Source: Phytohabitans maris
Lineage (GTDB): Bacteria; Actinomycetota; Actinomycetes; Mycobacteriales; Micromonosporaceae
NCBI RefSeq assembly: GCF_031085175.1
Contig: NZ_JAVHUY010000038.1
Coordinates: 1 to 64,000, forward strand
Length of the DNA: 64,000 bases
Direction: 5' to 3'
Part shown: in pieces, positions 1 to 64,000 of the stretch
Numbering within the stretch: the stretch's first letter is position 1
Layout: every line of letters starts with the position of its first letter
Notes under the pieces: model-generated
Told to the model about the DNA's origin: nothing
The model's input: only the letters and a program-made list of their open reading frames with translations
The model's database searches: none
Position numbers and translations under genes: made by a program

Positions 1-21
1 GACTCTGCTGGCGAATTGGTG

Positions 22-1761
22 TTAGGCGGCGAGGTCGTATTGGAGTTGGGCGAAGCGGCTGTGGCGGGTTGGGTGGAGTGGGTGGCCGGTGATCCAGGCG
101 TCGGCGCGGGCGATGTTGATGGCGGTGGCGGTGAGGAGGCTGTTTAGGTGGGTTTTGGGTTGTCCGGTGTAGCGGGTTCGGCGTAGTCGGTAGGCGCGGA
201 CGGCTTGGGAGATGGTGCCTTCGACGCCGGCGCGGGTGGCGTAGCGGCGCTGCCAGGTGGTGGTTTGTTGGTCGGTGCGGGCTTGGGTGAGGGCTTGTTG
301 TTGTTCGCGGGGGGCGAGGCTGATGCTGCGCGCCCCTGAGGTGTTGCGGGTGCATTTGGGCCGGTCGGGGCAGGGCATGCAGTCGGTGCGGGAGAACAGC
401 ACGGTGGTCTTGCCGGGTTGGCTGGGGTGTTGTTTCCAGCTGATGCTGGTGGCGCCGGCTGGGCAGGTGGCCTGCTGCTGGTCCCAGTCGATGGTGAAGG
501 TGGGCAGGGTGTGGCCGCCGTCGGTGTGGGCTTGCCAGGAGGCGTCGGGCAGGACCGGGCCGGTCAGGGTGATGCCGTGGTTACGGCGGGCGGTGATGAG
601 TAGTTCGGCGTCGATGTAGCCGGCGTCGACCAGATGTTCGTCCGGGGTCAGGTCCCGGGCCGCCTGGGCTTGGTGGATCTGGTCGGTGACCTGCACGTCG
701 CAGACGGTGGCGGCGGTGGTCAGCACGGCGGTGATCAGGTGCGGGTGGTCGTCGGTGCAGGTCTCGCAGAGGTGGACCTTGTAACCCTCCCAACCGTGCC
801 CGCGTTTCATCCCGTACCGGGCGTCGGTGTCATACGCAGAGACGATCCTGTCGGCGGCGGGGGCTAACCCGTCCTCCTTCGGCTCACGCAGCCGCGCCCC
901 GCGCTCGTCGCGGTAGAACTGCTGGATCCACACGGTCCGTAGGGTCTGCACGGCCGACAGTTCCGCCGCCCAGGCAGGCGCGTCCGGCCGGGACAACGCT
1001 CCGGCCAGCGTGTATCCATCCTCGGCGATGGTTTGTGTGAGGGTGACACGTTCGGTCTCGCTCTTGGGTAGCCGCCACTGGTCGATCCGGGGCCCGTACC
1101 GCTCATACCAATCGGTCGGCACCCAGCCCGCCAACCACGGCCCGGCCACCCCCGCGAGGGCCTCCAACGCCGCCCGCAGCGTCTCACCAACCAGTTCCAG
1201 GCGGTTCAACGACCGGACCGCGGCCAGCACATGCGTCGAGTCGCTGCGCTGACGACGGGCCCCGCCCAACATGCCCGCCTCGCGCAGGATGCCCAACACC
1301 CGATCGAAGATCAACCGTTCGGCGGCGTCCGCATCGACCAGCCGGGACCGGAACTCACTCAACACCGAGGCGTCGAACCCGGCATCGTCCAACTCCAGAC
1401 CGAGCAGGTACTTCCAGTCGATCCGGCCCCGGACCATGTCAGCAGCCTGCCGATCGGTCAGGTTCTCCATGAACTGCAACACCGACACCAACGCCAGCCG
1501 CGCCGGCGACAGCCCGGGCCGACCCCGCACCGCGAACAACTCCCCAAACTCGCGATCATCAAAACGAACCCGCAGCTCATCACGCATCCGCAGGTACACA
1601 TTCCCCCGCCGGAACGCAGCCCGAGCCAGCCGCGCGGTCTGCTCCGGAACCCCACGATCCTCACCAGGCCGCAGCGACACCACGCCACCATCCACAATCG
1701 ACACCAGACCAGACCCGCAATCCTGGACCAGCACCAAGACCAGCACCCGCAGACACGCCAC
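22..1761 (-). CDS. DDE transposase, IS1182-like
   Basis: Transposase of the flanking element; 579 aa from the longest start. A GTG at 1704 (giving an N-terminus VSIVDGG) is a likely real start, because the first 19 residues are a low-complexity Leu/Val run. The N-terminal half holds the helical InsH-type region with FMENLTDRQAADMV. The DDE triad is readable as D174 in RSDSTHV, D380 in LVDAGYID and E514 in AGVEGTISQAVR. Cysteines at 434, 461, 464 and 470 form a zinc-ribbon-like insertion just before the last acidic residue, as usual in this family. The frame is intact, so the element may be active. Stop codon and left repeat are nearly adjacent. Confidence 0.9.
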   Translation of the reverse strand: MACLRVLVLVLVQDCGSGLVSIVDGGVVSLRPGEDRGVPEQTARLARAAFRRGNVYLRMRDELRVRFDDREFGELFAVRGRPGLSPARLALVSVLQFMENLTDRQAADMVRGRIDWKYLLGLELDDAGFDASVLSEFRSRLVDADAAERLIFDRVLGILREAGMLGGARRQRSDSTHVLAAVRSLNRLELVGETLRAALEALAGVAGPWLAGWVPTDWYERYGPRIDQWRLPKSETERVTLTQTIAEDGYTLAGALSRPDAPAWAAELSAVQTLRTVWIQQFYRDERGARLREPKEDGLAPAADRIVSAYDTDARYGMKRGHGWEGYKVHLCETCTDDHPHLITAVLTTAATVCDVQVTDQIHQAQAARDLTPDEHLVDAGYIDAELLITARRNHGITLTGPVLPDASWQAHTDGGHTLPTFTIDWDQQQATCPAGATSISWKQHPSQPGKTTVLFSRTDCMPCPDRPKCTRNTSGARSISLAPREQQQALTQARTDQQTTTWQRRYATRAGVEGTISQAVRAYRLRRTRYTGQPKTHLNSLLTATAINIARADAWITGHPLHPTRHSRFAQLQYDLAA

Positions 1762-1779
1762 AAATTCGCCAGCAGAGTC
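1759..1779. repeat. right terminal inverted repeat of the IS
   Basis: Reverse complement of bases 1-21 with one mismatch. The inner 17 bases, AATTCGCCAGCAGAGTC, are perfect. Confidence 0.9.
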
Positions 1780-2056
1780 CTACAAGGGCACCTGCGTACC
1801 ACGATCTACCCGAAGCCAGCCGACGCCGACGCCGATCAAGGGCCGCCACCCGCCCCGGTGCCGCCTGCTTCCTTGCGGGGACCCGGCCAAGCGAAATCAT
1901 CCGATGTGGACAAGCCTGACCCGGACTCCGAAAGGTCTCCAGATCTCAAGCTTTCCGGTCGGAGAGGGCGCCGGGTCGGGTTGTGAAGCGCGGAGGGTGA
2001 GGCCGCGGGAGCGACGGTCCTGACCACGGCGGACATCGCGGCAGCTCAGATCCTTC
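1780..2056. repeat. Family A palindromic/MITE-like element, copy 1, interrupted by the IS
   Basis: Holds the right arm GTACCACGATCT (1796-1807) of the internal hairpin, the conserved GATCAAGGG / GCCGACGCCGACGCC neighbour (reverse complement of the CTTGATCGGCGTC block in the other copies) and the right terminal repeat at 1996-2043, which reads GGTGAGGCCGCGGGAGCGAC onwards. The other half would lie left of the IS. No gene is supported here; a short leftward ORF at 1836-2036 is a product of the repeat itself. The element ends 13 bp from the mutM stop. Confidence 0.75.
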
Positions 2057-2920
2057 TCAGGAGGTCGCCCTGACGGGGCGGCGGGGGCGGGGCTGGCACC
2101 TCGGGCAGGAGAAGGAGGAGCGGTTCATGAACGCCTCGCGGCGGATCGGGGTGCCGCAGCGGTTGCAGGGCTCGCCCTCGCGGCCGTAGACGTTGAGCGA
2201 GCGGTCGAAGTAGCCGCTCTCCCCGTTCACGTTGACATAGAGGGCGTCGAAGCTGGTGCCGCCGGCGACCAGCGCCTCGGAGAGCACCTCGCGGACGTGC
2301 CCGAGCAGCCGCGCGGCCGCCGGCTTGGTGATCGCGTCCGTGGGGCGGGCACCGTGCAGTTTGGACCGCCACAGCGCCTCGTCCGCGTAGATGTTGCCGA
2401 CGCCGGAGATCAGCGTCTGGTCCAGCAGCGCCCGCTTCACCTCGGTGTGCTTGCGGCGCAGGTTGGCCACGAAGTCGGCGTCGGAGAAGAGCGGGTCCAT
2501 CGGGTCGCGGGCGATGTGCGCGATCTCCGCGGGCAGCTCGGCCCCGCCCGGCGAGACGGAGAGGCCGCCGAACGTGCGCTGGTCGACGAAGCGCAGCTCG
2601 GGGCCGCCGTCGGCGAAGCGGAACCGGATCCGCAGGTGTGCCTCGTCCGGCGCGTCGCCGGGCTGGAAGAGCAGCTGGCCGGACATGCCGAGGTGGCCGA
2701 TGATCGCGTCACCGGAGTCGAGCGGCAGCCACAGGTACTTGCCGCGCCGGCACACGTCGATCACCGTGTGGCCGGCCAGCACCGCGGCGAAGTGGTCGGC
2801 GCCGGGCAGGTGCCGGCGGATGGCCCGCGGGTGGCGTACCTCCACCGAGGCGATCCGCCGTCCGGTCACCCACTTGGCCAGCCCCTGGCGGACCGTCTCG
2901 ACCTCAGGCAGCTCCGGCAT
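2057..2920 (-). CDS. mutM: formamidopyrimidine-DNA glycosylase (Fpg/MutM)
   Basis: Base-excision repair enzyme that removes 8-oxoguanine and ring-opened purines and nicks the abasic site by beta,delta-elimination. The start is placed at ATG 2918-2920 because the protein must begin MPELPEVE: Pro2 (the Schiff-base nucleophile after Met removal) and Glu3 are catalytic. An upstream in-frame extension is unconserved. 287 aa, normal length. The helix-two-turn-helix region carries [13 protein letters not shown]; the C-terminus has a zinc finger C-x2-C-x16-C-x2-C. The start overlaps the end of rnc by 17 bp, so the two are co-transcribed and probably translationally coupled. rnc followed by mutM is the usual actinobacterial order. 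Confidence 0.97.
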
Positions 2921-3662
2921 CGTGCCCTCCCGCTGGCTGCTCCCCGGCCACCTCGCCAAACTTCGTCGAGAGCGTGCGGTACGCCGCCTCGGCCGCCCGC
3001 TGCTCGGCCTCCTTCTTGCTGCGCCCCTCGGCCCCGCCGTACCGGTCGCCGGCCACCACCACCCACGCGGTGAACGTCTTCGCGTGGTCCGGCCCGGCCT
3101 CGTCGATCCGGTACTCCGGCACGCCCAGCCCCAGCGAGGCGGTCAGCTCCTGCAGGCTCGTCTTCCAGTCCAGCCCCGCGCCCCGGCCGGCCGACTCCGC
3201 CATCAGCGGGTCGAAGAGGCGATGGATCACCTCGGAGGCGATGTCCAGGCCGTACTGGAGGTAGATCGCGCCGAGCAGCGCCTCCAGCGTGTCGGCGAGG
3301 ATGCTCGCCTTGTCCCGCCCGCCGGTGGTCTCCTCGCCCTTGCCCAGCAGCAGGTACGGCCCCAGCCCGGCCGGGCCCAGCCCGCGCGCCACGTCGGCCA
3401 GCGCGCGCATGTTGACCACGCTCGCGCGCAGCTTGGCGAGCTGCCCTTCGGGCAGGTCCGGGTGGTTGTGGAAGAGCGCGGTCGTGATCACCACCCCGAG
3501 CACCGAGTCGCCGAGGAACTCCAGCCGCTCGTTGGTCGGCAGCCCCCCGTTCTCGTACGCGTACGAGCGGTGGGTCAGGGCCCGTTCCAGCAGCTCCGGG
3601 TCGAGGGCGACGCCGAAGGCCGCCTCCAGGTGGTCGGCCGGCGGCCGCTTGCGCTTATCCAT
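2904..3662 (-). CDS. rnc: ribonuclease III
   Basis: Double-strand-specific endoribonuclease for rRNA precursor and mRNA processing. 252 aa. The RNase III signature [12 protein letters not shown] supplies acidic metal ligands, a second acidic motif lies in [12 protein letters not shown], and the C-terminal 75 or so residues form a dsRNA-binding domain ([17 protein letters not shown] to [16 protein letters not shown]). The tail after that is Gly/Ala-rich and unconserved. ATG overlaps the plsX stop by 8 bp; the 3' end overlaps mutM. The position between plsX and mutM matches other actinobacteria. Confidence 0.97.
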
Positions 3663-4668
3663 GGCTCACCCCTAGCAGCGTGGCGATCTCGGTAGCCGCG
3701 GCGCGGCGGTGCAGATGTGCGGCGAGCGCGATGCCCGAGGCGACGTCCGCCCCGGTCGCGGCGCCATGGCAGACGATGACGACGCCGCCGACCCCGACGA
3801 GCGCCGCGGCTCGCGGCGGCGTCCCGACGTGGTCCGGCGGGCATCGTGTGTACGTGCCCTCGATGCCCTTGAGCAGCACGTTTCCGGTGAACCCATCGGC
3901 GACGACGACGTCGGCGCGCTCACCCAGCGACACTTCGTAGCCCTCGACGAGCCCGACGTAGCGGGCCTCGGAGGGGAGGGTCTGCGCCGCGATGAACGGG
4001 TCGGCGGCGCGCCGCGCCCGGTCTCCCTTGCCCGGCTCGGTGCCGATCGACAGCAGGCCGACCCGGGGACGCTTCACCTGGTGGACGGTGGCCGCGTACG
4101 CGGCGCCGAGCGCGGCGTGGCGGGCCAGGGTCCCCGGCCGGGCCTCGAACGAGGCGCCCACGTCGAGCAGGACCACCGGGCCGGACGCGGCCGGCAGCGT
4201 GGCGACGAGCGCCGGACGGCGTACCCCGATCCAGCGCCCCAGCCCGAGCACGGCGGCGGTGACGGTCGCGCCGCTGGCCCCGGCCGAGACGAGCGCGTCG
4301 GCGGCGCCTTCCGCGACCGCCGCGACGGCCGCGCGGACGGTGGTGTCGGGGCGTTTGGCGCCGGTCGGCGCGTCGGCCATGCCGACCACGGCGCGCACCG
4401 GGCGCGTCGAGACGCGGCCCCGCTCGGCCGGTGGGAGCGCGCCAACCACCTCGCCGGCCACTTCCGGTGGGCCGACGAGCAGGAGGTGAAGGTCGGGGTC
4501 GGCGCTGCATGCCCGCAGAGCGCCGTCAACCACGACGGCGGGTGCCCCGTCCCCGCCGAGGAGGTCAACGGCGATCCGCGCGATGCCCGGTTCTACGGGA
4601 ACGCCGGCCGGGCTGTGCCGACCGGCGGCTGGAACCGGAGCTTCCCGACCCGGGGTCGGGTGTTTCAC
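3655..4668 (-). CDS. plsX: phosphate acyltransferase PlsX
   Basis: Converts acyl-ACP plus phosphate to acyl-phosphate, the acyl donor for the first step of phospholipid synthesis. 337 aa from a GTG start. The core begins [15 protein letters not shown] (the family's MGGD-like loop) after an unusual 28-residue Pro-rich N-terminal extension, so the true start may lie further in. Conserved blocks include [31 protein letters not shown] and [15 protein letters not shown]. It lies 12 bp downstream of rpmF, the classic rpmF-plsX arrangement, and overlaps rnc. Confidence 0.93.
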
Positions 4669-4680
4669 GCGCGGCTCGGG

Positions 4681-4854
4681 TCAGACCTCGAGGACCTGAC
4701 GGCCGTTGTACGTGCCGCAGACGGTGCACGCCGCGTGCGGGAGCTTCGGCGAGCGGCACTGCGGGCACGCCACCGTCGCCACCGCCGTGGCCTTCCACTG
4801 CGCCCGGCGCGACCGGGTGTTGCTGCGCGACATCTTCCGCTTCGGGACGGCCAC
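4681..4854 (-). CDS. rpmF: 50S ribosomal protein L32
   Basis: 57-residue ribosomal protein read directly from the minus strand with a GTG start: it begins [20 protein letters not shown], typical of L32, and ends YNGRQVLEV. Four cysteines (30, 33, 43, 46) in CPQC and CTVC make the zinc ribbon of the zinc-binding form. It lies 12 bp downstream of the YceD/DUF177 gene and 12 bp upstream of plsX, the order found in most bacteria. Confidence 0.95.
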
Positions 4855-4866
4855 GGTTCCTACTCC

Positions 4867-5442
4867 TTATTTGCCGTTCGTCTTGTTACGCGAGTGCAGT
4901 TGAGACAGGGCCGCCCACCGGGGGTCGACCTGCTCGTGGCTGTGGTCAGCCGGCAGCTCGTCCCAGTGCACCCCGCACTCGGGGCACAGCCCTGGGCAGT
5001 CGTCTCTGCACAGCGGGTTGGTCGGCAGTGCGAGCACCAACGCATCCCGCAGCGCCGGCTCCAGGTCGACCAGGTCACCCTGAAGCCGGCCGACCTCGTC
5101 CTCGTCGGTCGTCTCGTCCGTGGTGCTGTGCTCGTACGCATACAGCTCCTGGAGCGGGACGACCACCGAGTCGCTGATCGGGCGCAGGCACCGGCCGCAC
5201 TCGCCCGCCAGTGGAGCGGACGCGGTGCCGGAGACGAGCACGCCCTCGGAGACCGACTCCATCCTCAGGTCGAGGGTGAGATCGGCGCCTTCGGGCACCC
5301 TGATCAGCTCCAGCCCGAGGTCTGCCGGGGCCGGCACCACCCGATTGACCGTACGCATCGCACCAGGCCGGCGCGGCAGCTCCCTCGTGTCGAGGACCAG
5401 CGGCGACCTGGGGTCGAGGTGGGTCGGCGAGTGATTGGGCAT
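4867..5442 (-). CDS. YceD/DUF177 family protein
   Basis: 191 aa protein of the family that almost always precedes rpmF; members have been tied to 23S rRNA accumulation, but the biochemical role is not settled. The N-terminal part has LVLDTRELPRRPG; cysteine pairs occur as CGRC (about residue 83) and again in the C-terminal CRDDC-PGLC-PEC cluster, a likely metal site, just before a conserved DPRWAAL. ATG start. Placement upstream of rpmF supports a link to ribosome assembly. Confidence 0.9.
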   Translation of the reverse strand: MPNHSPTHLDPRSPLVLDTRELPRRPGAMRTVNRVVPAPADLGLELIRVPEGADLTLDLRMESVSEGVLVSGTASAPLAGECGRCLRPISDSVVVPLQELYAYEHSTTDETTDEDEVGRLQGDLVDLEPALRDALVLALPTNPLCRDDCPGLCPECGVHWDELPADHSHEQVDPRWAALSQLHSRNKTNGK

Positions 5443-5501
5443 AGTCAGATCTCGGCCTGGTAGGAGGCCGACGGTCTACGGTACCTTGGCGGCTCGCAGT
5501 A

Positions 5502-5999
5502 TCAAAATGGGAGCGGCCGCTCGTTTTCCTCCCCGGTAAAGGTGCCGATCTCGCGGAGCGCGTGCATCTTGTCGCGGCCCCGCTCGATCGAGGCGAGGGC
5601 CCGGGTGAGGAACTGCTCGAAGTTGGCCAGGGCGGTGTCGACGTAGTCGTCGACCTCTTCGCGCAGGCGCTGGGCCTCGGCGCGGGCCTCGGCGATGATC
5701 CGGGCGCCCTCGTGCTCGGCGGAGACGGTGATCTCGTTCACCGAGACGAGCCGGGCGTGCTCGGCCTCGCCCTCGCTGATGATCCGGTCAGCCTCGCGAC
5801 GGCCGGCGTCGATGATCTTGTCGCGCTCGTCGAGCAGCGCCGTGGCCCGCCGCAGCTCGCTGGGGAGCTCGGCGCGGAGCTGGTCGAGGGCGTTGATCAT
5901 CTCACCGCGATCGACCATGCAGTTGGTGCGCGACATGGGGACCGAGCGGGCGGCCTCCACAATGGCGATGATCTCGTCGATGCGGTCGAGCGGGTCCAC
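5502..5999 (-). CDS. sepIVA: SepIVA-like coiled-coil division/cell-envelope protein
   Basis: 165 aa, nearly all helical and charged, with no membrane segment. The central part (about 45-145) is a long heptad-like coiled coil rich in Ala, Glu and Arg (SEGEAEHARLVS, AEARAEAQRLREEVD). Its position directly upstream of DUF177-rpmF matches the mycobacterial DivIVA-domain protein SepIVA (Rv2927c), involved in septation and envelope growth (family knowledge, from memory). It could also be described as an ATP-synthase-B-like or DivIVA-like protein. The assignment rests on synteny plus coiled-coil character. Confidence 0.75.
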   Translation of the reverse strand: MDPLDRIDEIIAIVEAARSVPMSRTNCMVDRGEMINALDQLRAELPSELRRATALLDERDKIIDAGRREADRIISEGEAEHARLVSVNEITVSAEHEGARIIAEARAEAQRLREEVDDYVDTALANFEQFLTRALASIERGRDKMHALREIGTFTGEENERPLPF

Positions 6000-6036
6000 T
6001 GGCGCCTCACTCCTGTCGTTCCACAGCCGACCCTCA

Positions 6037-6063
6037 CATGATGAGGGTGCTCACCTCATGATG
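6037..6063. promoter_or_regulatory. paired CATGATG direct repeats upstream of sepIVA
   Basis: CATGATG occurs at 6037-6043 and 6057-6063, exactly 20 bp apart (about two helical turns); with the flanking AGGG and ACCT the segment is also an imperfect inverted repeat. It lies 38-64 bp upstream of the sepIVA start. A protein-binding site is possible; no regulator is identified. Confidence 0.3.
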
Positions 6064-6141
6064 CGGCCCCGGGGCCGAAAGGTACGCCCACTGGCAGTCC
6101 GCCGGGCGCGTCGCCTCCGCGCCGGTCGGTGCGCCGCCCGC

Positions 6142-6618
6142 TCAGGTGGGGATTCGCTCGGCGAGGCGGGCGGCCACGACGTCAGGCACGTGGGCGGAGA
6201 CGTCGCCGCCCCACTTCGCCACCTCCTTGACGAGGCTCGACGAGAGGAACGAGTAGAGCGGGTTGGTCGGCATGAAGAGGGTCTCGACGCCGGCCAGCCC
6301 GATGTTCATCTGCGCCATCTGCAGCTCGTAGTCGAAGTCGCTCACCGCGCGCAGGCCCTTGACCACCACGGCGGCGTCGTGCGTACGGCAGAAGTCGACC
6401 AGCAGCCCCCGGAAGGAGAGGACCCGCACGTTGTCGTACCCCTTGACGACCTCGCGCAGCATCTCGATGCGCTCGTCCTCGGTGAAGAGGCCGGTCTTGG
6501 ACTGGTTGATCAACACGCCGACGATGACCTCGTCGAAGAGCCGGCTGGCCCGGCCGACGATGTCCAGGTGCCCGTTGGTGACCGGGTCGAACGAGCCGGG
6601 ACACACCGCACGTCTCAT
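6142..6618 (-). CDS. coaD: phosphopantetheine adenylyltransferase
   Basis: Penultimate step of coenzyme A synthesis: ATP plus 4'-phosphopantetheine gives dephospho-CoA. 158 aa from ATG 6618, chosen because the family starts MRRAVCPGSFDP; six further residues upstream are unconserved. The nucleotidyltransferase T/HxGH signature is TNGH, and the second site is SSSLVKEVA near the C-terminus. The ATG overlaps the rsmD stop as ATGA, so the two are translationally coupled. Confidence 0.97.
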   Translation of the reverse strand: MRRAVCPGSFDPVTNGHLDIVGRASRLFDEVIVGVLINQSKTGLFTEDERIEMLREVVKGYDNVRVLSFRGLLVDFCRTHDAAVVVKGLRAVSDFDYELQMAQMNIGLAGVETLFMPTNPLYSFLSSSLVKEVAKWGGDVSAHVPDVVAARLAERIPT

Positions 6619-7178
6619 GATCGGCGACCGTACCAAAGCGTTGTCTCCCCATACCGTCGGCTGTGCGCGCCGGTGATTCCTTTCACCCAGGTCAGCGCCC
6701 CTGAGCGGGTGGCACGCTCGATCACGACCACGGCGTCCGCGGCGAGCCAGCCGCCGTCGACGAGCGCGGCCTGCACGGTGGCGATCTCCTCGTCGGGTAC
6801 CGCGTACGGCGGATCGGCGAAGACGACGTCGTAGCCGCCCCCCTCGGGTGCATCCACCAGCGCGGCGCTCACCTTGGCCGTCACCAGGCGGGCGGCGGAG
6901 CCGACGCCGAGCGCCGCGATGTTTTGCCGGACGACGCGGGCGACCCGCGGGTCGGACTCCACCAGCAGCACGTGGGACGCGCCGCGGGAGAGCGCCTCGA
7001 GGCCGACCGCGCCCGAGCCCGCGAACAGGTCGGCGACCCGCGCCCCGTCCAGGTCCACCATGGACTCCAGGGTGCTGAAGAGCGCCTCGCGCACCCGGTC
7101 GGAGGTGGGGCGCGTGCGGTCGCCGGCCGGCGCCGCGATCCGGCGGCCGCCGAGGGTGCCGGACACGATGCGGGTCAT
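6615..7178 (-). CDS. rsmD: 16S rRNA (guanine966-N2)-methyltransferase RsmD
   Basis: SAM-dependent methyltransferase acting on the 30S subunit. 187 aa. N-terminal GGRRIAAPAG and TRPTSDRVREALFS are RsmD hallmarks; the SAM-binding loop is DLFAGSGAVGLEALSRGA and the catalytic motif is DPPY (about residue 122). It is first in the leftward rsmD-coaD unit, coupled by a 4-base overlap. Confidence 0.95.
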   Translation of the reverse strand: MTRIVSGTLGGRRIAAPAGDRTRPTSDRVREALFSTLESMVDLDGARVADLFAGSGAVGLEALSRGASHVLLVESDPRVARVVRQNIAALGVGSAARLVTAKVSAALVDAPEGGGYDVVFADPPYAVPDEEIATVQAALVDGGWLAADAVVVIERATRSGALTWVKGITGAHSRRYGETTLWYGRRS

Positions 7179-7486
7179 GGGGGTGACGCTACGCTACCCG
7201 GCCGCCGTGTCACACCAGTCACTCCACTACACACAGGTATCACCCCGTCTCGCTCCGGCCATCGAAGGTCACGAGTTCACAACGGCATGCTTAGTTCGGC
7301 TTCAATTCCTCTGCACCACTTCAGGAACCGCTAAGGTCGTGCGCTGTGCCGGCAGCGTCCTTGGCGGCACGACGACCTGGGGAGGCGTCGGGAGGGTCGC
7401 GGCTGGATATCGCCGCGACCGGCTCTTGCCATGCCTGAGCCCAGGCCGCGCCCTGAGAAGAAGCCCCCCTTTGTTCAGGAGTTCGC
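7179..7486. other. divergent intergenic region with structured leader
   Basis: 308 bp between the starts of rsmD (left) and the surface-protein gene (right), so it must hold both promoters. The half nearest the surface protein is strongly foldable: GTCGTGC and GCACGAC pair across about 30 nt near 7337-7374, and GGTCGCGGC (7395-7403) pairs perfectly with GCCGCGACC (7412-7420). It may be a structured 5' UTR. No known riboswitch family could be recognised. Confidence 0.5.
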
Positions 7487-8527
7487 GTGAACCGTAGCAA
7501 GCTGCGGCGATCGATCGCCGTCGTCGGAGCGGCCGTCCTCGGCCTCATGACGGCCGTCGCCGTGTCCTCCCCAGCCAGCGCCCACCACCCCGTCGTCTCC
7601 GGCAAGGGTGGCTGCGTGATCGACGGCAAGTGGGAGGCCACTTGGACCGTCATCAACAGCGAGCAGGATCTCGAAGGCAAGATCGTCGCGGTCGAGCCGG
7701 GCCCCATCGAGGGCATCGCCGTCGACGCCACCCTGCCCAAGGCGGGCGACGGCCCGCTGACCGGCACCCAGACCGTCACCGGCGAAGACGCGGTCACCCT
7801 CAAGGTCACCGTGCGTTGGCTGCGCAACGGCCGGGTCATCGAGGCGACCAAGCAGGGCGTCGCCAAGCCGAGCAAGAAGTGCGCCGCGGCCGGCTTCGAG
7901 CCGGAGTGCGACGGCAGCGTCGTCGTCACCCTCGACAACACCAAGGGCAAGAAGGCGACCCGCCTGACCGTGGCGGCGAAGGACTTCGAGGAGACCCAAG
8001 AGGTGCCCGCCGGCGAGACCAAGACCGGCATCGTCGTGCCGGCCGGCGCCGGCGAGATCACCGTCAGCCAGGGCGAGAAGGTCGTCGCGAAGTACACCTG
8101 GGTGAGCCCGGGCGACTGCGGCGAGCCCAAGGGCGAGGTCGAGTCCACCTGTGACGAGCTGATCTTCACCTTGGAAAACCCGGAGGACGGGCGCGCCATC
8201 ACCGCCACCTTCACCCCCAACACGGGCGAGGCGCAGACCGTGACCGTCGCGCCCGGTGAGACCAAGCAGGTCAAGTTCCCGGCCTCCGAGGGTCTCGAGG
8301 TGGTCGTCAGCTCCGAGGGCGCCGACGACGCGACCTTCGCCTGGGAGCAGCCCGAAGACTGCGAGACCCCGCCTCCGCCCCCGCCGGGTGCGGGCGGCGG
8401 CGGCCCCGAGCTGCCGGTGACCGGTGTCGCGGCTGGCGGCATCGCCGGCGGCGCGCTGGTGCTGCTGGCCATCGGCGCGGTGCTCTTCTTCGTGGCCCGC
8501 CGGCGGCGGACGACCTTCACCGCCTGA
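7487..8527 (+). CDS. secreted, sortase-anchored surface protein (LPxTG-type)
   Basis: 346 aa from GTG 7487, preceded by CAGGAG. The signal peptide covers residues 1-32 (hydrophobic VVGAAVLGLMTAVAV, cleavage after ASA). The body is beta-rich and Thr/Val-rich, with two comparable modules, each carrying a C-x-P-E/K-C-D or TCDEL cysteine pair followed by an EVPAGETK or TVAPGETK turn, i.e. a tandem Ig-like repeat. A Pro/Gly linker leads to LPVTG (309-313), a hydrophobic helix and an RRRR tail: a complete cell-wall sorting signal. Function unknown; an adhesin or structural wall protein is likely. No sortase gene lies in the window. Confidence 0.85.
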   Translation: MNRSKLRRSIAVVGAAVLGLMTAVAVSSPASAHHPVVSGKGGCVIDGKWEATWTVINSEQDLEGKIVAVEPGPIEGIAVDATLPKAGDGPLTGTQTVTGEDAVTLKVTVRWLRNGRVIEATKQGVAKPSKKCAAAGFEPECDGSVVVTLDNTKGKKATRLTVAAKDFEETQEVPAGETKTGIVVPAGAGEITVSQGEKVVAKYTWVSPGDCGEPKGEVESTCDELIFTLENPEDGRAITATFTPNTGEAQTVTVAPGETKQVKFPASEGLEVVVSSEGADDATFAWEQPEDCETPPPPPPGAGGGGPELPVTGVAAGGIAGGALVLLAIGAVLFFVARRRRTTFTA

Positions 8528-8550
8528 GCCGTATCGCGTTCCACCCCTCC

Positions 8551-8588
8551 GCGGCCCGCGACGACACCCCCCGGTCGTCGCGGGCCGC
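8551..8588. terminator. bidirectional hairpin terminator
   Basis: A perfect 15 bp stem, GCGGCCCGCGACGAC at 8551-8565 pairing with 8574-8588, with an 8-nt loop, between the convergent surface-protein and recG genes. Confidence 0.85.
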
Positions 8589-8618
8589 ACCCGTCTTCAG
8601 ACCGTTGGGGGCGCGCGG

Positions 8619-10808
8619 TCAGCCCTTCTCCAGGTACTCCGCGCGCTCCTCGTCGACCAGCGCGGCCACCGAGGCGGCCAGCGCGGGGTGGCGCTCCAGC
8701 TCCGGGTCTTCCTCCACCAGCGAGATCGCCTCGATCCGGGCCTCGTTGATGAGCTTGGTGTCGTGCAGCAGCGACAGCAGCCGCAGGTGCGAGCGGCGCC
8801 CCGACTGGGTGGCGCCGAGCACGTCGCCCTCGCGGCGCTGCTCCAGGTCGATCTCGGCCAGCCGGAAGCCGTCGGTGGTGCCCGCGACCGCGTCCAGGCG
8901 CTCGCGCGCGGGGGTGCCCTCCGGCGCCTCGGTCACCAGCAGGCAGAGTCCGGGCGCCGAGCCGCGCCCCACCCGGCCGCGGAGCTGGTGCAGCTGGGAA
9001 ACGCCGAAGCGCTCGGCGTCGAGCACCACCATGACGGTCGCGTTGGGCACGTTGACCCCGACCTCGACCACCGTCGTGGCCACCAGCACGTCGATCTGGC
9101 CCCCGGCGAACGCGCGCATCACGGCGTCCTTCTCGTCGGCGGGCAGCTTGCCGTGCAGCACCCCGATCCGCAGGCCGTGCAGCGGGCCCTCGGCGAGCAG
9201 CGGAGCCACGTCGAGCACCGCGACCGGCGGCCGCTTGCCGTTGTCGTCCGTCCCCATCGGAGCGTCCTCATCGGACGCCCCGGACGAGCCGTCGCCGATC
9301 CGGGGACACACCACGTACGCCTGGTGGCCGGCCGCCGCCTCCTCGCGGATCCGCTTCCACGCCCGCTCCAGGAACGCCGGCTTTTCCGCGGCCGGCACCA
9401 CGTGCGAGGCGATCGGCGAGCGGCCCTGGGGCAGCTGGGACAGCGTGGAGACCTCCAGGTCGCCGTAGACGGTCATGGCCACCGTGCGCGGGATCGGCGT
9501 CGCCGTCATCACCAGCACGTGTGGCGGCTGCTCGGCCTTGGCGCGCAGGGCGTCGCGCTGCTCCACGCCGAAGCGGTGCTGCTCGTCGACGACCACCAGG
9601 CCGAGGTCGGCGAAGTCGACGCCCTCGTACAGCAGGGCGTGCGTGCCCACCACGATGCCCGCCCGGCCGGCCGCGATCTCCTCCAGCGCCCGCCGGCGGG
9701 CCGCCGCGCCGAGCGAGCCGGTGACCAGCGTGACCCGGGTGGCGCCGTCGGCCGAGTCGAGCTCGCCGGCCCGGCCGAGCGGCCCGAGCAGCTCGGCGAT
9801 CCCGCGGTAGTGCTGGGCGGCGAGCACCTCGGTGGGTGCGAGCATCGCGGCCTGGCCGCCGGCGTCGACCACCTGGAGCATCGCGCGGACGGCCACGAGC
9901 GTCTTGCCCGAACCCACCTCGCCCTGCAGCAGCCGGTGCATCGGGTGCGGGGTGGAGAGGTCGCGGGCGATCTCCTCGCCGACCGTGTGCTGGCCGTCGG
10001 TCAGCTGGTACGGCAGCGTGGCGTCGAAGGCCGCGAGCAGCCCGCCCTCCCCGCGCGGCCGGGGACAGGCCGGCCAGGCGGCGGCGCGGTGCTTGCGCTG
10101 CACCAGCGTGAGCTGCACCGCGAATGCCTCGTCCCACTTGAGCCGCCGCCGCGCCCGGTACAGGTCCTCTTTGGACGACGGCCGGTGGATCTCGCGGAGG
10201 GCGGTGGCGATGCCGACCAGGTTGCCGTGGGCGCGCACGCCGGCGGGGAGCGGGTCCTCCGGCGGGGTCACCACCTCCAGCAGTACGCGCACCGACCGGG
10301 CGATCGTCCACGTGGGCACCTTGGCGGCCGCCGGGTAGACCGGGATCAGCGCGCCGGCGAACTCCTCGATCTCCTCCGACGCCTCCCCCTCGTCGGCGAG
10401 CAGCACGTACTGCGCGCTGTTGAGCTGCCGCTTGCCCCGGAACTCGGTCACCTTGCCGGCGAACAGCCCCCACCGCCCGGGGCGCAGCTCCTTTTCCCGC
10501 CACACCTGGCGGCGCCCGAAGTACGTGAGCATGAGCTGCCCGCCGCCCCCGTCGCCGACCGTCACCTCCAGCATCTCGTCGGCGCCGCCCCGGATGCGGC
10601 GGCGGTTGGTGACGCGCACCTGGGCCATCACGGTGACGTCTTCGCCGACCTCGAGCGAGCGGATGTCGGTGTGATCGCCACGCTCGTCGTACCGCCGGGG
10701 GAAGTGGTAGAGCAGATCGCCCGCGGTGTGCAGGTCGAGGTGGGTGGCGAGGGCCTTGGCCGTATTGGCCCCGAGCACCTTGGTCAGTGGCGTGTCGATG
10801 TCTGTCAT
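8619..10808 (-). CDS. recG: ATP-dependent DNA helicase RecG
   Basis: Remodels stalled replication forks and branched recombination intermediates. 729 aa. Wedge/OB domain in the first 150 or so residues (LLYHFPRRYDER at about 32-43); Walker A GEVGSGKT at 296-303; DEQH box at 408-411; motif III MTATPIPRT; motif VI QLRGRVGRG. A C-terminal block (TQSGRRSHLRLLSLL) is typical of RecG. It overlaps the upstream DAK gene as ATGA, so it is in the same operon. An Asp/Gly/Ser-rich insertion (GDGSSGASDEDAPMG) in the second helicase lobe is longer than usual. Confidence 0.97.
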   Translation of the reverse strand: MTDIDTPLTKVLGANTAKALATHLDLHTAGDLLYHFPRRYDERGDHTDIRSLEVGEDVTVMAQVRVTNRRRIRGGADEMLEVTVGDGGGGQLMLTYFGRRQVWREKELRPGRWGLFAGKVTEFRGKRQLNSAQYVLLADEGEASEEIEEFAGALIPVYPAAAKVPTWTIARSVRVLLEVVTPPEDPLPAGVRAHGNLVGIATALREIHRPSSKEDLYRARRRLKWDEAFAVQLTLVQRKHRAAAWPACPRPRGEGGLLAAFDATLPYQLTDGQHTVGEEIARDLSTPHPMHRLLQGEVGSGKTLVAVRAMLQVVDAGGQAAMLAPTEVLAAQHYRGIAELLGPLGRAGELDSADGATRVTLVTGSLGAAARRRALEEIAAGRAGIVVGTHALLYEGVDFADLGLVVVDEQHRFGVEQRDALRAKAEQPPHVLVMTATPIPRTVAMTVYGDLEVSTLSQLPQGRSPIASHVVPAAEKPAFLERAWKRIREEAAAGHQAYVVCPRIGDGSSGASDEDAPMGTDDNGKRPPVAVLDVAPLLAEGPLHGLRIGVLHGKLPADEKDAVMRAFAGGQIDVLVATTVVEVGVNVPNATVMVVLDAERFGVSQLHQLRGRVGRGSAPGLCLLVTEAPEGTPARERLDAVAGTTDGFRLAEIDLEQRREGDVLGATQSGRRSHLRLLSLLHDTKLINEARIEAISLVEEDPELERHPALAASVAALVDEERAEYLEKG

Positions 10809-12382
10809 TCGATCCCTACCAGAAGTGGGTAGGTGGGTTGGCCGCCGTCGTAGACCTGCACCTCCACGAACGGCCAGCGCTGCGCGAGGTGGTCGCGCAG
10901 CTCGTCGCCGAGGCTGGGCGGGGCGTCGGCGCCGAGCAGCAGGGTGGCCAGCTCGCCGCCCCCGCCGAGCATGCGGTCGAGCAGGTCGCGGCAGGTCTGG
11001 GCGAGGTCGGTGCCGATGACGTGCACCTCGTCTTCGACGAGCGCGAGCACGTCGCCGGGGCGGCAGCGGCCGGCCATGGTGAGCGCCTCGCGGCCGGCGT
11101 AGCAGACCGCCGCGTAACGGCAGGCGCCCGCCGCCTCGGCCATCGCGATCACGTCGTCTTCGAAGCCCCGGCCGGTGTCGCGCACGGCGAGCGCGGCCAG
11201 CGCCTGCACCGGCGAGCGGGTGGGCACCACGCTCACCCGCACGCCCCCGGCCTGCGCCTCGCGCGCCGCGGCGCCGGCGACCGCCTGGGTGTCCGGGTCG
11301 TCAGGGAGCACCACCACGTGCCCGGCCCGGGTGGCGAACACGGCGTCCAGCAGCTCGGCCGTCGACGGGTTGGCCCCGATCACCCGCGCCCCCTCGGCGC
11401 TGAAGAGCCCGACCAGCCCGGCGCCGGCCGCGACCACCACCGCGCCCCGCCCGTCCGGGTCGAGGGCCGGCGGCGCGGCCTGGTCTTCGAAGCGGGTCAC
11501 CGTGATCCGGTGTGGCCGCCCCGCCTCCACCCCGGCCTCGATGGCGGCGCCGACGTCGTTGACGTGGACGTGCACGTTCCACACCGGCTCCTCGCCCACC
11601 ACGACGAGCGAGTCGCCCAGCCCGGCCAGGGTCGCCCGCAGGCGGGCCACGGCGGCGGAGTCGGCGTCGAGGAGGTATTGCACCTCGTACCCGTACTCGG
11701 AAGATCCTGTCTCCCGGACGGCGGTGACCGGGCCGCGGACGCTGACCGGCGCGGACGCCACCGCCTGGCCGGTCACCACCGCGACCAGCGCGTCGAGGAG
11801 GACGCAGAGGCCCCGCCCGCCGGCGTCGACGACGCCGGCGCGGGCCAGCGCGGGCAGCTGCTCGGGCGTGCGGGCCAGCGCGCGGGCGGCGGCCCCGGCG
11901 GCCGAACGCGCCACCGCGTCGAGGTCGTCGGAGCCGGTCGCCGTGGCCCCTTCGGCGGCGGCTGAGGCGACGGTCAGGATCGTCCCCTCGACCGGCTTGG
12001 CCACGGCCGCCCGCGCCGCCGCGGCCGCCTCACCGAGTGCGCCGGCGAGCGCCCGCCCGCGCACCGTGACCACGTCGGCGAGCGCGTCGGCCATGCCGCG
12101 CAGGATCTGGGAGACGATCACGCCCGAATTGCCCCGCGCGCCGAGCAGCGCGCCGCGCGACATCAGCCGCAGCACACCGCCGCTGTCCTCGCCCCCGTTG
12201 ACCGCGTCGTTGGCGATCGCCTGCTGGGCCGAGGCGACGGTGAGGACAAGGTTGGTGCCGGTGTCACCGTCGGGCACGGGGTAGACGTTGAGCTGGTCGA
12301 TCTCGTGCTGGTGCAGGCGCAACGACTCCAGCCCGGCCGCGCACCACCGGCGCACGGCCTCCGCGTCGAACGTGTCCAGCAC
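10805..12382 (-). CDS. DAK2/DegV-like fusion protein (YloV/FakA family)
   Basis: 525 aa, single polypeptide. The N-terminal DhaL-type kinase domain (1-195) has the Mg-ATP signature NVYPVPDGDTGTN and GARGNSGVI; the C-terminal half resembles the FakA middle and C-terminal domains. In Firmicutes such proteins phosphorylate fatty acids bound to a FakB partner (family knowledge); no FakB/DegV gene is in the window, so the substrate is uncertain. It sits directly upstream of recG with a 4-base overlap. In M. tuberculosis the equivalent appears as split genes (from memory); here it is intact. Confidence 0.85.
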   Translation of the reverse strand: MLDTFDAEAVRRWCAAGLESLRLHQHEIDQLNVYPVPDGDTGTNLVLTVASAQQAIANDAVNGGEDSGGVLRLMSRGALLGARGNSGVIVSQILRGMADALADVVTVRGRALAGALGEAAAAARAAVAKPVEGTILTVASAAAEGATATGSDDLDAVARSAAGAAARALARTPEQLPALARAGVVDAGGRGLCVLLDALVAVVTGQAVASAPVSVRGPVTAVRETGSSEYGYEVQYLLDADSAAVARLRATLAGLGDSLVVVGEEPVWNVHVHVNDVGAAIEAGVEAGRPHRITVTRFEDQAAPPALDPDGRGAVVVAAGAGLVGLFSAEGARVIGANPSTAELLDAVFATRAGHVVVLPDDPDTQAVAGAAAREAQAGGVRVSVVPTRSPVQALAALAVRDTGRGFEDDVIAMAEAAGACRYAAVCYAGREALTMAGRCRPGDVLALVEDEVHVIGTDLAQTCRDLLDRMLGGGGELATLLLGADAPPSLGDELRDHLAQRWPFVEVQVYDGGQPTYPLLVGIE

Positions 12383-12428
12383 GCGATGAGCCTACTGTCG
12401 CCCACCGACACCCGCCGCGCGTCAGCGC

Positions 12429-12486
12429 CGGTGATCGAAGCTCCGTTCAAGTCGTTAGAACGACTTCAGGGGAGCTTTGATCACCG
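12429..12486. repeat. Family B hairpin repeat, copy 1 (imperfect)
   Basis: Arms 12431-12454 and 12461-12484 (GTGATCGAAGCTCC to GGAGCTTTGATCAC) with loop TTAGAA; a few mismatches in the inner arm. It lies between the start of the DAK gene and the rpmB terminator. Same family as 34871-34924, 46771-46824 and 59705-59758. Confidence 0.85.
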
Positions 12487-12512
12487 GAGGGCGGCGGTGG
12501 CTGGGCACGCAC

Positions 12513-12545
12513 GTAGCCGCCGGATCGAGTCGATCCGGCGGCTAC
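12513..12545. terminator. rpmB terminator hairpin
   Basis: Perfect 15 bp stem (GTAGCCGCCGGATCG at 12513-12527 with 12531-12545), loop 3 nt, 28 bp downstream of the rpmB stop. Confidence 0.75.
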
Positions 12546-12573
12546 GGGAAGCTGACTGTGCGGCTGCCGCGCC

Positions 12574-12765
12574 TCAGGCGCGGACGACCTTGCCCGCCTT
12601 GATGCACGAGGTGCAGACCTGCATCTTGCGGGTGGTGCCGCCACCGGCCGGCGTGCGGACGGTCTGGATATTGGGGTCCCAGCGCCGCTTGGTCTTCTTC
12701 TTGGACCACGGCACGTTGTGGCCGAAGCCCGGCCCCTTGCCGCAGACGTCGCACACGCTAGCCAC
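12574..12765 (-). CDS. rpmB: 50S ribosomal protein L28
   Basis: 63 aa. Starts MASVCDVCGKGPGFGHNV, the L28 signature, and contains KKKTKRRWDPN. The cysteine pairs CDVC (5, 8) and CTSC (51, 54) mark the zinc-binding form. Actinobacteria often carry a second, cysteine-free paralogue used under zinc limitation; none is in this window. Monocistronic between thiL and the DAK gene. Confidence 0.96.
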   Translation of the reverse strand: MASVCDVCGKGPGFGHNVPWSKKKTKRRWDPNIQTVRTPAGGGTTRKMQVCTSCIKAGKVVRA

Positions 12766-12863
12766 GGAACACTCCTGGATTGTCGATCACGATGTCGCCA
12801 GCGGATGTGGTCCGGGCAACCTGACCAGGGTAGCCGATACCCCGCGGGACGAGCCAATCGGGC

Positions 12864-13799
12864 TCAGAAGTGCTGCCAGCCGGTCGGGCCCTTGAACGGC
12901 TTGCCGTCCACGGTCACCCCGGTCCCCTCGCGCACCGCGCCCACCACCCGCCACCGCGGTGGCAGCACCACACCCTCCGGAAACGTGGCGACCAGCGCGT
13001 GGTCCTCACCGCCGGCGAGGACCCAGGTGTACGGGTCGACGCCGAGCGCGTACGCCGCGTCGCGCATCTGCCGGGGCACGTCGAAGGCGTCCCGCCGCAG
13101 GTCGACGGCGACGCCGCTGCCCTTGGCCACGTGCCCGAGGTCGGCGAGCAGCCCGTCCGACACGTCGATCATGGCGGTGGCGCCCAGCCGGGCCGCCTCC
13201 GGGCCCGCGTCGTACGGCACCTCCGGCCGCCGGTACGCGTCCACGAGCAGCTTCGGCGTACGGAAGCCGCGGGAAAGGACGGTGTAACCCGCGGCCGCGT
13301 ACCCGACCCGCCCGGACATCGCGACCACGTCTCCCGGCCGTGCCCCCGTGCGCACGACGGGCGCCCGGCCTTCCAGGTCGCCGAGCGCGGTGACCGCGAT
13401 GGTGAGCGTGGGGCTGCCGGACATGTCACCGCCGACCACGGCGGCCCCCACGAGCGCGGCCTCCTCGCCGAGGCCGTCGGCCAGCTCCTCGGCCCAGTGG
13501 GCGTCGAGGTTCGCCGGTACGCAGAGCGCGACCAGCAGCGCGGTCGGGGTGGCGCCCATCGCGGCGATGTCGGCGAGGTTGGCGGCGGCGGCGCGGTGAC
13601 CCACGTCCTGCGCCGAGCACCAGTCCCGCCGGAAGTGCCGCCCCTCCACCAGCACGTCGGTCGAGGCGACGACCCGCCCGTCGGCGGCCCTGACCACCGC
13701 CGCGTCGTCGCCGGGGCCCAGCAGGGTGCCCGGGCTGGTCGGTAGGCGCGCGGTGACCCGGGCGATCAGTCCGAACTCACCGGCTTTCGCCACACTCAC
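12864..13799 (-). CDS. thiL: thiamine-monophosphate kinase
   Basis: ATP-dependent last step of thiamine diphosphate synthesis. 311 aa from GTG 13799, which has AGGAGG four bases upstream; the longer open frame beyond it crosses the neighbouring gene and is not credible. PurM-like fold: GPGDDAAV near residue 28, STDVLVEGRHF, VVGGDMSG and IDVSDGLLADLGH are the metal and nucleotide motifs. C-terminal AGGEDHALVATF is also diagnostic. Divergent from the RAM-domain gene. Confidence 0.96.
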   Translation of the reverse strand: MSVAKAGEFGLIARVTARLPTSPGTLLGPGDDAAVVRAADGRVVASTDVLVEGRHFRRDWCSAQDVGHRAAAANLADIAAMGATPTALLVALCVPANLDAHWAEELADGLGEEAALVGAAVVGGDMSGSPTLTIAVTALGDLEGRAPVVRTGARPGDVVAMSGRVGYAAAGYTVLSRGFRTPKLLVDAYRRPEVPYDAGPEAARLGATAMIDVSDGLLADLGHVAKGSGVAVDLRRDAFDVPRQMRDAAYALGVDPYTWVLAGGEDHALVATFPEGVVLPPRWRVVGAVREGTGVTVDGKPFKGPTGWQHF

Positions 13800-13890
13800 T
13801 GCGCCTCCTGAGCACCATCGACGATCCTGTTCCGCTCCGTACGGTAGTTTCACGGTCGAGCCGCTGGCTGCGGCGGAGAGGAGGCGGATC

Positions 13891-14124
13891 GTGGTCCAGG
13901 CATACATCCTCATCCAGACCGAGGTCGGAAGGGCGCGTGACGTGGCCGCGGCGATCAAGGATGTCTCCGGAGTGGTACGGGTCGACGCCGTCACCGGGCC
14001 GTACGACGTGGTCGTCCTCACGGAAGCCCACACCGTCGACGAGCTCGGCAAGATGATCGTCAGCAAGGTGCAGATGGTGCCCGGCATCACGCGTACGCTC
14101 ACCTGCTCGGTGGTGCACTTATAG
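13891..14124 (+). CDS. stand-alone RAM-domain (Lrp/AsnC ligand-binding) protein
   Basis: 77 aa from GTG 13891 with AGGAGG six bases upstream. The whole protein is one effector-binding RAM fold (VQAYILIQTEVGRA, VTGPYDVVV, VPGITRTLTCSVVHL) with no DNA-binding HTH, so it should form ring oligomers that bind an amino acid but not DNA on their own. It lies immediately before DUF3515 and near thiL, as in other actinobacteria. Target or partner unknown. Confidence 0.88.
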   Translation: MVQAYILIQTEVGRARDVAAAIKDVSGVVRVDAVTGPYDVVVLTEAHTVDELGKMIVSKVQMVPGITRTLTCSVVHL

Positions 14125-14688
14125 ATGGACCGCACCACCCGCCAGGCGGCGCTCTGGGCCACGGCCGTGGCGGTGCCGCTGACCCTGATCGTGGCGCTGG
14201 TCGCCATCCTCGCCACCCGACCCGACGACCCCCCGGCCGCCGCCGAGCCGAGCCCCACCGCACCCCGCCCGCAGTCCACCGCGGCCGTGGCGATGCCCGC
14301 GCCGGCACTCTCCACGCGTGCCGCCACCGTCTGCCGCGCGCTGCTGTCCCGGCTGCCCGCCTCGATCCGCGACCTGAGCCAGCGGCCGGTCACCGACGGC
14401 CCCGAGCAGAACGCCGCCTACGGCGACCCGGCCATCACCGTCTCCTGCGGCGTGCCGATGCCCGCGATACCCGCAACCGACCTCGTGTACCCGCTCAGCC
14501 GCGTCTGCTGGCACTCCGCCGACCGCCCGGACGCCACCGAGTGGACCACTGTGGACCGCGAGGTGCCGGTGCGGGTCACGGTGCCCAAGCGGTACGAGCA
14601 GCCCGGCCAGTGGACGATCGCCTTCTCCGACCCGGTGGTCGCCGCGGTCCCGTCTCTGAAGCAGATCCCCACCGGCTGCGGCCCCTGA
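14125..14688 (+). CDS. DUF3515 membrane-anchored protein
   Basis: 187 aa; ATG begins on the base after the upstream TAG. N-terminal signal anchor (about 8-30), then a Pro/Ala/Thr-rich linker (34-58) and an extracytoplasmic domain with cysteines at CRALL, SCGVP, RVCWH and TGCGP, plausibly two disulfides. DUF3515 family; function not established. Its conserved place next to ddl and thiL suggests an envelope role. Confidence 0.85.
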   Translation: MDRTTRQAALWATAVAVPLTLIVALVAILATRPDDPPAAAEPSPTAPRPQSTAAVAMPAPALSTRAATVCRALLSRLPASIRDLSQRPVTDGPEQNAAYGDPAITVSCGVPMPAIPATDLVYPLSRVCWHSADRPDATEWTTVDREVPVRVTVPKRYEQPGQWTIAFSDPVVAAVPSLKQIPTGCGP

Positions 14689-14744
14689 CCGCCCTCCCGT
14701 CCCTCCCGCTCCCCGCTCCTGCGCGCCGCAGCCGGAACCGGGAC

Positions 14745-14776
14745 GTGCGTGCGCGGAGCTCTCGAGCTGCACGCAC
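14745..14776. terminator. hairpin downstream of DUF3515
   Basis: GTGCGTGC (14745-14752) pairs with GCACGCAC (14769-14776), with a further AGCTC/GAGCT pairing inside; 57 bp after the stop codon. Confidence 0.5.
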
Positions 14777-14876
14777 AGACGGGGCACTCGACCGCGCCCG
14801 CCCGCGGGGGCGGCGGTCCGGACCCGACGCCGCCAAGCACCCGTAAGCCCTGGACGATCCGTTCCAAGGGATGGGC

Positions 14877-15699
14877 TACCGCGATCTCTGTCGTGGTCCG
14901 GCCCACCTCAGTTTGACCAGGGTCAGGCGGCTGTGCACTACGGGCCCCGAGCCGGTCGCCGTTCCCATGATCGACACCGATCACCGGCCGCGCACGAACC
15001 TCGACCCCGAGTTCACGGCTCGACAGCGGACCGTCCCAGCAGATCGTGGTACCAATCCGCCCGCCCGAGGGCACCTACGTACCACGATCTCGACCGCCCC
15101 ATCCGTGGTGACCGCGAGACGGCCTGACGCTCCTGAGCGTGCCCAGCTCACGACCCTGACCGAATCAGCGTGAATGGCACTGGGCCCGGACCGTTGCTCC
15201 CCCGGCCTCACCCCGCGCTCGACAACCCCGCCGGCCCCGGCTCTCGGCCCCCGGGCAGATCCGCGCCGGCAGCCTCCGGGGCCTACGACCCCCTTGGAGA
15301 CCGGGCATCCCCGCGAAGGGAGCGGCCCGCCATCCATCAGATGACGGGCAAAGTCCCCAACCAACATCGCCCATCGCCGCGCCGTCCGGCCACGGATGAC
15401 CGCCACCGGACCGAGCAAGCTCCTGGAATAGATCGTCTGGATCGACGAGAGCGGGCGGCCGCACTGAGTGACAGCATCGGCCCCTTGATCGGCGTCAGCG
15501 TCGGGTGGCTCCGGGTAGATCGTGGTATTTGGCTGCCCCTGGAGGGACAGCTAAATACCACGATCTGGACCCCTGGGTTGATCTCAGAGCGTCGATCATG
15601 GGACGGGTGAGTCGGCCTGTCACCCGCCGCTGCGGGTTTTGTGACGCGGAGGGTGAGGCCGCGGGAGCAACGGTCTGGACCACCGCGGACGTCGCGGTA
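14877..15699. repeat. Family A palindromic/MITE-like element, copy 2 (long or compound)
   Basis: The left terminus TACCGCGAT (14877 on) matches the first 27 bases of the family terminal repeat at 22 positions; the right terminus is 15652-15699. A second, partial left-type terminus lies near 15188-15213. Two internal hairpins: AGATCGTGGTAC at 15041-15052 with 15079-15090 (perfect, 12 bp), and 15517-15530 with 15553-15566 (perfect, 14 bp) enclosing a smaller stem, GCTGCCCCT/AGGGACAGC. The size, 823 bp, suggests two nested or adjacent copies. It ends 26 bp from the ddl stop. Confidence 0.7.
15517..15566. repeat. 50-nt near-perfect hairpin inside family A copy 2
   Basis: AGATCGTGGTATTT pairs perfectly with AAATACCACGATCT, and the inner 20 nt pair again, so almost the whole 50-mer folds into one stem. 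The same outer arm occurs at 15041-15090, 35036-35084 and, as a half, 1796-1807. Confidence 0.9.
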
Positions 15700-15725
15700 G
15701 CTCAAGTCTTTCTGAAATGGGTCCG

Positions 15726-16826
15726 CTAGTGCAGGCCGGTGCCGCGGTTTTGCGCGGTGCGGATGAGGCGGCTCACCAGTTTGGGGTATTCGAGGCCGGT
15801 CTCCGCCCACATGCGGGGAAACATCGAGGTCGGCGTGAAGCCGGGCATCGTGTTGATCTCGTTGAGGTAGACGTCGAGCTCGGGGGTGACGAAGAAGTCG
15901 ACCCGGGCCAGCCCGGCGCAGTCGATCGCGGTGAAGGTGCGGCAGGCGTACTCCTGGACCTGCCGGGTCACCTCCGGCGGGAGGCCGGCCGGGATGTCGT
16001 ACTCGCAGGAGTCGTCGAGGTACTTCGCCTCGAAGTCGTAGAACTCGTGGCCGCCGACGACCCGCACCTCCGCCAGCAGCGACGCCTCGGGCGCGCCGCC
16101 GGTCTCCGCCTCCAGCACGCCGCACTCGATCTCGCGGCCGACGATCGCCGCCTCGACCAGCACCTTGGGGTCGATCTGGCGGGCCTCGGTCACCGCCGCG
16201 TCGAGCTCGGACCAGTCGTTGACCTTGGAGATCCCGTACGACGAGCCGGCGCGGGAGGGCTTGACGAAGACGGGCAGCCCCAGCCGCTCCTTGTCCGCCT
16301 CGGAGAGGGAGACGCCGGCGCGGAGCACCGCGTACGGCCCGACGGGGATGCCCTCGGCCGCCGCGAGCTTCTTGGTGAACTCCTTGTCCATGGCGGCGGC
16401 GGAGGCGAAGACGTTCGCCCCGACGTACGGGACGCCGGCCATCTCCAGCATGCCCTGGATCGTGCCGTCCTCGCCGTACGCCCCGTGCAGTGCCGGAAAC
16501 ACGACATCGACGCCGGCGAAGGCCTGGGGGCCAGCGGCCGCATCGAGCACCATGAGACCATTGGCCGTGGGATCGGCGGGGAGCACCACCGCCTTGCCGA
16601 CCTCGGGCGTGATCTCCGGCAGCCGGCGGTCGGCGATGGCCAGCTGTGCCGGGTCGCCGGTGGTGAGCACCCACTGGCCGGCACGGGTGATCCCTACCGG
16701 GATGACCTCGAACTCGTCCGGGTCGAGGGCGGCCATGATGCTGCCCGCGCTCACGCACGAGATGGCGTGCTCGGTGCTGCGTCCGCCGAAGACGAGGGCT
16801 ACGCGGGTCTTCCGTGGGCTGCTCAC
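15726..16826 (-). CDS. ddl: D-alanine--D-alanine ligase
   Basis: ATP-grasp enzyme that makes the D-Ala-D-Ala dipeptide of peptidoglycan. 366 aa. N-terminal [17 protein letters not shown] carries the essential Glu; [32 protein letters not shown] and the C-terminal [15 protein letters not shown] supply the ATP, Mg and D-Ala contacts. The Tyr in SSYG suggests the D-Ala-D-Ala rather than D-Ala-D-Lac form (family rule). Transcribed leftward from a short gap shared with the phosphatase gene. Confidence 0.96.
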
Positions 16827-16880
16827 GCGGGTGACCCTACTCTGAGTGGGCGGCTTTCGCGGTCAAGGAGCGAGGAGTCC

Positions 16881-17471
16881 ATGAGACCGACACTCCACGT
16901 GATCGAATGGCACGGACCGGGGCGGTTGGCGACGATGTCGCACCCCCGCGGCGGCGACTGGCTGGCCGACGAGATGTCCGCGCTGGTCGACGCCGACGTC
17001 GACGTGCTGGTCTCCGCGCTGACCTCGGAAGAGTCGGACCGCCTCGCGCTCAGCCAGGAGCGGGAGGCGGCCAGGGCCGCCGGCATCATCTTCGTCCCCT
17101 TCCCCATCCCCGACCGGGGCGTGCCCGAGCCCGGTCCCGCGGCCATCGAGCTCGCCATCCGGCTGGCGGCGCACGTGCGCGCCGGCCGCTTCGTGGTTAC
17201 CCACTGCTTCGCCGGCATCGGCCGGGCGACACTGCTCGCCGCTGCGACGCTCGTCACGCTCGGCGCCCGGCCGGCCCACGCCCTCCACCTGATCGCCACC
17301 GCCCGCGGCGTGCACGTGCCGGACACGGACGCCCAGCGGAGGTGGCTCTTCGACTTCGCGGCGGCGCACGCCTGCTACCGGGAGCGCGCCTGGCCCGGAC
17401 GGCTGGTGGCGCCCCAGCCGCGGCGGCCCGCGCGCGCGAGCGCCACCGTCAGCGGGGCCGGTCACCAGTAA
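16881..17471 (+). CDS. tyrosine/dual-specificity phosphatase-like protein
   Basis: 196 aa from ATG 16881 with GAGGAG just upstream. The P-loop HCFAGIGRA is a full C-x5-R motif; a conserved acidic loop PIPDRGVPEPG likely gives the general acid. Homologues are usually annotated as protein phosphatases. It is divergent from ddl with a 54 bp gap, so the two may share regulation; substrate unknown. The last 25 residues are Pro/Arg-rich and unstructured. Confidence 0.8.
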   Translation: MRPTLHVIEWHGPGRLATMSHPRGGDWLADEMSALVDADVDVLVSALTSEESDRLALSQEREAARAAGIIFVPFPIPDRGVPEPGPAAIELAIRLAAHVRAGRFVVTHCFAGIGRATLLAAATLVTLGARPAHALHLIATARGVHVPDTDAQRRWLFDFAAAHACYRERAWPGRLVAPQPRRPARASATVSGAGHQ

Positions 17472-17478
17472 CGGCGGC

Positions 17479-17763
17479 CTACCAGTAGCGGCGGCGACCC
17501 TTCCGCTTCGGGCGGTAGTGGCCGTGGTAACCGTAGTGTCCGTGTCCGCCCTTTGACCGGTAGTGCCCGTGATAGCCGTAGTGCCCGTAGCCCGGGCCGT
17601 AGCCCTGTCCCGGGCCGTAGCCGTGCCCATGGCCGTGGCCGGTGCGGCGGTGCAGCTCGTGCTCCAGGTAGCGGGCCGCGGTGGAGTGGCCGCGACGGTG
17701 GAGCATGCGGCCGAGCTTGGCGGCGAGGATCGAGAAGAACATGCCCTTCAGGTGGCGCCTCAT
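17479..17763 (-). CDS. Gly/His/Tyr-rich basic small protein
   Basis: 94 aa from ATG 17763; no strong Shine-Dalgarno. Residues 1-40 form an amphipathic basic helix (MRRHLKGMFFSILAAKLGRM). Residues 42-94 are a low-complexity tail of GHGHGYGPGQGYGP-like and GHYGYHGHYRSK / GHYGYHGHYRPK repeats, ending KRKGRRRYW. Function unknown. The His/Tyr-rich repeat could bind metal or nucleic acid, or phase-separate (speculation). It faces the twin operator of the HTH gene and converges with the phosphatase gene, 7 bp away. Confidence 0.65.
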   Translation of the reverse strand: MRRHLKGMFFSILAAKLGRMLHRRGHSTAARYLEHELHRRTGHGHGHGYGPGQGYGPGYGHYGYHGHYRSKGGHGHYGYHGHYRPKRKGRRRYW

Positions 17764-17805
17764 GTGCCAAGGATAGGGAGGGCGCGCCACGCGGACGCGG
17801 AGTTC

Positions 17806-17849
17806 GTCAACCAGGGTTGACGGCACCGGGTTTGTCAACGTAGGTTGAC
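17806..17849 (+). promoter_or_regulatory. twin GTCAAC-N4-GTTGAC operators overlapping a leaderless promoter
   Basis: Two perfect 6-4-6 palindromes, 17806-17821 and 17834-17849, are 28 bp apart centre to centre. The first contains a -35 (TTGACG 17817-17822) and the second a -10 (TAGGTT 17841-17846) with 18 bp spacing. The predicted start of transcription falls at or next to the ATG at 17853, so the mRNA should be leaderless. Autorepression by the HTH protein is the simplest reading. Confidence 0.7.
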
Positions 17850-17852
17850 GGC

Positions 17853-18089
17853 ATGAGTGAGGCAACCGAGCTGGCCGCGGCGGCCGGCAGCACCGATCCG
17901 CGGGTCGGACTGCGCGCCGTGCTGGCCCTCCGCCGCCTGCTGGAGACCCTGGAGGTGCTCCAGGTCGACAACGCCCGGCGGCAGGGCTGGTCCTGGCAGG
18001 AGATCGCGGACGCGCTCGACGTGACCAAGCAGGCAGTCCACAAGAAGCACGCCGGCCGGCCGCCGGTGGGCGCACGGCGGGAGGCGTGA
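17853..18089 (+). CDS. small HTH regulator preceding a Clp-N protein
   Basis: 78 aa. Residues 15-42 form a helix; 43-64 (RQGWSWQEIADALDVTKQAVHKK) is a clear helix-turn-helix with WQEIADALDVTKQAV as recognition core. No effector domain. The stop TGA overlaps the next ATG (TGATG), so it is co-translated with the Clp-N gene. Probably binds the twin operators just upstream. Confidence 0.85.
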   Translation: MSEATELAAAAGSTDPRVGLRAVLALRRLLETLEVLQVDNARRQGWSWQEIADALDVTKQAVHKKHAGRPPVGARREA

Positions 18090-18685
18090 TGTTCGAGCGG
18101 TTCACCGATCGGGCCCGAGACGCGGTCAAGGGCGCCCAAGTCGAGGCGCGCGCGCTGCACCACCGCTACATCGGCACCGAGCACCTCCTGCTGGCCCTGC
18201 TCGGCGAGAGCGGCGGCCTGGCCGGGACGGTCCTGCGTGACGCCGGCGTCTTCCCCGAGCAGGTCCGCGCCGACATCCTGGCCGCGCGGCGCGACCCGCT
18301 GGGCATGGCCGACGCGGAGGCGCTGCGGGCGATCGGCATCGACCTCGACGCCGTGCGGGAAAAGGTCGAGGAGACGTTCGGCGAGGGCGCGCTGGAGGCG
18401 TCACCGACCCTCCCGCTCCGGCGGCGAGGGCTGTTTCGGCGGGTACCGGCGCCGGCGGCACCGAGCCCGGGGCACATCCCGTTCAGCCCGCGCGCCAAGA
18501 AGGTGCTGGAGCTGGCACTGCGCGAGGCCCTGCACCTCAAGCACAAGCACATCGGCACCGAGCACATCCTGCTCGGCCTGATCCGCGAGGGCGAAGGGCT
18601 GGCCGCGATGGTGCTCACCAACGCCGGCCTGCGCCTGGAAGACCTGCGCCGGCATGTGCTCGACGCGCTGGCCCGAGCCGCGTGA
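18089..18685 (+). CDS. Clp N-terminal-domain protein (ClpC-N-like, no ATPase)
   Basis: 198 aa from ATG 18089 (alternative GTG 18086). Two Clp-N repeats are obvious: FTDRARDAVKGAQVEARALHHRYIGTEHLLLALLGE (about 4-40) and FSPRAKKVLELALREALHLKHKHIGTEHILLGLIRE (about 130-168), each with the GTEHLL/GTEHIL signature. Lacks any AAA module, so it is an adaptor or substrate-binding protein rather than a chaperone. Linked to the HTH gene; probably part of a proteostasis or heat-response circuit (inference). Confidence 0.88.
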   Translation: MFERFTDRARDAVKGAQVEARALHHRYIGTEHLLLALLGESGGLAGTVLRDAGVFPEQVRADILAARRDPLGMADAEALRAIGIDLDAVREKVEETFGEGALEASPTLPLRRRGLFRRVPAPAAPSPGHIPFSPRAKKVLELALREALHLKHKHIGTEHILLGLIREGEGLAAMVLTNAGLRLEDLRRHVLDALARAA

Positions 18686-18700
18686 CCGTGGCCGAGGGGG

Positions 18701-19813
18701 TCAGGTGGCGTCGAGGGCGGCCGTGATGTCGGCGACCAGGTCGGCGGTGTCCTCGATGCCGCAGGAGATGCGGAGGAAGCCGGGCGGGGTGTCGTCGCCC
18801 CACTGGGCGCGGCGGTCGGCGCTGGTGTGCAGGCCGCCGAAGGAGGTGGCGGCGAAGACCAGCTTGGACGCCTTGAGAAACGCGGCCACCCGTTCGGCCG
18901 AGCCCAGGTCGATCGAGACGAGCCCGGGGATCCGCCGCATCTGGCGTTCGGCGACCACATAGGACGGGTCGTCCGGCAGGCCGGGCCAGCGAACCCGCTC
19001 CACATCGGACCGGGCGGCGAGGGCGACCGCGACCGCCGCCGCGTTCGCCGACTGGCGGGCCAGGCGAAGGTCCAATGTGGCCAGCGAGCGGTGGGCCAGC
19101 CACGCGTCGAACGCGCCGGGGATCCCGCCGGTCTGGTTGCGCCAGGTGGTGATCCGCTCCAGCAGCGTCGCGTCGCGGGTGGCGGCGTACCCGAGCAGCA
19201 GGTCTGAGTGGCCGGTCAGCGCCTTGGTGCCGGAGGCGACCGAGATGTCCGCGCCGAGGTCGAGCGGGCGCTGGCCGAGCGGCGTGGCGGTGGTGTTGTC
19301 CACGGCCACGAGCGCGCCCGCCGCCTTGGCCGCCGCCGAGAGCGCCGCCACGTCGCAGACGTCGAGGCCCGGGTTGGACGGGGTCTCCAGCAGCACCAGC
19401 CGTACGCCGTCGAACGAGGGATACGGGCCGGCGGTGGGCGCGTAGGCCGCCCGTACGCCGAGCCCGTCCAGTGTGGAGGCGGCGAACGAGCGGACCGCGT
19501 AGTACCCGTCGGCGGGGAGCAGCACCGTGTCGCCGGGGCGCAGCACCGTCATCAGCACCGCCGTGACGGCCGCCTGCCCGCTCGCGAAGGCCCGCGCGTC
19601 GCCCCCCTCCAGCTCACCGATCGCCGCCTCCAGCCGGCGGCGGGTCGGGTTGTCCGGGCGGCCGTACCCGTCGCGGCCGGGGCCGGTGGTCGGGTCCAGG
19701 TGGTACGGCGCCGCGAAGACCGGGCCGGGCAGAAACGGCTGCCCCGGCTCCGGCGCGGGCAGTCCAGCGTGGACGGAGCGGGTGCCGTCCCCATAGGACC
19801 CGTCGCGACTCAT
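18701..19813 (-). CDS. cystathionine gamma-synthase/lyase-family PLP enzyme
   Basis: 370 aa, fold-type I PLP enzyme of trans-sulfuration. The PLP lysine is in [15 protein letters not shown]; other family blocks are [34 protein letters not shown] and [12 protein letters not shown]. Whether it is a synthase or lyase cannot be decided from sequence. Downstream of gpsA with a 4-bp overlap, so it may be co-transcribed; convergent with the Clp-N gene. Confidence 0.88.
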
Positions 19814-20805
19814 TCCGGCTTCGTCTCCCGGCTCATCAGCGCGATGAGCGCGCTACGCGGGTTGACGCCCTCGTGGCAGACCAGCTCGACCTGCTCGGTG
19901 ATGGGCATGTCCACGTTGTGGGTACGGGCGAGGTCGCGGATCGCCAGGCAGCTCTTCACACCCTCGGCGGTCTGCCGGGTGGCGGCCTGCGCCTGCTCCA
20001 GCGTCTCGCCCCGCCCCAGGTGCTCGCCGAACGTACGGTTGCGGGACAGCGGCGACGAGCACGTGGCGACCAGGTCACCCAGCCCGGCCAGCCCGGCGAA
20101 CGTGAGCGGGTCGGCCCCCAGCGCCACGCCGAGCCGGGCGGTCTCGGCCAGGCCACGGGTGATGAGCGTGGCCTTGGTGTTGTCGCCGAGGCGCATGGCG
20201 GTGGCGATGCCGTACGCCAGGGCGATCACGTTCTTCACCGCGCCGCCGAGCTCGCAGCCGATCACGTCCTCGTTCGTGTACGGCCGGAAGTAGGGCGTGG
20301 ACACCGAGCGCTGCACCAGCGTCGCCCGGACCACGTCGGTGCAGGCGACCACGGTGGCGGCCGGCTGCTCGGCGGCGATCTCGGCGGCCAGGTTGGGACC
20401 GGAGACCACCGCGACCCGGTCGGCGGGCACGGCGGCGGTCTCCACGATCACCTCGCTCATCCGCTTGGTGGTGCCTAGCTCGATCCCCTTCATCAGGGAG
20501 ACCAGCGTCGCGTCGGGCTCCAGGAACGCCGCCCAGTCGGCCAGGTTGCCGCGCAGCGTCTGCGACGGTACGGCCAGCACCACCAGGTCGGCGCCGGCGA
20601 TCGCCTTGCCCGCGTCGGAGGTGGCCGTGACCCGCTCGGGCAGCCGCACGGCGGGCAGGTAGTCGGGGTTGGTGCCGTACTCCCGGATGGCGGCCGCCAC
20701 GGGCTCGCGCCGGGCCCAGATCGTGACGTCGGTGCCGGCGTCGGCGAGGACCTTCGCGAACGCCGTACCCCAGGAACCCGCGCCGAGCACGGCGGCGGCC
20801 GTCAT
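19810..20805 (-). CDS. gpsA: glycerol-3-phosphate dehydrogenase [NAD(P)+]
   Basis: Makes sn-glycerol-3-phosphate for phospholipids. 331 aa from ATG 20805; the long open frame beyond is plsC DNA read in another frame. Rossmann motif [12 protein letters not shown] at the N-terminus, conserved SLMKGIE, and [15 protein letters not shown] with the catalytic lysine. The start overlaps the plsC stop as ATGA. plsC-gpsA coupling puts two glycerolipid steps in one unit. Confidence 0.97.
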
Positions 20806-21512
20806 GGCTTCTCCCCCTTCGCCGGCGCGAACAGCGGCGGCGGCGTCTCGCCGCGGACGCCGGCGAGCAGGTCGCGGACGCGGAGCATGATCTCGTCGGT
20901 CATCTCGTCGAGCGTGGCCCGGGTGGGCTCCGCCCCCGCCCAGCGGGACAGGTCGACCGGTGGCCCGGCGGCGATCGTGATCGGCGTGCGCGGGCGAAAC
21001 CGGACCTTCTTCGTCCGGGTGTCGTAGAACCCCTGGGCACCCCACTGGGCGATCGGGATCACCGGGGCGCCGGTGGCGAGCGCGAGCCGGGCCGCGCCGG
21101 TCTTGCCCCGCATCGGCCACAGGTCGGGCTCGCGGGTGGTCGTCCCCTCCGGGTAGATGATCACCGCGCCGCCGTCCTTGATCGCCGCGGTGAGCGCCTC
21201 CAGCGACTTCGCCGCGTCGACGCTGCCCCGCTCGACCGGGATCTGCTGCACCCGCAGGATCAGCTTGCCGATCACCGGCACCTTGAAGACGCTCGCCTTG
21301 CCCAGGAAGCGCGGCCACCGGTGGGCGTCGTAGACGAAGTGCGCCATCACCAGCGGGTCGGCGTGGGAGAGGTGGTTGGGCGCCAGGATCACCCCGCCGG
21401 TGGGCGGGATGTGCTCCTGCCCGGTCCAGGTGCGCTTGGTCATCGGCGTGAGCACCGACTTGACCAGGATCACCACGAACCGGCGCAATGGCCCCAGCCG
21501 CTTTACGGCCAT
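20802..21512 (-). CDS. plsC: 1-acylglycerol-3-phosphate O-acyltransferase (PlsC family)
   Basis: Acylates lysophosphatidic acid. 236 aa from ATG 21512 with GGGAG upstream. HX4D motif in NHLSHADP; the substrate motif [10 protein letters not shown]-terminal Pro-rich tail. Overlaps gpsA by 4 bp. The 5' end faces fbiD across a 133 bp divergent gap. Confidence 0.9.
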
Positions 21513-21645
21513 GTGTCGCTCCCGTCCGGCACCACCGCCGGGCGCCCGCAGCGAAATCATGCCTGCTGAACCTGGGTACGGCCAGCGCGGGCTCGCGGTG
21601 CCCCCGGGACCGGTGGTCCGGCCGGGGCGCTGGCAGGATTGTCCC

Positions 21646-22278
21646 GTGGAGCCGACATGGGGCGTGGTGCTGCCGGTCAAGCGCCTCGGCGCGGCCAAGA
21701 GCCGGCTGCGGGGAGCGCTCGCCGGCGTGCCGCACGAACGCCTGGCGCTGGCCCTGGCCCAGGACACCGTCGCCGCGGCGCTGGCCAGCGCAGAGGTTGC
21801 CGAGGTACTCGCGGTCACCGACGACCCGGAGGTGGGTCGGGCCCTGGCCGCCCTCGGCGCGCGGGTCGTGCCGGACGTGCCCGGCGACGGGCTCAACGCC
21901 GCGTTCGCGTACGGCGCGGGGCTGCTCGCCCACGGCCCGGTCGCCGCGCTCGCCGCCGACCTGCCGGCCCTGTGCCCGGACGACCTCTCCGAGGCGCTGC
22001 GCAAGGCGGCCGGCCCGGACCGGCACTTCGTCGCGGACGCGCCCGGCACCGGTACGGTCCTGCTCACCGCGCCGGCCGGCGTGTGGCTCGACCCGCGGTT
22101 CGGGCCCGGCTCGGCGGTCGCCCACGAGCGTTCCGGTGCGGTGCCGCTGGACGGCGACTGGCCGACCCTGCGCCGCGACGTCGACACCGCCGCCGACCTC
22201 GACGCGGCGGTCCGGCTCGGGCTCGGGCCGCACTCCGCCGAGGTGGCACAGGCGCCGAGCCGTTGCTCCTCACCCTGA
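21646..22278 (+). CDS. fbiD: 2-phospho-L-lactate/phosphoenolpyruvate guanylyltransferase (coenzyme F420)
   Basis: 210 aa from GTG 21646. Nucleotidyltransferase fold beginning [15 protein letters not shown], with GDGLNAAF and ALAADLPAL blocks typical of CofC/FbiD. It activates phosphoenolpyruvate (actinobacteria) or phospholactate with GTP for F420 assembly. Located between plsC and ppk as in mycobacteria; an F420-type PPOX enzyme occurs later in this window. Confidence 0.9.
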
Positions 22279-22309
22279 ACAGTTCCGGATCAGCGACTAG
22301 GCTGGAGGC

Positions 22310-22507
22310 ATGCAGGGCACTGTCGCGACCTACGACCCCGAAACCCGTTCGGGCACGCTCCTGCTCGACGACGGCACGGAGATCGGCTACCCGCCCGAGG
22401 CGTTCGCCGCGTCGGGTCTGCGATTGCTCCGGCTGGGCCAGCGGGTGCGCATCGACCGCGACGAGTCCGGCCAGGTTAGACGCATTACGTTGCCGACGTT
22501 CGCATGA
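22310..22507 (+). CDS. small cold-shock-domain-like protein
   Basis: 65 aa. MQGTVATYDPETRSGTLLLDDGTEIGYPPEAF resembles the first three strands of a cold-shock OB fold (GxVxxYxxxxGxGxxxxDDG), but lacks the classic RNP aromatic residues, so nucleic-acid binding is uncertain. Same direction as fbiD and ppk. Conserved hypothetical in the order (from memory). Confidence 0.75.
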   Translation: MQGTVATYDPETRSGTLLLDDGTEIGYPPEAFAASGLRLLRLGQRVRIDRDESGQVRRITLPTFA

Positions 22508-22522
22508 TCCAACCCTGGTCGA

Positions 22523-22544
22523 ATTCACCTCGCGTTAACCGTTC
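22523..22544 (+). promoter_or_regulatory. candidate PHO box upstream of ppk
   Basis: Two 11-nt direct units, ATTCACCTCGC and GTTAACCGTTC, resemble the PhoP recognition repeat GTTCACC with 11-nt period, 19 bp before the ppk start. ppk is PhoP-controlled in Streptomyces (known). Match is partial. Confidence 0.45.
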
Positions 22545-22562
22545 CCAGGTGATGATGATTCA

Positions 22563-24821
22563 GTGAGTGAGACGCCTTCCGGACACCCCCCTCAGCAGCG
22601 TCGAGCCCCCGGCGCGGTGCTCGCGTCCATCCCACTCCGCGGCCCCGACGGCCGGTTCGTGAAGGCACCCGAGGCCAGCCACCCGCCGGAGCCGCCGGAG
22701 GCCGGCACCGACGACATGGACCGCCCACCGCCGGAAGACCAGCCGCAGGGGATGTCCGACCCGCTGCCCGAAGACCGGTTCCTCAACCGGGAGCTGTCCT
22801 GGTTGGACTTCAACGCCCGGGTGCTCGCCCTGGCCGAAGACCCGGACACGCCGCTGCTGGAGCGGGCGAAATTCCTGGCGATCTTCGCGAGCAACCTCGA
22901 CGAGTTCTACATGGTGCGGGTCGCCGGGTTGAAGCGCCGCCTCCAGGCCGGCCTGCCGGTGCGCGGCGGCGACCAGATCCCGCTCCGCACCCAGCTGGAG
23001 CTGATCGCGGAGAAGACGAGCGAGCTGATCGCCCGCCACTCCGGCTGTTTCGCCGAGGAGGTGCAGCCCAAGCTCGCCGCCGAGGGGATCCAGCTGGTCG
23101 GCTGGTCCGAGCTCGACGGCGCGGAGCGCGACCGGCTGCGCACCTACTTCCGGGAGGTGGTCTTCCCGGTCCTGACCCCGCTCGCGGTCGACGTCGCCCA
23201 CCCGTTCCCGTACATCTCGAGCCGCTCGCTCAACCTGGCCGTGACGGTGCGCGACCCGGACGGCGGGCCGGAGCTGTTCGCCCGGGTCAAGGTGCCCAAC
23301 AACGTGCCGCGCTTCGTGGTGGTGGAAAACAGCGGCCGGGTGGCCCGCTTCCTCCCGCTGGAGGAGCTCATCTCCACCCAGCTCGGCCAGCTCTTCTCCG
23401 GCATGCAGGTGGTCGAGTGCCACCTGTTCCGGGTCACCCGCAACGCCGACTTCGAGGTCGACGAGGACCGCGACGAAGACCTGCTCCAAGCCCTGGAACG
23501 GGAGCTCGCGCAGCGCCGCTTCGGCCCGCCGGTGCGGCTGGAGGTCGCCTCCACCATCTCCGACGAGATGCTCGACACGCTCGTGCACGAGCTGGACATG
23601 GACACCCACGACGTCATCCGGGTGCCCGGGCTGCTCGACCTCTCCGCGCTCTGGCAGGTGTACGACGCGGTCGACCGGCCCTCGCTCAAGGACCGCCCGT
23701 TCGTGCCGGCGACCCACCCGCGCTTCGTCGAGGGCGAGGTGCCGCGGAGCGTCTTCGCCACCCTGCGCGACGGCGACGTGCTCGTGCACCACCCGTACCA
23801 CTCGTTCTCGACCAGCGTCCAGCGCTTCATCGAGCAGGCCGCGGCCGACCCCAACGTGCTGGCCATCAAGCAGACGCTGTACCGCACCAGCGGTGACTCG
23901 CCGATCGTCGACGCGCTGGTCGAGGCGGCCGACGCCGGCAAGCAGGTGGTGGTGCTGGTCGAGGTCAAGGCGCGCTTCGACGAGCAGGCCAACATCGGCT
24001 GGGCGCGCACGCTGGAGCGGGCCGGCTGCCACGTGGTGTACGGCCTCGTCGGGCTCAAGACGCACTGCAAGACCGCGCTGGTGGTGCGGCAGGAGGGCAA
24101 CCAGATCCGCCGGTACTGCCACATCGGCACGGGCAACTACCACCCCAAGACCGCCCGGCTGTACGAGGACTTCGGCATGCTCACCGCCGACCCCGAGGTG
24201 GGCGCCGACGTCACCGACCTGTTCAACGTGCTGACCGGCTACAGCCGCCAGACCGCGTACCGCCGGCTGCTGGTCGCCCCGCACGGCGTGCGCGCCGGCA
24301 TCGTCGGCCGCATCGAGCGGGAGATCGAGCACGCCCGGCTCGGCGGCCGCGGGCTCGTCCAGATCAAGGTGAACTCGCTGGTCGACGAGGAGGTCACCGA
24401 CACGCTGTACCGGGCCTCGCAGGCCGGCGTACAGGTGGATCTGATCATCCGGGGGATGTGCATGCTCCGTCCCGGCGTGCCCGGCCTGTCGGAAAACATC
24501 CGGGTCCGTTCGATCCTCGGCCGCTTCCTGGAGCACTCGCGGATCTTCCGGTTCGGCAACAACGGCTCCACCGAGTTCTGGATCGGCTCGGCCGACCTCA
24601 TGCACCGCAACCTCGACCGCCGGGTGGAGGCACTGGTGCAGGTCACCGACCCGACCGCGCGCGACGAGCTCGACCAGGTCATCGCGCTGTCGATGAGCGA
24701 CGAGTGCGAGGCGTTCGAGCTGCAGCCGGACGGCACGTGGATCCGCCGCCACGGCGAGACCCACCTCCAGGAGGCCCTCCTGCGCCGCGTGCTGGGGGCA
24801 TCGAAGTCCCGCACTGAGTAG
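22563..24821 (+). CDS. ppk: polyphosphate kinase 1
   Basis: Polymerises ATP gamma-phosphate into inorganic polyphosphate at the membrane. 752 aa from GTG 22563. The first 65 residues are a Pro-rich extension; the enzyme proper starts [18 protein letters not shown]. The phospho-His is in [12 protein letters not shown] (around 500); a second His lies in [26 protein letters not shown] and [13 protein letters not shown] are also diagnostic. Followed 9 bp later by a CHAD protein, itself predicted to bind polyphosphate granules. Confidence 0.97.
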
Positions 24822-24830
24822 GCTGATCGA

Positions 24831-26360
24831 ATGCTGGAGGAGGAACGCAAGTACGAGGTGGAGCCGCGCTTCACGCTGCCCGATCTGACCCCGTGCCTGC
24901 CCTCCGGCGGCCGGGTCGAGGAGCGGCAGCCGGTCACCCTCACCGCCACCTACTACGACGCGGCCGACCTGCGCCTGGCGCGGGCCGGTGCCTCCCTGCG
25001 GCACCGCAAGGGCGACGCCGAGCCGTGGACGGTCAAGCTGCCCGCCGACACCCCGGGCATCCGCCACGAGATCTCCCGCGGCGGCGGCCCCGGCGCTCCC
25101 CCGGCCGACCTGCTCGCGCTCGTCACGGCGTACTCGCGGGGTGCGCAGCTCGAGCCGGCCGCGGTGGTGCGCACGCTGCGCCGGGCCTACGAGCTGCGCG
25201 ACGGCAACGACCGCGTGCTCGCCGAGATCGCCGACGACGCGGTGTCGGTGCTCGACGGGCGCAAGGTGAAGTCGAAGTTCCGCGAGATCGAGGTGGAGCG
25301 CAAGGGCGGCGGCCGCAAGCTGCTCGACCGGGTCGAGGAGGCGCTGCGCGACGCGGGCGCGGTCGCCGGCGGGTTCACCCCCAAGTACGTGCGCGCGCTC
25401 GGCGACGCCGCGGCCGGCCCGCCCGACCTGGTGCGCGCCGGTGAGCTGCCACGCAAGCCACGGGCCGGCGAGGTGGTCACCGCCGCCATCCGCAAGGGCA
25501 TCGACCGGGTCCTCACCCACGACCCGCTGGTGCGGCTGCGCGCCCCGGTCGGCGAAAACGACACGGCGGTACACCAGATGCGGGTCGGCTGCCGGCGGCT
25601 GCGCAGCGACCTCAAGACGTTCGGCCCGCTGGTCGACAGCGGCTGGGCCAAGCCGCTCCGCGACGAGCTGGGCTGGGTGGCCGGGCTGCTCGGCGGCGCC
25701 CGCGACGCCGAGGTGCTCCGCGCGCGGCTGCGCCGCACCGCCTCCGCCGACCCGCTCAGTCCGCCCGACGAGGCGTCCGTCGCGCGGATCGACGCCGACC
25801 TCGCGGCCCGGCACGAGGAGGCGCTGGTCGCGCTCGACGAGGGGCTCCGCTCCGACCGGTACGCCAAGCTCGTCGACAACCTCGTCGCCGCCGCCCGCGA
25901 GCCGCACCTCACCCCGCTGGCCCGGGAGCGGGCGGTCGACGTGCTGCCCAAGCTGGTGTCCCGGCCGTGGCGGACGTTCGCGCTCGGCGCCAAGGGTGTC
26001 GACGGCGCGGCCGACCTCGACCCGTACGCGCCGGACACGCAGTGGCACGCGGTGCGCATCAACGGCAAGCGCGCCCGCTACGCCGTGGAGGCGGTCGCCG
26101 GCGTGCTCGGCGGCGCGGCGCCCGAGCTGGCCAAGGCGCTCGCCGGCGTGCAGGACCTGCTCGGCGAGCACCAGGACGCGGCGACCGCCGCCGAGACGTG
26201 GCTGTCCATCGCGATGTCGGACCCCGACGACCACTCGCTCGCGGTGACCGCGGGCCGCCTCTTCGAGCGTGAGCGCACCGCGATCCGCACGGTGCGCGCC
26301 GAGTTTCCCGAGGCCTGGCGAAAGGCGGCGAAGCCCCGGATGACAGATTGGCTTCCGTAG
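24831..26360 (+). CDS. CYTH-CHAD domain protein
   Basis: 509 aa. N-terminal CYTH domain (1-190) begins with the E-x-E-x-K motif (EEERKYEV), suggesting a triphosphate-tunnel fold such as a tripolyphosphatase. C-terminal CHAD domain (220-500) is helical with many conserved basic residues (HQMRVGCRRLRSDLKTFGPL, RINGKRARYAVE), the module that binds polyphosphate. Directly downstream of ppk, so a joint role in polyphosphate metabolism or granule targeting is likely. The 3' end overlaps mutT1 by 13 bp. Confidence 0.9.
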   Translation: MLEEERKYEVEPRFTLPDLTPCLPSGGRVEERQPVTLTATYYDAADLRLARAGASLRHRKGDAEPWTVKLPADTPGIRHEISRGGGPGAPPADLLALVTAYSRGAQLEPAAVVRTLRRAYELRDGNDRVLAEIADDAVSVLDGRKVKSKFREIEVERKGGGRKLLDRVEEALRDAGAVAGGFTPKYVRALGDAAAGPPDLVRAGELPRKPRAGEVVTAAIRKGIDRVLTHDPLVRLRAPVGENDTAVHQMRVGCRRLRSDLKTFGPLVDSGWAKPLRDELGWVAGLLGGARDAEVLRARLRRTASADPLSPPDEASVARIDADLAARHEEALVALDEGLRSDRYAKLVDNLVAAAREPHLTPLARERAVDVLPKLVSRPWRTFALGAKGVDGAADLDPYAPDTQWHAVRINGKRARYAVEAVAGVLGGAAPELAKALAGVQDLLGEHQDAATAAETWLSIAMSDPDDHSLAVTAGRLFERERTAIRTVRAEFPEAWRKAAKPRMTDWLP

Positions 26361-27238
26361 GCCCGATCCGGGCCGCCGGCGGTGTCGTCTGGCGGCCCGG
26401 CGCCCGCGGCGGTGTCGAGGTGTGCCTGGTGCACCGGCCGCGCTACGACGACTGGTCACTGCCGAAAGGCAAGCTCCACGCCCGCGAGCATCCGCTCGCC
26501 GCCGCGGTGCGCGAGGTCGAGGAGGAGACCGGGGTACGGGCCCGGCCGCAGGTCCGCCTGCCGTCGGTGCGCTACCGGCGTGAGGGCCAGCCGAAGGTGG
26601 TCGACTACTGGTCGATGCGCACCCTCTCGGCGGCCCGCTTCTCCCCCAACTCCGAGGTCGACCGGCTGCGCTGGGTCTCGCCGGAGACGGCGGCGCGCAC
26701 GGTGTCGTACGAGCACGACGCGCGCGTGCTGCGCCACTTCGCCAGCCTGCCTCGCGTCACCTCGGTGGTCGCGCTGGTACGGCACGCGCTCGCCGGCAAG
26801 CGCGGCACGTGGAGCGGGCCGGACAGCGCCCGCCCGCTCGACCAGGGCGGGCGCGCCCAGGCGCGGGCACTCGCCCCGATCCTGGCCCAGGTGGCGCCGG
26901 AGCTCGTCGTCTCGGCCACCGCCCGCCGGTGTACGCAGACGGTGGAGCCGCTGGCCGCCCGGCTCGACCTGCCGGTCGAGGTGGACTCGGTGTTCGACGA
27001 GCCGAAGCCGGGGCAGGATCCGGCCGACGTCGCTGTCGCCGCCGCCCTGCGCCTCGCCGAGCTGGCCACCGAGTGCCCCGCGGTGGTCGTGTCCAGCCAG
27101 GGCAAGGTGATCCCGCCGGCCCTCGCCCGCCTGTCCGGCCTGGGCTCCGCGAAGGCATGGGCCACGCCGAAGGGGAGCGGCTGGCTGCTCGCCTTCGCCG
27201 GCACCCACCTGGCCGGCGCGGACCGCCTGGCCGGGTGA
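26348..27238 (+). CDS. mutT1: MutT1-type Nudix hydrolase with histidine-phosphatase domain
   Basis: 296 aa from TTG 26348, overlapping the CHAD gene. N-terminal Nudix domain with box GKLHAREHPLAAAVREVEEE; C-terminal half is a SixA-like histidine phosphatase beginning VALVRHALAGKR (RHG-like). This two-domain layout is that of mycobacterial MutT1, which converts 8-oxo-dGTP and diadenosine polyphosphates to monophosphates. It follows ppk in the same order as in M. tuberculosis. Confidence 0.92.
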   Translation: MASVGPIRAAGGVVWRPGARGGVEVCLVHRPRYDDWSLPKGKLHAREHPLAAAVREVEEETGVRARPQVRLPSVRYRREGQPKVVDYWSMRTLSAARFSPNSEVDRLRWVSPETAARTVSYEHDARVLRHFASLPRVTSVVALVRHALAGKRGTWSGPDSARPLDQGGRAQARALAPILAQVAPELVVSATARRCTQTVEPLAARLDLPVEVDSVFDEPKPGQDPADVAVAAALRLAELATECPAVVVSSQGKVIPPALARLSGLGSAKAWATPKGSGWLLAFAGTHLAGADRLAG

Positions 27239-27246
27239 GGGGTACC

Positions 27247-27274
27247 GGCGCCTCGCTCCCAGGAGGGAGGCGCC
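27247..27274. terminator. hairpin between mutT1 and the histidine kinase gene
   Basis: GGCGCCTCGCTCC (27247-27259) pairs with GGAGGGAGGCGCC (27262-27274), one mismatch, loop shortened in practice. Ends the mutT1 unit; its right arm also contains the AGGAGGG Shine-Dalgarno-like sequence of a 10-codon mini-ORF. Confidence 0.7.
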
Positions 27275-27307
27275 GTGTCGCCGGTGCGGGTGATACTTCG
27301 AGCGTGA
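27275..27307 (+). CDS. possible 10-codon leader ORF of the kinase gene
   Basis: GTG at 27275 encodes MSPVRVILRA and stops with TGA at 27305-27307, which overlaps the kinase GTG (27304-27306) as GTGA. An AGGAGGG precedes it. The kinase itself has no good ribosome site, so coupled re-initiation is plausible; coding status is unproven. Confidence 0.35.
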   Translation: MSPVRVILRA

Positions 27308-28428
27308 CCTGGCTGACGGCGCTTCGCGAGCGCACCGCAGCGGTGCCCCCGCACGTGGTCGACGTCGCGATCGCGCTGCTCTGCTACGTGCTGCTGGCGA
27401 TCTCGGCGACCGGTCACAGCGAGACCCACCCGCTGGCCCTGCTGCTGGCCGCCGTGGCGACCCTGCCGCTCGTCTGGCGGCGCCGCTGGCCGCTGCCGGT
27501 GACCGCGGTGTGCGGGGTCGCCACGGTCCTGCTCACTCTGCTCTACGGGCTCGACGACCCGCCCTACAGCCAGCTCGTCGCGACCTACACGCTGGCCGCG
27601 CTCAGCGGTCCGCTGGCCCGGCTGACCGGTGCCGCCGGCACGGTCGTCGGCATCGCCCTCTCGTTCGTCGGCCACGAAGACAAGCTGGTCCAGCTGCCGA
27701 TCGTCGGGCTGCTCTTCATCGGGGCGTACGCGTTGGGCACCGGCGCCCGCGCCCGGCACGACCGGATCGCGCTGCTCGAGGAGCGCAACCGGCGCCACGC
27801 CGAGGAGCGGGAGGCGGCCGCGGCCCGCGAGCGGGAGCGGATCGCCCGCGACATGCACGACATCCTCGCCCACTCGATCAGCCTCATCGCCGTGCAGGCC
27901 GAGGCGGGGCCGGTGCTCGTGCACTCCGACCCGGCGCGGGCCGAGCGGGTCTTCGACACGATCGGGCAGACCGCCCGCGAGACGCTGACCCAGCTCCGCC
28001 GTACCCTCGGGATCCTGCGCGGCGAGACCGGCAGCCGCGCGCCGCAGCCCGACCTCGACGGCCTCACCGCCCTGGCCGAGCGGGCCCGCGAGGCGGGCCT
28101 CGCGGTCGCGGTCGAGGAGCGCGGCGACAAGCGACCGCTCCCACCGGAGCTGGGGCTGGCCGCCTACCGGGTGGTCCAGGAGTCGCTGACCAACGTGGTG
28201 CGGCACGCCGGCGCCACGCGGGTGTGGATCCGGCTCGACTGGTCTCCCGACGAGCTGGGCGTGGAGGTGCGCGACGACGGCCGGGGCCAGACCGGCGGCG
28301 AGGGCCACGGCATCTTGGGCATGCGGGAGCGGGTCGGTGCGGTCGGCGGCGCGCTCCGCACCGGGCCAGGTCCCGGCGGCACCGGCTTCCAGGTCACCGC
28401 GACGCTACCGGTGCAGGCGCATGGCTGA
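27304..28428 (+). CDS. NarL-type sensor histidine kinase
   Basis: 374 aa from GTG 27304. Four or five membrane helices in residues 15-140 (AIALLCYVLLAISA to LFIGAYALG), then a short coiled linker and HisKA_3 H-box ERIARDMHDILAHS with the phospho-His; HATPase_c at the C-terminus with DDGRGQTGG and GHGILGMRERV. No large extracellular loop, so it may sense membrane state or an intramembrane signal. Forms an 8-bp overlap with its response regulator; an MMPL exporter follows. Confidence 0.9.
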   Translation: MTWLTALRERTAAVPPHVVDVAIALLCYVLLAISATGHSETHPLALLLAAVATLPLVWRRRWPLPVTAVCGVATVLLTLLYGLDDPPYSQLVATYTLAALSGPLARLTGAAGTVVGIALSFVGHEDKLVQLPIVGLLFIGAYALGTGARARHDRIALLEERNRRHAEEREAAAARERERIARDMHDILAHSISLIAVQAEAGPVLVHSDPARAERVFDTIGQTARETLTQLRRTLGILRGETGSRAPQPDLDGLTALAERAREAGLAVAVEERGDKRPLPPELGLAAYRVVQESLTNVVRHAGATRVWIRLDWSPDELGVEVRDDGRGQTGGEGHGILGMRERVGAVGGALRTGPGPGGTGFQVTATLPVQAHG

Positions 28429-29158
28429 TCCGATCCGCGTCCTGGTGGTCGACGACCAGGCACTGGTGCGCGACGGCTTCAGCGTGATTCTGGAGGCTCA
28501 GCCGGACATCATGGTGGCGGGAGAGGCCGGCGACGGCGAAGAGGCCGTCAGCGCGGCGCTGGCGCTCCGCCCCGACGTGGTCCTGATGGACGTCCGGATG
28601 CCCCGGCTCGACGGCATCGGCGCGACCGCGCGCATCTGCGCCGAGACCGACGCGCGGGTGCTGGTGCTCACCACGTTCGACGTCGACGAGTACGTGTACG
28701 ACGCGCTGCACGCCGGCGCCAGCGGTTTCCTGCTCAAGGACATGCGCCGCGACGAGCTGGTCGCGGCGGTCCGCACGATCGCGGCCGGCGAGGCGCTGCT
28801 CGCGCCGACCGTCACCCGGCGCCTGATCGCCGAGATGGTGCACCGCGGCCGGTCCGCGCCGGCCGGCCCGCGGCCCGAGGGGCGGCTGGCCGCGCTGACC
28901 GCGCGGGAGACCGACACGCTCCGCCTCGTGGCCCGCGGCCTGTCCAACGCCGAGATCGCGGCGGAGATGTTCGTGACCGAGCACACCGTCAAGACACACG
29001 TGAGCAACCTGCTCACCAAGCTCGGGCTCCGCGACCGCGTGCAGGCGGTCGTCCTCGCCTACGAGTCGGGCCTGGTCGTGCCCGGCACGGCCGCTGGGCC
29101 GGCTCGCCCCGGCGCTGGGCGCGAGGCGACCAGCCCGGACCATCCCTCGCGGGACTGA
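28421..29158 (+). CDS. LuxR/NarL-type response regulator
   Basis: 245 aa from ATG 28421. Receiver domain (1-120) with VVDDQ, phospho-Asp in LMDVRMP and a KD in FLLKDMRR; GerE-type HTH near residues 150-215 (LTARETDTLRLVARGLSNAEIA). C-terminus disordered. Cognate of the overlapping kinase; probable target is the MMPL gene 61 bp downstream. Confidence 0.93.
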   Translation: MADPIRVLVVDDQALVRDGFSVILEAQPDIMVAGEAGDGEEAVSAALALRPDVVLMDVRMPRLDGIGATARICAETDARVLVLTTFDVDEYVYDALHAGASGFLLKDMRRDELVAAVRTIAAGEALLAPTVTRRLIAEMVHRGRSAPAGPRPEGRLAALTARETDTLRLVARGLSNAEIAAEMFVTEHTVKTHVSNLLTKLGLRDRVQAVVLAYESGLVVPGTAAGPARPGAGREATSPDHPSRD

Positions 29159-29219
29159 GCCGCGACTCCACTCCTGGCGGCGATCCGCGGGGAGGGTGTG
29201 CCGGACGAGCATCGGCACC

Positions 29220-31307
29220 ATGCTCACCTCAGTCACAGGATTCGCGATCCGGCGGCCACGCATCGTCGTGGTGGCCTGGATTCTCGCACTGGTCGCCGGC
29301 TTCGGCATCGGCATCGGCGTCTTCGAGCGCCTCACCGCAGACATCGGCTCCGGCTCCGGCACCGAGTCGGCCCGCGGCGACGACCGCATCGACGCCACCC
29401 GGCCGGAGCAGCCCGCCCTCACCGCCGTCGTGCACGGAAAGCCGGCCGGCGACCCGGCCGTGCGGTCGCAGGTCGACGCCGCGATCGCCGACGTACGCGC
29501 GATCCCCGGCGTCGTCGAGGTCAGCCCGCCCCAGCCGTCGGCGCGCACCGGCGAAGGGCTGATCGTCAGCGTCACGCTCCGGTCGGGCGACGAGACCGAG
29601 GCGGCCGAGGCGGCGGCCGAGCGGCTGCGCGAGATCTCCGCCGCGCAGGTCGCCGTCGCCGGCGGTCCGCTCACCGAGGAGGAGTACGGCACACAGGCCG
29701 AACGGGACGTACAGCGCGCCGAGATGCTGACCACACCGGTCGTACTCGTCCTGCTGCTGCTCATCTTCGGCGGGCTGATCGCGGCCGGGCTCCCGCTGCT
29801 CGTCGCGGTGGCCGGCGTGGGCGGCACGTTCGGCATCCTCTTCGCCTTCTCCGAGGTCACCGACGTCTCCGTGTACGCCATCCAGGTCACCACGATGATG
29901 GCGGTCGGCCTCGGCGTGGACTACGCGCTGCTGATGGTGAACCGCTTCCGCGAGGAGCGCGCGGTCGACCCGGACGTACGCGGCGCCGCCACCCGCACCG
30001 CGGCGAGCGCCGGCCGCACCGTGCTCTTCGCCGGGCTCACCGTCGCGCTGGCGCTGGCCGGGCTGGTGGTCTTCGCCGACCCGTTCCTGCGCTCGATGGG
30101 CTTCGCCGGCATGGCCGTCGTACTCGTCGACATGCTCGCCGCCCTCACCCTGCTGCCCGCGCTGCTGGTGCTGCTGGGCCGCCGCATCAAGCCGGCCAAG
30201 GCTCCGCGCAACGGCAGTGGCTTCTTCGCCCGCGTGGCGCGCGGGGTGCAGCGGCGCCCGGTCGCCACGGTGCTCGTGACCGCCGTCGCGCTCATCTTCG
30301 TCGCGCTGCCCGCGCTGAACCTCCGGCTCGGCCTCGGCGATCCGCGTATGCTGCCGACCGACTCGGGTACCCGGCAGCTCTACGACGTACTCACCGTTCA
30401 CTACCCGGAGGGAAACGCGCCGGAGCCGATCGAGGCCGTCGCCGCCGCACCCGCGGACGACCCGGGCGTCGCCGCGCTGCGCGAGCGGATCGCCGGCGTC
30501 GACGGTATCGCGCGGGTCGAGGCGGTGCCCGCCGGTGCGGACCTGACGGTGCTCAACGCGTACCCGGTCGACATCACCCCGTCGGACCGGACGAAGGGCG
30601 CGGTGACCGTGATCCGCGACCTGCCCGCGCCGTTCGAGGTATGGGTGACCGGCGACGCCGCGCGCCTGGTGGACTACGAGTCGATGCTGGTCGAGCGGGC
30701 GCCGTGGGCGATCGGTGTGGTGGTGCTCGGCACGCTGCTGCTGTTGTTCGCCTTCACCGGATCGGTGGTGCTGCCGCTCAAGGCCGTGCTCACCAACGTG
30801 CTCAGCATCGGCGCCGCGCTCGGCGCGGTGGTGTGGGTGTTTCAGGAGGGCAATCTGGCCGGCCTCTTCGGCACCGAGGGGTTGGGCTACCTCAACCTGA
30901 CCGTGCCCGTACTGGTCGCGGCGATCGCGTTCGGGCTCTCCGTGGACTACGAGGTCTTCCTGCTCTCCCGGATCCGCGAGCGGTGGCTGGCCGGCGTACC
31001 CGCCGATCGTGCGGTGGCGGAGGGGATCCAGCGCACCGGGCGCATCATCACCTCGGCGGCGCTGCTGCTCGTGGTGGTGTTCGCCGGGTTCCTGGTCGGC
31101 GGTTTCGTACCCATCAAGGGAATCGGCCTGGGGCTCGTGCTCGCCGTCGCGCTCGACGCCACCGTGGTACGGATGCTGTTGGTACCGGCCACGATGACGC
31201 TGCTCGGCCGCTACAACTTCTGGGCGCCCGGCCCGCTGCGCCGCCTGCACAAGCGGATCGAGGTGACCGAGGAGTCGCCCGTGGAAAAGGAGACCGTGCT
31301 GGTCTGA
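29220..31307 (+). CDS. MMPL-family (RND) membrane transporter
   Basis: 695 aa from ATG 29220; upstream GTGs are poor starts. RND fold in two halves: a helix at the N-terminus, a soluble loop (about 60-165), helices 2-6 (MLTTPVVLVLLLLIFGG, VTTMMAVGLGVDYALLMVNRF), a second loop, then helices 7-12 ending LGLVLAVALDATVVRMLLVPA. Conserved acidic residues in GVDYALL and SVDYEVFLLSRIRE mark the proton path. MMPL proteins export lipids or hydrophobic compounds; the substrate here is unknown. Under likely control of the adjacent two-component system. Confidence 0.9.
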   Translation: MLTSVTGFAIRRPRIVVVAWILALVAGFGIGIGVFERLTADIGSGSGTESARGDDRIDATRPEQPALTAVVHGKPAGDPAVRSQVDAAIADVRAIPGVVEVSPPQPSARTGEGLIVSVTLRSGDETEAAEAAAERLREISAAQVAVAGGPLTEEEYGTQAERDVQRAEMLTTPVVLVLLLLIFGGLIAAGLPLLVAVAGVGGTFGILFAFSEVTDVSVYAIQVTTMMAVGLGVDYALLMVNRFREERAVDPDVRGAATRTAASAGRTVLFAGLTVALALAGLVVFADPFLRSMGFAGMAVVLVDMLAALTLLPALLVLLGRRIKPAKAPRNGSGFFARVARGVQRRPVATVLVTAVALIFVALPALNLRLGLGDPRMLPTDSGTRQLYDVLTVHYPEGNAPEPIEAVAAAPADDPGVAALRERIAGVDGIARVEAVPAGADLTVLNAYPVDITPSDRTKGAVTVIRDLPAPFEVWVTGDAARLVDYESMLVERAPWAIGVVVLGTLLLLFAFTGSVVLPLKAVLTNVLSIGAALGAVVWVFQEGNLAGLFGTEGLGYLNLTVPVLVAAIAFGLSVDYEVFLLSRIRERWLAGVPADRAVAEGIQRTGRIITSAALLLVVVFAGFLVGGFVPIKGIGLGLVLAVALDATVVRMLLVPATMTLLGRYNFWAPGPLRRLHKRIEVTEESPVEKETVLV

Positions 31308-31320
31308 GCCGGGCACAGAG

Positions 31321-31354
31321 AAGGAGGGCACCCCGTTCGCGGGATGCCCTCCTT
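31321..31354. terminator. bidirectional terminator, MMPL/hupB
   Basis: AAGGAGGGCACCCC (31321-31334) pairs with 31341-31354, one G-U, loop GTTCGC, between convergent genes. Confidence 0.85.
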
Positions 31355-31364
31355 CGCCGCTTGC

Positions 31365-31874
31365 TCAGCGCTTCGGCGCGGCCTTGCGGGCCGGGGCCTT
31401 CTTCGCGGGGGCCTTCTTGGCCGCCGCGCTCGCGCGGGCGGTGGTGCTCTTGGTCGCGGCCTTCTTCGCCGGGGCGGCGGCGGCCTTCTTGGTCGCCGTT
31501 GCCTTGGCGGGGGCAGCGGTCTTCTTGGCGGCCGTGGTGGCCTTGGCGGTCGTGGTCTTCGTGGCGGTGGTCTTCTTGGCGGCGGCCACCTTCGGCACCT
31601 TGCCGCTCGCGACCATCTCCTTGAAGCCGGCACCGGCGCGGAAGGCCGGGACCGAGGTCTTCTTCACCTTCACCGCCTCGCCGGTGCGGGGGTTGCGAGC
31701 TGTTCGCGCGCCGCGGACCCGCTTCTCGAAGACGCCGAAACCGGTGATCGCCACCCGATCGCCCTTGGTGACAGCCTGCTGGACTTCAGCCAGCACCGCG
31801 TCGAGCGCCGCCGTCGCCGCCTTCTTGTCCCCCAAGCGGGCGGCGAGCGCCTCGATGAGCTCGGCCTTGTTCAC
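31365..31874 (-). CDS. hupB: HU-type histone-like protein with lysine-rich tail
   Basis: 169 aa from GTG 31874, with GGGAGG five bases away. Residues 1-90 are a normal HU fold ([43 protein letters not shown]). Residues 95-169 are a Lys/Ala/Thr-rich PAKK/AAKK-type tail typical of actinobacterial HupB. Nucleoid compaction, and in mycobacteria also iron and stress responses. Located before leuD as in M. tuberculosis. Confidence 0.95.
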
Positions 31875-31926
31875 GTTTTCCCTCCCGTACTTAACTTCGG
31901 ACTCAACTCGAGCCCATTCTGCGCGC

Positions 31927-31955
31927 ACCGTATGCCCTTTGCCCAGTCTGAGCAA
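31927..31955 (-). promoter_or_regulatory. hupB promoter
   Basis: On the minus strand, TTGCTC (31950-31955) and TACGGT (31927-31932) are 17 bp apart, about 55 bp upstream of the hupB start. Confidence 0.55.
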
Positions 31956-31991
31956 ACATCCGCGCGAAAAAAGCCGTTGTGTCGTAACGGA

Positions 31992-32024
31992 TTCGCCCCT
32001 GTCGGATGATCCGGCAGGGGCGAA
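31992..32024. terminator. leuCD terminator hairpin
   Basis: TTCGCCCCTGTCGGA (31992-32006) pairs with 32010-32024, one G-U, 3-nt loop, 27 bp after the leuD stop. Confidence 0.7.
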
Positions 32025-32051
32025 AACGGCCAGGTACGGGCGCTGTGGGGA

Positions 32052-32651
32052 CTACGAAACCACTGGCAGGAACGGGAGTCGACGCTCTTCGTAGGCGCTG
32101 ATGGCGTCCTCGTGCCGCAGCGTCAGTCCAATGTCGTCCAAGCCCTCCATCAGCCGCCAGCGGCTGAAGTCGTCCATCGGAAACGACCAGACGCCGTCGT
32201 CGGCCCTGACTTCCCGGGCCGTCAGATCTACCGTGACCTGCGCGGTCGGGTCGCTCTCCACCAGGTCCCACAGGGCTTCCACAGCCTTGAGTTCGAGCTC
32301 GACCGGCAACAACCCTTCCTTCAAGGCGTTGCCCCGGAAGATGTCCCCGAAGCGCGGCGAGATGACCGCGCGGAAACCGTAGTCCCGCAACGCCCACACG
32401 GCGTGCTCGCGCGACGACCCGGTGCCGAACTCGGGGCCGGCCACCAGGATCGAAGCGCCCGCGTACGCGGGGCTGTTGAGCACGAACGCCGGATCCTCGC
32501 GCCACGCGCTGAACAGCCCGTCCTCGAATCCCGTACGGGTCACCCGCTTCAGGTAGACGGCCGGGATGATCTGGTCGGTATCCACGTTGGACCGGCGCAG
32601 CGGGAGGGCGGTGCCGGTGTGCACGGTGAACTTGTCCATGAATGAACTCAC
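32052..32651 (-). CDS. leuD: 3-isopropylmalate dehydratase small subunit
   Basis: With LeuC isomerises 2-isopropylmalate to 3-isopropylmalate in leucine synthesis. 199 aa from GTG 32651; ATG at 32639 (MDKFTVHTG) is an equally good start with a GAG motif before it. [13 protein letters not shown] and [14 protein letters not shown] are the swivel-domain signatures. Starts 3 bp after the leuC stop. Confidence 0.96.
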
Positions 32652-32654
32652 GCC

Positions 32655-34103
32655 CTAGTTCAGGTCGGCGGGCGCGGCGAGGCGGCCCACGACGGCGGTT
32701 GCGGCGGCGACCGGCGGCGAGACGAGGTGGGTACGCCCACCGCGGCCCTGCCGGCCCTCGAAGTTGCGGTTGGAGGTGGAGGCCGAGCGCTCACCCGGCT
32801 TGAGGGTGTCCGGGTTCATGCCCAGACACATGGAGCAGCCGGCGAACCGCCACTCCGCGCCCGCGTCCGTAAACACCTTGTCCAGCCCTTCGTGCTCGGC
32901 CGCCTCGCGCACGGCGGCGGAACCGGGCACCACGAGCATGCGTACGCCGTCGGCGACCTTGTGGCCGCGCAACACGTCGGCGGCGGCGCGCAGGTCCTCC
33001 AGGCGGCCGTTGGTGCAGGAGCCGACGAAGACCACGTCCACCGGGATGTCGCGCAGGCGCGTGCCCGGCTCCAACGCCATGTACTCCAAGGCGCGGCGGG
33101 CGGCCGAACGCTCGACCTCCTCGACGAACTCCTCCGGGTCCGGCACGGCGTCGTCGAGCGCGGCGCCCTGTCCCGGGTTGGTGCCCCACGTCACGAACGG
33201 GCTTATCCGCGCGGCGTCCAGCACCACCTCGGTGTCGAACGTGGCGCCCTCGTCGGTCGCGAGGCTCCGCCAGTGCTCGACGGCGGCGTCCCACGCCTCG
33301 CCCTGCGGCGCGTTGGGGCGCCCCTTCAGGTACGCGAACGTGGTCTCGTCCGGCGCGATCATGCCGGCCTTGGCGCCCCACTCGATGGACATGTTGCAAA
33401 TCGTCATGCGCCCTTCCATGGAGAGCGCGCGGATGGCCGCACCGCGGTACTCCACCACGTGGCCGCGCCCGCCGCCGGTGCCCACCTTGGCGATCAACGC
33501 CAGCACCAGATCCTTGGCCGTGACGCCGGGGCCGAGCTCGCCCTCTACGGTCACCGCCATCGTCTTGGGACGCGCCTGCGGCAGCGTCTGCGTGGCGAGC
33601 ACGTGCTCGACCTCACTCGTACCGATGCCGAACGCCAGCGCGCCGAACGCGCCGTGCGTCGCGGTGTGCGAGTCGCCGCAGACGATCGTGAGACCGGGCT
33701 GGGTGAGACCGAGCTGCGGGCCGATCACGTGCACGATGCCCTGCTGCGCGTCGCCCAGCGGGTGCAGCTTCACGCCGAACTCGGCGCAGTTGCGGCGCAG
33801 CGTCTCGATCTGCGTACGCGACGTGGGGTCGGCGATGGTCAGCAGATCGCCGCGGCGGCTGTTGAAGGCCGGATCCGCGTATCCGGTCGGGGTGTTGTGG
33901 TCTTCGGTCGCTAGCGTCAGATCCGTGCGCCGGACGGTGCGTCCGGCCATCCGCAGGCCGTCGAAGGCCTGCGGGCTGGTCACCTCGTGCAGCAAGTGAA
34001 GGTCGATGAACAGCAGATCCGGCTCACCCTCGGCGGATCGCACCACATGGGCGTCCCACACCTTCTCGGCAAGGGTCCTTGGTTTCTGCGTGTCTCCCAC
34101 CAT
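32655..34103 (-). CDS. leuC: 3-isopropylmalate dehydratase large subunit
   Basis: Aconitase-fold catalytic subunit; 482 aa. Cysteines of the 4Fe-4S cluster are in VGSCTNGR and in [35 protein letters not shown] is another signature. ATG has AGGA eight bases upstream. Divergent from the IclR gene across only 25 bp, so the shared gap must contain both promoters and the regulator site. Confidence 0.97.
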
Positions 34104-34128
34104 CTGGACATCCTAAATTCTGGGAGGT

Positions 34129-34839
34129 ATGTTTCGGCTTGTGGGACACAGTATGAGCGGTGTCGGCGTTCTCGACAAGGCGGTGGTCATCCTGGCCGCC
34201 TGTGTCGACGGCGCCAGCTTGGCCGAACTCGTCGAGCGCACCAAGCTGCCCCGGGCCACCGCGCACCGGCTGGCACAGGCCCTGGAAATCCACCGGATGC
34301 TGGTGCGCGACACCCAAGGCCGGTGGCGCCCGGGGCCACGCCTGGGCGAGCTCGCCAACGCCGCACCCGACGTCCTGCTGACCGCCGCCGAGCCCCTGCT
34401 GTCCGCGCTGCGCGACGCGACCGGCGAGAGCGCGCAGCTCTACCTGCGCCGCGCCGACGAGCGCATCTGCGTGGGCGCGGCCGAGCGCGCCAGCGGCCTG
34501 CGCGACACCGTCCCGGTGGGCGCGGTGCTGCCGATGACCGCCGGCTCCGCCGCACAGGTGCTGCTCGCCTGGGAGCCGCCCGAGGCCGTGATGCCGTTGC
34601 TGCCGCGGTGCAAGTTCACCGGCCGCACGCTGGCCGAGGTCCGCCGGCGCGGCTGGGCGCAGAGCGTGGCCGAGCGCGAGGCCGGCGTGGCAAGCGTTTC
34701 CGCCCCGATCCGCGACCGCACCGGCCGGGTCATCGCCGCCATCAGCGTCTCCGGCCCGATCGAGCGCCTCGGCCGCCGCCCCGGCGACCGCCACGCGATG
34801 GCGGTGGTCCGCGCCGGCCAACGCCTCAGCGGCCTTTGA
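34129..34839 (+). CDS. IclR-family regulator (NdgR/LeuR-like)
   Basis: 236 aa. Winged HTH in the first 70 or so residues (SLAELVERTKLPRATAHRLAQALE), IclR effector domain after (LYLRRADERICVG, VLPMTAGSAAQVLL, ASVSAPIRDRTGRVIAAIS). Divergent next to leuCD, the standard place of NdgR, which activates or represses leucine genes in response to amino acids. Start ambiguous: ATG 34129 lies 10 bp after TAAATT and could be leaderless; ATG 34153 (MSGVGVLDKA) matches known homologues better. Confidence 0.9.
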   Translation: MFRLVGHSMSGVGVLDKAVVILAACVDGASLAELVERTKLPRATAHRLAQALEIHRMLVRDTQGRWRPGPRLGELANAAPDVLLTAAEPLLSALRDATGESAQLYLRRADERICVGAAERASGLRDTVPVGAVLPMTAGSAAQVLLAWEPPEAVMPLLPRCKFTGRTLAEVRRRGWAQSVAEREAGVASVSAPIRDRTGRVIAAISVSGPIERLGRRPGDRHAMAVVRAGQRLSGL

Positions 34840-34870
34840 CCGCCCCAATCCCGCCGCCCACCACGTTCCC

Positions 34871-34924
34871 GTGATCAAAGCTCCCTTCATGTCGTTCTAG
34901 CGACATGGGGGGAGCTTCGATCAC
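34871..34924. repeat. Family B hairpin repeat, copy 2
   Basis: Arms 34871-34894 and 34901-34924 (GTGATCAAAGCTCCC to GGGAGCTTCGATCAC), loop TTCTAG, two mismatches. It stands 31 bp after the IclR stop and 6 bp before the family A element. Confidence 0.9.
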
Positions 34925-34930
34925 AGGCAG

Positions 34931-35261
34931 TACCGCGACATCCGGGGTGGCACGGACCGATGCTCCCGCAGCCGCACCCCACCGCGCGCAAGGCCTTCCC
35001 TCCTTGATCGGCGTCGAGATCGGCCAGCAGCCAGCAGATCGTGGTCAGTTACTGCCCCTCCAGGGGCACCCAAGTACCACGATCACTTGCGTGATCCGAG
35101 CCGCCGCGCCGATCAAGGGAAAGCGCAGCGGGACCGGCGGCAGGCCTTTCGTAGCAAGGGCTTTCGCCGGGAGGCCGGGCCCGCGCGAGGGGTGAGCGTG
35201 ACCGGCGGCGGACGGTGAGGCTGCGGGAGCGACGGTCTGGACCACGGCGGACATCGCGGTA
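34931..35261. repeat. Family A palindromic/MITE-like element, copy 3 (best preserved)
   Basis: 331 bp bounded by 48 bp inverted repeats, left 34931-34978 and right 35214-35261, identical at 38 of 48 positions, each starting TACCGCGA. The interior has the CTTGATCGGCGTCGAGATCGG block and the hairpin AGATCGTGGT (35036-35045) / ACCACGATC (35076-35084) with an inner TGCCCCT/AGGGGCA stem. No transposase. No clear target duplication. Consistent with a non-autonomous, MITE-like element. Confidence 0.75.
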
Positions 35262-35299
35262 GCTCAATGTCTGGTGAATGGCTCCTGCAACCGGAACCA

Positions 35300-35332
35300 G
35301 ACAGGGCCCGCACCTGAGGTGCGGGCCCTGTC
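35300..35332. terminator. tRNA-Glu terminator
   Basis: Perfect 15 bp stem GACAGGGCCCGCACC (35300-35314) with 35318-35332, loop TGA, just past the 3' end of the tRNA. Confidence 0.85.
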
Positions 35333-35337
35333 ATCTG

Positions 35338-35410
35338 TAGCCCCGACCGGATTCGAACCGGCGCTACCGCCTTGAGAGGGCGGCGTCCTAGGCCGCTAGA
35401 CGACGGGGCC
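35338..35410 (-). tRNA. tRNA-Glu (anticodon CTC)
   Basis: 73 nt cloverleaf: acceptor GGCCCCG pairs with CGGGGCT (first pair G-U), anticodon loop CTCTCAA with CTC at the anticodon, T-loop GGTTCGAATCC. CCA is not encoded. Lies 90 nt downstream of tRNA-Gln in the same orientation. Confidence 0.95.
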
Positions 35411-35500
35411 AGGACTTTCTTTTGCTCCGCTGCCGTTGGAGGACAACGGTGCTGAACTCTACCAGAGGACCAGCACCGGCGCCTTGTCGGACATCGGCTG

Positions 35501-35572
35501 CTGGGGTACCAGGACTCGAACCTAGACTAACGGAGCCAGAATCCGTCGGGCTGCCAATTACCCCATACCCCA
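35501..35572 (-). tRNA. tRNA-Gln (anticodon CTG)
   Basis: 72 nt: acceptor TGGGGTA pairs with TACCCCA, anticodon stem ACGGA/TCCGT with loop TTCTGGC (anticodon CTG), T-arm GGTTCGAGTCC. The Gln-Glu pair next to hupB-leuCD matches the M. tuberculosis order. Confidence 0.95.
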
Positions 35573-35649
35573 TCGGCACGTGCCCAAGGGGCCGCACCGA
35601 GGGGGAACTCTACCCGACCGCACGGCCGGCACCCAAATCGACCCACGGG

Positions 35650-36426
35650 TCAGTCGAGCGCCACGACGGGGTTGGCCAGGTCACCGATGCCCTCGACCCG
35701 CACCACCACGTTGTCGCCGGCCATGATGGGGCTCACGCCGGCCGGGGTGCCGGTCAGGATCACGTCGCCTGGCAGGAGCGTCATGACGTGCGACACGTAC
35801 GAGACCAGGGTGGGCACGTCGAAGACCAGGTCCTTGGTGCGGCCCAGCTGGCGTACCTCCTCGTTGACCTCGCAGCGCACCTCGAGGTCGCCCACGTCGA
35901 GGCCGGTGGTGATCCACGGGCCCAGCGGGCAGAACGAGTCGAAGCCCTTCGCCCGGGTGAACTGCACGTCGGCCTTCTGCAGGTCGCGGGCGGTGACGTC
36001 GTTGGCGCAGGTGTAGCCGAAGATGGCGCGCTCGGCGGCCGCGCGGTCCGCCCGCCGCGCGCCGGGTGGGCCGATGACCACCGCGAGCTCGGCCTCGTGC
36101 TCGACCTGCTTGGACTGGGGTGGGAGCCGGATCGCGTCGCGCGGGCCGATCACCGAGGTCGAGGGCTTGAGAAAGAGCAGCGGCTCCTTCGGCACCTCGT
36201 TGCCCAGCTCGGCGGCGTGGTCGGCGTAGTTGCGACCGACACACACCACCTTGCTCGGCAGGATCGGCGAGAGCAGCCGCACGTCGGCGAGGGCCCAGCG
36301 CTGGGTGGTGAACGAGATCTGCCCGAACGGGTGGCCCTCGATCTCGGCGACCGTCAGCCCGTCCGGGTCGCCCTCCACGACGCCGAACGACATCCCGCCG
36401 GCATGAACGAAACGAGCGATACGCAC
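35650..36426 (-). CDS. fumarylacetoacetate hydrolase-family protein
   Basis: 258 aa from GTG 36426 (protein starts MRIARFVHAGG, as in homologues; a TTG three codons earlier is less likely). FAH fold: KVVCVGRNYADHAAELG, HEAELAVVIG and ANDVTARDLQ with metal-binding acidic residues, GDVILTGTPAGVSP near the end. Members act on C-C bonds of 2-oxo acids or as tautomerases/decarboxylases; the exact substrate is not known. The M. tuberculosis equivalent (Rv2993c) is in the same place. Confidence 0.88.
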   Translation of the reverse strand: MRIARFVHAGGMSFGVVEGDPDGLTVAEIEGHPFGQISFTTQRWALADVRLLSPILPSKVVCVGRNYADHAAELGNEVPKEPLLFLKPSTSVIGPRDAIRLPPQSKQVEHEAELAVVIGPPGARRADRAAAERAIFGYTCANDVTARDLQKADVQFTRAKGFDSFCPLGPWITTGLDVGDLEVRCEVNEEVRQLGRTKDLVFDVPTLVSYVSHVMTLLPGDVILTGTPAGVSPIMAGDNVVVRVEGIGDLANPVVALD

Positions 36427-36449
36427 AACCCTCAACCTACCCTGGACGG

Positions 36450-37289
36450 GTGCTGGTCCTGGACGCCACCGAGTGGCGCGCCCGCCGTGCGGCGCACGAG
36501 GCGCGCGTCGACGCGTGGCTGGCGCCGCACCTGGCCCGCCGCCGGGCCGGCGTCAAGCATCCGGTCGAGGACTTCCTGTTCACGTACTACTCGTATCGCC
36601 CCGCCCAGCTGCGCCGCTGGCATCCCGGCGCCGGCGTCACGCTCAGGGACGGCGAGCCGGACCGCGACTACGTCGAGACCAGCGGCGGCGTCACGCTCGA
36701 CCCGACGATCGCGAAGCGCAGGTCCACCGGGTGGATCAGGGCGCTCCTCGCGAGCACCGCGGGGCGGCCGGCGAGCTTCGGGTGCTTCGGGATGCACGAG
36801 TGGGCGATGGTCTACCGGGCCGAGGGCGTACGGCACGAGCAGGTGCCGCTGCGCCTCTCCCCCGAGCAGACGGCGCGCGTGGTGGAGGAGCGCCCGGTGC
36901 GGTGCAGCCACTTCGACGCGTTCCGCTTCTTCACGCCGGCCGCCCGCCCGCTCAACCTCCTCCAGCCGACCCGCGAGGCCCAGCACGACAACGAGCAGCC
37001 GGGCTGCCTGCACGCCAACATGGACCTCTACAAGTGGGCGTACAAGCTGTCGCCGCTGGTCGAGAGCGAGCTGGTCGCGGACGCCTTCGCGCTGGCCCGT
37101 GACATCCGGGCGCTGGACATGCGGGCCAGCCCGTACGACCTGGCCGACCTCGGCTACGCGCCGGTCAAGGTGGAGACCGCCGAGGGCCGGCACGAGTACG
37201 CGCGGGCACAGCGCGCCTTCGCGGAACGGGCGGCTCCGCTGCGCGCCCGCCTCATTGCTGCCCTCGATCGACTCGACGGCTCTTCTTGA
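36450..37289 (+). CDS. conserved actinobacterial protein, often named 3-methyladenine DNA glycosylase
   Basis: 279 aa from GTG 36450. Strongly patterned: HPVEDFLFTYYSYRPAQLRRWHPG, GCFGMHEWAMVYR, CSHFDAFRFFTPAARPLN, NEQPGCLHANMDLYKWAYKLSPL and LDMRASPYDL. I recall homologues carrying the glycosylase name, but I see no HhH-GPD or AAG fold motif, so that function is doubtful. Invariant His, Cys and Trp residues hint at a metal or cofactor site. 3' end overlaps arfB by 38 bp, convergent. Confidence 0.75.
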   Translation: MLVLDATEWRARRAAHEARVDAWLAPHLARRRAGVKHPVEDFLFTYYSYRPAQLRRWHPGAGVTLRDGEPDRDYVETSGGVTLDPTIAKRRSTGWIRALLASTAGRPASFGCFGMHEWAMVYRAEGVRHEQVPLRLSPEQTARVVEERPVRCSHFDAFRFFTPAARPLNLLQPTREAQHDNEQPGCLHANMDLYKWAYKLSPLVESELVADAFALARDIRALDMRASPYDLADLGYAPVKVETAEGRHEYARAQRAFAERAAPLRARLIAALDRLDGSS

Positions 37290-37683
37290 GCTCGGAGCGG
37301 CGCCGCTTTTCGTCCAGGCGCCGCTGCTTGGCCGCGCGGCTCGGCTTGGTAGGGCGGCGCGGCGGCGGTGGCGGCGCGAGCGCCGCGCGCAGCAGCTCGA
37401 CCAGGCGCTCCCGCGCGGCCTCCCGGTTGGCCAGCTGCGCGCGGTGCTCGCTCGCCGCGATCGTGAGCACCCCGTCGACCAGCCGCCCCGCCAGCCGGGC
37501 CACGGCACGGGCGCGCAGGTCGGGCGGGAGGGACGGCGAGCCGGCCACGTCGAACGAGAGCTCCACCCGGCTGTCGGCCGTGTTGACGCCCTGCCCACCG
37601 GGCCCGGACGAGCGGGAGAAGCGCTCGCGCAGCTCGCCGTCGGGGATGAGCAGGCGGTCGGTCACGCGCAGGTCGTCGGGCAC
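37252..37683 (-). CDS. arfB: alternative ribosome-rescue factor ArfB (peptidyl-tRNA hydrolase)
   Basis: 143 aa with the catalytic GGQ in SSGPGGQGVNTADSRVEL, and a basic C-terminal tail (AAKQRRLDEKRRRSELKKSRR) that enters the empty mRNA channel. It releases stalled peptides from non-stop ribosomes. 4 bp before the downstream membrane-protein gene on the same strand. Confidence 0.93.
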   Translation of the reverse strand: MPDDLRVTDRLLIPDGELRERFSRSSGPGGQGVNTADSRVELSFDVAGSPSLPPDLRARAVARLAGRLVDGVLTIAASEHRAQLANREAARERLVELLRAALAPPPPPRRPTKPSRAAKQRRLDEKRRRSELKKSRRVDRGQQ

Positions 37684-37687
37684 GCCT

Positions 37688-38353
37688 CTAGTTAAGCGCG
37701 TTCACCGCCCGCGCGATGACCAGGATCACGATGAGGAACGACACGCACGACTGCACCAGCATCGCCAGCTTGGCCCAGCGGGCCAGCGGCATCGTGTCCG
37801 TGGGGCTGAACGCGGTGGAGTTGGTGAAGGCCAGGTAGAGGTAGTCGACGTAGAGCGGCCGCCACTCGTTGTGGGTGAGCTCCGGCGTGGTCATCTGCGG
37901 AAAGAGGAACTCCGGCGTGATCTTGCGGGCGTTGGCCCGGGCGGCGGGGCCGCCGCGGTCGGTGAGCCAGTACCAGACGGAGAAGACGATCACGTTGGTG
38001 AACCAGATGATCCCGCCGCTGAGCAGCACCTTGCCGGGGTCCTCCGCCGGGCCCCGGACGAGCACCAGCACCAGCCGGCCGGTGGACCAGAGCAGCGCCA
38101 GGGTGGCCGCGGCGACGAGCGCGATGCCCATCATCCGCAGCGCCGCCGACTCGCGGTCGATCCGGAACGGGTTGACGACCAGCAGGCCGAGCAGCAGCCC
38201 GACCTCGACGGCGGGAAGCACCCACTTCGGGTCGAACGCCAGCTCCTGTGGCGTGAGGAACTGCAGCGCGATGGCGAGGGCGATCGCGAGCGCCACCGGC
38301 CAGCGGTGTTCACCCTGGTGCGGGCGCTTCCAGGCAGGGGGCTGATCGGTCAC
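37688..38353 (-). CDS. DUF1345-like integral membrane protein
   Basis: 221 aa from GTG 38353. Five hydrophobic helices (ALAIALAIALQFLT, LLLGLLVVNPF, GIALVAAATLALL, IIWFTNVIVFSVWYWL, LAMLVQSCVSFLIVILVI). A pore-like re-entrant segment DYLYLAFTNSTAFSPTDTMPL resembles the filter region of two-helix channels, so an ion-channel function is conceivable. Divergent from the pectate lyases. Confidence 0.8.
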   Translation of the reverse strand: MTDQPPAWKRPHQGEHRWPVALAIALAIALQFLTPQELAFDPKWVLPAVEVGLLLGLLVVNPFRIDRESAALRMMGIALVAAATLALLWSTGRLVLVLVRGPAEDPGKVLLSGGIIWFTNVIVFSVWYWLTDRGGPAARANARKITPEFLFPQMTTPELTHNEWRPLYVDYLYLAFTNSTAFSPTDTMPLARWAKLAMLVQSCVSFLIVILVIARAVNALN

Positions 38354-38379
38354 GCGTCCATTGTGTACGCGATGACCGA

Positions 38380-38408
38380 TTGACAACGCTGTAACGCCTT
38401 CCTATCGT
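38380..38408 (+). promoter_or_regulatory. promoter of the pectate lyase operon
   Basis: TTGACA (38380-38385), 17 bp, TATCGT (38403-38408): close to consensus. Transcription should start near 38415, inside the operator below. Confidence 0.75.
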
Positions 38409-38430
38409 GATTGGAAAGCGCTTTCCAGTC
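38409..38430 (+). promoter_or_regulatory. LacI-type operator over the pectate lyase start site
   Basis: Core TGGAAAGCGCTTTCCA (38412-38427) is a perfect 16-bp palindrome with a central CG, extended to 22 bp with one mismatch. Immediately downstream of the -10, ideal for repression by a LacI-family sugar-responsive protein. No such gene is in the window. Confidence 0.8.
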
Positions 38431-38476
38431 ACGAGGGTCTGCCACCTCGCCTACACCCACGAAAGGCAGACCCCGC

Positions 38477-39538
38477 ATGCCCCGAGCCCATGTGCTCCGG
38501 CCCGCCCTCGCCGCCGCGCTCGTCGTGGCCGGCCTGACCGTCATCGCCCCGACCGGCGCCGCGCGAGCGGCGCAAGCCACCCCGACCGCGCCGGGCGCGC
38601 CCGCCCAGGCCGCGGAGAGCGCCCCGACCGGCTTCGCCGCCGTCGACGCGCTCGGGCAGAACGGCACCACCGGCGGTGCCGGCGGCCCCACGGTCACGGT
38701 CACCACGACGGCGCAGTTCCTCGACTACATCGCCCGCTCCGGCCCCTACGTCATCCAGGTCTCCGGCACCATCACGCTGCCCACCGGCACCAGCGACGGC
38801 ATGCACGACGTCACCTCGGACAAGACCATCGTCGGCCTCGGCGCGAACGCCCGCCTGGTCGGTGGCGGCCTCAACATCGGCGTACCGGTGGACGACGACG
38901 TGACGAGCCCGCCGGCGAACGCCGTACACAACGTGATCATCCGGAACGTCGCCATAACCGGCGCCACCGACGACCTGATCAACGTGCAGATGTTCAGCCA
39001 CCACGTGTGGATCGACCACAACGACCTCTCGAACGGCGACGACGGCGCGGTCGACATCAAGCGCGGCTCGGACTACGTCACGGTCTCCTGGAACCGCTTC
39101 TACGACCACGACAAGACCACGCTGGTCGGGCACGACGACGACAACGCCGCGCAGGACACCGGCCGGCTGCGCGTGACGTACCACCACAACTTCTTCGACG
39201 CCTCGGACCAGCGCAACCCGCGGGTGCGCTTCTCCCCGCTCGTGCACGTCTACAACAACTACTACGACGACAACAGCTACGGCATCGCGTCGACAATGGA
39301 CTCCGGGCTGTGGGTCGAGGGCAACTACTTCTACAGCGTCAACAACCCCGGCCGCGTCGACTTCAGCGGCGACCTCGGCCGGATGGTGCAGCGGGACAAC
39401 ATCCTCGTGGACTGCAACCACGCCATCGAGGTACGGGGCAGCGTGCCCGACCCGCGCACCTACTACCCGTACACGGCGGATCCCGCCTCCACCGTCCCGA
39501 CCGTCGTGCCGGCCGGCGCCGGCGTGGGAAAGATCTGA
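38477..39538 (+). CDS. secreted pectate lyase (PL1 family)
   Basis: 353 aa from ATG 38477 (protein MPRAHVLRP; upstream codons cover the operator). Signal peptide to about residue 35 (AARA/AQA). Parallel beta-helix features: WIDHNDLSNGDDGAVDIKRG, VSWNRFYDH, HHNFFDASDQRNPRVRFSP with the catalytic Arg, VHVYNNYYDDNSYG. Cleaves polygalacturonate by Ca-dependent beta-elimination. First of two tandem lyases, 10 bp apart. Confidence 0.93.
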   Translation: MPRAHVLRPALAAALVVAGLTVIAPTGAARAAQATPTAPGAPAQAAESAPTGFAAVDALGQNGTTGGAGGPTVTVTTTAQFLDYIARSGPYVIQVSGTITLPTGTSDGMHDVTSDKTIVGLGANARLVGGGLNIGVPVDDDVTSPPANAVHNVIIRNVAITGATDDLINVQMFSHHVWIDHNDLSNGDDGAVDIKRGSDYVTVSWNRFYDHDKTTLVGHDDDNAAQDTGRLRVTYHHNFFDASDQRNPRVRFSPLVHVYNNYYDDNSYGIASTMDSGLWVEGNYFYSVNNPGRVDFSGDLGRMVQRDNILVDCNHAIEVRGSVPDPRTYYPYTADPASTVPTVVPAGAGVGKI

Positions 39539-39548
39539 GGTGCGTGCC

Positions 39549-40568
39549 ATGAAGCTCCGCCTGCCCGCGATAGCCGTCGCGGCCGCCACTCTCGTCGCCT
39601 TCGTCGCCCCCACCGCGCCCGCGCGGGCGGCCGACCCGGCGCCGATCGGGTTCGCCTCGCTCAACGCCCTCGGCCAGAACGGCGTGACCGGCGGGGCCGG
39701 CGGGCGCACGGTCACCGCGACCAACGCCACCGAGTTCCTGGACTACATCGACAGCACCGAGACGCTGACGATCCAGGTGGCCGGCAAGATCGACATCACC
39801 AGCAAGCAGGGGGTACGGCCCAACAAGACGATCATCGGGGTCGGCACCTCGGGGCACATCGACGGCGGTGGGCTGGACTTCTACCGCTCGTACAACGTGA
39901 TCGTGCGCAACCTGCGCTTCACCAACGCCGAGGACGACGCGGTCAACGTCGGGCAGCAGTCGCACCACATCTGGATCGACCACAACTCGTTCTCCGGCGC
40001 GGTCGACGGCTCGATCGACATCGTCCGCGGCGCCGACTACGTGACCGTGTCGTGGAACCACTTCGACCACTCCGACAAGAGCATGCTGATCAGCCACTCG
40101 GACGGGGCGTCCGGAACCGACGTCGGCCACCTGAAGGTGACCATCCACCACAACTTCTTCGACAACAGCCGGCAGCGCCACCCGCGCATCCGCTTCGGCG
40201 AGCCGGTACACGTGTTCAACAACTACTTCCTGAACAACGAGCTCTACGGTGTCGCCTCGGTGCAGCAGGCCGGCGCGGTCGTGGAGAACAACTACTTCGA
40301 GAACGTGCCGTACCCGTGCTTCTCCGCGAGCGGGTACGCGGACAGCGGGCCGGGCCGGCTCGTGCACCGGGGCAACACGTTCGTCAACTCGGGCACCTGC
40401 GAGGCGGCCGGATCCGTTGTGGAGCCGCGCACCTACTACTCGTACACGATGGACAGTGCGGCCAGCGTGCCGTCGATCGTCCGCGGCGGAGCGGGATACG
40501 GGAAACCACCCAACGAAAATGCTCCGCTTCGCTCCACATTTACGCCGGGGCCCGGGAAGATCAGCTGA
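39549..40568 (+). CDS. secreted pectate lyase (PL1 family), second copy
   Basis: 339 aa from ATG 39549 with AGGTG upstream. Signal peptide ends ARA. Same beta-helix blocks as its neighbour: HHIWIDHNSFSGAVDGSIDI, VTVSWNHFDHSDK, HHNFFDNSRQRHPRIRFGEP, VHVFNNYFLNNELYGVAS. The C-terminal part holds a Cys pair (YPCFSASG, SGTCEAAG) absent from copy 1, so the two paralogues differ in stability or specificity. Its last codons overlap the convergent histidine kinase gene by 8 bp. Confidence 0.93.
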   Translation: MKLRLPAIAVAAATLVAFVAPTAPARAADPAPIGFASLNALGQNGVTGGAGGRTVTATNATEFLDYIDSTETLTIQVAGKIDITSKQGVRPNKTIIGVGTSGHIDGGGLDFYRSYNVIVRNLRFTNAEDDAVNVGQQSHHIWIDHNSFSGAVDGSIDIVRGADYVTVSWNHFDHSDKSMLISHSDGASGTDVGHLKVTIHHNFFDNSRQRHPRIRFGEPVHVFNNYFLNNELYGVASVQQAGAVVENNYFENVPYPCFSASGYADSGPGRLVHRGNTFVNSGTCEAAGSVVEPRTYYSYTMDSAASVPSIVRGGAGYGKPPNENAPLRSTFTPGPGKIS

Positions 40569-41745
40569 GCGGTGAGACCGACGGCGCGGGCGCGTCGTCG
40601 GTGCGGTCCCGGGCCGGCAGCCAGAGCACGAACGTGCTGCCGGCCCCGAGCGTCGAGAAGACCGACACGTGACCGCCGTGCGACTCGGTGATCTGCCGCA
40701 CGATGGCGAGGCCGAGACCCGTACGGCGGTCGCGGGACGGGTGCGCCCCACGCCAGAAGCGGTCGAAGACCCGGGGCTGGTCGTCGTCGGAGATGCCCGG
40801 CCCCTCGTCGGCGATGGCGAGCCAGAGCCAGCCGCCCTCCTGCCCGGTCGCCACGGCCACCGTGCCGCCCTCGGGTGACAGGCGCACCGCGTTCGACAGC
40901 AGGTTGCCCGCCGCCCGGCGCAGCGCGTCGTGGTCGCCGATGAGCATCAGGTCGCCGCGCACGTCGTACCGGATGCGCACGCCGCGGTCGGCGGCGATGG
41001 CGGTGAAGTCCTCCCCGGCCTCGCGCGCGACGGCACCGAGGTCCACGTCGGTGTCGGCGAGCGCGACCGCGTTGCGCCGCGCGGTGGCCAGCAGGTCCTC
41101 GACCAGCCGCGACATGCGCGTGGTGGCCCGGTCGATGACCCGGACCGCCCGCTCCCGCTCCGGCTCGGTGGCGTCCGGCGCGTCCATCAGCGACGCGTCG
41201 AGGTTGGCCCGGATGACCGCGAGCGGGCTGCGCAGCTCGTGCGAGGCGTCGTCGATGAGCTGCCGCTGGGCGCGGAACGCCTCGTCCAGCCGGTCGAGCA
41301 TCGAGTCGATCGTGTCGCCCAGGTCGCGCAGCTCGTCCCGCGGGCCGCTGAGCCGGATCCGCCGGGACAGGTCGGTGGCCTGGATCTCCCGCGCGGTACG
41401 GGCGATCGCCCCCACCGGCCGCAGCGCCCGCCCGGAGAGCACCCAGCCGATGCCGAGGCTGGCGACGAAGAGGCCGCCGAGCGCGATCAGCGAGTAGTTG
41501 CGCATCGTCTCCAGTGTGCTGAAGTTGACCGCCGACTCGATCTCGTCGACCTCGGCCACGGTCATCGTGCCGGTGCGTACGCCGTACTTGTAGACGCCCG
41601 CCTCGTACGACTTGGTGATCGGCTTGGGGTCGGTGGTGCGCTCCACCGCGATGTACGTGACGACGAGCCCCGCCCCGGCCAGCGCGAAGAGCAGCGTCGA
41701 GTAGAGCACGGTGAGCCGAAAGCGGATCGTGCGGACAAAACGCAT
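40561..41745 (-). CDS. sensor histidine kinase (OmpR-type partner)
   Basis: 394 aa from ATG 41745, GGAG upstream. Two membrane helices (9-32, 82-103) flank a short extracytoplasmic loop of about 50 residues; HAMP (104-157); HisKA with phospho-His in DDASHELRSPLAVIRANLD; HATPase with N-box NLLSNAVRLSP, G1 DEGPGISDDD and G2 RRTGLGLAIV. ATG overlaps the regulator stop (TAATG). Last gene of a leftward operon whose upstream members encode an HtrA protease and a MoxR complex: similar to MprAB-PepD. Confidence 0.92.
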   Translation of the reverse strand: MRFVRTIRFRLTVLYSTLLFALAGAGLVVTYIAVERTTDPKPITKSYEAGVYKYGVRTGTMTVAEVDEIESAVNFSTLETMRNYSLIALGGLFVASLGIGWVLSGRALRPVGAIARTAREIQATDLSRRIRLSGPRDELRDLGDTIDSMLDRLDEAFRAQRQLIDDASHELRSPLAVIRANLDASLMDAPDATEPERERAVRVIDRATTRMSRLVEDLLATARRNAVALADTDVDLGAVAREAGEDFTAIAADRGVRIRYDVRGDLMLIGDHDALRRAAGNLLSNAVRLSPEGGTVAVATGQEGGWLWLAIADEGPGISDDDQPRVFDRFWRGAHPSRDRRTGLGLAIVRQITESHGGHVSVFSTLGAGSTFVLWLPARDRTDDAPAPSVSPLS

Positions 41746-42422
41746 TACGACTCCTTCAACCGGTAGCCGCGACCCACGACCGTCTCGATCGCCTCGCCGC
41801 CCAGCTTGCGCCGCAGCGTGCCCACCGTCACCCGTACCGTCTGCGTGAACGGGTCGGCGTTTTCGTCCCACACGTGCTCGAGCAGCTCCTCCGCCGAGAC
41901 CACGTGCCCCGGGCGGGTCATCAGGTACTCCAGGACGCCGAACTCCTTCGGCGTCAGGTGCAGCGCCTCCCCGCCCACGCTCGCCTCGTGCCGGGCCACG
42001 TCGAGTCGGACGTCGCCGACCTCCAGCACCGCCGTGCCGCCGCCGGTGTCGCGGCGCAGCAGCGCGCGCACCCGGGCCAGCAGCTCGGCGAGCGCGAACG
42101 GCTTCACCAGGTAGTCGTCGGCCCCCTCGTCGAGCCCGCGCACCCGGTCGTGCAGCGCGCCCCGCGCGGTCAGCATCAGCACCCGCAGGTCGCTGCCGCC
42201 CTCGACGGGCACCTCGCCGCGCCGGATCGCGTGGCACACGCCGAACCCGTCGGCGTCGGGCAGGTTGATGTCGAGCAGCATCAGGTCGTACGCGTTGACG
42301 GCCAGGCGGTCGTACGCCTGCGCCGCGTCGCCGGCCACGTCCACCGCGTAGCCGGCGCGGACCAGGCCGAGGCGCACGGCCTCGGCCAGGTCTTCTTCGT
42401 CTTCCACAACGAGCAGGCGCAT
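41745..42422 (-). CDS. OmpR-family response regulator
   Basis: 225 aa. Receiver domain with VVEDEEDLAEAV, phospho-Asp in LMLLDINLPDADGF and KPF; Trans_reg_C winged helix from about 130 (LTPKEFGVLEYLMTRPGHVV, RVTVGTLRRKLG). Probably controls this operon and stress genes. Only 9 bp separate it from the upstream protease gene. Confidence 0.94.
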   Translation of the reverse strand: MRLLVVEDEEDLAEAVRLGLVRAGYAVDVAGDAAQAYDRLAVNAYDLMLLDINLPDADGFGVCHAIRRGEVPVEGGSDLRVLMLTARGALHDRVRGLDEGADDYLVKPFALAELLARVRALLRRDTGGGTAVLEVGDVRLDVARHEASVGGEALHLTPKEFGVLEYLMTRPGHVVSAEELLEHVWDENADPFTQTVRVTVGTLRRKLGGEAIETVVGRGYRLKES

Positions 42423-42431
42423 GGCTCGACG

Positions 42432-43313
42432 CTATCCGCCGCCGCTGATGATTCGCTGCGCCGCCTGCTGGGCCTGCTCGATCGGGATGGCGAAGCCGAT
42501 ACCGATGTTGCCGCTGCCCTCCAGTGTGGCGATCGCGGTGTTCACGCCGACCACCTCGCCCCGGGCGTTCACCAGCGGGCCGCCGGAGTTGCCGGGGTTG
42601 ATCGAGGCGTCGGTCTGGATCGCGTTGCGCCGGGCGCCGGTGTTGCCGAGCCGCACCTGGCGGTCGAGCGCGCTCACGATCCCGGCGGTGACCGTGCCGG
42701 AGAGCCCGAGCGGCGAGCCGACGGCAAGCACCGGCTCGCCCACCCGGGTGGTGCCGGGCTGCGCCAGCGCGAGAGGGCGCAGCCCGGACGACGGATCCAC
42801 CCGCAGCACCGCGATGTCGCTGCCCGGGTCGCGGCCGACCACCTCGGCCGGCAGCCGCCGCCCGTCCGGGCCGACCACCGTGACCGAGCCGCCCCCCTCG
42901 ACCACGTGGTTGTTGGTGATGATGTGGCCCTGGTCGTCCACCGCGAAGCCCGAGCCGCCCGAGTTTCCCACCCGGACCTGCACGACCCCGGCGAGCGCGG
43001 TCGCGGCCGCGCCGACCAGGTCGTTCGGCACGCCGCCCTGAGCCGCCGGCGGCGCCGTGGTGGCCGGCGCGGGCGGCGAGGGGGTCGGCCCGGGCGCGGC
43101 CTCGTCGTCCGCCACCACTCCGCCGGCGATCGCGCCGGACGTCGCGGAGACGGCCACCACCGCGAGGCCCGCGAGCAGCAGGCGCGGCCACCGCGCCGGG
43201 TCACGCTTGACGACCTCCCCTGGTACGCCGGGTCGCGGCGCGCCCCACGAGTCCAGGTCTGGCGAGACGAAGCCGGGCCCGCGCGGTTCACCGAGTCCCT
43301 TTAGGTCAGTCAC
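42432..43313 (-). CDS. membrane-anchored HtrA/DegP-like serine protease lacking PDZ
   Basis: 293 aa from GTG 43313, five bases after GGAGG (a GTG four codons earlier has no site). Cytoplasmic tail (1-43), one helix (LLLAGLAVVAVSATSGAIAGGV), Pro/Thr linker, then the trypsin-like domain: His in ITNNHVVEGG, Asp in SDIAVLRVD, Ser in NPGNSGGPLVN. It ends straight after the protease fold, so the usual C-terminal PDZ domain is absent. Likely envelope quality-control enzyme. Confidence 0.92.
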   Translation of the reverse strand: MTDLKGLGEPRGPGFVSPDLDSWGAPRPGVPGEVVKRDPARWPRLLLAGLAVVAVSATSGAIAGGVVADDEAAPGPTPSPPAPATTAPPAAQGGVPNDLVGAAATALAGVVQVRVGNSGGSGFAVDDQGHIITNNHVVEGGGSVTVVGPDGRRLPAEVVGRDPGSDIAVLRVDPSSGLRPLALAQPGTTRVGEPVLAVGSPLGLSGTVTAGIVSALDRQVRLGNTGARRNAIQTDASINPGNSGGPLVNARGEVVGVNTAIATLEGSGNIGIGFAIPIEQAQQAAQRIISGGG

Positions 43314-43324
43314 GTCACCCTCCA

Positions 43325-44284
43325 CTATGGAATGCGTGAGAACCAGAACATCGACGCGGCCGCCGCCGCCAGCGCGAGCACCAGCCCGACGCCGATGAAC
43401 CGGGCCGAGACGTCCTGCCGCTCGGTGGTGTACCCGACCGAGCTGCCGATGTCCTCGTACACCGAGCGGAGCTCGTCGGAGGTGCCGGCCTCGTGGTACG
43501 TGCCGCCGGTCTGCGCCGCCACCGCCTCGAGCGTCTCGCCGTCCACCGGCACGCTCATCCGGCGGCCGGCCCCCTCGATGGCGCCCGACTCGGTGCCGAA
43601 CGCGATCGTGTCCACCGGTACCCCGGCCGTGGTCGCCTCCGCGGACGCCTCCTCCGGGTCACGGCCGGCCGTGTTGGCGCCGTCGGAGAGTACGACCACA
43701 CGGGCCGGCGGCGGCTCTTCGGCGGCCTCCGCGTCGAGCGACTGGATGGAACCCAGCGCCGCGTAGATCGCCTCGCCGATCGCCGTACCCTGCTCGCCCG
43801 CGCTCCCCTCCTCCAGCCGGTCGATGCCGTTGTACATGGCCGTCCGGTCGGTCACCGGCGCCACGAACACCGACGCGTTGCCGGCGAAGCCGACCAGCCC
43901 GACGTTGAACTCCTCGGGCAGCCCTTCGACGAAGTCGCGCGCCGCGGACTTGGCCGACGACAACCGGTCCGGCGCCACGTCGGTGGCCAACATGGACAGT
44001 GACACGTCCACCGCCACGATCACCGTGGCCCGCTCGCGCGGCACCCGCACGTCGTCGCTCGGCCGGGCGAAGCCGACCACGAGCAGCGCCATCATCGCCA
44101 GGAACAGCGTGGCCGCGACGTGCCGCCGCCACCCCGGGCGCCTGGGCGCCACCCGGTCGAGCAAGCGCAGGTTGGTAAACCGCACCGCGTACCGGCTGCG
44201 GCGGCGCTGCAACACCAGGTACAGCGCGGCTATGGCGGCTACGCCGACGAGCAGCCAGAGCCGCACCGGACTTTCGAAACTCAC
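43325..44284 (-). CDS. von Willebrand factor A-domain membrane protein (BatA-like)
   Basis: 319 aa. Two N-terminal helices (8-25, 56-73), a VWA domain (85-270) with the MIDAS motif DVSLSM and VGFAGNASV, and one C-terminal helix (FIGVGLVLALAAAAASMFWF). Such proteins pair with DUF58 and MoxR ATPases in metal-dependent maturation complexes. Overlaps the DUF58 gene by 4 bp. Confidence 0.9.
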   Translation of the reverse strand: MSFESPVRLWLLVGVAAIAALYLVLQRRRSRYAVRFTNLRLLDRVAPRRPGWRRHVAATLFLAMMALLVVGFARPSDDVRVPRERATVIVAVDVSLSMLATDVAPDRLSSAKSAARDFVEGLPEEFNVGLVGFAGNASVFVAPVTDRTAMYNGIDRLEEGSAGEQGTAIGEAIYAALGSIQSLDAEAAEEPPPARVVVLSDGANTAGRDPEEASAEATTAGVPVDTIAFGTESGAIEGAGRRMSVPVDGETLEAVAAQTGGTYHEAGTSDELRSVYEDIGSSVGYTTERQDVSARFIGVGLVLALAAAAASMFWFSRIP

Positions 44285-45261
44285 GATGCTCCCCCCGTTC
44301 CTCTCTTCGGTGTGGCGGCCATCGCGAGGCGGCGCTGGGCGTACACATGCCGCACGATGTCGGCCACCCAGTCCCGGTCCGTCCGAAGTGGAAGATGAGC
44401 CGCGCCGGCCCGGCGCAGTGCCCGGCGCACGGTCTCCCGCTGGGCGGCCGCCGCCGCGGCGTACCGCTCCCGCAGCCGCCGGTCGCTTGTGGACACCTCG
44501 CGCCGCTGCCCGCTCTCCGGGTCGACCAGCGTGATCAGGCCCACGTCCGGCAGCTCCAGCTCCCGCGGGTCGGCCACCTCGACGGCGAGCACCTGGTGCT
44601 TCACCGCCACCCGGCGCAGCTCCTCCTCCCAGTGCGGCCGGGCCTCGGGGTCGTCCGACTCCGGCAGGCCGTCCAGGAAGTCCGAGACCACGACCACCAG
44701 ACCCCGCCGCAGCGCCGACCGCCGCAGGCCCGCGATCGCCTCACCCAGCGCGGGTGGCTGGGTTCCTTCACCCCCACGGGGTACGGCGAGCAGCGTGCGC
44801 AGCAGGCCGAGCAGGTGCGTACGCCCGGTGCGGGCCGGGAAGCGCCGGATCGCGTCGACGCCGAGCAGGTGCGCGCCGAGCCGGTTGCCTGACCCGGCGG
44901 TCAGGAAGCCGACCGCCGCGGTCGCCGCCACGGCAAGCTCCCGCTTTTCGATCTCGGCGGTGCCGAAGTCCATGCTCGGCGTGGCGTCCGCGAGCAGCCA
45001 GGTGGTCAGCTCGCGGTCCGCGTCGACCTCGCGGACGTGCGGCACGGTCGTACGCGCGGTGACCGCCCAGTCCATGCGGCGCACCTCGTCCTCGCCCGGC
45101 CGGTACTCCCGGCTGCCGGCCAGCTCGCTGCCGGCTCCGGGGAGCAGGCCGAGGTACTGGCCGTGCAGCAGCCCGTCGAGCCGCCGGGTGATGGTCAGCT
45201 CCAGCCGCCGCAGCCGCCGTTCCGGGGCCAGCTCGTGGATGGACGCGTACCCCTCGTTCAT
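44281..45261 (-). CDS. DUF58 protein (MoxR-associated)
   Basis: 326 aa. N-terminal GLLPGAGSELAGSREYRPGEDEVRRMDWAVTART is the DUF58 signature; the rest is VWA-like (LLADATPSMDFG with degenerate MIDAS, VVVVSDFLDGLPE). Soluble. Between the MoxR and VWA genes, the standard triple. Also resembles BatB/YeaD proteins. Confidence 0.92.
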   Translation of the reverse strand: MNEGYASIHELAPERRLRRLELTITRRLDGLLHGQYLGLLPGAGSELAGSREYRPGEDEVRRMDWAVTARTTVPHVREVDADRELTTWLLADATPSMDFGTAEIEKRELAVAATAAVGFLTAGSGNRLGAHLLGVDAIRRFPARTGRTHLLGLLRTLLAVPRGGEGTQPPALGEAIAGLRRSALRRGLVVVVSDFLDGLPESDDPEARPHWEEELRRVAVKHQVLAVEVADPRELELPDVGLITLVDPESGQRREVSTSDRRLRERYAAAAAAQRETVRRALRRAGAAHLPLRTDRDWVADIVRHVYAQRRLAMAATPKRGTGGAS

Positions 45262-45295
45262 GTGGCTCCGTCCCGGTGGGCGACCCCCGCGAAGG

Positions 45296-46321
45296 TCATG
45301 CGGCGGCTTTCTCGGCTTGGTGCGGTGCGATCCGCGGCGGTGGCACCGCCTCGACCAGCCGGCGCACGACGGTGTCCGCGCCCACCCCGTCGGCGACCGC
45401 GTCGAACGACAGCACCAGCCGGTGCGACAGCACGTCGACCGCCAGGTCGGTGATGTCGGCCGGGAGCACGTAGTCGCGCCCCCGCAGCAGCGCCAGCGCC
45501 CGTGCCGCCGCGACGAGGCCGAGGGTGGCCCGCGGGCTCGCGCCGTACGCCAGCCGCGACTTCACGTCACCGGCGCCGAACCGCTCCGGCTGCCGCGTGG
45601 AGACGACGAGCCGCACGACGTACTCGGCGAGCGCGTGGTGCACGAACACCCCCCGCGCCAGCTCCTGCAGCCCGCGCAGGCGCGCCGGGTCGAGCACGGT
45701 GCGCGGTTCCGGCCGCGTCGTGCCCATCCGGTACAGGATGCCCAGCTCCTCCTCGTCGGTCGGGTAGTCCACCACGACCTTCATCAGGAAGCGGTCCCGC
45801 TGCGCCTCCGGCAGTTGGTAGACGCCCTCGGACTCGATCGGGTTCTGGGTCGCCAGGACCAGGAACGGGTCGGGCACCGGGTAGCTCCGCCCACCGATCG
45901 AGACCTGGCGCTCGGCCATCGCCTCCAGCAGCGCGGACTGCACCTTGGCCGGCGCGCGGTTGATCTCGTCGGCGAGTACCAGGTTGGCCATCACCGGCCC
46001 CAGCTCCACGTCGAAGGTCTCCTTCGACGACCGGTAGATCCTGGTGCCGACGATGTCCGAGGGCACCAGGTCCGGCGTGAACTGGATCCGGTTGAAGCTC
46101 CCGCCCACCGCGGTCGCCAGCGTCTGCGCGGCGAGCGTCTTCGCCACGCCGGGCACCCCCTCCAGGAGGCAGTGCCCGTCCGCCAGCAGCGCGGTGAGCA
46201 GCCGCTCGACCAGCCGATCCTGCCCGACGATCACCCGCTTGACCTCAAACAAGGCCTGTTCGAGCTGGACGTGCGGTGGCGTCGCCTCGAGGTCGGCCAG
46301 GGTGAGCGCGTTCTCGGTCAC
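45296..46321 (-). CDS. MoxR-family AAA ATPase
   Basis: 341 aa from GTG 46321, AGGAG five bases upstream. Walker A GVPGVAKTLAAQ, Walker B VLADEINRAPAK, sensor 1 LATQNPIE, and the MoxR lid with SPRATLGL. Chaperone-like ATPase for maturing a client complex. The upstream peptide gene overlaps it by 4 bp (GTGA). Confidence 0.93.
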   Translation of the reverse strand: MTENALTLADLEATPPHVQLEQALFEVKRVIVGQDRLVERLLTALLADGHCLLEGVPGVAKTLAAQTLATAVGGSFNRIQFTPDLVPSDIVGTRIYRSSKETFDVELGPVMANLVLADEINRAPAKVQSALLEAMAERQVSIGGRSYPVPDPFLVLATQNPIESEGVYQLPEAQRDRFLMKVVVDYPTDEEELGILYRMGTTRPEPRTVLDPARLRGLQELARGVFVHHALAEYVVRLVVSTRQPERFGAGDVKSRLAYGASPRATLGLVAAARALALLRGRDYVLPADITDLAVDVLSHRLVLSFDAVADGVGADTVVRRLVEAVPPPRIAPHQAEKAAA

Positions 46322-46530
46322 AGGTTCTCCTGAGCCGACGCGCTGCCCTCGCCGCCGTTCTTCTCCGGGCAGTCCACGGCCGACCCGCCGGCCCCGCTGC
46401 CGTCCTCCACGATCTTGACCGTCGTGCCCGCGCTCCCGCTGTCGTCGGCGGCGTACGCCACCCCACCGGCCACCGCGACCGCGGCGACCGCACCGGCGAA
46501 GCTCAGACCCACGATTGTCTTGATCCGCAT
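46318..46530 (-). CDS. small secreted peptide upstream of moxR
   Basis: 70 aa from ATG 46530 with GGAGGGACG upstream; longer frames start in unrelated DNA. Signal peptide RIKTIVGLSFAGAVAAVAVAGG, cleavage after AYA. The mature 43 residues are Ser/Gly/Glu-rich, contain a single Cys (VDCPEKN) and no other motif. Stop overlaps moxR start, so co-translated. It could be an extracytoplasmic signal or client of the MoxR/VWA/protease system (inference). Confidence 0.7.
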   Translation of the reverse strand: MRIKTIVGLSFAGAVAAVAVAGGVAYAADDSGSAGTTVKIVEDGSGAGGSAVDCPEKNGGEGSASAQENL

Positions 46531-46910
46531 TGATCTCGTCCCTCCGTCGACCCGCCACTGTGTCCGCGCCGCACTGTGTGTGCCGGCCCCCCTGTGCCGC
46601 GCGCTTGCGGACGGGCGCCCGCGTTCCGTCAGCTGGGGGGCAGCACCACGGGCGCCCGCATATGCCCATGGCACCAGGAGTGCCCGAAAAACAGCCGAAG
46701 ACCGCCGAGCGACTCCTCAGCAACCAGACAGCTCACCCACCGCGCACGAGCGCCCCTCGCCCCCCCCGGCGTTAGCGACGCTCCCTAAAAGCCGTTCTCC
46801 CGACTTGACGGGAGCTTCGATCACAGCCCATCGCCCGGGTGGGTGGGGCGGGGATGTAAAGGCGCGGCGGCCCGTATGGGCCGCCGCGCCGGTGGTGGGT
46901 GCGGGATGCG
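46531..46910. other. intergenic region with decayed family B hairpin
   Basis: 380 bp; no convincing gene. Contains the degenerate palindrome at 46771-46824, in which the right arm (GACTTGACGGGAGCTTCGATCAC) is intact but the left arm has decayed, and the promoter of the secreted-peptide operon. Confidence 0.55.
46771..46824. repeat. Family B hairpin repeat, copy 3 (degenerate)
   Basis: Right arm GGGAGCTTCGATCAC at 46810-46824 is recognisable; the left arm (GCGACGCTCCCTAAAAGCCG) has lost most pairing. Confidence 0.65.
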
Positions 46911-48149
<1,239 letters not shown>

Positions 48150-48258
48150 CGGTTCCCGGAACATTTACGAAACCTATCCGGGGCGGTACGCCGCTGGGGT
48201 AGCTCTTGTTGCTGGTCAGCGAGGCGGTGCCGGACGATCGTCGGCCGACCAACATTGA

Positions 48259-48271
48259 CCGAAACTTTCGG
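48259..48271 (-). promoter_or_regulatory. CCGAAACTTTCGG palindrome and CGAAAC half-sites upstream of the xylanase
   Basis: Perfect 13-mer palindrome at 48259-48271; further CGAAAC half-sites at 48126-48131 (reverse) and 48169-48174. I recall CGAAA-type repeats ahead of Streptomyces xylanase genes, which would fit a shared regulator. Confidence 0.45.
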
Positions 48272-48300
48272 AGAGTTTCCGGACGCCGGTGGCCACCGCG

Positions 48301-48708
48301 CTAGGTGGCGCTCCAGTCGCGCCAGGCGTCCACGGCCACCCGGATGACCGGACCGGGCACCTCCACGGCGCGGTACTGCTCGTACTTCTCCCGCAGCAGG
48401 CCGGCCACACGCTCCACAGTGGATGGCTCGGCGGTCACCACGGCGAGGCCGTCGGCGCGTACCCACCACAGCGCCGACCAGTCCTCGTCCCAGTGGTGCG
48501 CCAGCATGGTCACCCGCGGGTTGGCGCGGATGTTGTCCAGCCGGCGCAGCGCGCGGCTCCGCTTCGGTTTGGCGTCGACCGCCGACCACACCGTGTCGCC
48601 GTCCACCGCGAACGTCACCGGCACCACGTGCGGCGCGCCGTCACTGTCCACCGTGGCCAGTGTCGCAACCCGGGCGGCGGCGAAGCGGTGGCGGGCGGCG
48701 ATGTCCAC
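48301..48708 (-). CDS. PPOX-class F420-dependent oxidoreductase (Rv0121-like)
   Basis: 135 aa from GTG 48708. Split-barrel flavin/deazaflavin fold: RVATLATVDSDGAPHVVPVTFAVDGD, KPKRSRALRRLDNIRANPRVT and DWSALWWVRADG are the marks of the family that uses coenzyme F420. Substrate unknown. Consistent with FbiD in the same window. 11 bp downstream of the GNAT gene, probably co-transcribed. Confidence 0.88.
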   Translation of the reverse strand: MDIAARHRFAAARVATLATVDSDGAPHVVPVTFAVDGDTVWSAVDAKPKRSRALRRLDNIRANPRVTMLAHHWDEDWSALWWVRADGLAVVTAEPSTVERVAGLLREKYEQYRAVEVPGPVIRVAVDAWRDWSAT

Positions 48709-48719
48709 AAGACCTGACG

Positions 48720-49694
48720 CTACTCCGCGCCGGACTCCGGCGGCGCGCTCCAGACCATCGTCACGACGCGCTCGAAGTTCAGGTACCCCGCACGCTCGAA
48801 GGCCCGCGCCATCGGCACGTTGGCGACGTCGGTGGCGGCCCGGATGCGCGGCACCCCTTGGCCCGCCAGGAAACGGGTGGCCTCGCCGAGCAGGTCGTCG
48901 ATGTATCCGTTGCCGCGGTGGGCCGGGCGCACCGCGATGTATCCGATGATGGGTCCGTAGTCGTTGCGCGCCGGGCACGCGAACCCCACCGGCTCGCCGT
49001 CCGGCAGCGTGCCGACCAGCCACCACTCGCGCGGGCTGCGGTAGTGCGCGAGCTCACGGTCGAAGTGCTCGCGCGCCGCCTCGCGCGGCGGCATCGAGCG
49101 CAGATCGTCGCGGCTGTGGGCGTCGAGCGTGCCCTCCAGCACGTCGATCATCAGCCCCACCATCTCGTCGGCGTCGCGCACCGGCCGAAACGCCAGCCGC
49201 CCGCGCGGCTCCGGCAGCGGCGTGCCCGGCCGCCACTCGAACCGCAGCCGCTCCACCAGCGGCCGCGCACCGGTGCCGGCGAGGATCGCCATCCGCTCCT
49301 CGACCGGCGCCGGTCGGTCCGCCCAGTCGGACGGCACCATGCGCAGGTACTCCGGCGGCTCCCGGCCCGCCGGCACGACCGCGGCCATGGCCGCGGCGAC
49401 CAGCCGCTCACCCACCGCCCGCCGGTCCGGCACCGCCTCATCAAGATCAAAAAGATCGAGCAGCAGTGGTACGGGCTCCGACTCCCTGCCCCACCAGGCG
49501 ATCCGTGCCACGACACCGTCGCCTCGGGTGGCGACCCACATCCACGCGGCACGCCGCCGGCCGATCGCGAGGTCGTCGGCCAGCTCCTCGTTGAGCACGT
49601 AGGGCAACGAGTTGAACAGCCCCAGCTCTTCCGGCCCGCTGATCGGCCGGATCGTCAGTTCGTCGGTCAAGGCTCCAGTCTCCACCGAACCCAC
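48720..49694 (-). CDS. GNAT-family N-acetyltransferase (tandem domain)
   Basis: 324 aa; GTG 49694 assigned, TTG 49670 (LTDELTIRP) possible. The C-terminal GNAT domain (about 168-315) has the acetyl-CoA loop IIGYIAVRPAHRGNGYIDDLL and VPMARAFERAGY; the N-terminal half is a second, degenerate GNAT fold. Substrate unknown, perhaps an antibiotic or a peptide. Divergent from the EEP gene. Confidence 0.85.
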   Translation of the reverse strand: MGSVETGALTDELTIRPISGPEELGLFNSLPYVLNEELADDLAIGRRRAAWMWVATRGDGVVARIAWWGRESEPVPLLLDLFDLDEAVPDRRAVGERLVAAAMAAVVPAGREPPEYLRMVPSDWADRPAPVEERMAILAGTGARPLVERLRFEWRPGTPLPEPRGRLAFRPVRDADEMVGLMIDVLEGTLDAHSRDDLRSMPPREAAREHFDRELAHYRSPREWWLVGTLPDGEPVGFACPARNDYGPIIGYIAVRPAHRGNGYIDDLLGEATRFLAGQGVPRIRAATDVANVPMARAFERAGYLNFERVVTMVWSAPPESGAE

Positions 49695-49762
49695 ACAGTC
49701 CCGACAACCGATTTATCCGGTTCCGTTACAGCCGAGTCGATCACTGTGGCTACCGTCGAGGC

Positions 49763-50722
49763 ATGGCGAGAGGGTTGACGTTGCTCTGCTGGGCGGTGGC
49801 CGCACCGGGCGTCCTGTGGGCGGCCGTGCGGCTGCTGGGCGTGGAGCGCGGGCCGCTCGTGCAACTGCTCGCCTTCACCCCGTACGTGGCCGGCTGGAGC
49901 CTCGTCCCCGTCGCGCTCGCCCTCGCCCTGCGGCGCTGGTGGCCGGCGGGCGTCGCGCTCGTCGCCGCGGTGGCGCTGATCGCGGTCGTGGTGCCGCGGG
50001 CGATCGGTGGCGCGTCCCACACCGAGGGCCCCACGCTCCGCGTGCTCACCGCCAACCTGCTCGCCGGCGCGGGTGACGCGGAGACACTCGTGCGGCTGGT
50101 GCGCGAGCACGAGGTGGACGTGCTGGCGGTGCAGGAGTTCACGCCTGCGGCGGCCGAGCGCCTCGACGCGCTCGGGCTGGCCGAGCTGATGCCGCACCGG
50201 CGGCTCAACCCGATCGCCGGCACCGAGGGATCCGGGCTGTACTCCCGTTTTCCGCTCACCGGCACCGGCGTACGGCAGAACGGGGGCGGCTTCACCCAGG
50301 CGTACGGGACACTCACCGCCCCCGGCGCGGCACCGACCACAGTGGAGTCGGTGCACCCGGCGGCCCCGTACTCGCTGGGCCGGCTGAGCACCTGGGAGCG
50401 AGACCTGGACGGGCAGCCGCGGGCCACGCCCGAGGGTCCGGTGCGCATCCTCGCCGGCGACTTCAACGCCACGCTCGACCACGCGCCGCTGCGCCGGCTG
50501 ATCGCCTCCGGCTACCGCGACGCCGCCGACGCGGCCGGCGCGGGGCTCACCGGCACGTGGGGGCCGTACGACGGGGATCGCATCCCGCCGGTCACCATCG
50601 ACCACGTGCTGGTGGACCGCCGCGTCGGCGTACGCGACGTGTCCGTGCTGCGCCTGCCGGGCAGCGACCACCGCCCGGTCTACGCCGAGCTGGCGCTACC
50701 GCGCGGCGAGGTGGGCGGGTGA
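49763..50722 (+). CDS. membrane-anchored endonuclease/exonuclease/phosphatase-family protein
   Basis: 319 aa. Three N-terminal helices (5-24, 30-58, 62-82), then the EEP fold: LTANLLAG, AVQEFTP, ILAGDFNAT and a final GSDHRPVYAEL with the catalytic His. The active site faces outside (topology inference). Substrates in this family range from DNA to lipids. 27 bp convergent overlap with cimA. Confidence 0.88.
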   Translation: MARGLTLLCWAVAAPGVLWAAVRLLGVERGPLVQLLAFTPYVAGWSLVPVALALALRRWWPAGVALVAAVALIAVVVPRAIGGASHTEGPTLRVLTANLLAGAGDAETLVRLVREHEVDVLAVQEFTPAAAERLDALGLAELMPHRRLNPIAGTEGSGLYSRFPLTGTGVRQNGGGFTQAYGTLTAPGAAPTTVESVHPAAPYSLGRLSTWERDLDGQPRATPEGPVRILAGDFNATLDHAPLRRLIASGYRDAADAAGAGLTGTWGPYDGDRIPPVTIDHVLVDRRVGVRDVSVLRLPGSDHRPVYAELALPRGEVGG

Positions 50723-52288
50723 GAGCCCGTACGTGAGCGCGTCGACGAGCGCGTGCCAGCTCGCCTCGACCACGTTCTCGTGTACCCCCACCGTGGTCCA
50801 GTCACGGCCGCTGCCGTCGACGGTCTCCACGAGGACCCGCGTGACCGCGCCGCTGCCGTGGCTCCCCTCGAGGATCCGCACCTTGTAGTCGGCGAGCTCG
50901 AAGTGGGCCAGCGCCGGGTAGTGCCGGCGCAGCGCCACCCGCAGCGCCTCGTCCAAGGCGTTGACCGGGCCGTTCCCCTCGGCGGTGGCGATCACCCGCT
51001 CACCCCGTACCCGGACCTTGACGGTGGCCTCGGAGACGACCGCGCCGTCTTCGCGGTGCTCGACCTGGACCCGGTAGGACTCCAGGGCGAACGGCTTCGC
51101 GGTGCTCTCGCCGGGCAGCTCGGAGCGGACGAGCAGCTCGAAGGAGGCGTCCGCCGCCTCGAACGACCACCCGCGCGCCTCCATCTCCTTCACCCGGCCG
51201 GTGACCGTCGAGAGGGCTTCCGGATGGCCGGCCAGGTCGAGCCCGAGCTCGCGGCTCTTGAGCTCGATGCTGGCCCGGCCGGCCATCTCGGTCACCAGGA
51301 TCCGCATGTCATTGCCCACAATGGACGGTTCAATGTGGTTGTACAGGACGGGATCCACTTTGATCGCGCTCGCGTGCAGCCCCGCCTTGTGAGCGAATGC
51401 CGCGGCCCCGACGTAGGCCTGGTGGGTGTCGGGGGCGATGTTGGCGATCTCGGCGATGGCGTGCGAGACGCGCACCATCTGTTCCAGGCAGCCATCCGGT
51501 AGGACGGGCAGCCCGAGCTTGAGCTGGAGGTTGGCGACGACGGCGAAGAGGTCGGCGTTGCCGGGGCGCTCGCCGTACCCGTTGGCGGTGCACTGGAAGT
51601 GCTTCACCCCCGCCTCGACCGCGGCGATCGTGTTGGCGACCGCGCAGGAGGTGTCGTTCTGGCAGTGGATGCCGAGGCGCTCCGGTCCGACGCCGAGGCG
51701 CTCGACAAGCTCGCCGATCGCGCCGGTCACCCGCGACGGCAGCATGCCGCCGTTGGTGTCGCACATCACCACGACCTCGGCGCCCGCCTCGAGCGCGGCG
51801 GAGACCACCGAGGAGGTGTACCCGGGGTCGTAGCGGTAGCCGTCGAAGAAGTGCTCGCAGTCGAGGAAGACCCCCCGCCCCTCGGCCACGAAGTGGGCGA
51901 CGCTGTCGCGCACCATGGCCAGGTTTTCCGCGCCGCTGGTGCGCAGCGCCCGCTCCACGTGGCGGATGTCCGACTTGGCGACGAGACAGACGGCGGGCGT
52001 CTCGGCGTCGAGCAGGGCGCGCACCTGGGGGTCGTCGGCGACGGCGAGGCCGGCCTTGCGGGTCGCGCCGAACGCCACCAGCACCGCGTGTTTAAGGGGT
52101 AGCTCGTTGCGGGCTCTGGCAAAGAACTCGGTGTCCTTGGGCATGGCACCCGGCCAGCCGCCCTCGATGAAGCCGACGCCGAACTCGTCGAGCAGCTTCG
52201 CCACGGCGAGCTTGTCCACGACGGAGTAGCTGATCCCCTCACGCTGCGCCCCGTCACGGAGCGTGGTGTCGTACACCTGGAAGGTCAT
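50696..52288 (-). CDS. cimA: citramalate synthase
   Basis: 530 aa from ATG 52288, with GAGGAAG upstream. Condenses acetyl-CoA and pyruvate to (R)-citramalate, a threonine-independent entry to isoleucine. HMGL-like TIM barrel: YDTTLRDGAQREGISYS, GIHCQNDTSCAVANT, and Glu in GVGFIEGGWPGA; LeuA-type allosteric domain at 405-530. IPMS-like, but the wording of the first motif and ilvE/leuB company favour CimA. Preceded by a leader-peptide attenuator (52313-52404). Confidence 0.92.
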   Translation of the reverse strand: MTFQVYDTTLRDGAQREGISYSVVDKLAVAKLLDEFGVGFIEGGWPGAMPKDTEFFARARNELPLKHAVLVAFGATRKAGLAVADDPQVRALLDAETPAVCLVAKSDIRHVERALRTSGAENLAMVRDSVAHFVAEGRGVFLDCEHFFDGYRYDPGYTSSVVSAALEAGAEVVVMCDTNGGMLPSRVTGAIGELVERLGVGPERLGIHCQNDTSCAVANTIAAVEAGVKHFQCTANGYGERPGNADLFAVVANLQLKLGLPVLPDGCLEQMVRVSHAIAEIANIAPDTHQAYVGAAAFAHKAGLHASAIKVDPVLYNHIEPSIVGNDMRILVTEMAGRASIELKSRELGLDLAGHPEALSTVTGRVKEMEARGWSFEAADASFELLVRSELPGESTAKPFALESYRVQVEHREDGAVVSEATVKVRVRGERVIATAEGNGPVNALDEALRVALRRHYPALAHFELADYKVRILEGSHGSGAVTRVLVETVDGSGRDWTTVGVHENVVEASWHALVDALTYGLSPAHLAAR

Positions 52289-52312
52289 GGCTTCTTCCTC
52301 TCCTGTTCCAAC

Positions 52313-52342
52313 AAAAAGACCCCCCGCGGTCGCGGGAGGTCT
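52313..52342 (-). terminator. Rho-independent attenuator in the cimA leader
   Basis: Minus strand: a 12 bp stem (AGACCTCCCGCG with CGCGGGGGGTCT, one G-U) followed directly by TTTTT, ending 24 bp before the cimA start. Few GC-rich terminators here have a U tract; this one does. Confidence 0.8.
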
Positions 52343-52372
52343 GCGCGCTCGGCGTGAGGGGTGCCGGCGCGC
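52343..52372 (-). promoter_or_regulatory. pause/antiterminator hairpin of the cimA leader
   Basis: GCGCGC at 52343-52348 pairs with 52367-52372 and GGC/GCC inside; it begins at the last base of the leader-peptide stop codon and ends one base before the terminator stem, as in classical attenuators. Confidence 0.6.
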
Positions 52373-52404
52373 TAGGTGCCAATAATGAGGGCGAGGTGGG
52401 TCAC
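52372..52404 (-). CDS. Leu/Ile leader peptide of cimA
   Basis: GTG 52404 encodes MTHLALIIGT and stops TAG at 52372-52374. Four of ten residues are Leu or Ile, including consecutive Ile codons (ATT ATT), the products of this pathway. With the two hairpins that follow it forms a complete transcription attenuator. The ribosome site is weak, so translation may begin on a leaderless mRNA. Confidence 0.7.
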   Translation of the reverse strand: MTHLALIIGT

Positions 52405-52559
52405 GAGGAAACACTCTGCCACTGTGCCGGCACGTTTGGAAAGCAAGGTCCACATCTCGGGAAGGTGTCGCCGGGGCCTGTCTCCTGGACCTCGGTGGTG
52501 CGGCCGGGTTAGGTGAGCCTCGATATGGGGTACGTCCGGGGTTGGAAGGAGTGATAGCC

Positions 52560-52904
52560 GTGAACAGGTTCGACCCGTGGACGTACCGTGACGACGCCGG
52601 CGTGACCGGCGCGGACCTCGTCGGCTACAAGGTGGAGGCGACCGACGGCAGCATCGGAAAGATCGACCGGTGCAGCTACGAGGTGAGCGCCAGCTACCTG
52701 GTGGTCGACACCGGGCCGTGGATCTTCGGCAAGAAGGTCATGCTGCCGGCTGGCGTCGTCAACAACGCGGACCACGAGGACCGCAGGGTGTACGTGGACC
52801 GGACGAAGGACGAGATCAAGTCCGCGCCCGAGTTCGACGAGAACACGTACACCGAGCAGGTCTACCGGGACAAGCTCGGCTCCTACTACGGCGGTCTGTA
52901 CTAG
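52560..52904 (+). CDS. PRC-barrel domain protein
   Basis: 114 aa from GTG 52560, GGAG eight bases upstream. A single PRC-barrel (GADLVGYKVEATDGSIGKID, YLVVDTGPWIFGKKVMLPAG), a fold found in ribosome-maturation and photosynthetic proteins and in many small stress proteins. C-terminal charged tail ends in YYGGLY. Function unknown. Shares a short upstream region with cimA. Confidence 0.88.
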   Translation: MNRFDPWTYRDDAGVTGADLVGYKVEATDGSIGKIDRCSYEVSASYLVVDTGPWIFGKKVMLPAGVVNNADHEDRRVYVDRTKDEIKSAPEFDENTYTEQVYRDKLGSYYGGLY

Positions 52905-52927
52905 CTCGTTTCCCTCCCTCTGAAGGA

Positions 52928-52959
52928 CCGGGGCGTCCCCTCGACGGGGGGCGCCCCGG
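52928..52959. terminator. terminator after the PRC-barrel gene
   Basis: CCGGGGCGTCCCC (52928-52940) pairs with 52947-52959 (one G-U), loop TCGACG. Confidence 0.8.
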
Positions 52960-52985
52960 CTGTTGTGAGGGGTTACCGTGTCGAA

Positions 52986-53711
52986 GTGGATCGCACGCTC
53001 CCCTTCACCACCACCTTCAACTTCCGCGACGTCGGCGGCTACCTGGGCCACGACGGCCGCCCGGTCCGCTGGCGCCGCCTCTTCCGCTCCGACTCCCTGC
53101 ACCGCCTGGACGGCGGCGACACCGAGGCGTTCGCCGCGCTGGGCGTCCGCACGGTGATCGACCTGCGCCGCCCGCGCGAGGTCACCCGCGACGGCCGCGT
53201 CCCCGCGTACGTGGGGCTCGGCTACCGCCACATCCACCCCGAGCACCAGGACTGGGATGAGATCCCGTTCGAGGAGGAGGTCGGCGTCGCCCGCTACCTC
53301 GCCAACCGCTACCACGACCTGGCCGAGCAGGGCGCGGCCGGCATCTGCGCCGCGGTCGGCGTGATCGCCGACGAGGGTGCCGCCCCGGTCGTCGTGCACT
53401 GCGTGGCCGGCAAGGACCGCACGGGTGTGGTGTGCGCGCTGACGCTGTCGGCGCTCGGCGTGAGCGACCAGGACATCGCCGCGGACTACGCGCTGAGCAC
53501 GGCGGCGTCGGTGCGCTTCACGGAGTTCCTGCGCAGCCGCGCGGTCCGCTTGCAGGAGGTCCCCCGCCCGTACTTCTCCTCACCCGCCGAGGCGATGCTG
53601 CTGTTTCTGCGCGAGCTCCGCGAGCGGCACGGCTCGGCCGAGGGCTACCTGCTGGCCGCCGGCATCACGCCCGAGCAGCTCAGCGCCTTGCGCACCCACC
53701 TGCTGTCCTGA
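52986..53711 (+). CDS. tyrosine phosphatase (Y_phosphatase3 / MptpB-like)
   Basis: 241 aa from GTG 52986 (an in-frame GTG at 52965 lies just past the terminator and has no ribosome site). FNFRDVGGYLG at the N-terminus and the P-loop HCVAGKDRTG (C-x5-R with the K-D typical of LIP/PtpB-type enzymes). Such enzymes dephosphorylate Tyr/Ser and phosphoinositides; the M. tuberculosis homologue is secreted, but no signal peptide is visible here. Second phosphatase in the window. Confidence 0.9.
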   Translation: MDRTLPFTTTFNFRDVGGYLGHDGRPVRWRRLFRSDSLHRLDGGDTEAFAALGVRTVIDLRRPREVTRDGRVPAYVGLGYRHIHPEHQDWDEIPFEEEVGVARYLANRYHDLAEQGAAGICAAVGVIADEGAAPVVVHCVAGKDRTGVVCALTLSALGVSDQDIAADYALSTAASVRFTEFLRSRAVRLQEVPRPYFSSPAEAMLLFLRELRERHGSAEGYLLAAGITPEQLSALRTHLLS

Positions 53712-53775
53712 CCGCCCGCTGTGGGACATCCCACCGCCGATTGACGGTCCTCGGCCGGGAGGCGACGGTGAGGGA

Positions 53776-54069
53776 ATGAGTGAGGACGTGCCGGCCGAGG
53801 TGGCCCGCCTCCGCAACGCCATCTCGTGCGAGCTGTACGCGCAACTCGCCCTCCGCGGCGAGACGATCGACCAGGCGGCCGTGCCCGAGGTCGCGTACGC
53901 GGTGGCGATGCGCCTCCGCGAGGCGTTCACGATCGAGTGGGCGCCGCGCTGGGACGACGACCCGGACGACGACGGCTCGCTGGGTCTGGACGCCGCCGTC
54001 TTCCACGCCTCCGCCGTACCGGCCGCGGACCGCTACCCGATCTTCGACCACGGCTGGCCCCGCCACTGA
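53776..54069 (+). CDS. conserved hypothetical protein
   Basis: 97 aa, acidic. Predicted helices at 7-25 and 36-52, then an Asp-rich turn (WDDDPDDDGSLGLD). No recognised domain. ATG preceded by GAGG. Independent of its neighbours. Confidence 0.6.
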   Translation: MSEDVPAEVARLRNAISCELYAQLALRGETIDQAAVPEVAYAVAMRLREAFTIEWAPRWDDDPDDDGSLGLDAAVFHASAVPAADRYPIFDHGWPRH

Positions 54070-54227
54070 GCGTCTCAGAGCCTCCCGCACACACACATCC
54101 GTCCGCCTAGCGGCGGCGCGACGGCGGCGGGTCAGGGGCAGGGCGCGGGCGATGACGCCGCCTGGGAAGGTCTGCTTGATCGGGCTCCGGGGACTGGTCC
54201 CCGCGCTGACCGTATACGTTCCGACGC

Positions 54228-55679
54228 GTGAGCCGGTTTCCTGCCTTGTCTGTGCTCGTAGCGGCCTTGTTGGCGGGTTGCTCGGCCGGGGACGCGCAGC
54301 CTGAGCCACCGTTCCCGCCCGATTCCGGCCTGCGCCCGGTGACCATGCCCTACGGCGACGGAATCGCCTACGTCCAAGAGGAAACCAGCGCGCAACTGCT
54401 GTGCCAGGCTCTCGATCCCGCGCGGTGGCGTGACGTGCTCGGCGCACCGGTGAGCCGGACGGTCCAGAACTCCCTCGGCAGGTCGCAATGCGTTCTCGAC
54501 AACGCCTCCCTGGCGATGGAGGTGAGTACCGAACTGTTCTTGCTGGACGAGATCGGTCCTGGGCTGGAGACCGTTCACGGCCACCCGGCGCGTATCGGTG
54601 CCGACAGTGAAAAGGCGATGCACGGAGCAGCTGAACTGCTGCCGGCCGCGGCAGTGGGTCTGGACTCGCGAGAAGGGATGAACCTCTACGTCCGGGTCGT
54701 GGCCAAGCAGGGTGCCGAGCCGGGGCTGCCCGGCATCGTTCGCAGGACGATCGAGGCCCTGATGCCCGCGATCCTCGACGACAGGCCGAAAACGCCCGGC
54801 TGGCCGGTGCGGTTCGAACACACCGGGCCGGTAGAGGGCGTCGCACTGCTCGATCTACCCGCTCCCGTGCAGGCCAGGGTTCTGTGTTCGGCGCTGCACG
54901 ACGATTCCGGGACCGGGCCGGCCGCCCACGAGGCCGACCTTGGCCGGACAAATGCCTGCTTGGTGGTGAAGTCCGGTGAGACGCGACAGGCAAGACTCGA
55001 CATCGAGTACGAACTTCGCGACAGCATGGGAGGCGAATTCACGATCGCCGGCCTTCCGGCACGCGTGAACGACGACGAGGCAAGTATCGTCCTGCGTACT
55101 GTGCCGGGAGAACCGTCCGGCACCATTTACCACCTCCTCGTGTTACGGCGGCAGGGGCTTGGCGTGGCCGCGTTGCGTGTCTGGGCCGAGGCCATCGCGT
55201 CGCTGTTGCGGGTCGGTCCGGAGACCCCGATCTCGCCGGGACCCGCGGCAGCCGGCGAGGCGAAACGGGCAACGGCGTTCGCCTGCCCACCTCGCTTCGA
55301 CGCCGATCCGGCCCTGCTGCGGCAGGGGCCGGTCATCCCGGTCGATGGTGGGGAGTTCACAGTCGCGACGTTGCCAACCGGGAAGATCGTGACCTGCGAC
55401 ACCAGCGACCGCTCGTCCGGCGAGTACGGCCCGTATCGGTTGCCAGCCGGAGCCAAGACCGCGCCCGCCGGAACGCAGAACGTCTCGGGCAGACCGGGCC
55501 ACCTCGGCTGGGGCTGGGCCGCACCCGAGGTGGCAAAGGTCGAGATCGTGTTCTCCGGCGGCCAGGTCCTTCCGGCTCAGGTGGCCGGTGGCGCGTATGC
55601 CTACTACGCCCCGAACTCGGATTTCATGGCGAGACCGACCGTGCGTGCCTACGACGCGGCGGGCAACCAGATCGGTTGA
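54228..55679 (+). CDS. lipoprotein with duplicated DUF3558-like domains
   Basis: 483 aa. Signal with lipobox LLAGC (Cys18). The body repeats a pattern: LCQALDPARWRDVLG...QCVLD (about 58-93) and VLCSALHDDSG...NACLVV (about 222-250), each with two Cys, like the actinobacterial DUF3558 lipoprotein fold; a third Cys pair follows near 350-385 (FACPPRF, VTCDTS). Third-position GC looks lower than in neighbours, hinting at recent acquisition. Surface binding or sensing role unknown. Confidence 0.65.
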   Translation: MSRFPALSVLVAALLAGCSAGDAQPEPPFPPDSGLRPVTMPYGDGIAYVQEETSAQLLCQALDPARWRDVLGAPVSRTVQNSLGRSQCVLDNASLAMEVSTELFLLDEIGPGLETVHGHPARIGADSEKAMHGAAELLPAAAVGLDSREGMNLYVRVVAKQGAEPGLPGIVRRTIEALMPAILDDRPKTPGWPVRFEHTGPVEGVALLDLPAPVQARVLCSALHDDSGTGPAAHEADLGRTNACLVVKSGETRQARLDIEYELRDSMGGEFTIAGLPARVNDDEASIVLRTVPGEPSGTIYHLLVLRRQGLGVAALRVWAEAIASLLRVGPETPISPGPAAAGEAKRATAFACPPRFDADPALLRQGPVIPVDGGEFTVATLPTGKIVTCDTSDRSSGEYGPYRLPAGAKTAPAGTQNVSGRPGHLGWGWAAPEVAKVEIVFSGGQVLPAQVAGGAYAYYAPNSDFMARPTVRAYDAAGNQIG

Positions 55680-55772
55680 CCTCGTCGTCCGGCAAGGATT
55701 TTCGAAACAGGGCCTAGGCGGCCGCCGGCCACGCGGGGGCCGGGGTGAGATCGCGGGGCGCGGAGAGTGCGG

Positions 55773-56870
55773 CTAGAGGACGCGGTGCACCCAGCCGAAG
55801 GGGTCGTCGGCGCGGCCGCGCTGGATGGCTACCAGCTGCTCGCGCAGCGCCATCGTGACCTCGCCCGGGCCGCCGTCGCCCATCGTGAACTCGCCGTCGG
55901 GCGTGCGGACGACGCCGATCGGGGTGATGACCGCGGCCGTGCCGCAGGCGAAGACCTCGCGGAGGCGGCCGCTGGCCGCGTCGGCGCGCCAGTCGTCGAA
56001 GCTGACCGGGCGCTCCTCGACCGTGCGTCCCTCGCGGGCGGCCAGCGCCAGCACCGAGTCGCGGGTGATGCCGGGCAGGATCGTGCCGGTCAGCGGCGGG
56101 GTGGCCATGGTGCCGTCGTCGTAGACGAAGAAGACGTTCATGCCGCCGAGCTCGTCGACGTACTTGCGCTCGACCGCGTCCAGGAACACGACCTGGTCGC
56201 AGCCGTGCTCGATGGCCTCGGCCTGGGCGGCCAGCGAGGCGGCGTAGTTGCCACCGCACTTGGCCGCGCCGGTGCCGCCGGGTGCGGCCCGCGTGTACTC
56301 CTGGGAGATCCACACGGCGACCGGCTTGACGCCGCCCGAGAAGTAGGCGCCGACGGGCGAGGCGATCAGAACGTAGAGATACTCGAGCGCGGGTCGCACG
56401 CCGAGGAAGACCTCGCTGGCGTACATGAACGGGCGCAGGTAGAGGCTGCTGTCTTCGGTCGCCGGGATCCACTCGCGGTCGATCTCGACGATATGGTGCA
56501 GCGAGTCGAGGAAGACCTGCTCGGGCAGGTGTGGCATCGACATGCGCTCGGCCGAGATGTTGAACCGCCGGGCGTTGGCGTCCGGGCGAAACATCGTCAC
56601 ACCGCCGTCGGCCGCGTGGTACGCCTTCAGCCCTTCGAAGATCTCCTGCGCGTAGTGCAGCACCGCGGAGGCGGGATCCATCGGGATCGGGCCGCGCGCC
56701 TCGACCCGGGCGTCGTACCACCCTTTACCGTCGGCGTACCGGATCGTGACCATGTGGTCGGTGAAGATGCGACCGAAGCCCGGGTTGGCCAGCAGCGCGG
56801 CGCGCTCGGCGGCCGATACCGGCTGAGGATTCGGACGGATCTCGAAGTCGAGCTTGTCACCACCGCTCAT
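55773..56870 (-). CDS. ilvE: branched-chain amino acid aminotransferase
   Basis: 365 aa from ATG 56870 with GGAGG upstream. Fold-type IV PLP transaminase for Val, Leu and Ile. PLP-Lys in GTGAAKCGGNYAASL; other family blocks YLRPFMYASEVFLGVRP, LDAVERKYVDELGGMNVFFV, LTGTILPGITRDSVL and TAAVITPIG. Part of the leuB-ilvE-cimA block, 88 bp downstream of leuB. Confidence 0.96.
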   Translation of the reverse strand: MSGGDKLDFEIRPNPQPVSAAERAALLANPGFGRIFTDHMVTIRYADGKGWYDARVEARGPIPMDPASAVLHYAQEIFEGLKAYHAADGGVTMFRPDANARRFNISAERMSMPHLPEQVFLDSLHHIVEIDREWIPATEDSSLYLRPFMYASEVFLGVRPALEYLYVLIASPVGAYFSGGVKPVAVWISQEYTRAAPGGTGAAKCGGNYAASLAAQAEAIEHGCDQVVFLDAVERKYVDELGGMNVFFVYDDGTMATPPLTGTILPGITRDSVLALAAREGRTVEERPVSFDDWRADAASGRLREVFACGTAAVITPIGVVRTPDGEFTMGDGGPGEVTMALREQLVAIQRGRADDPFGWVHRVL

Positions 56871-56958
56871 CGCGCTGGAACCTCCGTAACTATGGGAGTG
56901 CAGGATACCCCGAACGCTCGTTAAAAGCGCGGGGGTGAAGAAGGGGGAAGAGGAGCGG

Positions 56959-57990
56959 CTACGCCGCGGCAGCGGCGGCGAGCCGGTCGCCGACCTCGGC
57001 GGTGCGCAGCGGGGCACCCGGGGTACGGGACGCCAGCTCGGCCGCGACCGCCTCGGATACTCGACGGGCCTCGTCCGCGTGGCCGAGGTGGTCGAGCAGG
57101 AGGGACGCCGACAGCACGGCCGCGACCGGGTCGGCCAGGCCCTTGCCGGCGATGTCCGGAGCCGAACCGTGGACCGGCTCGAACATCGAGGGGAACTCGC
57201 GCGACGGGTTGATGCATCCACTCGCGGCGAGCCCGATGCCGCCCGTGACGGCGGCGGCGATGTCGGTGAGGATGTCACCGAAGAGGTTGTCGGTGACCAC
57301 CACGTCGTAGCGCTGCGGCTGGGTCACCAGGAACATGGCGGCGGCGTCGACGTGCTGGTACTCCGTCTCGACGTCCGGAAACTCGGCCTTGACCGCCTCG
57401 AAGGCGCGCGACCACAGCGAGCCCGCGTGGGTGAGGACGTTGGTCTTGTGCACCAGCGTCACCTTGCGCCGCTCGCGGCGCTGCGCCCGGCCGAACGCGT
57501 CGCGGATGACCCGCTCGACGCCGTGCCGCGTGTTGAGGCTCTCCTCGGTGGCGACCTCGGCGGGCGTGTCGCGGTGCAGCGAGCCACCGGCCCCCGCGTA
57601 CAGCCCCTCGGTGCCCTCGCGCACCACCACGAAGTCGATCTCGCCGGGCTTGACCTGGGCGAGCGGGCTGGCGGTGCCCGGCCAGAGGCGGGAGGGGCGG
57701 AGGTTGACGTACTGGTCGAAGGCGAAGCGGAGCTTGAGCAGCAGGCCGCGCTCGAGCACGCCGGGCGGCACGGTCGGGTCGCCGACGGCGCCGAGCAGGA
57801 TCACGTCGTGCTGGGCCAGCTCGGCGAGCACGGAGTCGGGCAGCACCTCGCCCGTGCGGTGGTAGCGGGCGGCGCCCAGGTCGTACTCCGTCGCGGTGAC
57901 CCCGGGGAGCACGGCGTCGATGACCTTGCGGGCCTGCGCGACCACCTCGGTCCCGATGCCGTCACCGGCGACCACCGCGATGCGTGCCAC
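56959..57990 (-). CDS. leuB: 3-isopropylmalate dehydrogenase
   Basis: 343 aa from GTG 57990, eight bases after GGAGGG. Oxidative decarboxylation in leucine synthesis. [30 protein letters not shown] and [25 protein letters not shown] are the IMDH/ICDH signatures. The C-terminal end [16 protein letters not shown] is diagnostic. Longer frame to 58014 adds eight unconserved residues. Confidence 0.96.
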
Positions 57991-58140
57991 GTCGAACCCC
58001 TCCGGCCTATGCATGCTCGTGCTGAAGGAACGTTAATCGCCCGTCTCGGTTCTCGGTACGCGAGTCCCAAGATTTGGTACACAGGTCTTTCTCAGGCAAT
58101 CCCCATGATCCGGTCAACTTGAGGGCCTACCTTCTCCATC

Positions 58141-59013
58141 ATGACGATCCAGCGGGCCCCGTTGCCGAGCCGAAGCGTCGCACGGGCGGCGCGACCCAGA
58201 GACGGGCGGGGGCGCGCCGACCTCTGGCTCGGCTACCAGGGTCAGGCCAACCGGCCGTTCGGGGCGGCCACCGCGGCCGCCACCGGCCGCCTGGTCGCCC
58301 GGCACGCGGTGCACACCTCGGCCGCCGACTTCTCGCTGATGCTCGTCGCGCCCGAGTGGATGACCCGCCGCACGGTCAGCCTGGCCATCGCCGACGCGGT
58401 CGCCGAGCTCCGCGCGATCGACGTGACCTACAGCCCGCTGCGCCGCGGCAGCCTGGTGTCGCTGCTGCGCCGGGGCGAGGTCACCGCGGAGGCATACCCG
58501 CCGCTCGCCGACATCGTGGCCCGCTGCGACGCGATGCGCGCGGCCACCGACGGGTGGTTCGACGCGTGGGCGGTGCCGGGCGGCTTCGACCCGGGCGGGC
58601 TGCTCAAGGGCTGGGCGGTGGAGCGGGCCGCGGCCCGGCTGCGGGCCGCCGGCATCAGCGACTACGCCGTGGTCAGCGAGGCGGATCTGACGGTACGGGG
58701 CAGCGCGCCGCACGGCGGGCCGTGGCGCGTCGCGATCCACGACCCGCGCGAGCCGCGCCGGGTGGCGATGGTGCTGGAGATGACCGAGGGCGCGGTCGGC
58801 ACCTCCGGCATCACCGGCCACCGGGGTCACGTCGTCGACCCGCACACCGGAGCGACGGTGCGCCACGTCGGCTCGGCCGTGGTGACCGGTCCCGACCTGG
58901 CCATCGCCGACGCGTACGCCACGGCCCTCTTCGCCGCCGGGCCGGCGGGGCTGGGCTGGTTTCCCACTGTGGACGGTTACCGGATGCTCTTCGCCGACTG
59001 CCGTCCCGCCTGA
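58141..59013 (+). CDS. ApbE-family FAD:protein FMN transferase
   Basis: 290 aa. Flavin-transferase fold: FDPGGLLKGWAVERAA, GTSGITGHRGHVVDPHTGA (Mg and FAD contacts) and ADAYATALFAAG. ApbE attaches FMN to Thr residues of respiratory proteins. No signal peptide here, so it may be cytosolic. Divergent from leuB. Confidence 0.85.
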   Translation: MTIQRAPLPSRSVARAARPRDGRGRADLWLGYQGQANRPFGAATAAATGRLVARHAVHTSAADFSLMLVAPEWMTRRTVSLAIADAVAELRAIDVTYSPLRRGSLVSLLRRGEVTAEAYPPLADIVARCDAMRAATDGWFDAWAVPGGFDPGGLLKGWAVERAAARLRAAGISDYAVVSEADLTVRGSAPHGGPWRVAIHDPREPRRVAMVLEMTEGAVGTSGITGHRGHVVDPHTGATVRHVGSAVVTGPDLAIADAYATALFAAGPAGLGWFPTVDGYRMLFADCRPA

Positions 59014-59343
59014 GCCGGGGCGGTGACCACGTCACCGGCGCGGAGGCCGGCCCGGGATCGGGCACGAGAGCTCTACTCCAGGGGGTAAGGAAGATCAGCC
59101 TCCGCGGTCTCGGCAAGTGACCGCGGAGGCTGATCGGCAGTTCGGGTACGCGTGGCTCGCGCACACGGGAGGTGCGGAAACACACCTCGCCGGCCGCGTC
59201 ACCCGAAGACCGGCCCACGCGGTGCGTAACCAAGTGAACACGCTATCGATTCGGGCCGACCTCGCGCAAGGCAAGCACCCCCCGCAGCGTGTCGCGCGGG
59301 GTGGGCACCCCCGATCGTTCACCGGATGGCAATATCTGTGCCC
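59014..59343. other. intergenic region with long hairpin
   Basis: 330 bp between ApbE and the small hypothetical gene. Holds the ApbE terminator (59093-59135) and nothing else recognised; a short ORF (59117-59347) overlaps the hairpin and lacks coding support. Confidence 0.6.
59093..59135. terminator. ApbE terminator
   Basis: Perfect 17 bp stem GATCAGCCTCCGCGGTC (59093-59109) with 59119-59135, 9-nt loop. Confidence 0.85.
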
Positions 59344-59697
59344 GTGAGTTTTGACCTCGTCGTGTGGGCCCTGGACGATGGCGCCACGCCAGCGGACGTA
59401 CGGGCGGCGCATGAGCTGTGCCGCGAAGGTGAGCACGCGGAGGGCGAAGTCGACCGCCGGATCGGGGCCTTCTACGCCGAGCTGACCGCCCGGTACCCGG
59501 ACAAGGAGCCGGTCCCGGACACTCCCTGGGCCGACACTCCCCTGCACGTCGCGACCGACCACGTGCTGATGTGCCTCACCGAGTCGTGCGCCGACGCCGT
59601 GCTGGAGGCGATCGAGCACTTCGCCGGCGAGTACGACCTCATGCTCCTGGACCTGCAGGACGGCACGGTCTACCCGCCGCCGAGCCGGGTCGTATGA
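59344..59697 (+). CDS. conserved hypothetical protein
   Basis: 117 aa from GTG 59344 (ATG 59326 also in frame; neither has a good ribosome site). Mixed alpha/beta, acidic; SFDLVVWALDDG, LHVATDHVLMCLTESCADAVLEAIEHFAGEYDLMLLDLQDGTVY. The last segment resembles the C-terminus of immunity-type or DUF families but is not diagnostic. Converges on serA through a hairpin. Confidence 0.65.
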   Translation: MSFDLVVWALDDGATPADVRAAHELCREGEHAEGEVDRRIGAFYAELTARYPDKEPVPDTPWADTPLHVATDHVLMCLTESCADAVLEAIEHFAGEYDLMLLDLQDGTVYPPPSRVV

Positions 59698-59704
59698 CGC
59701 CCTC

Positions 59705-59758
59705 GTGATCAAAGCTCCCCTCAAGTCGCTAGAACGACTTGAGGGGAGCTTTGATCAC
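59705..59758. repeat. Family B hairpin repeat, copy 4 (perfect); doubles as terminator
   Basis: Perfect 24 bp arms 59705-59728 and 59735-59758 (starting GTGATCAAAGCTCCCCTCAA), loop CTAGAA. Between convergent genes, 8 bp from the hypothetical's stop and 11 bp from serA, so a bidirectional terminator. Confidence 0.95.
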
Positions 59759-59768
59759 GTAAAGGTGG

Positions 59769-61382
59769 CTACTCGTCGCGCAGGTCGGCCGCGCTCGCCG
59801 CGGTCGCGCCGATCACGTCGGCGGACTGGGTGAGCAGCTCGGCACCGACCGAGGAGTCGACGGTGAGCGTCATCAGCGCCTCGCCGCCGGCCTCGCGCCG
59901 GGCCACCTGCATGGCCGCGATGTTGACGCCCGACTCGCCCAGGATCGAACCGATCGCGCCGACCACGCCGGGCCGGTCCACGTACCGGAAGAAGAGCAGG
60001 ATGCCGTCGGCGGTGAGCTCGATGTCGAAGCCGTCGACCTCGGTGAGCTTGATGGTCTCCCGGGTGCCGCTGACGACCACCGTGCCGGAGACGCTGACCG
60101 TACGGCCGTCGGGCAGCGCGCCGCGGACGGTCACCAGCGTCGGCTCGTCGACCGAGTCGGCGAACGTGGCGAGGTCGACCTCGACGCCCCGGTCGGCCGC
60201 GAAGAGCGGCGCGTTGACGTACGTGACCTGCTCCTCGACCACCGAGGCGAAGAGGCCCTTGGTGGTGGCGAGCTTGAGCACCGAGACCTCGTTGGCCACG
60301 GCCTCGCCCCGCACCTCGACGGTCACGCTGGCGGCCACGCCACCGGCGACCGCGGTGAAGACCTTGCCGAGCTTTTCCGCGAGCGGGAGCAGCGGGCGCA
60401 CGTCTTCGGCGACCACGCCGCCGGCCTGCACGTTGACCGCGTCCGGCACGAACTCGCCCTGCAGCGCCAGCTTGACGCTCTTGGCGACCGCGAGGCCGGC
60501 CTTGTCTTGCGCCTCGGCGGTGGAGGCGCCCAGGTGCGGGGTGGCCACCACGTTGTCGAACGCGAACAGGGGCGACGCGGTGCACGGCTCCTTCGCGTAC
60601 ACGTCGATGCCGGCACCGCCCACGCGCCCCTCGGCGATGGCGTCGGCGAGCGCCTGCTCGTCGATCAGCCCGCCACGGGCGGCGTTGACGATCCGTACGC
60701 CCGGCTTGACGATCGCCAGCTCCTTTTCGCCGATGAGGCCCACAGTCTCCGGCGTCTTGGGCAGGTGGATCGAGATGAAGTCGCTCTCCCGCAGCAGCTC
60801 CTCCAGCCCGACCAGGCGGACGCCGAGCTGGGCCGCGCGGGCCGGCTGCACGTAGGGGTCGTACGCGATCAGGCGGGTGCCGAAGGCGGCGATCCGCTGG
60901 GCGAAGAGCACGCCGATGCGCCCGAGGCCGACCACGCCCACGGTCTTACCCTGGACCTCCACCCCGGTGTACTTGGAGCGCTTCCACTCGCCGGCCTTGA
61001 GCGCGGCGCTGGCGCTGGCGGTGTTGCGCGCGACCGCGAGCAGCAGCGCGAGGGCCTGCTCGGCGGCGGAGACGATGTTGGAGGTGGGCGCGTTGACGAC
61101 CATGACGCCGCGGGCGGTGGCGGCGGGCACCTCGACGTTGTCGAGGCCGACGCCGGCCCGGGCGACGACCTTGAGGCGCGGAGCCGCGGCGACCGCCTCG
61201 GCGTCGATCTGGGTGGCGGAGCGGACGATCACGGCGTCGGCCTCGGCCAGCGCGGCGAGGAGTGCTGGGCGGTCGGTGCCGTCGACGTGACGGACGTCGA
61301 AGTCGTGCGCGAGCACGTCGATGGCGGCGGGAGCGAGCTCTTCAGCGATCAGTACGACAGGAGTCAATGCGACGGGTGTCAT
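59769..61382 (-). CDS. serA: D-3-phosphoglycerate dehydrogenase (long form)
   Basis: 537 aa from ATG 61382, GAGGA upstream. First step of serine synthesis from 3-phosphoglycerate. NAD-binding GVVGLGRIGVLFAQR and catalytic block HLPKTPETVGLIG, RGGLIDEQALADA; then the intervening ASB domain (320-450) and an ACT domain (461-537, ILLFFRYVDRPGVVGAIGSIL) for serine feedback. Same architecture as the M. tuberculosis enzyme. Confidence 0.97.
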   Translation of the reverse strand: MTPVALTPVVLIAEELAPAAIDVLAHDFDVRHVDGTDRPALLAALAEADAVIVRSATQIDAEAVAAAPRLKVVARAGVGLDNVEVPAATARGVMVVNAPTSNIVSAAEQALALLLAVARNTASASAALKAGEWKRSKYTGVEVQGKTVGVVGLGRIGVLFAQRIAAFGTRLIAYDPYVQPARAAQLGVRLVGLEELLRESDFISIHLPKTPETVGLIGEKELAIVKPGVRIVNAARGGLIDEQALADAIAEGRVGGAGIDVYAKEPCTASPLFAFDNVVATPHLGASTAEAQDKAGLAVAKSVKLALQGEFVPDAVNVQAGGVVAEDVRPLLPLAEKLGKVFTAVAGGVAASVTVEVRGEAVANEVSVLKLATTKGLFASVVEEQVTYVNAPLFAADRGVEVDLATFADSVDEPTLVTVRGALPDGRTVSVSGTVVVSGTRETIKLTEVDGFDIELTADGILLFFRYVDRPGVVGAIGSILGESGVNIAAMQVARREAGGEALMTLTVDSSVGAELLTQSADVIGATAASAADLRDE

Positions 61383-61728
61383 CTGTCCTCGTAGGGTTTT
61401 GTGGGCGGGTTGGTGGCAGCGCGTCGACCTTGAGTGTGTGGCCGTGACAGCGCGCCGCTCTGCGCTCTGCGCCTCCCCGCGAGCGGACGGCTCTCGCGGT
61501 CTCCGCCCTCCGCCACACCGGCCGCCAGGACGCGACGATCGGCGCGGGGAAAGCGTGCGTGCCCTCTTCGGCGATCGTAGGCGCACGAGGACGCTCCGTC
61601 GCTCCCGCGTCGGCGTGAGCGCCCTCACAACCCTTTACAAATGCGACGTAACCGGCGCCTGACTCCGGCCTCTCCCGCCCGTCGCTCCGCCCCTCGCTCG
61701 GACCGGGCCCTGCCCGCCCCGGGGGCGC
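61383..61728. other. serA leader / mpgS downstream region
   Basis: 346 bp without a gene. Contains a small hairpin CCGCGAG (61477-61483) / CTCGCGG (61493-61499) in the long 5' UTR side of serA; no strong promoter or known riboswitch was recognised. Confidence 0.5.
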
Positions 61729-62958
61729 CTACCCGACCGGGTGCCGATCGATGTCGGCGAGCACCCGCCCCACCTGCCGGAACGAGGTCGCCTCCGAGCT
61801 GAGCGCGTCGAGGAACGTGCCGAAGGAGAGCGAGCCCACGGGCGGGTAGATCCGCTCGCGCGGCGGCTCCTGCCCCGGCGCCAGCGCGCCCTCGCTGACC
61901 ATGAACTCGAGGATCGCCTCGCGCACGGCCGGCAGCGCGACCGGCGAGTGGTACAGCACGTTGAGAGCCTGCATGCGCATGCCCTTGACGTGGTCCTCGC
62001 CCTTGTTGTCGTGGAAGTGCGGGTTACGCGTCTCGATCTGCAACACCGGTACGGAGTGCGGCAGCACCTGCGTCGCGACGACCGGCAGCACGCCGCCGAA
62101 CTGCTCGAACAGCTCGACGTACTCGAACGGCTCCACCGCGAACCCACCGGCCAGCCGCATCCGCATGCCGAGCTCGAGGCTGAGCGCGTGCTCGCCGGCG
62201 TTGCCGGTGGCGATCACCTCGGTGCCGAAGCCGGAGTACTCGGCGACGAGGCGGTTGAGGAACATGTTGGTGACCTCGGAGCTGCGGCCGCGCCGGCTGA
62301 AGAAGAGCCGGCCGTCGCGCAGCTTGGGCTTGGAGTGCCAGGAGATGCGGACCATCGAGTACGGGCTGTCGGCCGAGGCCAGGTGCAGGCCGGCCGCGTA
62401 GGCCTTGCAGTACTCGTTGACCGCGCCGGGGACGTAGTTGTCGGCGTCGACGTAGCCCAGGTAGCGGCGGCCGGTCATGGCGGCCATCGCCATGCCGATC
62501 AGCATCGCCTCGCCCTTACCGGTGCGGACCAGGCCTTCGTCGTCGATCAGCTCCGGCATGCCGGCCGCTTTGACCGCAGCGGCGAGGCCGGGGTCGCGCT
62601 GGTGTATCGCTATGGCCGGCCGTTCCGCCGAGCGGCAGAACTGCTCCAGGCTCTGCACCTCAATCTCGTACCGATCGACAGGCGTGCGAGCACTGTTACT
62701 CACGAGAATGATGAGGCAGTCGTGCGGAATTCCAGAGAGCACACCCTCAATTACTCTGCGTGTCTCATTCATGCACGGAATAACGACGACCAATTGCTCT
62801 TCGACCGCTCGCATGGCGTCGGGCGGCACCAACTGGCTATGGGATCCACCCTGGTCAGCGCCGCGTTGCGCGCCCGAGTCCAGCTCGATGACGCGCTGAA
62901 GCTCATGGATCCGGACGGCGCCGAAGCGCTCGGTTCGGTGCGGTTGCTCCAGACGCAT
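61729..62958 (-). CDS. mpgS: mannosyl-3-phosphoglycerate synthase (GT55)
   Basis: 409 aa from ATG 62958. Transfers mannose from GDP-mannose to 3-phosphoglycerate, giving the precursor of the osmolyte mannosylglycerate. GT55 marks: FGAVRIHELQRVIELD near the start, VVVIPCMNETRRVIEGVLSGIPHDCLIILVSNS, LIGMAMAAMTGRRYLGYVDADNYVPGAVNEY (DxD) and the HFHDNKGEDHVKGM stretch. The N-terminal third has lower GC than the rest. The partner phosphatase MpgP is not in the window. Confidence 0.88.
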   Translation of the reverse strand: MRLEQPHRTERFGAVRIHELQRVIELDSGAQRGADQGGSHSQLVPPDAMRAVEEQLVVVIPCMNETRRVIEGVLSGIPHDCLIILVSNSARTPVDRYEIEVQSLEQFCRSAERPAIAIHQRDPGLAAAVKAAGMPELIDDEGLVRTGKGEAMLIGMAMAAMTGRRYLGYVDADNYVPGAVNEYCKAYAAGLHLASADSPYSMVRISWHSKPKLRDGRLFFSRRGRSSEVTNMFLNRLVAEYSGFGTEVIATGNAGEHALSLELGMRMRLAGGFAVEPFEYVELFEQFGGVLPVVATQVLPHSVPVLQIETRNPHFHDNKGEDHVKGMRMQALNVLYHSPVALPAVREAILEFMVSEGALAPGQEPPRERIYPPVGSLSFGTFLDALSSEATSFRQVGRVLADIDRHPVG

Positions 62959-63135
62959 GAATCGACGGTACCTGAGGGTTCGATTAAGTGCGCGTAAGCG
63001 AACACAGATTGGGGGGTGGGTGGGGGGCGCCGATCGTAATAGTTCCACGCGCGCAATGTGCTGGTAACGCAGTCTCGGCCAGATCGTGATCAAGGCGCCC
63101 CCCGGCGAACCGGAGAGCGCCTCGCATACAGCCGA

Positions 63136-64000
<865 letters not shown>

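Follow-up and report, generated by a model that had tools for sequence, protein, structure and literature searches.

The 64,000-nt stretch analysed here (the window) carries, at 34931–35261, a repeat that lies between an IclR-type gene (+ strand, ending at 34839) and a tRNA-Glu gene (35337–35410, − strand). The preliminary description of this DNA reported 48-nt arms at 34931–34978 and 35214–35261, and these are indeed inverse matches, with agreement at 38 of 48 positions (79% complementary); the similarity extends 5 nt further outward, to 34926–34978 and 35214–35266. The extended arms are an inverted pair of one end motif, hereafter the END core. The left core, on the − strand with its outward side to the left, agrees with the END consensus at 43 of 53 positions, its outer tip being degenerate or replaced, and the right core, on the + strand, fits the degenerate consensus at 53 of 53. 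Between them, a nested and perfect 12-bp inverted pair (35002–35013 and 35107–35118) surrounds a central hairpin with arms at 35037–35059 and 35062–35084 (74%). This hairpin, at 35036–35085, belongs to a 50-nt family of the form AGATCGTGGTA...TACCACGATCT and has 20 of its 22 fixed positions. Folded as RNA, 34926–35266 forms a long single hairpin of −199.9 kcal/mol on the + strand and −204.6 kcal/mol on the − strand, with z values of −7.9 and −8.4, respectively, equalled by none of 100 shuffles. Neither outer tip is recognisable and CTAG is absent; the letters ..TGGTGAATGGCTCCTGC at 35267–35290 (+ strand) may represent a degenerate right tip, by comparison with the form ..GGAATGGATCGT followed by CTAG. 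Since the tips are gone, this copy (copy 1) was assigned to its family through the END cores. An unrelated 54-bp hairpin at 34871–34924 abuts its left side; this second hairpin family, GTGATC(A/G)AAGCTCC...GGAGCTT(T/C)GATCAC with a variable inner stem, occurs at two intergenic sites, 34871–34924 and 12431–12484.

The ends and the internal hairpin were said to recur twice more in the window, which proved to be the case at 14872–15704 (copy 2) and only partly at 1797–2048 (copy 3), where one end and one hairpin arm are present. Copy 2 consists of a left END core at 14872–14905 (− strand; the outer 34 nt are recognisable, 30/34), two 50-nt hairpins at 15041–15090 and 15517–15566 (22/22 each), and a right END core at 15652–15704 (+ strand, 53/53), followed by an outer tip at 15705–15729 (+ strand) whose terminal CTAG contains the TAG stop codon of ddl on the reverse strand. 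An element belonging to copy 2, at 14850–15440, is bounded by inverted tips at 14854–14870 and 15420–15436 that resemble those of IS982 insertion sequences at 18 of 21 positions each, the 21 including CTAG; in ten base-pair shuffles the best score per strand was 13–15 of 21. These tips are flanked on both sides by CTGG (14850–14853 and 15437–15440), a candidate target duplication. At the ddl site of the congener G005 there is no element, and the convergent genes, as we read them, share a single CTAG. Copy 3 comprises the right arm of a 50-nt hairpin at 1797–1807, the left arm not being recognised, and an END core at 1996–2048 (+ strand, 51/53). The proximity to stop codons, given earlier as 13–26 bp, holds for the mutM and ddl copies, where the core is separated by 8 nt from the mutM stop (gene end 2057) and by 21 nt from that of ddl (15726); it does not hold for 34931–35261, with its IclR-type and tRNA-Glu neighbours.

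The family is far larger than the minimum of three copies first claimed. A 39-mer of the END core, allowing up to three mismatches, matched the window's own genome at 136 places (84 forward, 52 reverse), and the reversed control pattern matched at none, which excludes chance. With a 24-mer and two mismatches, we counted 376 matches in G002, 375 in P. suffuscus (G003) and 424 in P. flavus (G004), where the reversed 24-mer gave 0–1, as well as 34 in G005 and 6 in G001, both of which are also Phytohabitans. Outside the genus, the same count gave 38, 8 and 5 matches in G023, G029 and G022, respectively, and 0 in four further genomes. An initial survey of 61 genomes gave matches at E ≤ 0.001 in 15, of which some were very weak. 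The sequences flanking the copies have nothing in common (55 ends aligned). In all likelihood, the repeat at 34931–35261 is a decayed member of a family of small, gene-less mobile elements dispersed through the genomes of several Phytohabitans species.

The architecture of the element is best preserved in P. suffuscus. A scan of this genome with CTAGACGATCYRTTCC, a pattern that includes CTAG, allowing one mismatch, found 41 sites, 24 of which form 12 inverted pairs. Within one pair, spanning 1,030 bp, there is a transposase gene; the sites of the remaining eleven pairs lie 147–385 bp from each other, leaving no room for such a gene, and delimit non-coding elements of 139–377 bp. Seven of these are 364–377 bp long, possess both END cores and are 87–95% identical to one another. 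The remaining four are shorter; L271, L272 and L274 were without one or both cores at the threshold used, and L273 and L274 are fused palindromic versions of 147–175 bp. Compared in 30-nt blocks, the seven long elements are 93–94% identical at the tips, 79–95% in blocks touching the cores and 85–92% in the interior, and the linkers between are the most variable part (68–79%, the worst block 68%). Their tips, near ACGATCTRTTCC, lie outside the inverted arms, and the END core is subterminal, 45–59 nt from the tips. The 48-bp arms are therefore not the terminal repeats for which they had been taken.

CTAG stands at 13 of 14 flanks of the seven long elements and at 20 of 22 flanks of all eleven, as expected of a target-site duplication; these counts are not independent evidence, because the scan pattern itself contained CTAG. 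Around 250 END matches, CTAG occurred at 5–20 times the genome rate within 0–90 nt outward, at 0.4 times at 90–120 nt and at 2.0 times at 120–180 nt, and 88 of the 250 had a CTAG within 110 nt outward. On the inward side, CTAG was also enriched 3–5-fold, near the general intergenic level, because intergenic DNA is richer in CTAG; relative to intergenic DNA, the outward enrichment was about six-fold at best. Some paired copies end in tips such as CTAG followed by ACGATCTGTTCC. Among the 49 listed inverted END pairs of less than 3 kb, five had CTAG within 110 nt on both sides.

Comparison of orthologous sites indicated that the copies are independent insertions rather than parts of segmental duplications, which would have been at odds with the mobile-element reading. 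Syntenic regions, first of 80 kb and then of 280 kb, from four congeners were aligned and END cores mapped onto the alignments; the sites counted reappear from one species to the next, and not all are independent. The copy-1 site measures approximately 460 bp in the window versus 206 bp in G004, 245 bp in G005, 598 bp in G003 and 1,238 bp in G002, and none of these four congeners had an END core there at the threshold used; in G003 the site holds the hairpin and a weak END trace (37/53). Conversely, a 326-bp END-hairpin-END unit of P. flavus lies at a different gene pair, at which the window has none. The P. suffuscus insertion L269 is absent from all three congeners whose alignment crosses the junction (G005 and G001 were left out), in which the position of the P. 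suffuscus CTAG is taken by ATAG, ATAG and TTAA. No alignment for the eleven P. suffuscus elements includes an unoccupied site that retains one whole CTAG. Within the 280-kb region, several gene pairs of G005 nearly abut (0–30 nt), with hundreds of bases of repeats between them in G002–G004.

The 1,030-bp P. suffuscus element (L263) encodes a 305-aa protein that matches the IS982 model NF033520 at 167.6 bits (cut-off 130) and Pfam DDE_Tnp_1. The 20 tips of ten of the short P. suffuscus elements agree with the IS982 tips at 14–17 of 18 positions, so that the short elements have terminal inverted repeats in common with an autonomous element of their host. When IS982 tips were sought without requiring CTAG in the 15 strongest of 30 fetched IS982 loci, six loci had both tips (ACGATCNATTCCAAGGG). 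Four of the six are flanked by CTAG on both sides (one in G003, one in G004 and two in G002), one has CTAA and CTAG, and the last, L308, which is the own-genome copy with a matching tip, has CTAG on neither side. Six other IS982 copies of the window's genome lie at contig ends and their tip does not match; the two that were read (L284 and L289) carry another tip, ACGAGTAGTTCC / ACGAGTAGTTCCGATGTC, beside CTAG. These six same-scoring copies of a second lineage probably break the assembly. IS982 scored over the cut-off in G000, G002, G003 and G004, and not in G001 and G005, which have 6 and 34 cores; the presence of IS982 thus follows the abundance of the core (4/4 core-rich versus 0/2 core-poor genomes), which is suggestive only. 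An autonomous element with the same 48-bp ends had been proposed as the thing to look for. The IS982 elements supply the matching tips and the CTAG flanks, but the overlap with the short elements is confined to approximately the outer 16–18 bp. The tip match and the common flanking tetranucleotide indicate that an IS982-family transposase is likely to move the element.

A partner was also sought beside the END cores themselves. The 1,103 ORFs that lie inward of the 250 END matches, up to 3.5 kb away, were clustered, and only IS4-type transposases were recognised among the listed clusters of at least three sites. IS4 was rejected as the partner, since in P. flavus the IS4 element is a passenger, lodged within an END core and flanked by 10-bp repeats, GGTCCGGACC. 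This insertion sequence (Nterm_IS4) lies at 91.6–93.6 kb of the syntenic region on G004:C1, and GGTCCGGACC is a palindrome of the core. One 2.2-kb END pair (L073) encloses a gene that by eye resembles a DUF222/HNH protein; in a 1.5-kb pair (L148) no gene-like ORF was seen.

The position of the cores relative to genes was scored with gene positions from a home-made codon-model caller rather than from annotation. The 69 END cores in 1.22 Mb, some of which are one site repeated across species, fall 46 in convergent and 18 in tandem regions, 0 in the 155 divergent regions and 5 within called genes; the 3' end of the outer gene faces the core in 58 of the 64 scored cases, at a median of 40 nt. CTAG is itself unevenly distributed. 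It occurs at 0.345 per kb versus the 2.6 expected from base composition, a 7.6-fold under-representation, and the 386 occurrences away from END cores comprise 88 in 1,024 kb of coding DNA, 93 that are TAG stops and 205 in 173 kb of intergenic DNA. At the element flanks, CTAG was the stop codon of a gene in 5 of 22 cases, no more than the background of 93 in 386, indicating that stop-codon sites are used without preference beyond their availability. We propose that the elements accumulate at gene ends because their target is seldom found outside stop codons and intergenic DNA. Target choice accounts for much of this location, to which the purging of harmful insertions may add.

Taken together, the unlike flanks, the presence or absence at orthologous sites, the boundary CTAG, and an element that encodes a transposase and has both matching tips and the same tetranucleotide at its flanks bear out, for the family, the original suggestion of a miniature inverted-repeat transposable element (MITE). 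In our judgement, 34931–35261 is probably an old, tip-degraded member of a genus-wide Phytohabitans MITE family that uses an IS982 transposase in trans and CTAG as its target. The full element would be a non-coding foldback of up to approximately 380 bp, consisting of an IS982-like tip (approximately ACGATCTRTTCCAAGGG), a variable linker, an END core of approximately 38–53 bp and the hairpin interior, followed by the same parts in mirror order. The IS982-family transposase of an autonomous element in the same cell would bind the MITE tips and either cut out or copy the MITE, which would insert at CTAG with duplication of the four bases; such duplication is the presumed source of the paired CTAGs. 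As CTAG is scarce except in TAG stops preceded by C and in intergenic DNA, insertions would gather behind genes, where the duplicated CTAG would leave the stop codon intact, and insertions upstream of genes would be rare or purged. With age, copies would lose their tips and take up other repeats, such as the 50-nt hairpin and the IS4 element, and would persist as END cores, alone or in pairs, for the most part where two genes converge, as in the case of 34931–35261.

The END core also occurs outside Phytohabitans, and this bears on its origin. In the genera of G022, G023 and G029 (L319–L348), the tips differ by eye from genus to genus. Of 51 places, 30 were examined: the 3' end of a gene lies on the outer side at 23, and the core is 15–32 nt behind the stop codon at 15, the stop by eye not being only TAG. 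The core in these genera is either an older transposon end or an element with its own role. The latter can be extended to a scheme in which the END core is an old Micromonosporaceae gene-end element that functions behind stop codons, and was captured in Phytohabitans by IS982 tips to give a transposon that seeks out CTAG stop codons, restores them and places portable hairpin modules between convergent genes. We regard this scheme as unlikely, at roughly one chance in five.

A further explanation, which we hold to be unlikely, is that the END core functions in 3' UTRs, as a terminator or a stabiliser of mRNA ends, and is maintained by selection, with mobile tips spreading it only secondarily. 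It would account for the gene 3' ends facing the cores, inside the genus and in the other genera alike, for the long hairpins and for the retention of the core across subfamilies while the flanks vary, the matches having been chosen by the core. The gene-end bias inside the genus is, however, already predicted by CTAG targeting, and an element under selection sits poorly with the core-less orthologous copy-1 sites and with 6 copies in G001 versus 424 in G004. The RNA searches also speak against it. In an Rfam scan of five loci, the only hits over the gathering score were two tRNAs outside the element, and a scan for intrinsic terminators (a G+C stem plus a T run), which covered copy 1 alone, found 0 in 34840–35340. 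The earlier alternative of a mobile structured RNA or terminator is weakened by the same two results, while the position at 3' ends and the long hairpin leave room for such activity as a side effect. As for the peptide MSAVVQTVAPAASPSA, which had been ascribed to repetition of the DNA alone, that explanation holds. A coding role was rejected, as, across 55 ends, the column of its ATG, read on the opposite strand, has A in some copies and G in others, so that many copies are without the start codon and the peptide is not conserved as a protein.

It is quite improbable that the two inverted ENDs are independent of each other, each being a single element placed at the gene 3' end of one member of a convergent pair, rather than the two termini of one element. 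The orientation of the cores towards gene ends would fit, as would the 35 of 69 cores without an inverted partner within 1.6 kb and the 51 places in other genera, none of which had an inverted END pair closer than 1.6 kb at the threshold used. For the P. suffuscus subfamily, this explanation is contradicted by the seven similar 364–377 bp units, which lie at separate loci and each carry the two cores and the two tips, and the fused palindromic versions also argue against it.

The 50-nt hairpin forms a repeat in its own right, of nearly constant length, and it is found also in the absence of neighbouring END cores (L029). Among the loci analysed there were 81 distinct 50-mers, and the spacing of the arms was 39 in 103 of 125 cases and 38 in 18. 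Covariation was moderate: pairs 12/39 and 13/38 are clearly above independence, and the pairs at the foot of the stem hardly vary; we therefore make no RNA claim for the hairpin. Its near-fixed length, conserved base and variable inner stem are REP-like, yet a family of REP-type repeats spread by a RAYT transposase (IS200/IS605 class) in place of a DDE-transposase MITE is very hard to reconcile with full elements that have terminal inverted repeats, flanking CTAG and IS982 tips. Movement of the IS200/IS605 type produces neither terminal inverted repeats nor flanking CTAG. The REP and BIME repeats of enterobacteria are palindromic, intergenic and near 3' ends, and the Phytohabitans element resembles them in all three respects; unlike them, it has terminal inverted repeats and flanking tetranucleotide repeats, which point to a DDE transposase.

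MITEs derived from IS982 are already known, and the targeting rule proposed here for the Phytohabitans family is unusual and testable. IS982 insertion sequences have tips, flanking CTAG and host genomes in common with the family, and the element of the window differs from them in being without a transposase gene. RUP of Streptococcus pneumoniae depends on a transposase of IS630 type, not IS982. According to the sections consulted, MITECca01 of Cardinium is a transposase-less, IS982-derived MITE of approximately 240 bp, whose inverted ends, like those described here, resemble an IS982-family element of the same genome (PMC9769881). As portrayed there, it belongs to another phylum and to an endosymbiont, and retains a short conserved piece of the parent IS beside the repeat (PMC9769881), whereas the Phytohabitans element has only approximately the outer 16–18 bp in common with the IS and a long foldback interior. 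RUP, BOX and SPRITE of S. pneumoniae are characterized, in the portion of a review drawn on here, as chromosomal MITEs that are bunched and show nested insertions, SPRITE being terminator-like, and the same review covers MITEs that may act as terminators (PMC10969869); we liken our element to them by description, not by sequence. Neither “IS982” nor “Streptomyces” appears in the main text of that review. The literature searched, outside which most subscription papers fell, held no account of the Phytohabitans element.

Our analysis links a very high-copy intergenic repeat of an actinobacterial genus with large genomes to its likely autonomous partner. It also offers a simple and testable reason why small elements lie behind genes, namely a target that is avoided except in stop codons and intergenic DNA, whose duplication would keep the stop. 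Such insertions may explain part of the differences in convergent intergenic length among these species. A second CTAG-ended repeat, with a tip of approximately CTAG followed by AGACCTTCCGGGGTCAGGGT, adjoins three of the eleven P. suffuscus elements with the CTAG in common, on the left of L233 (163868) and L243 (6038856) and on the right of L237 (2660212).
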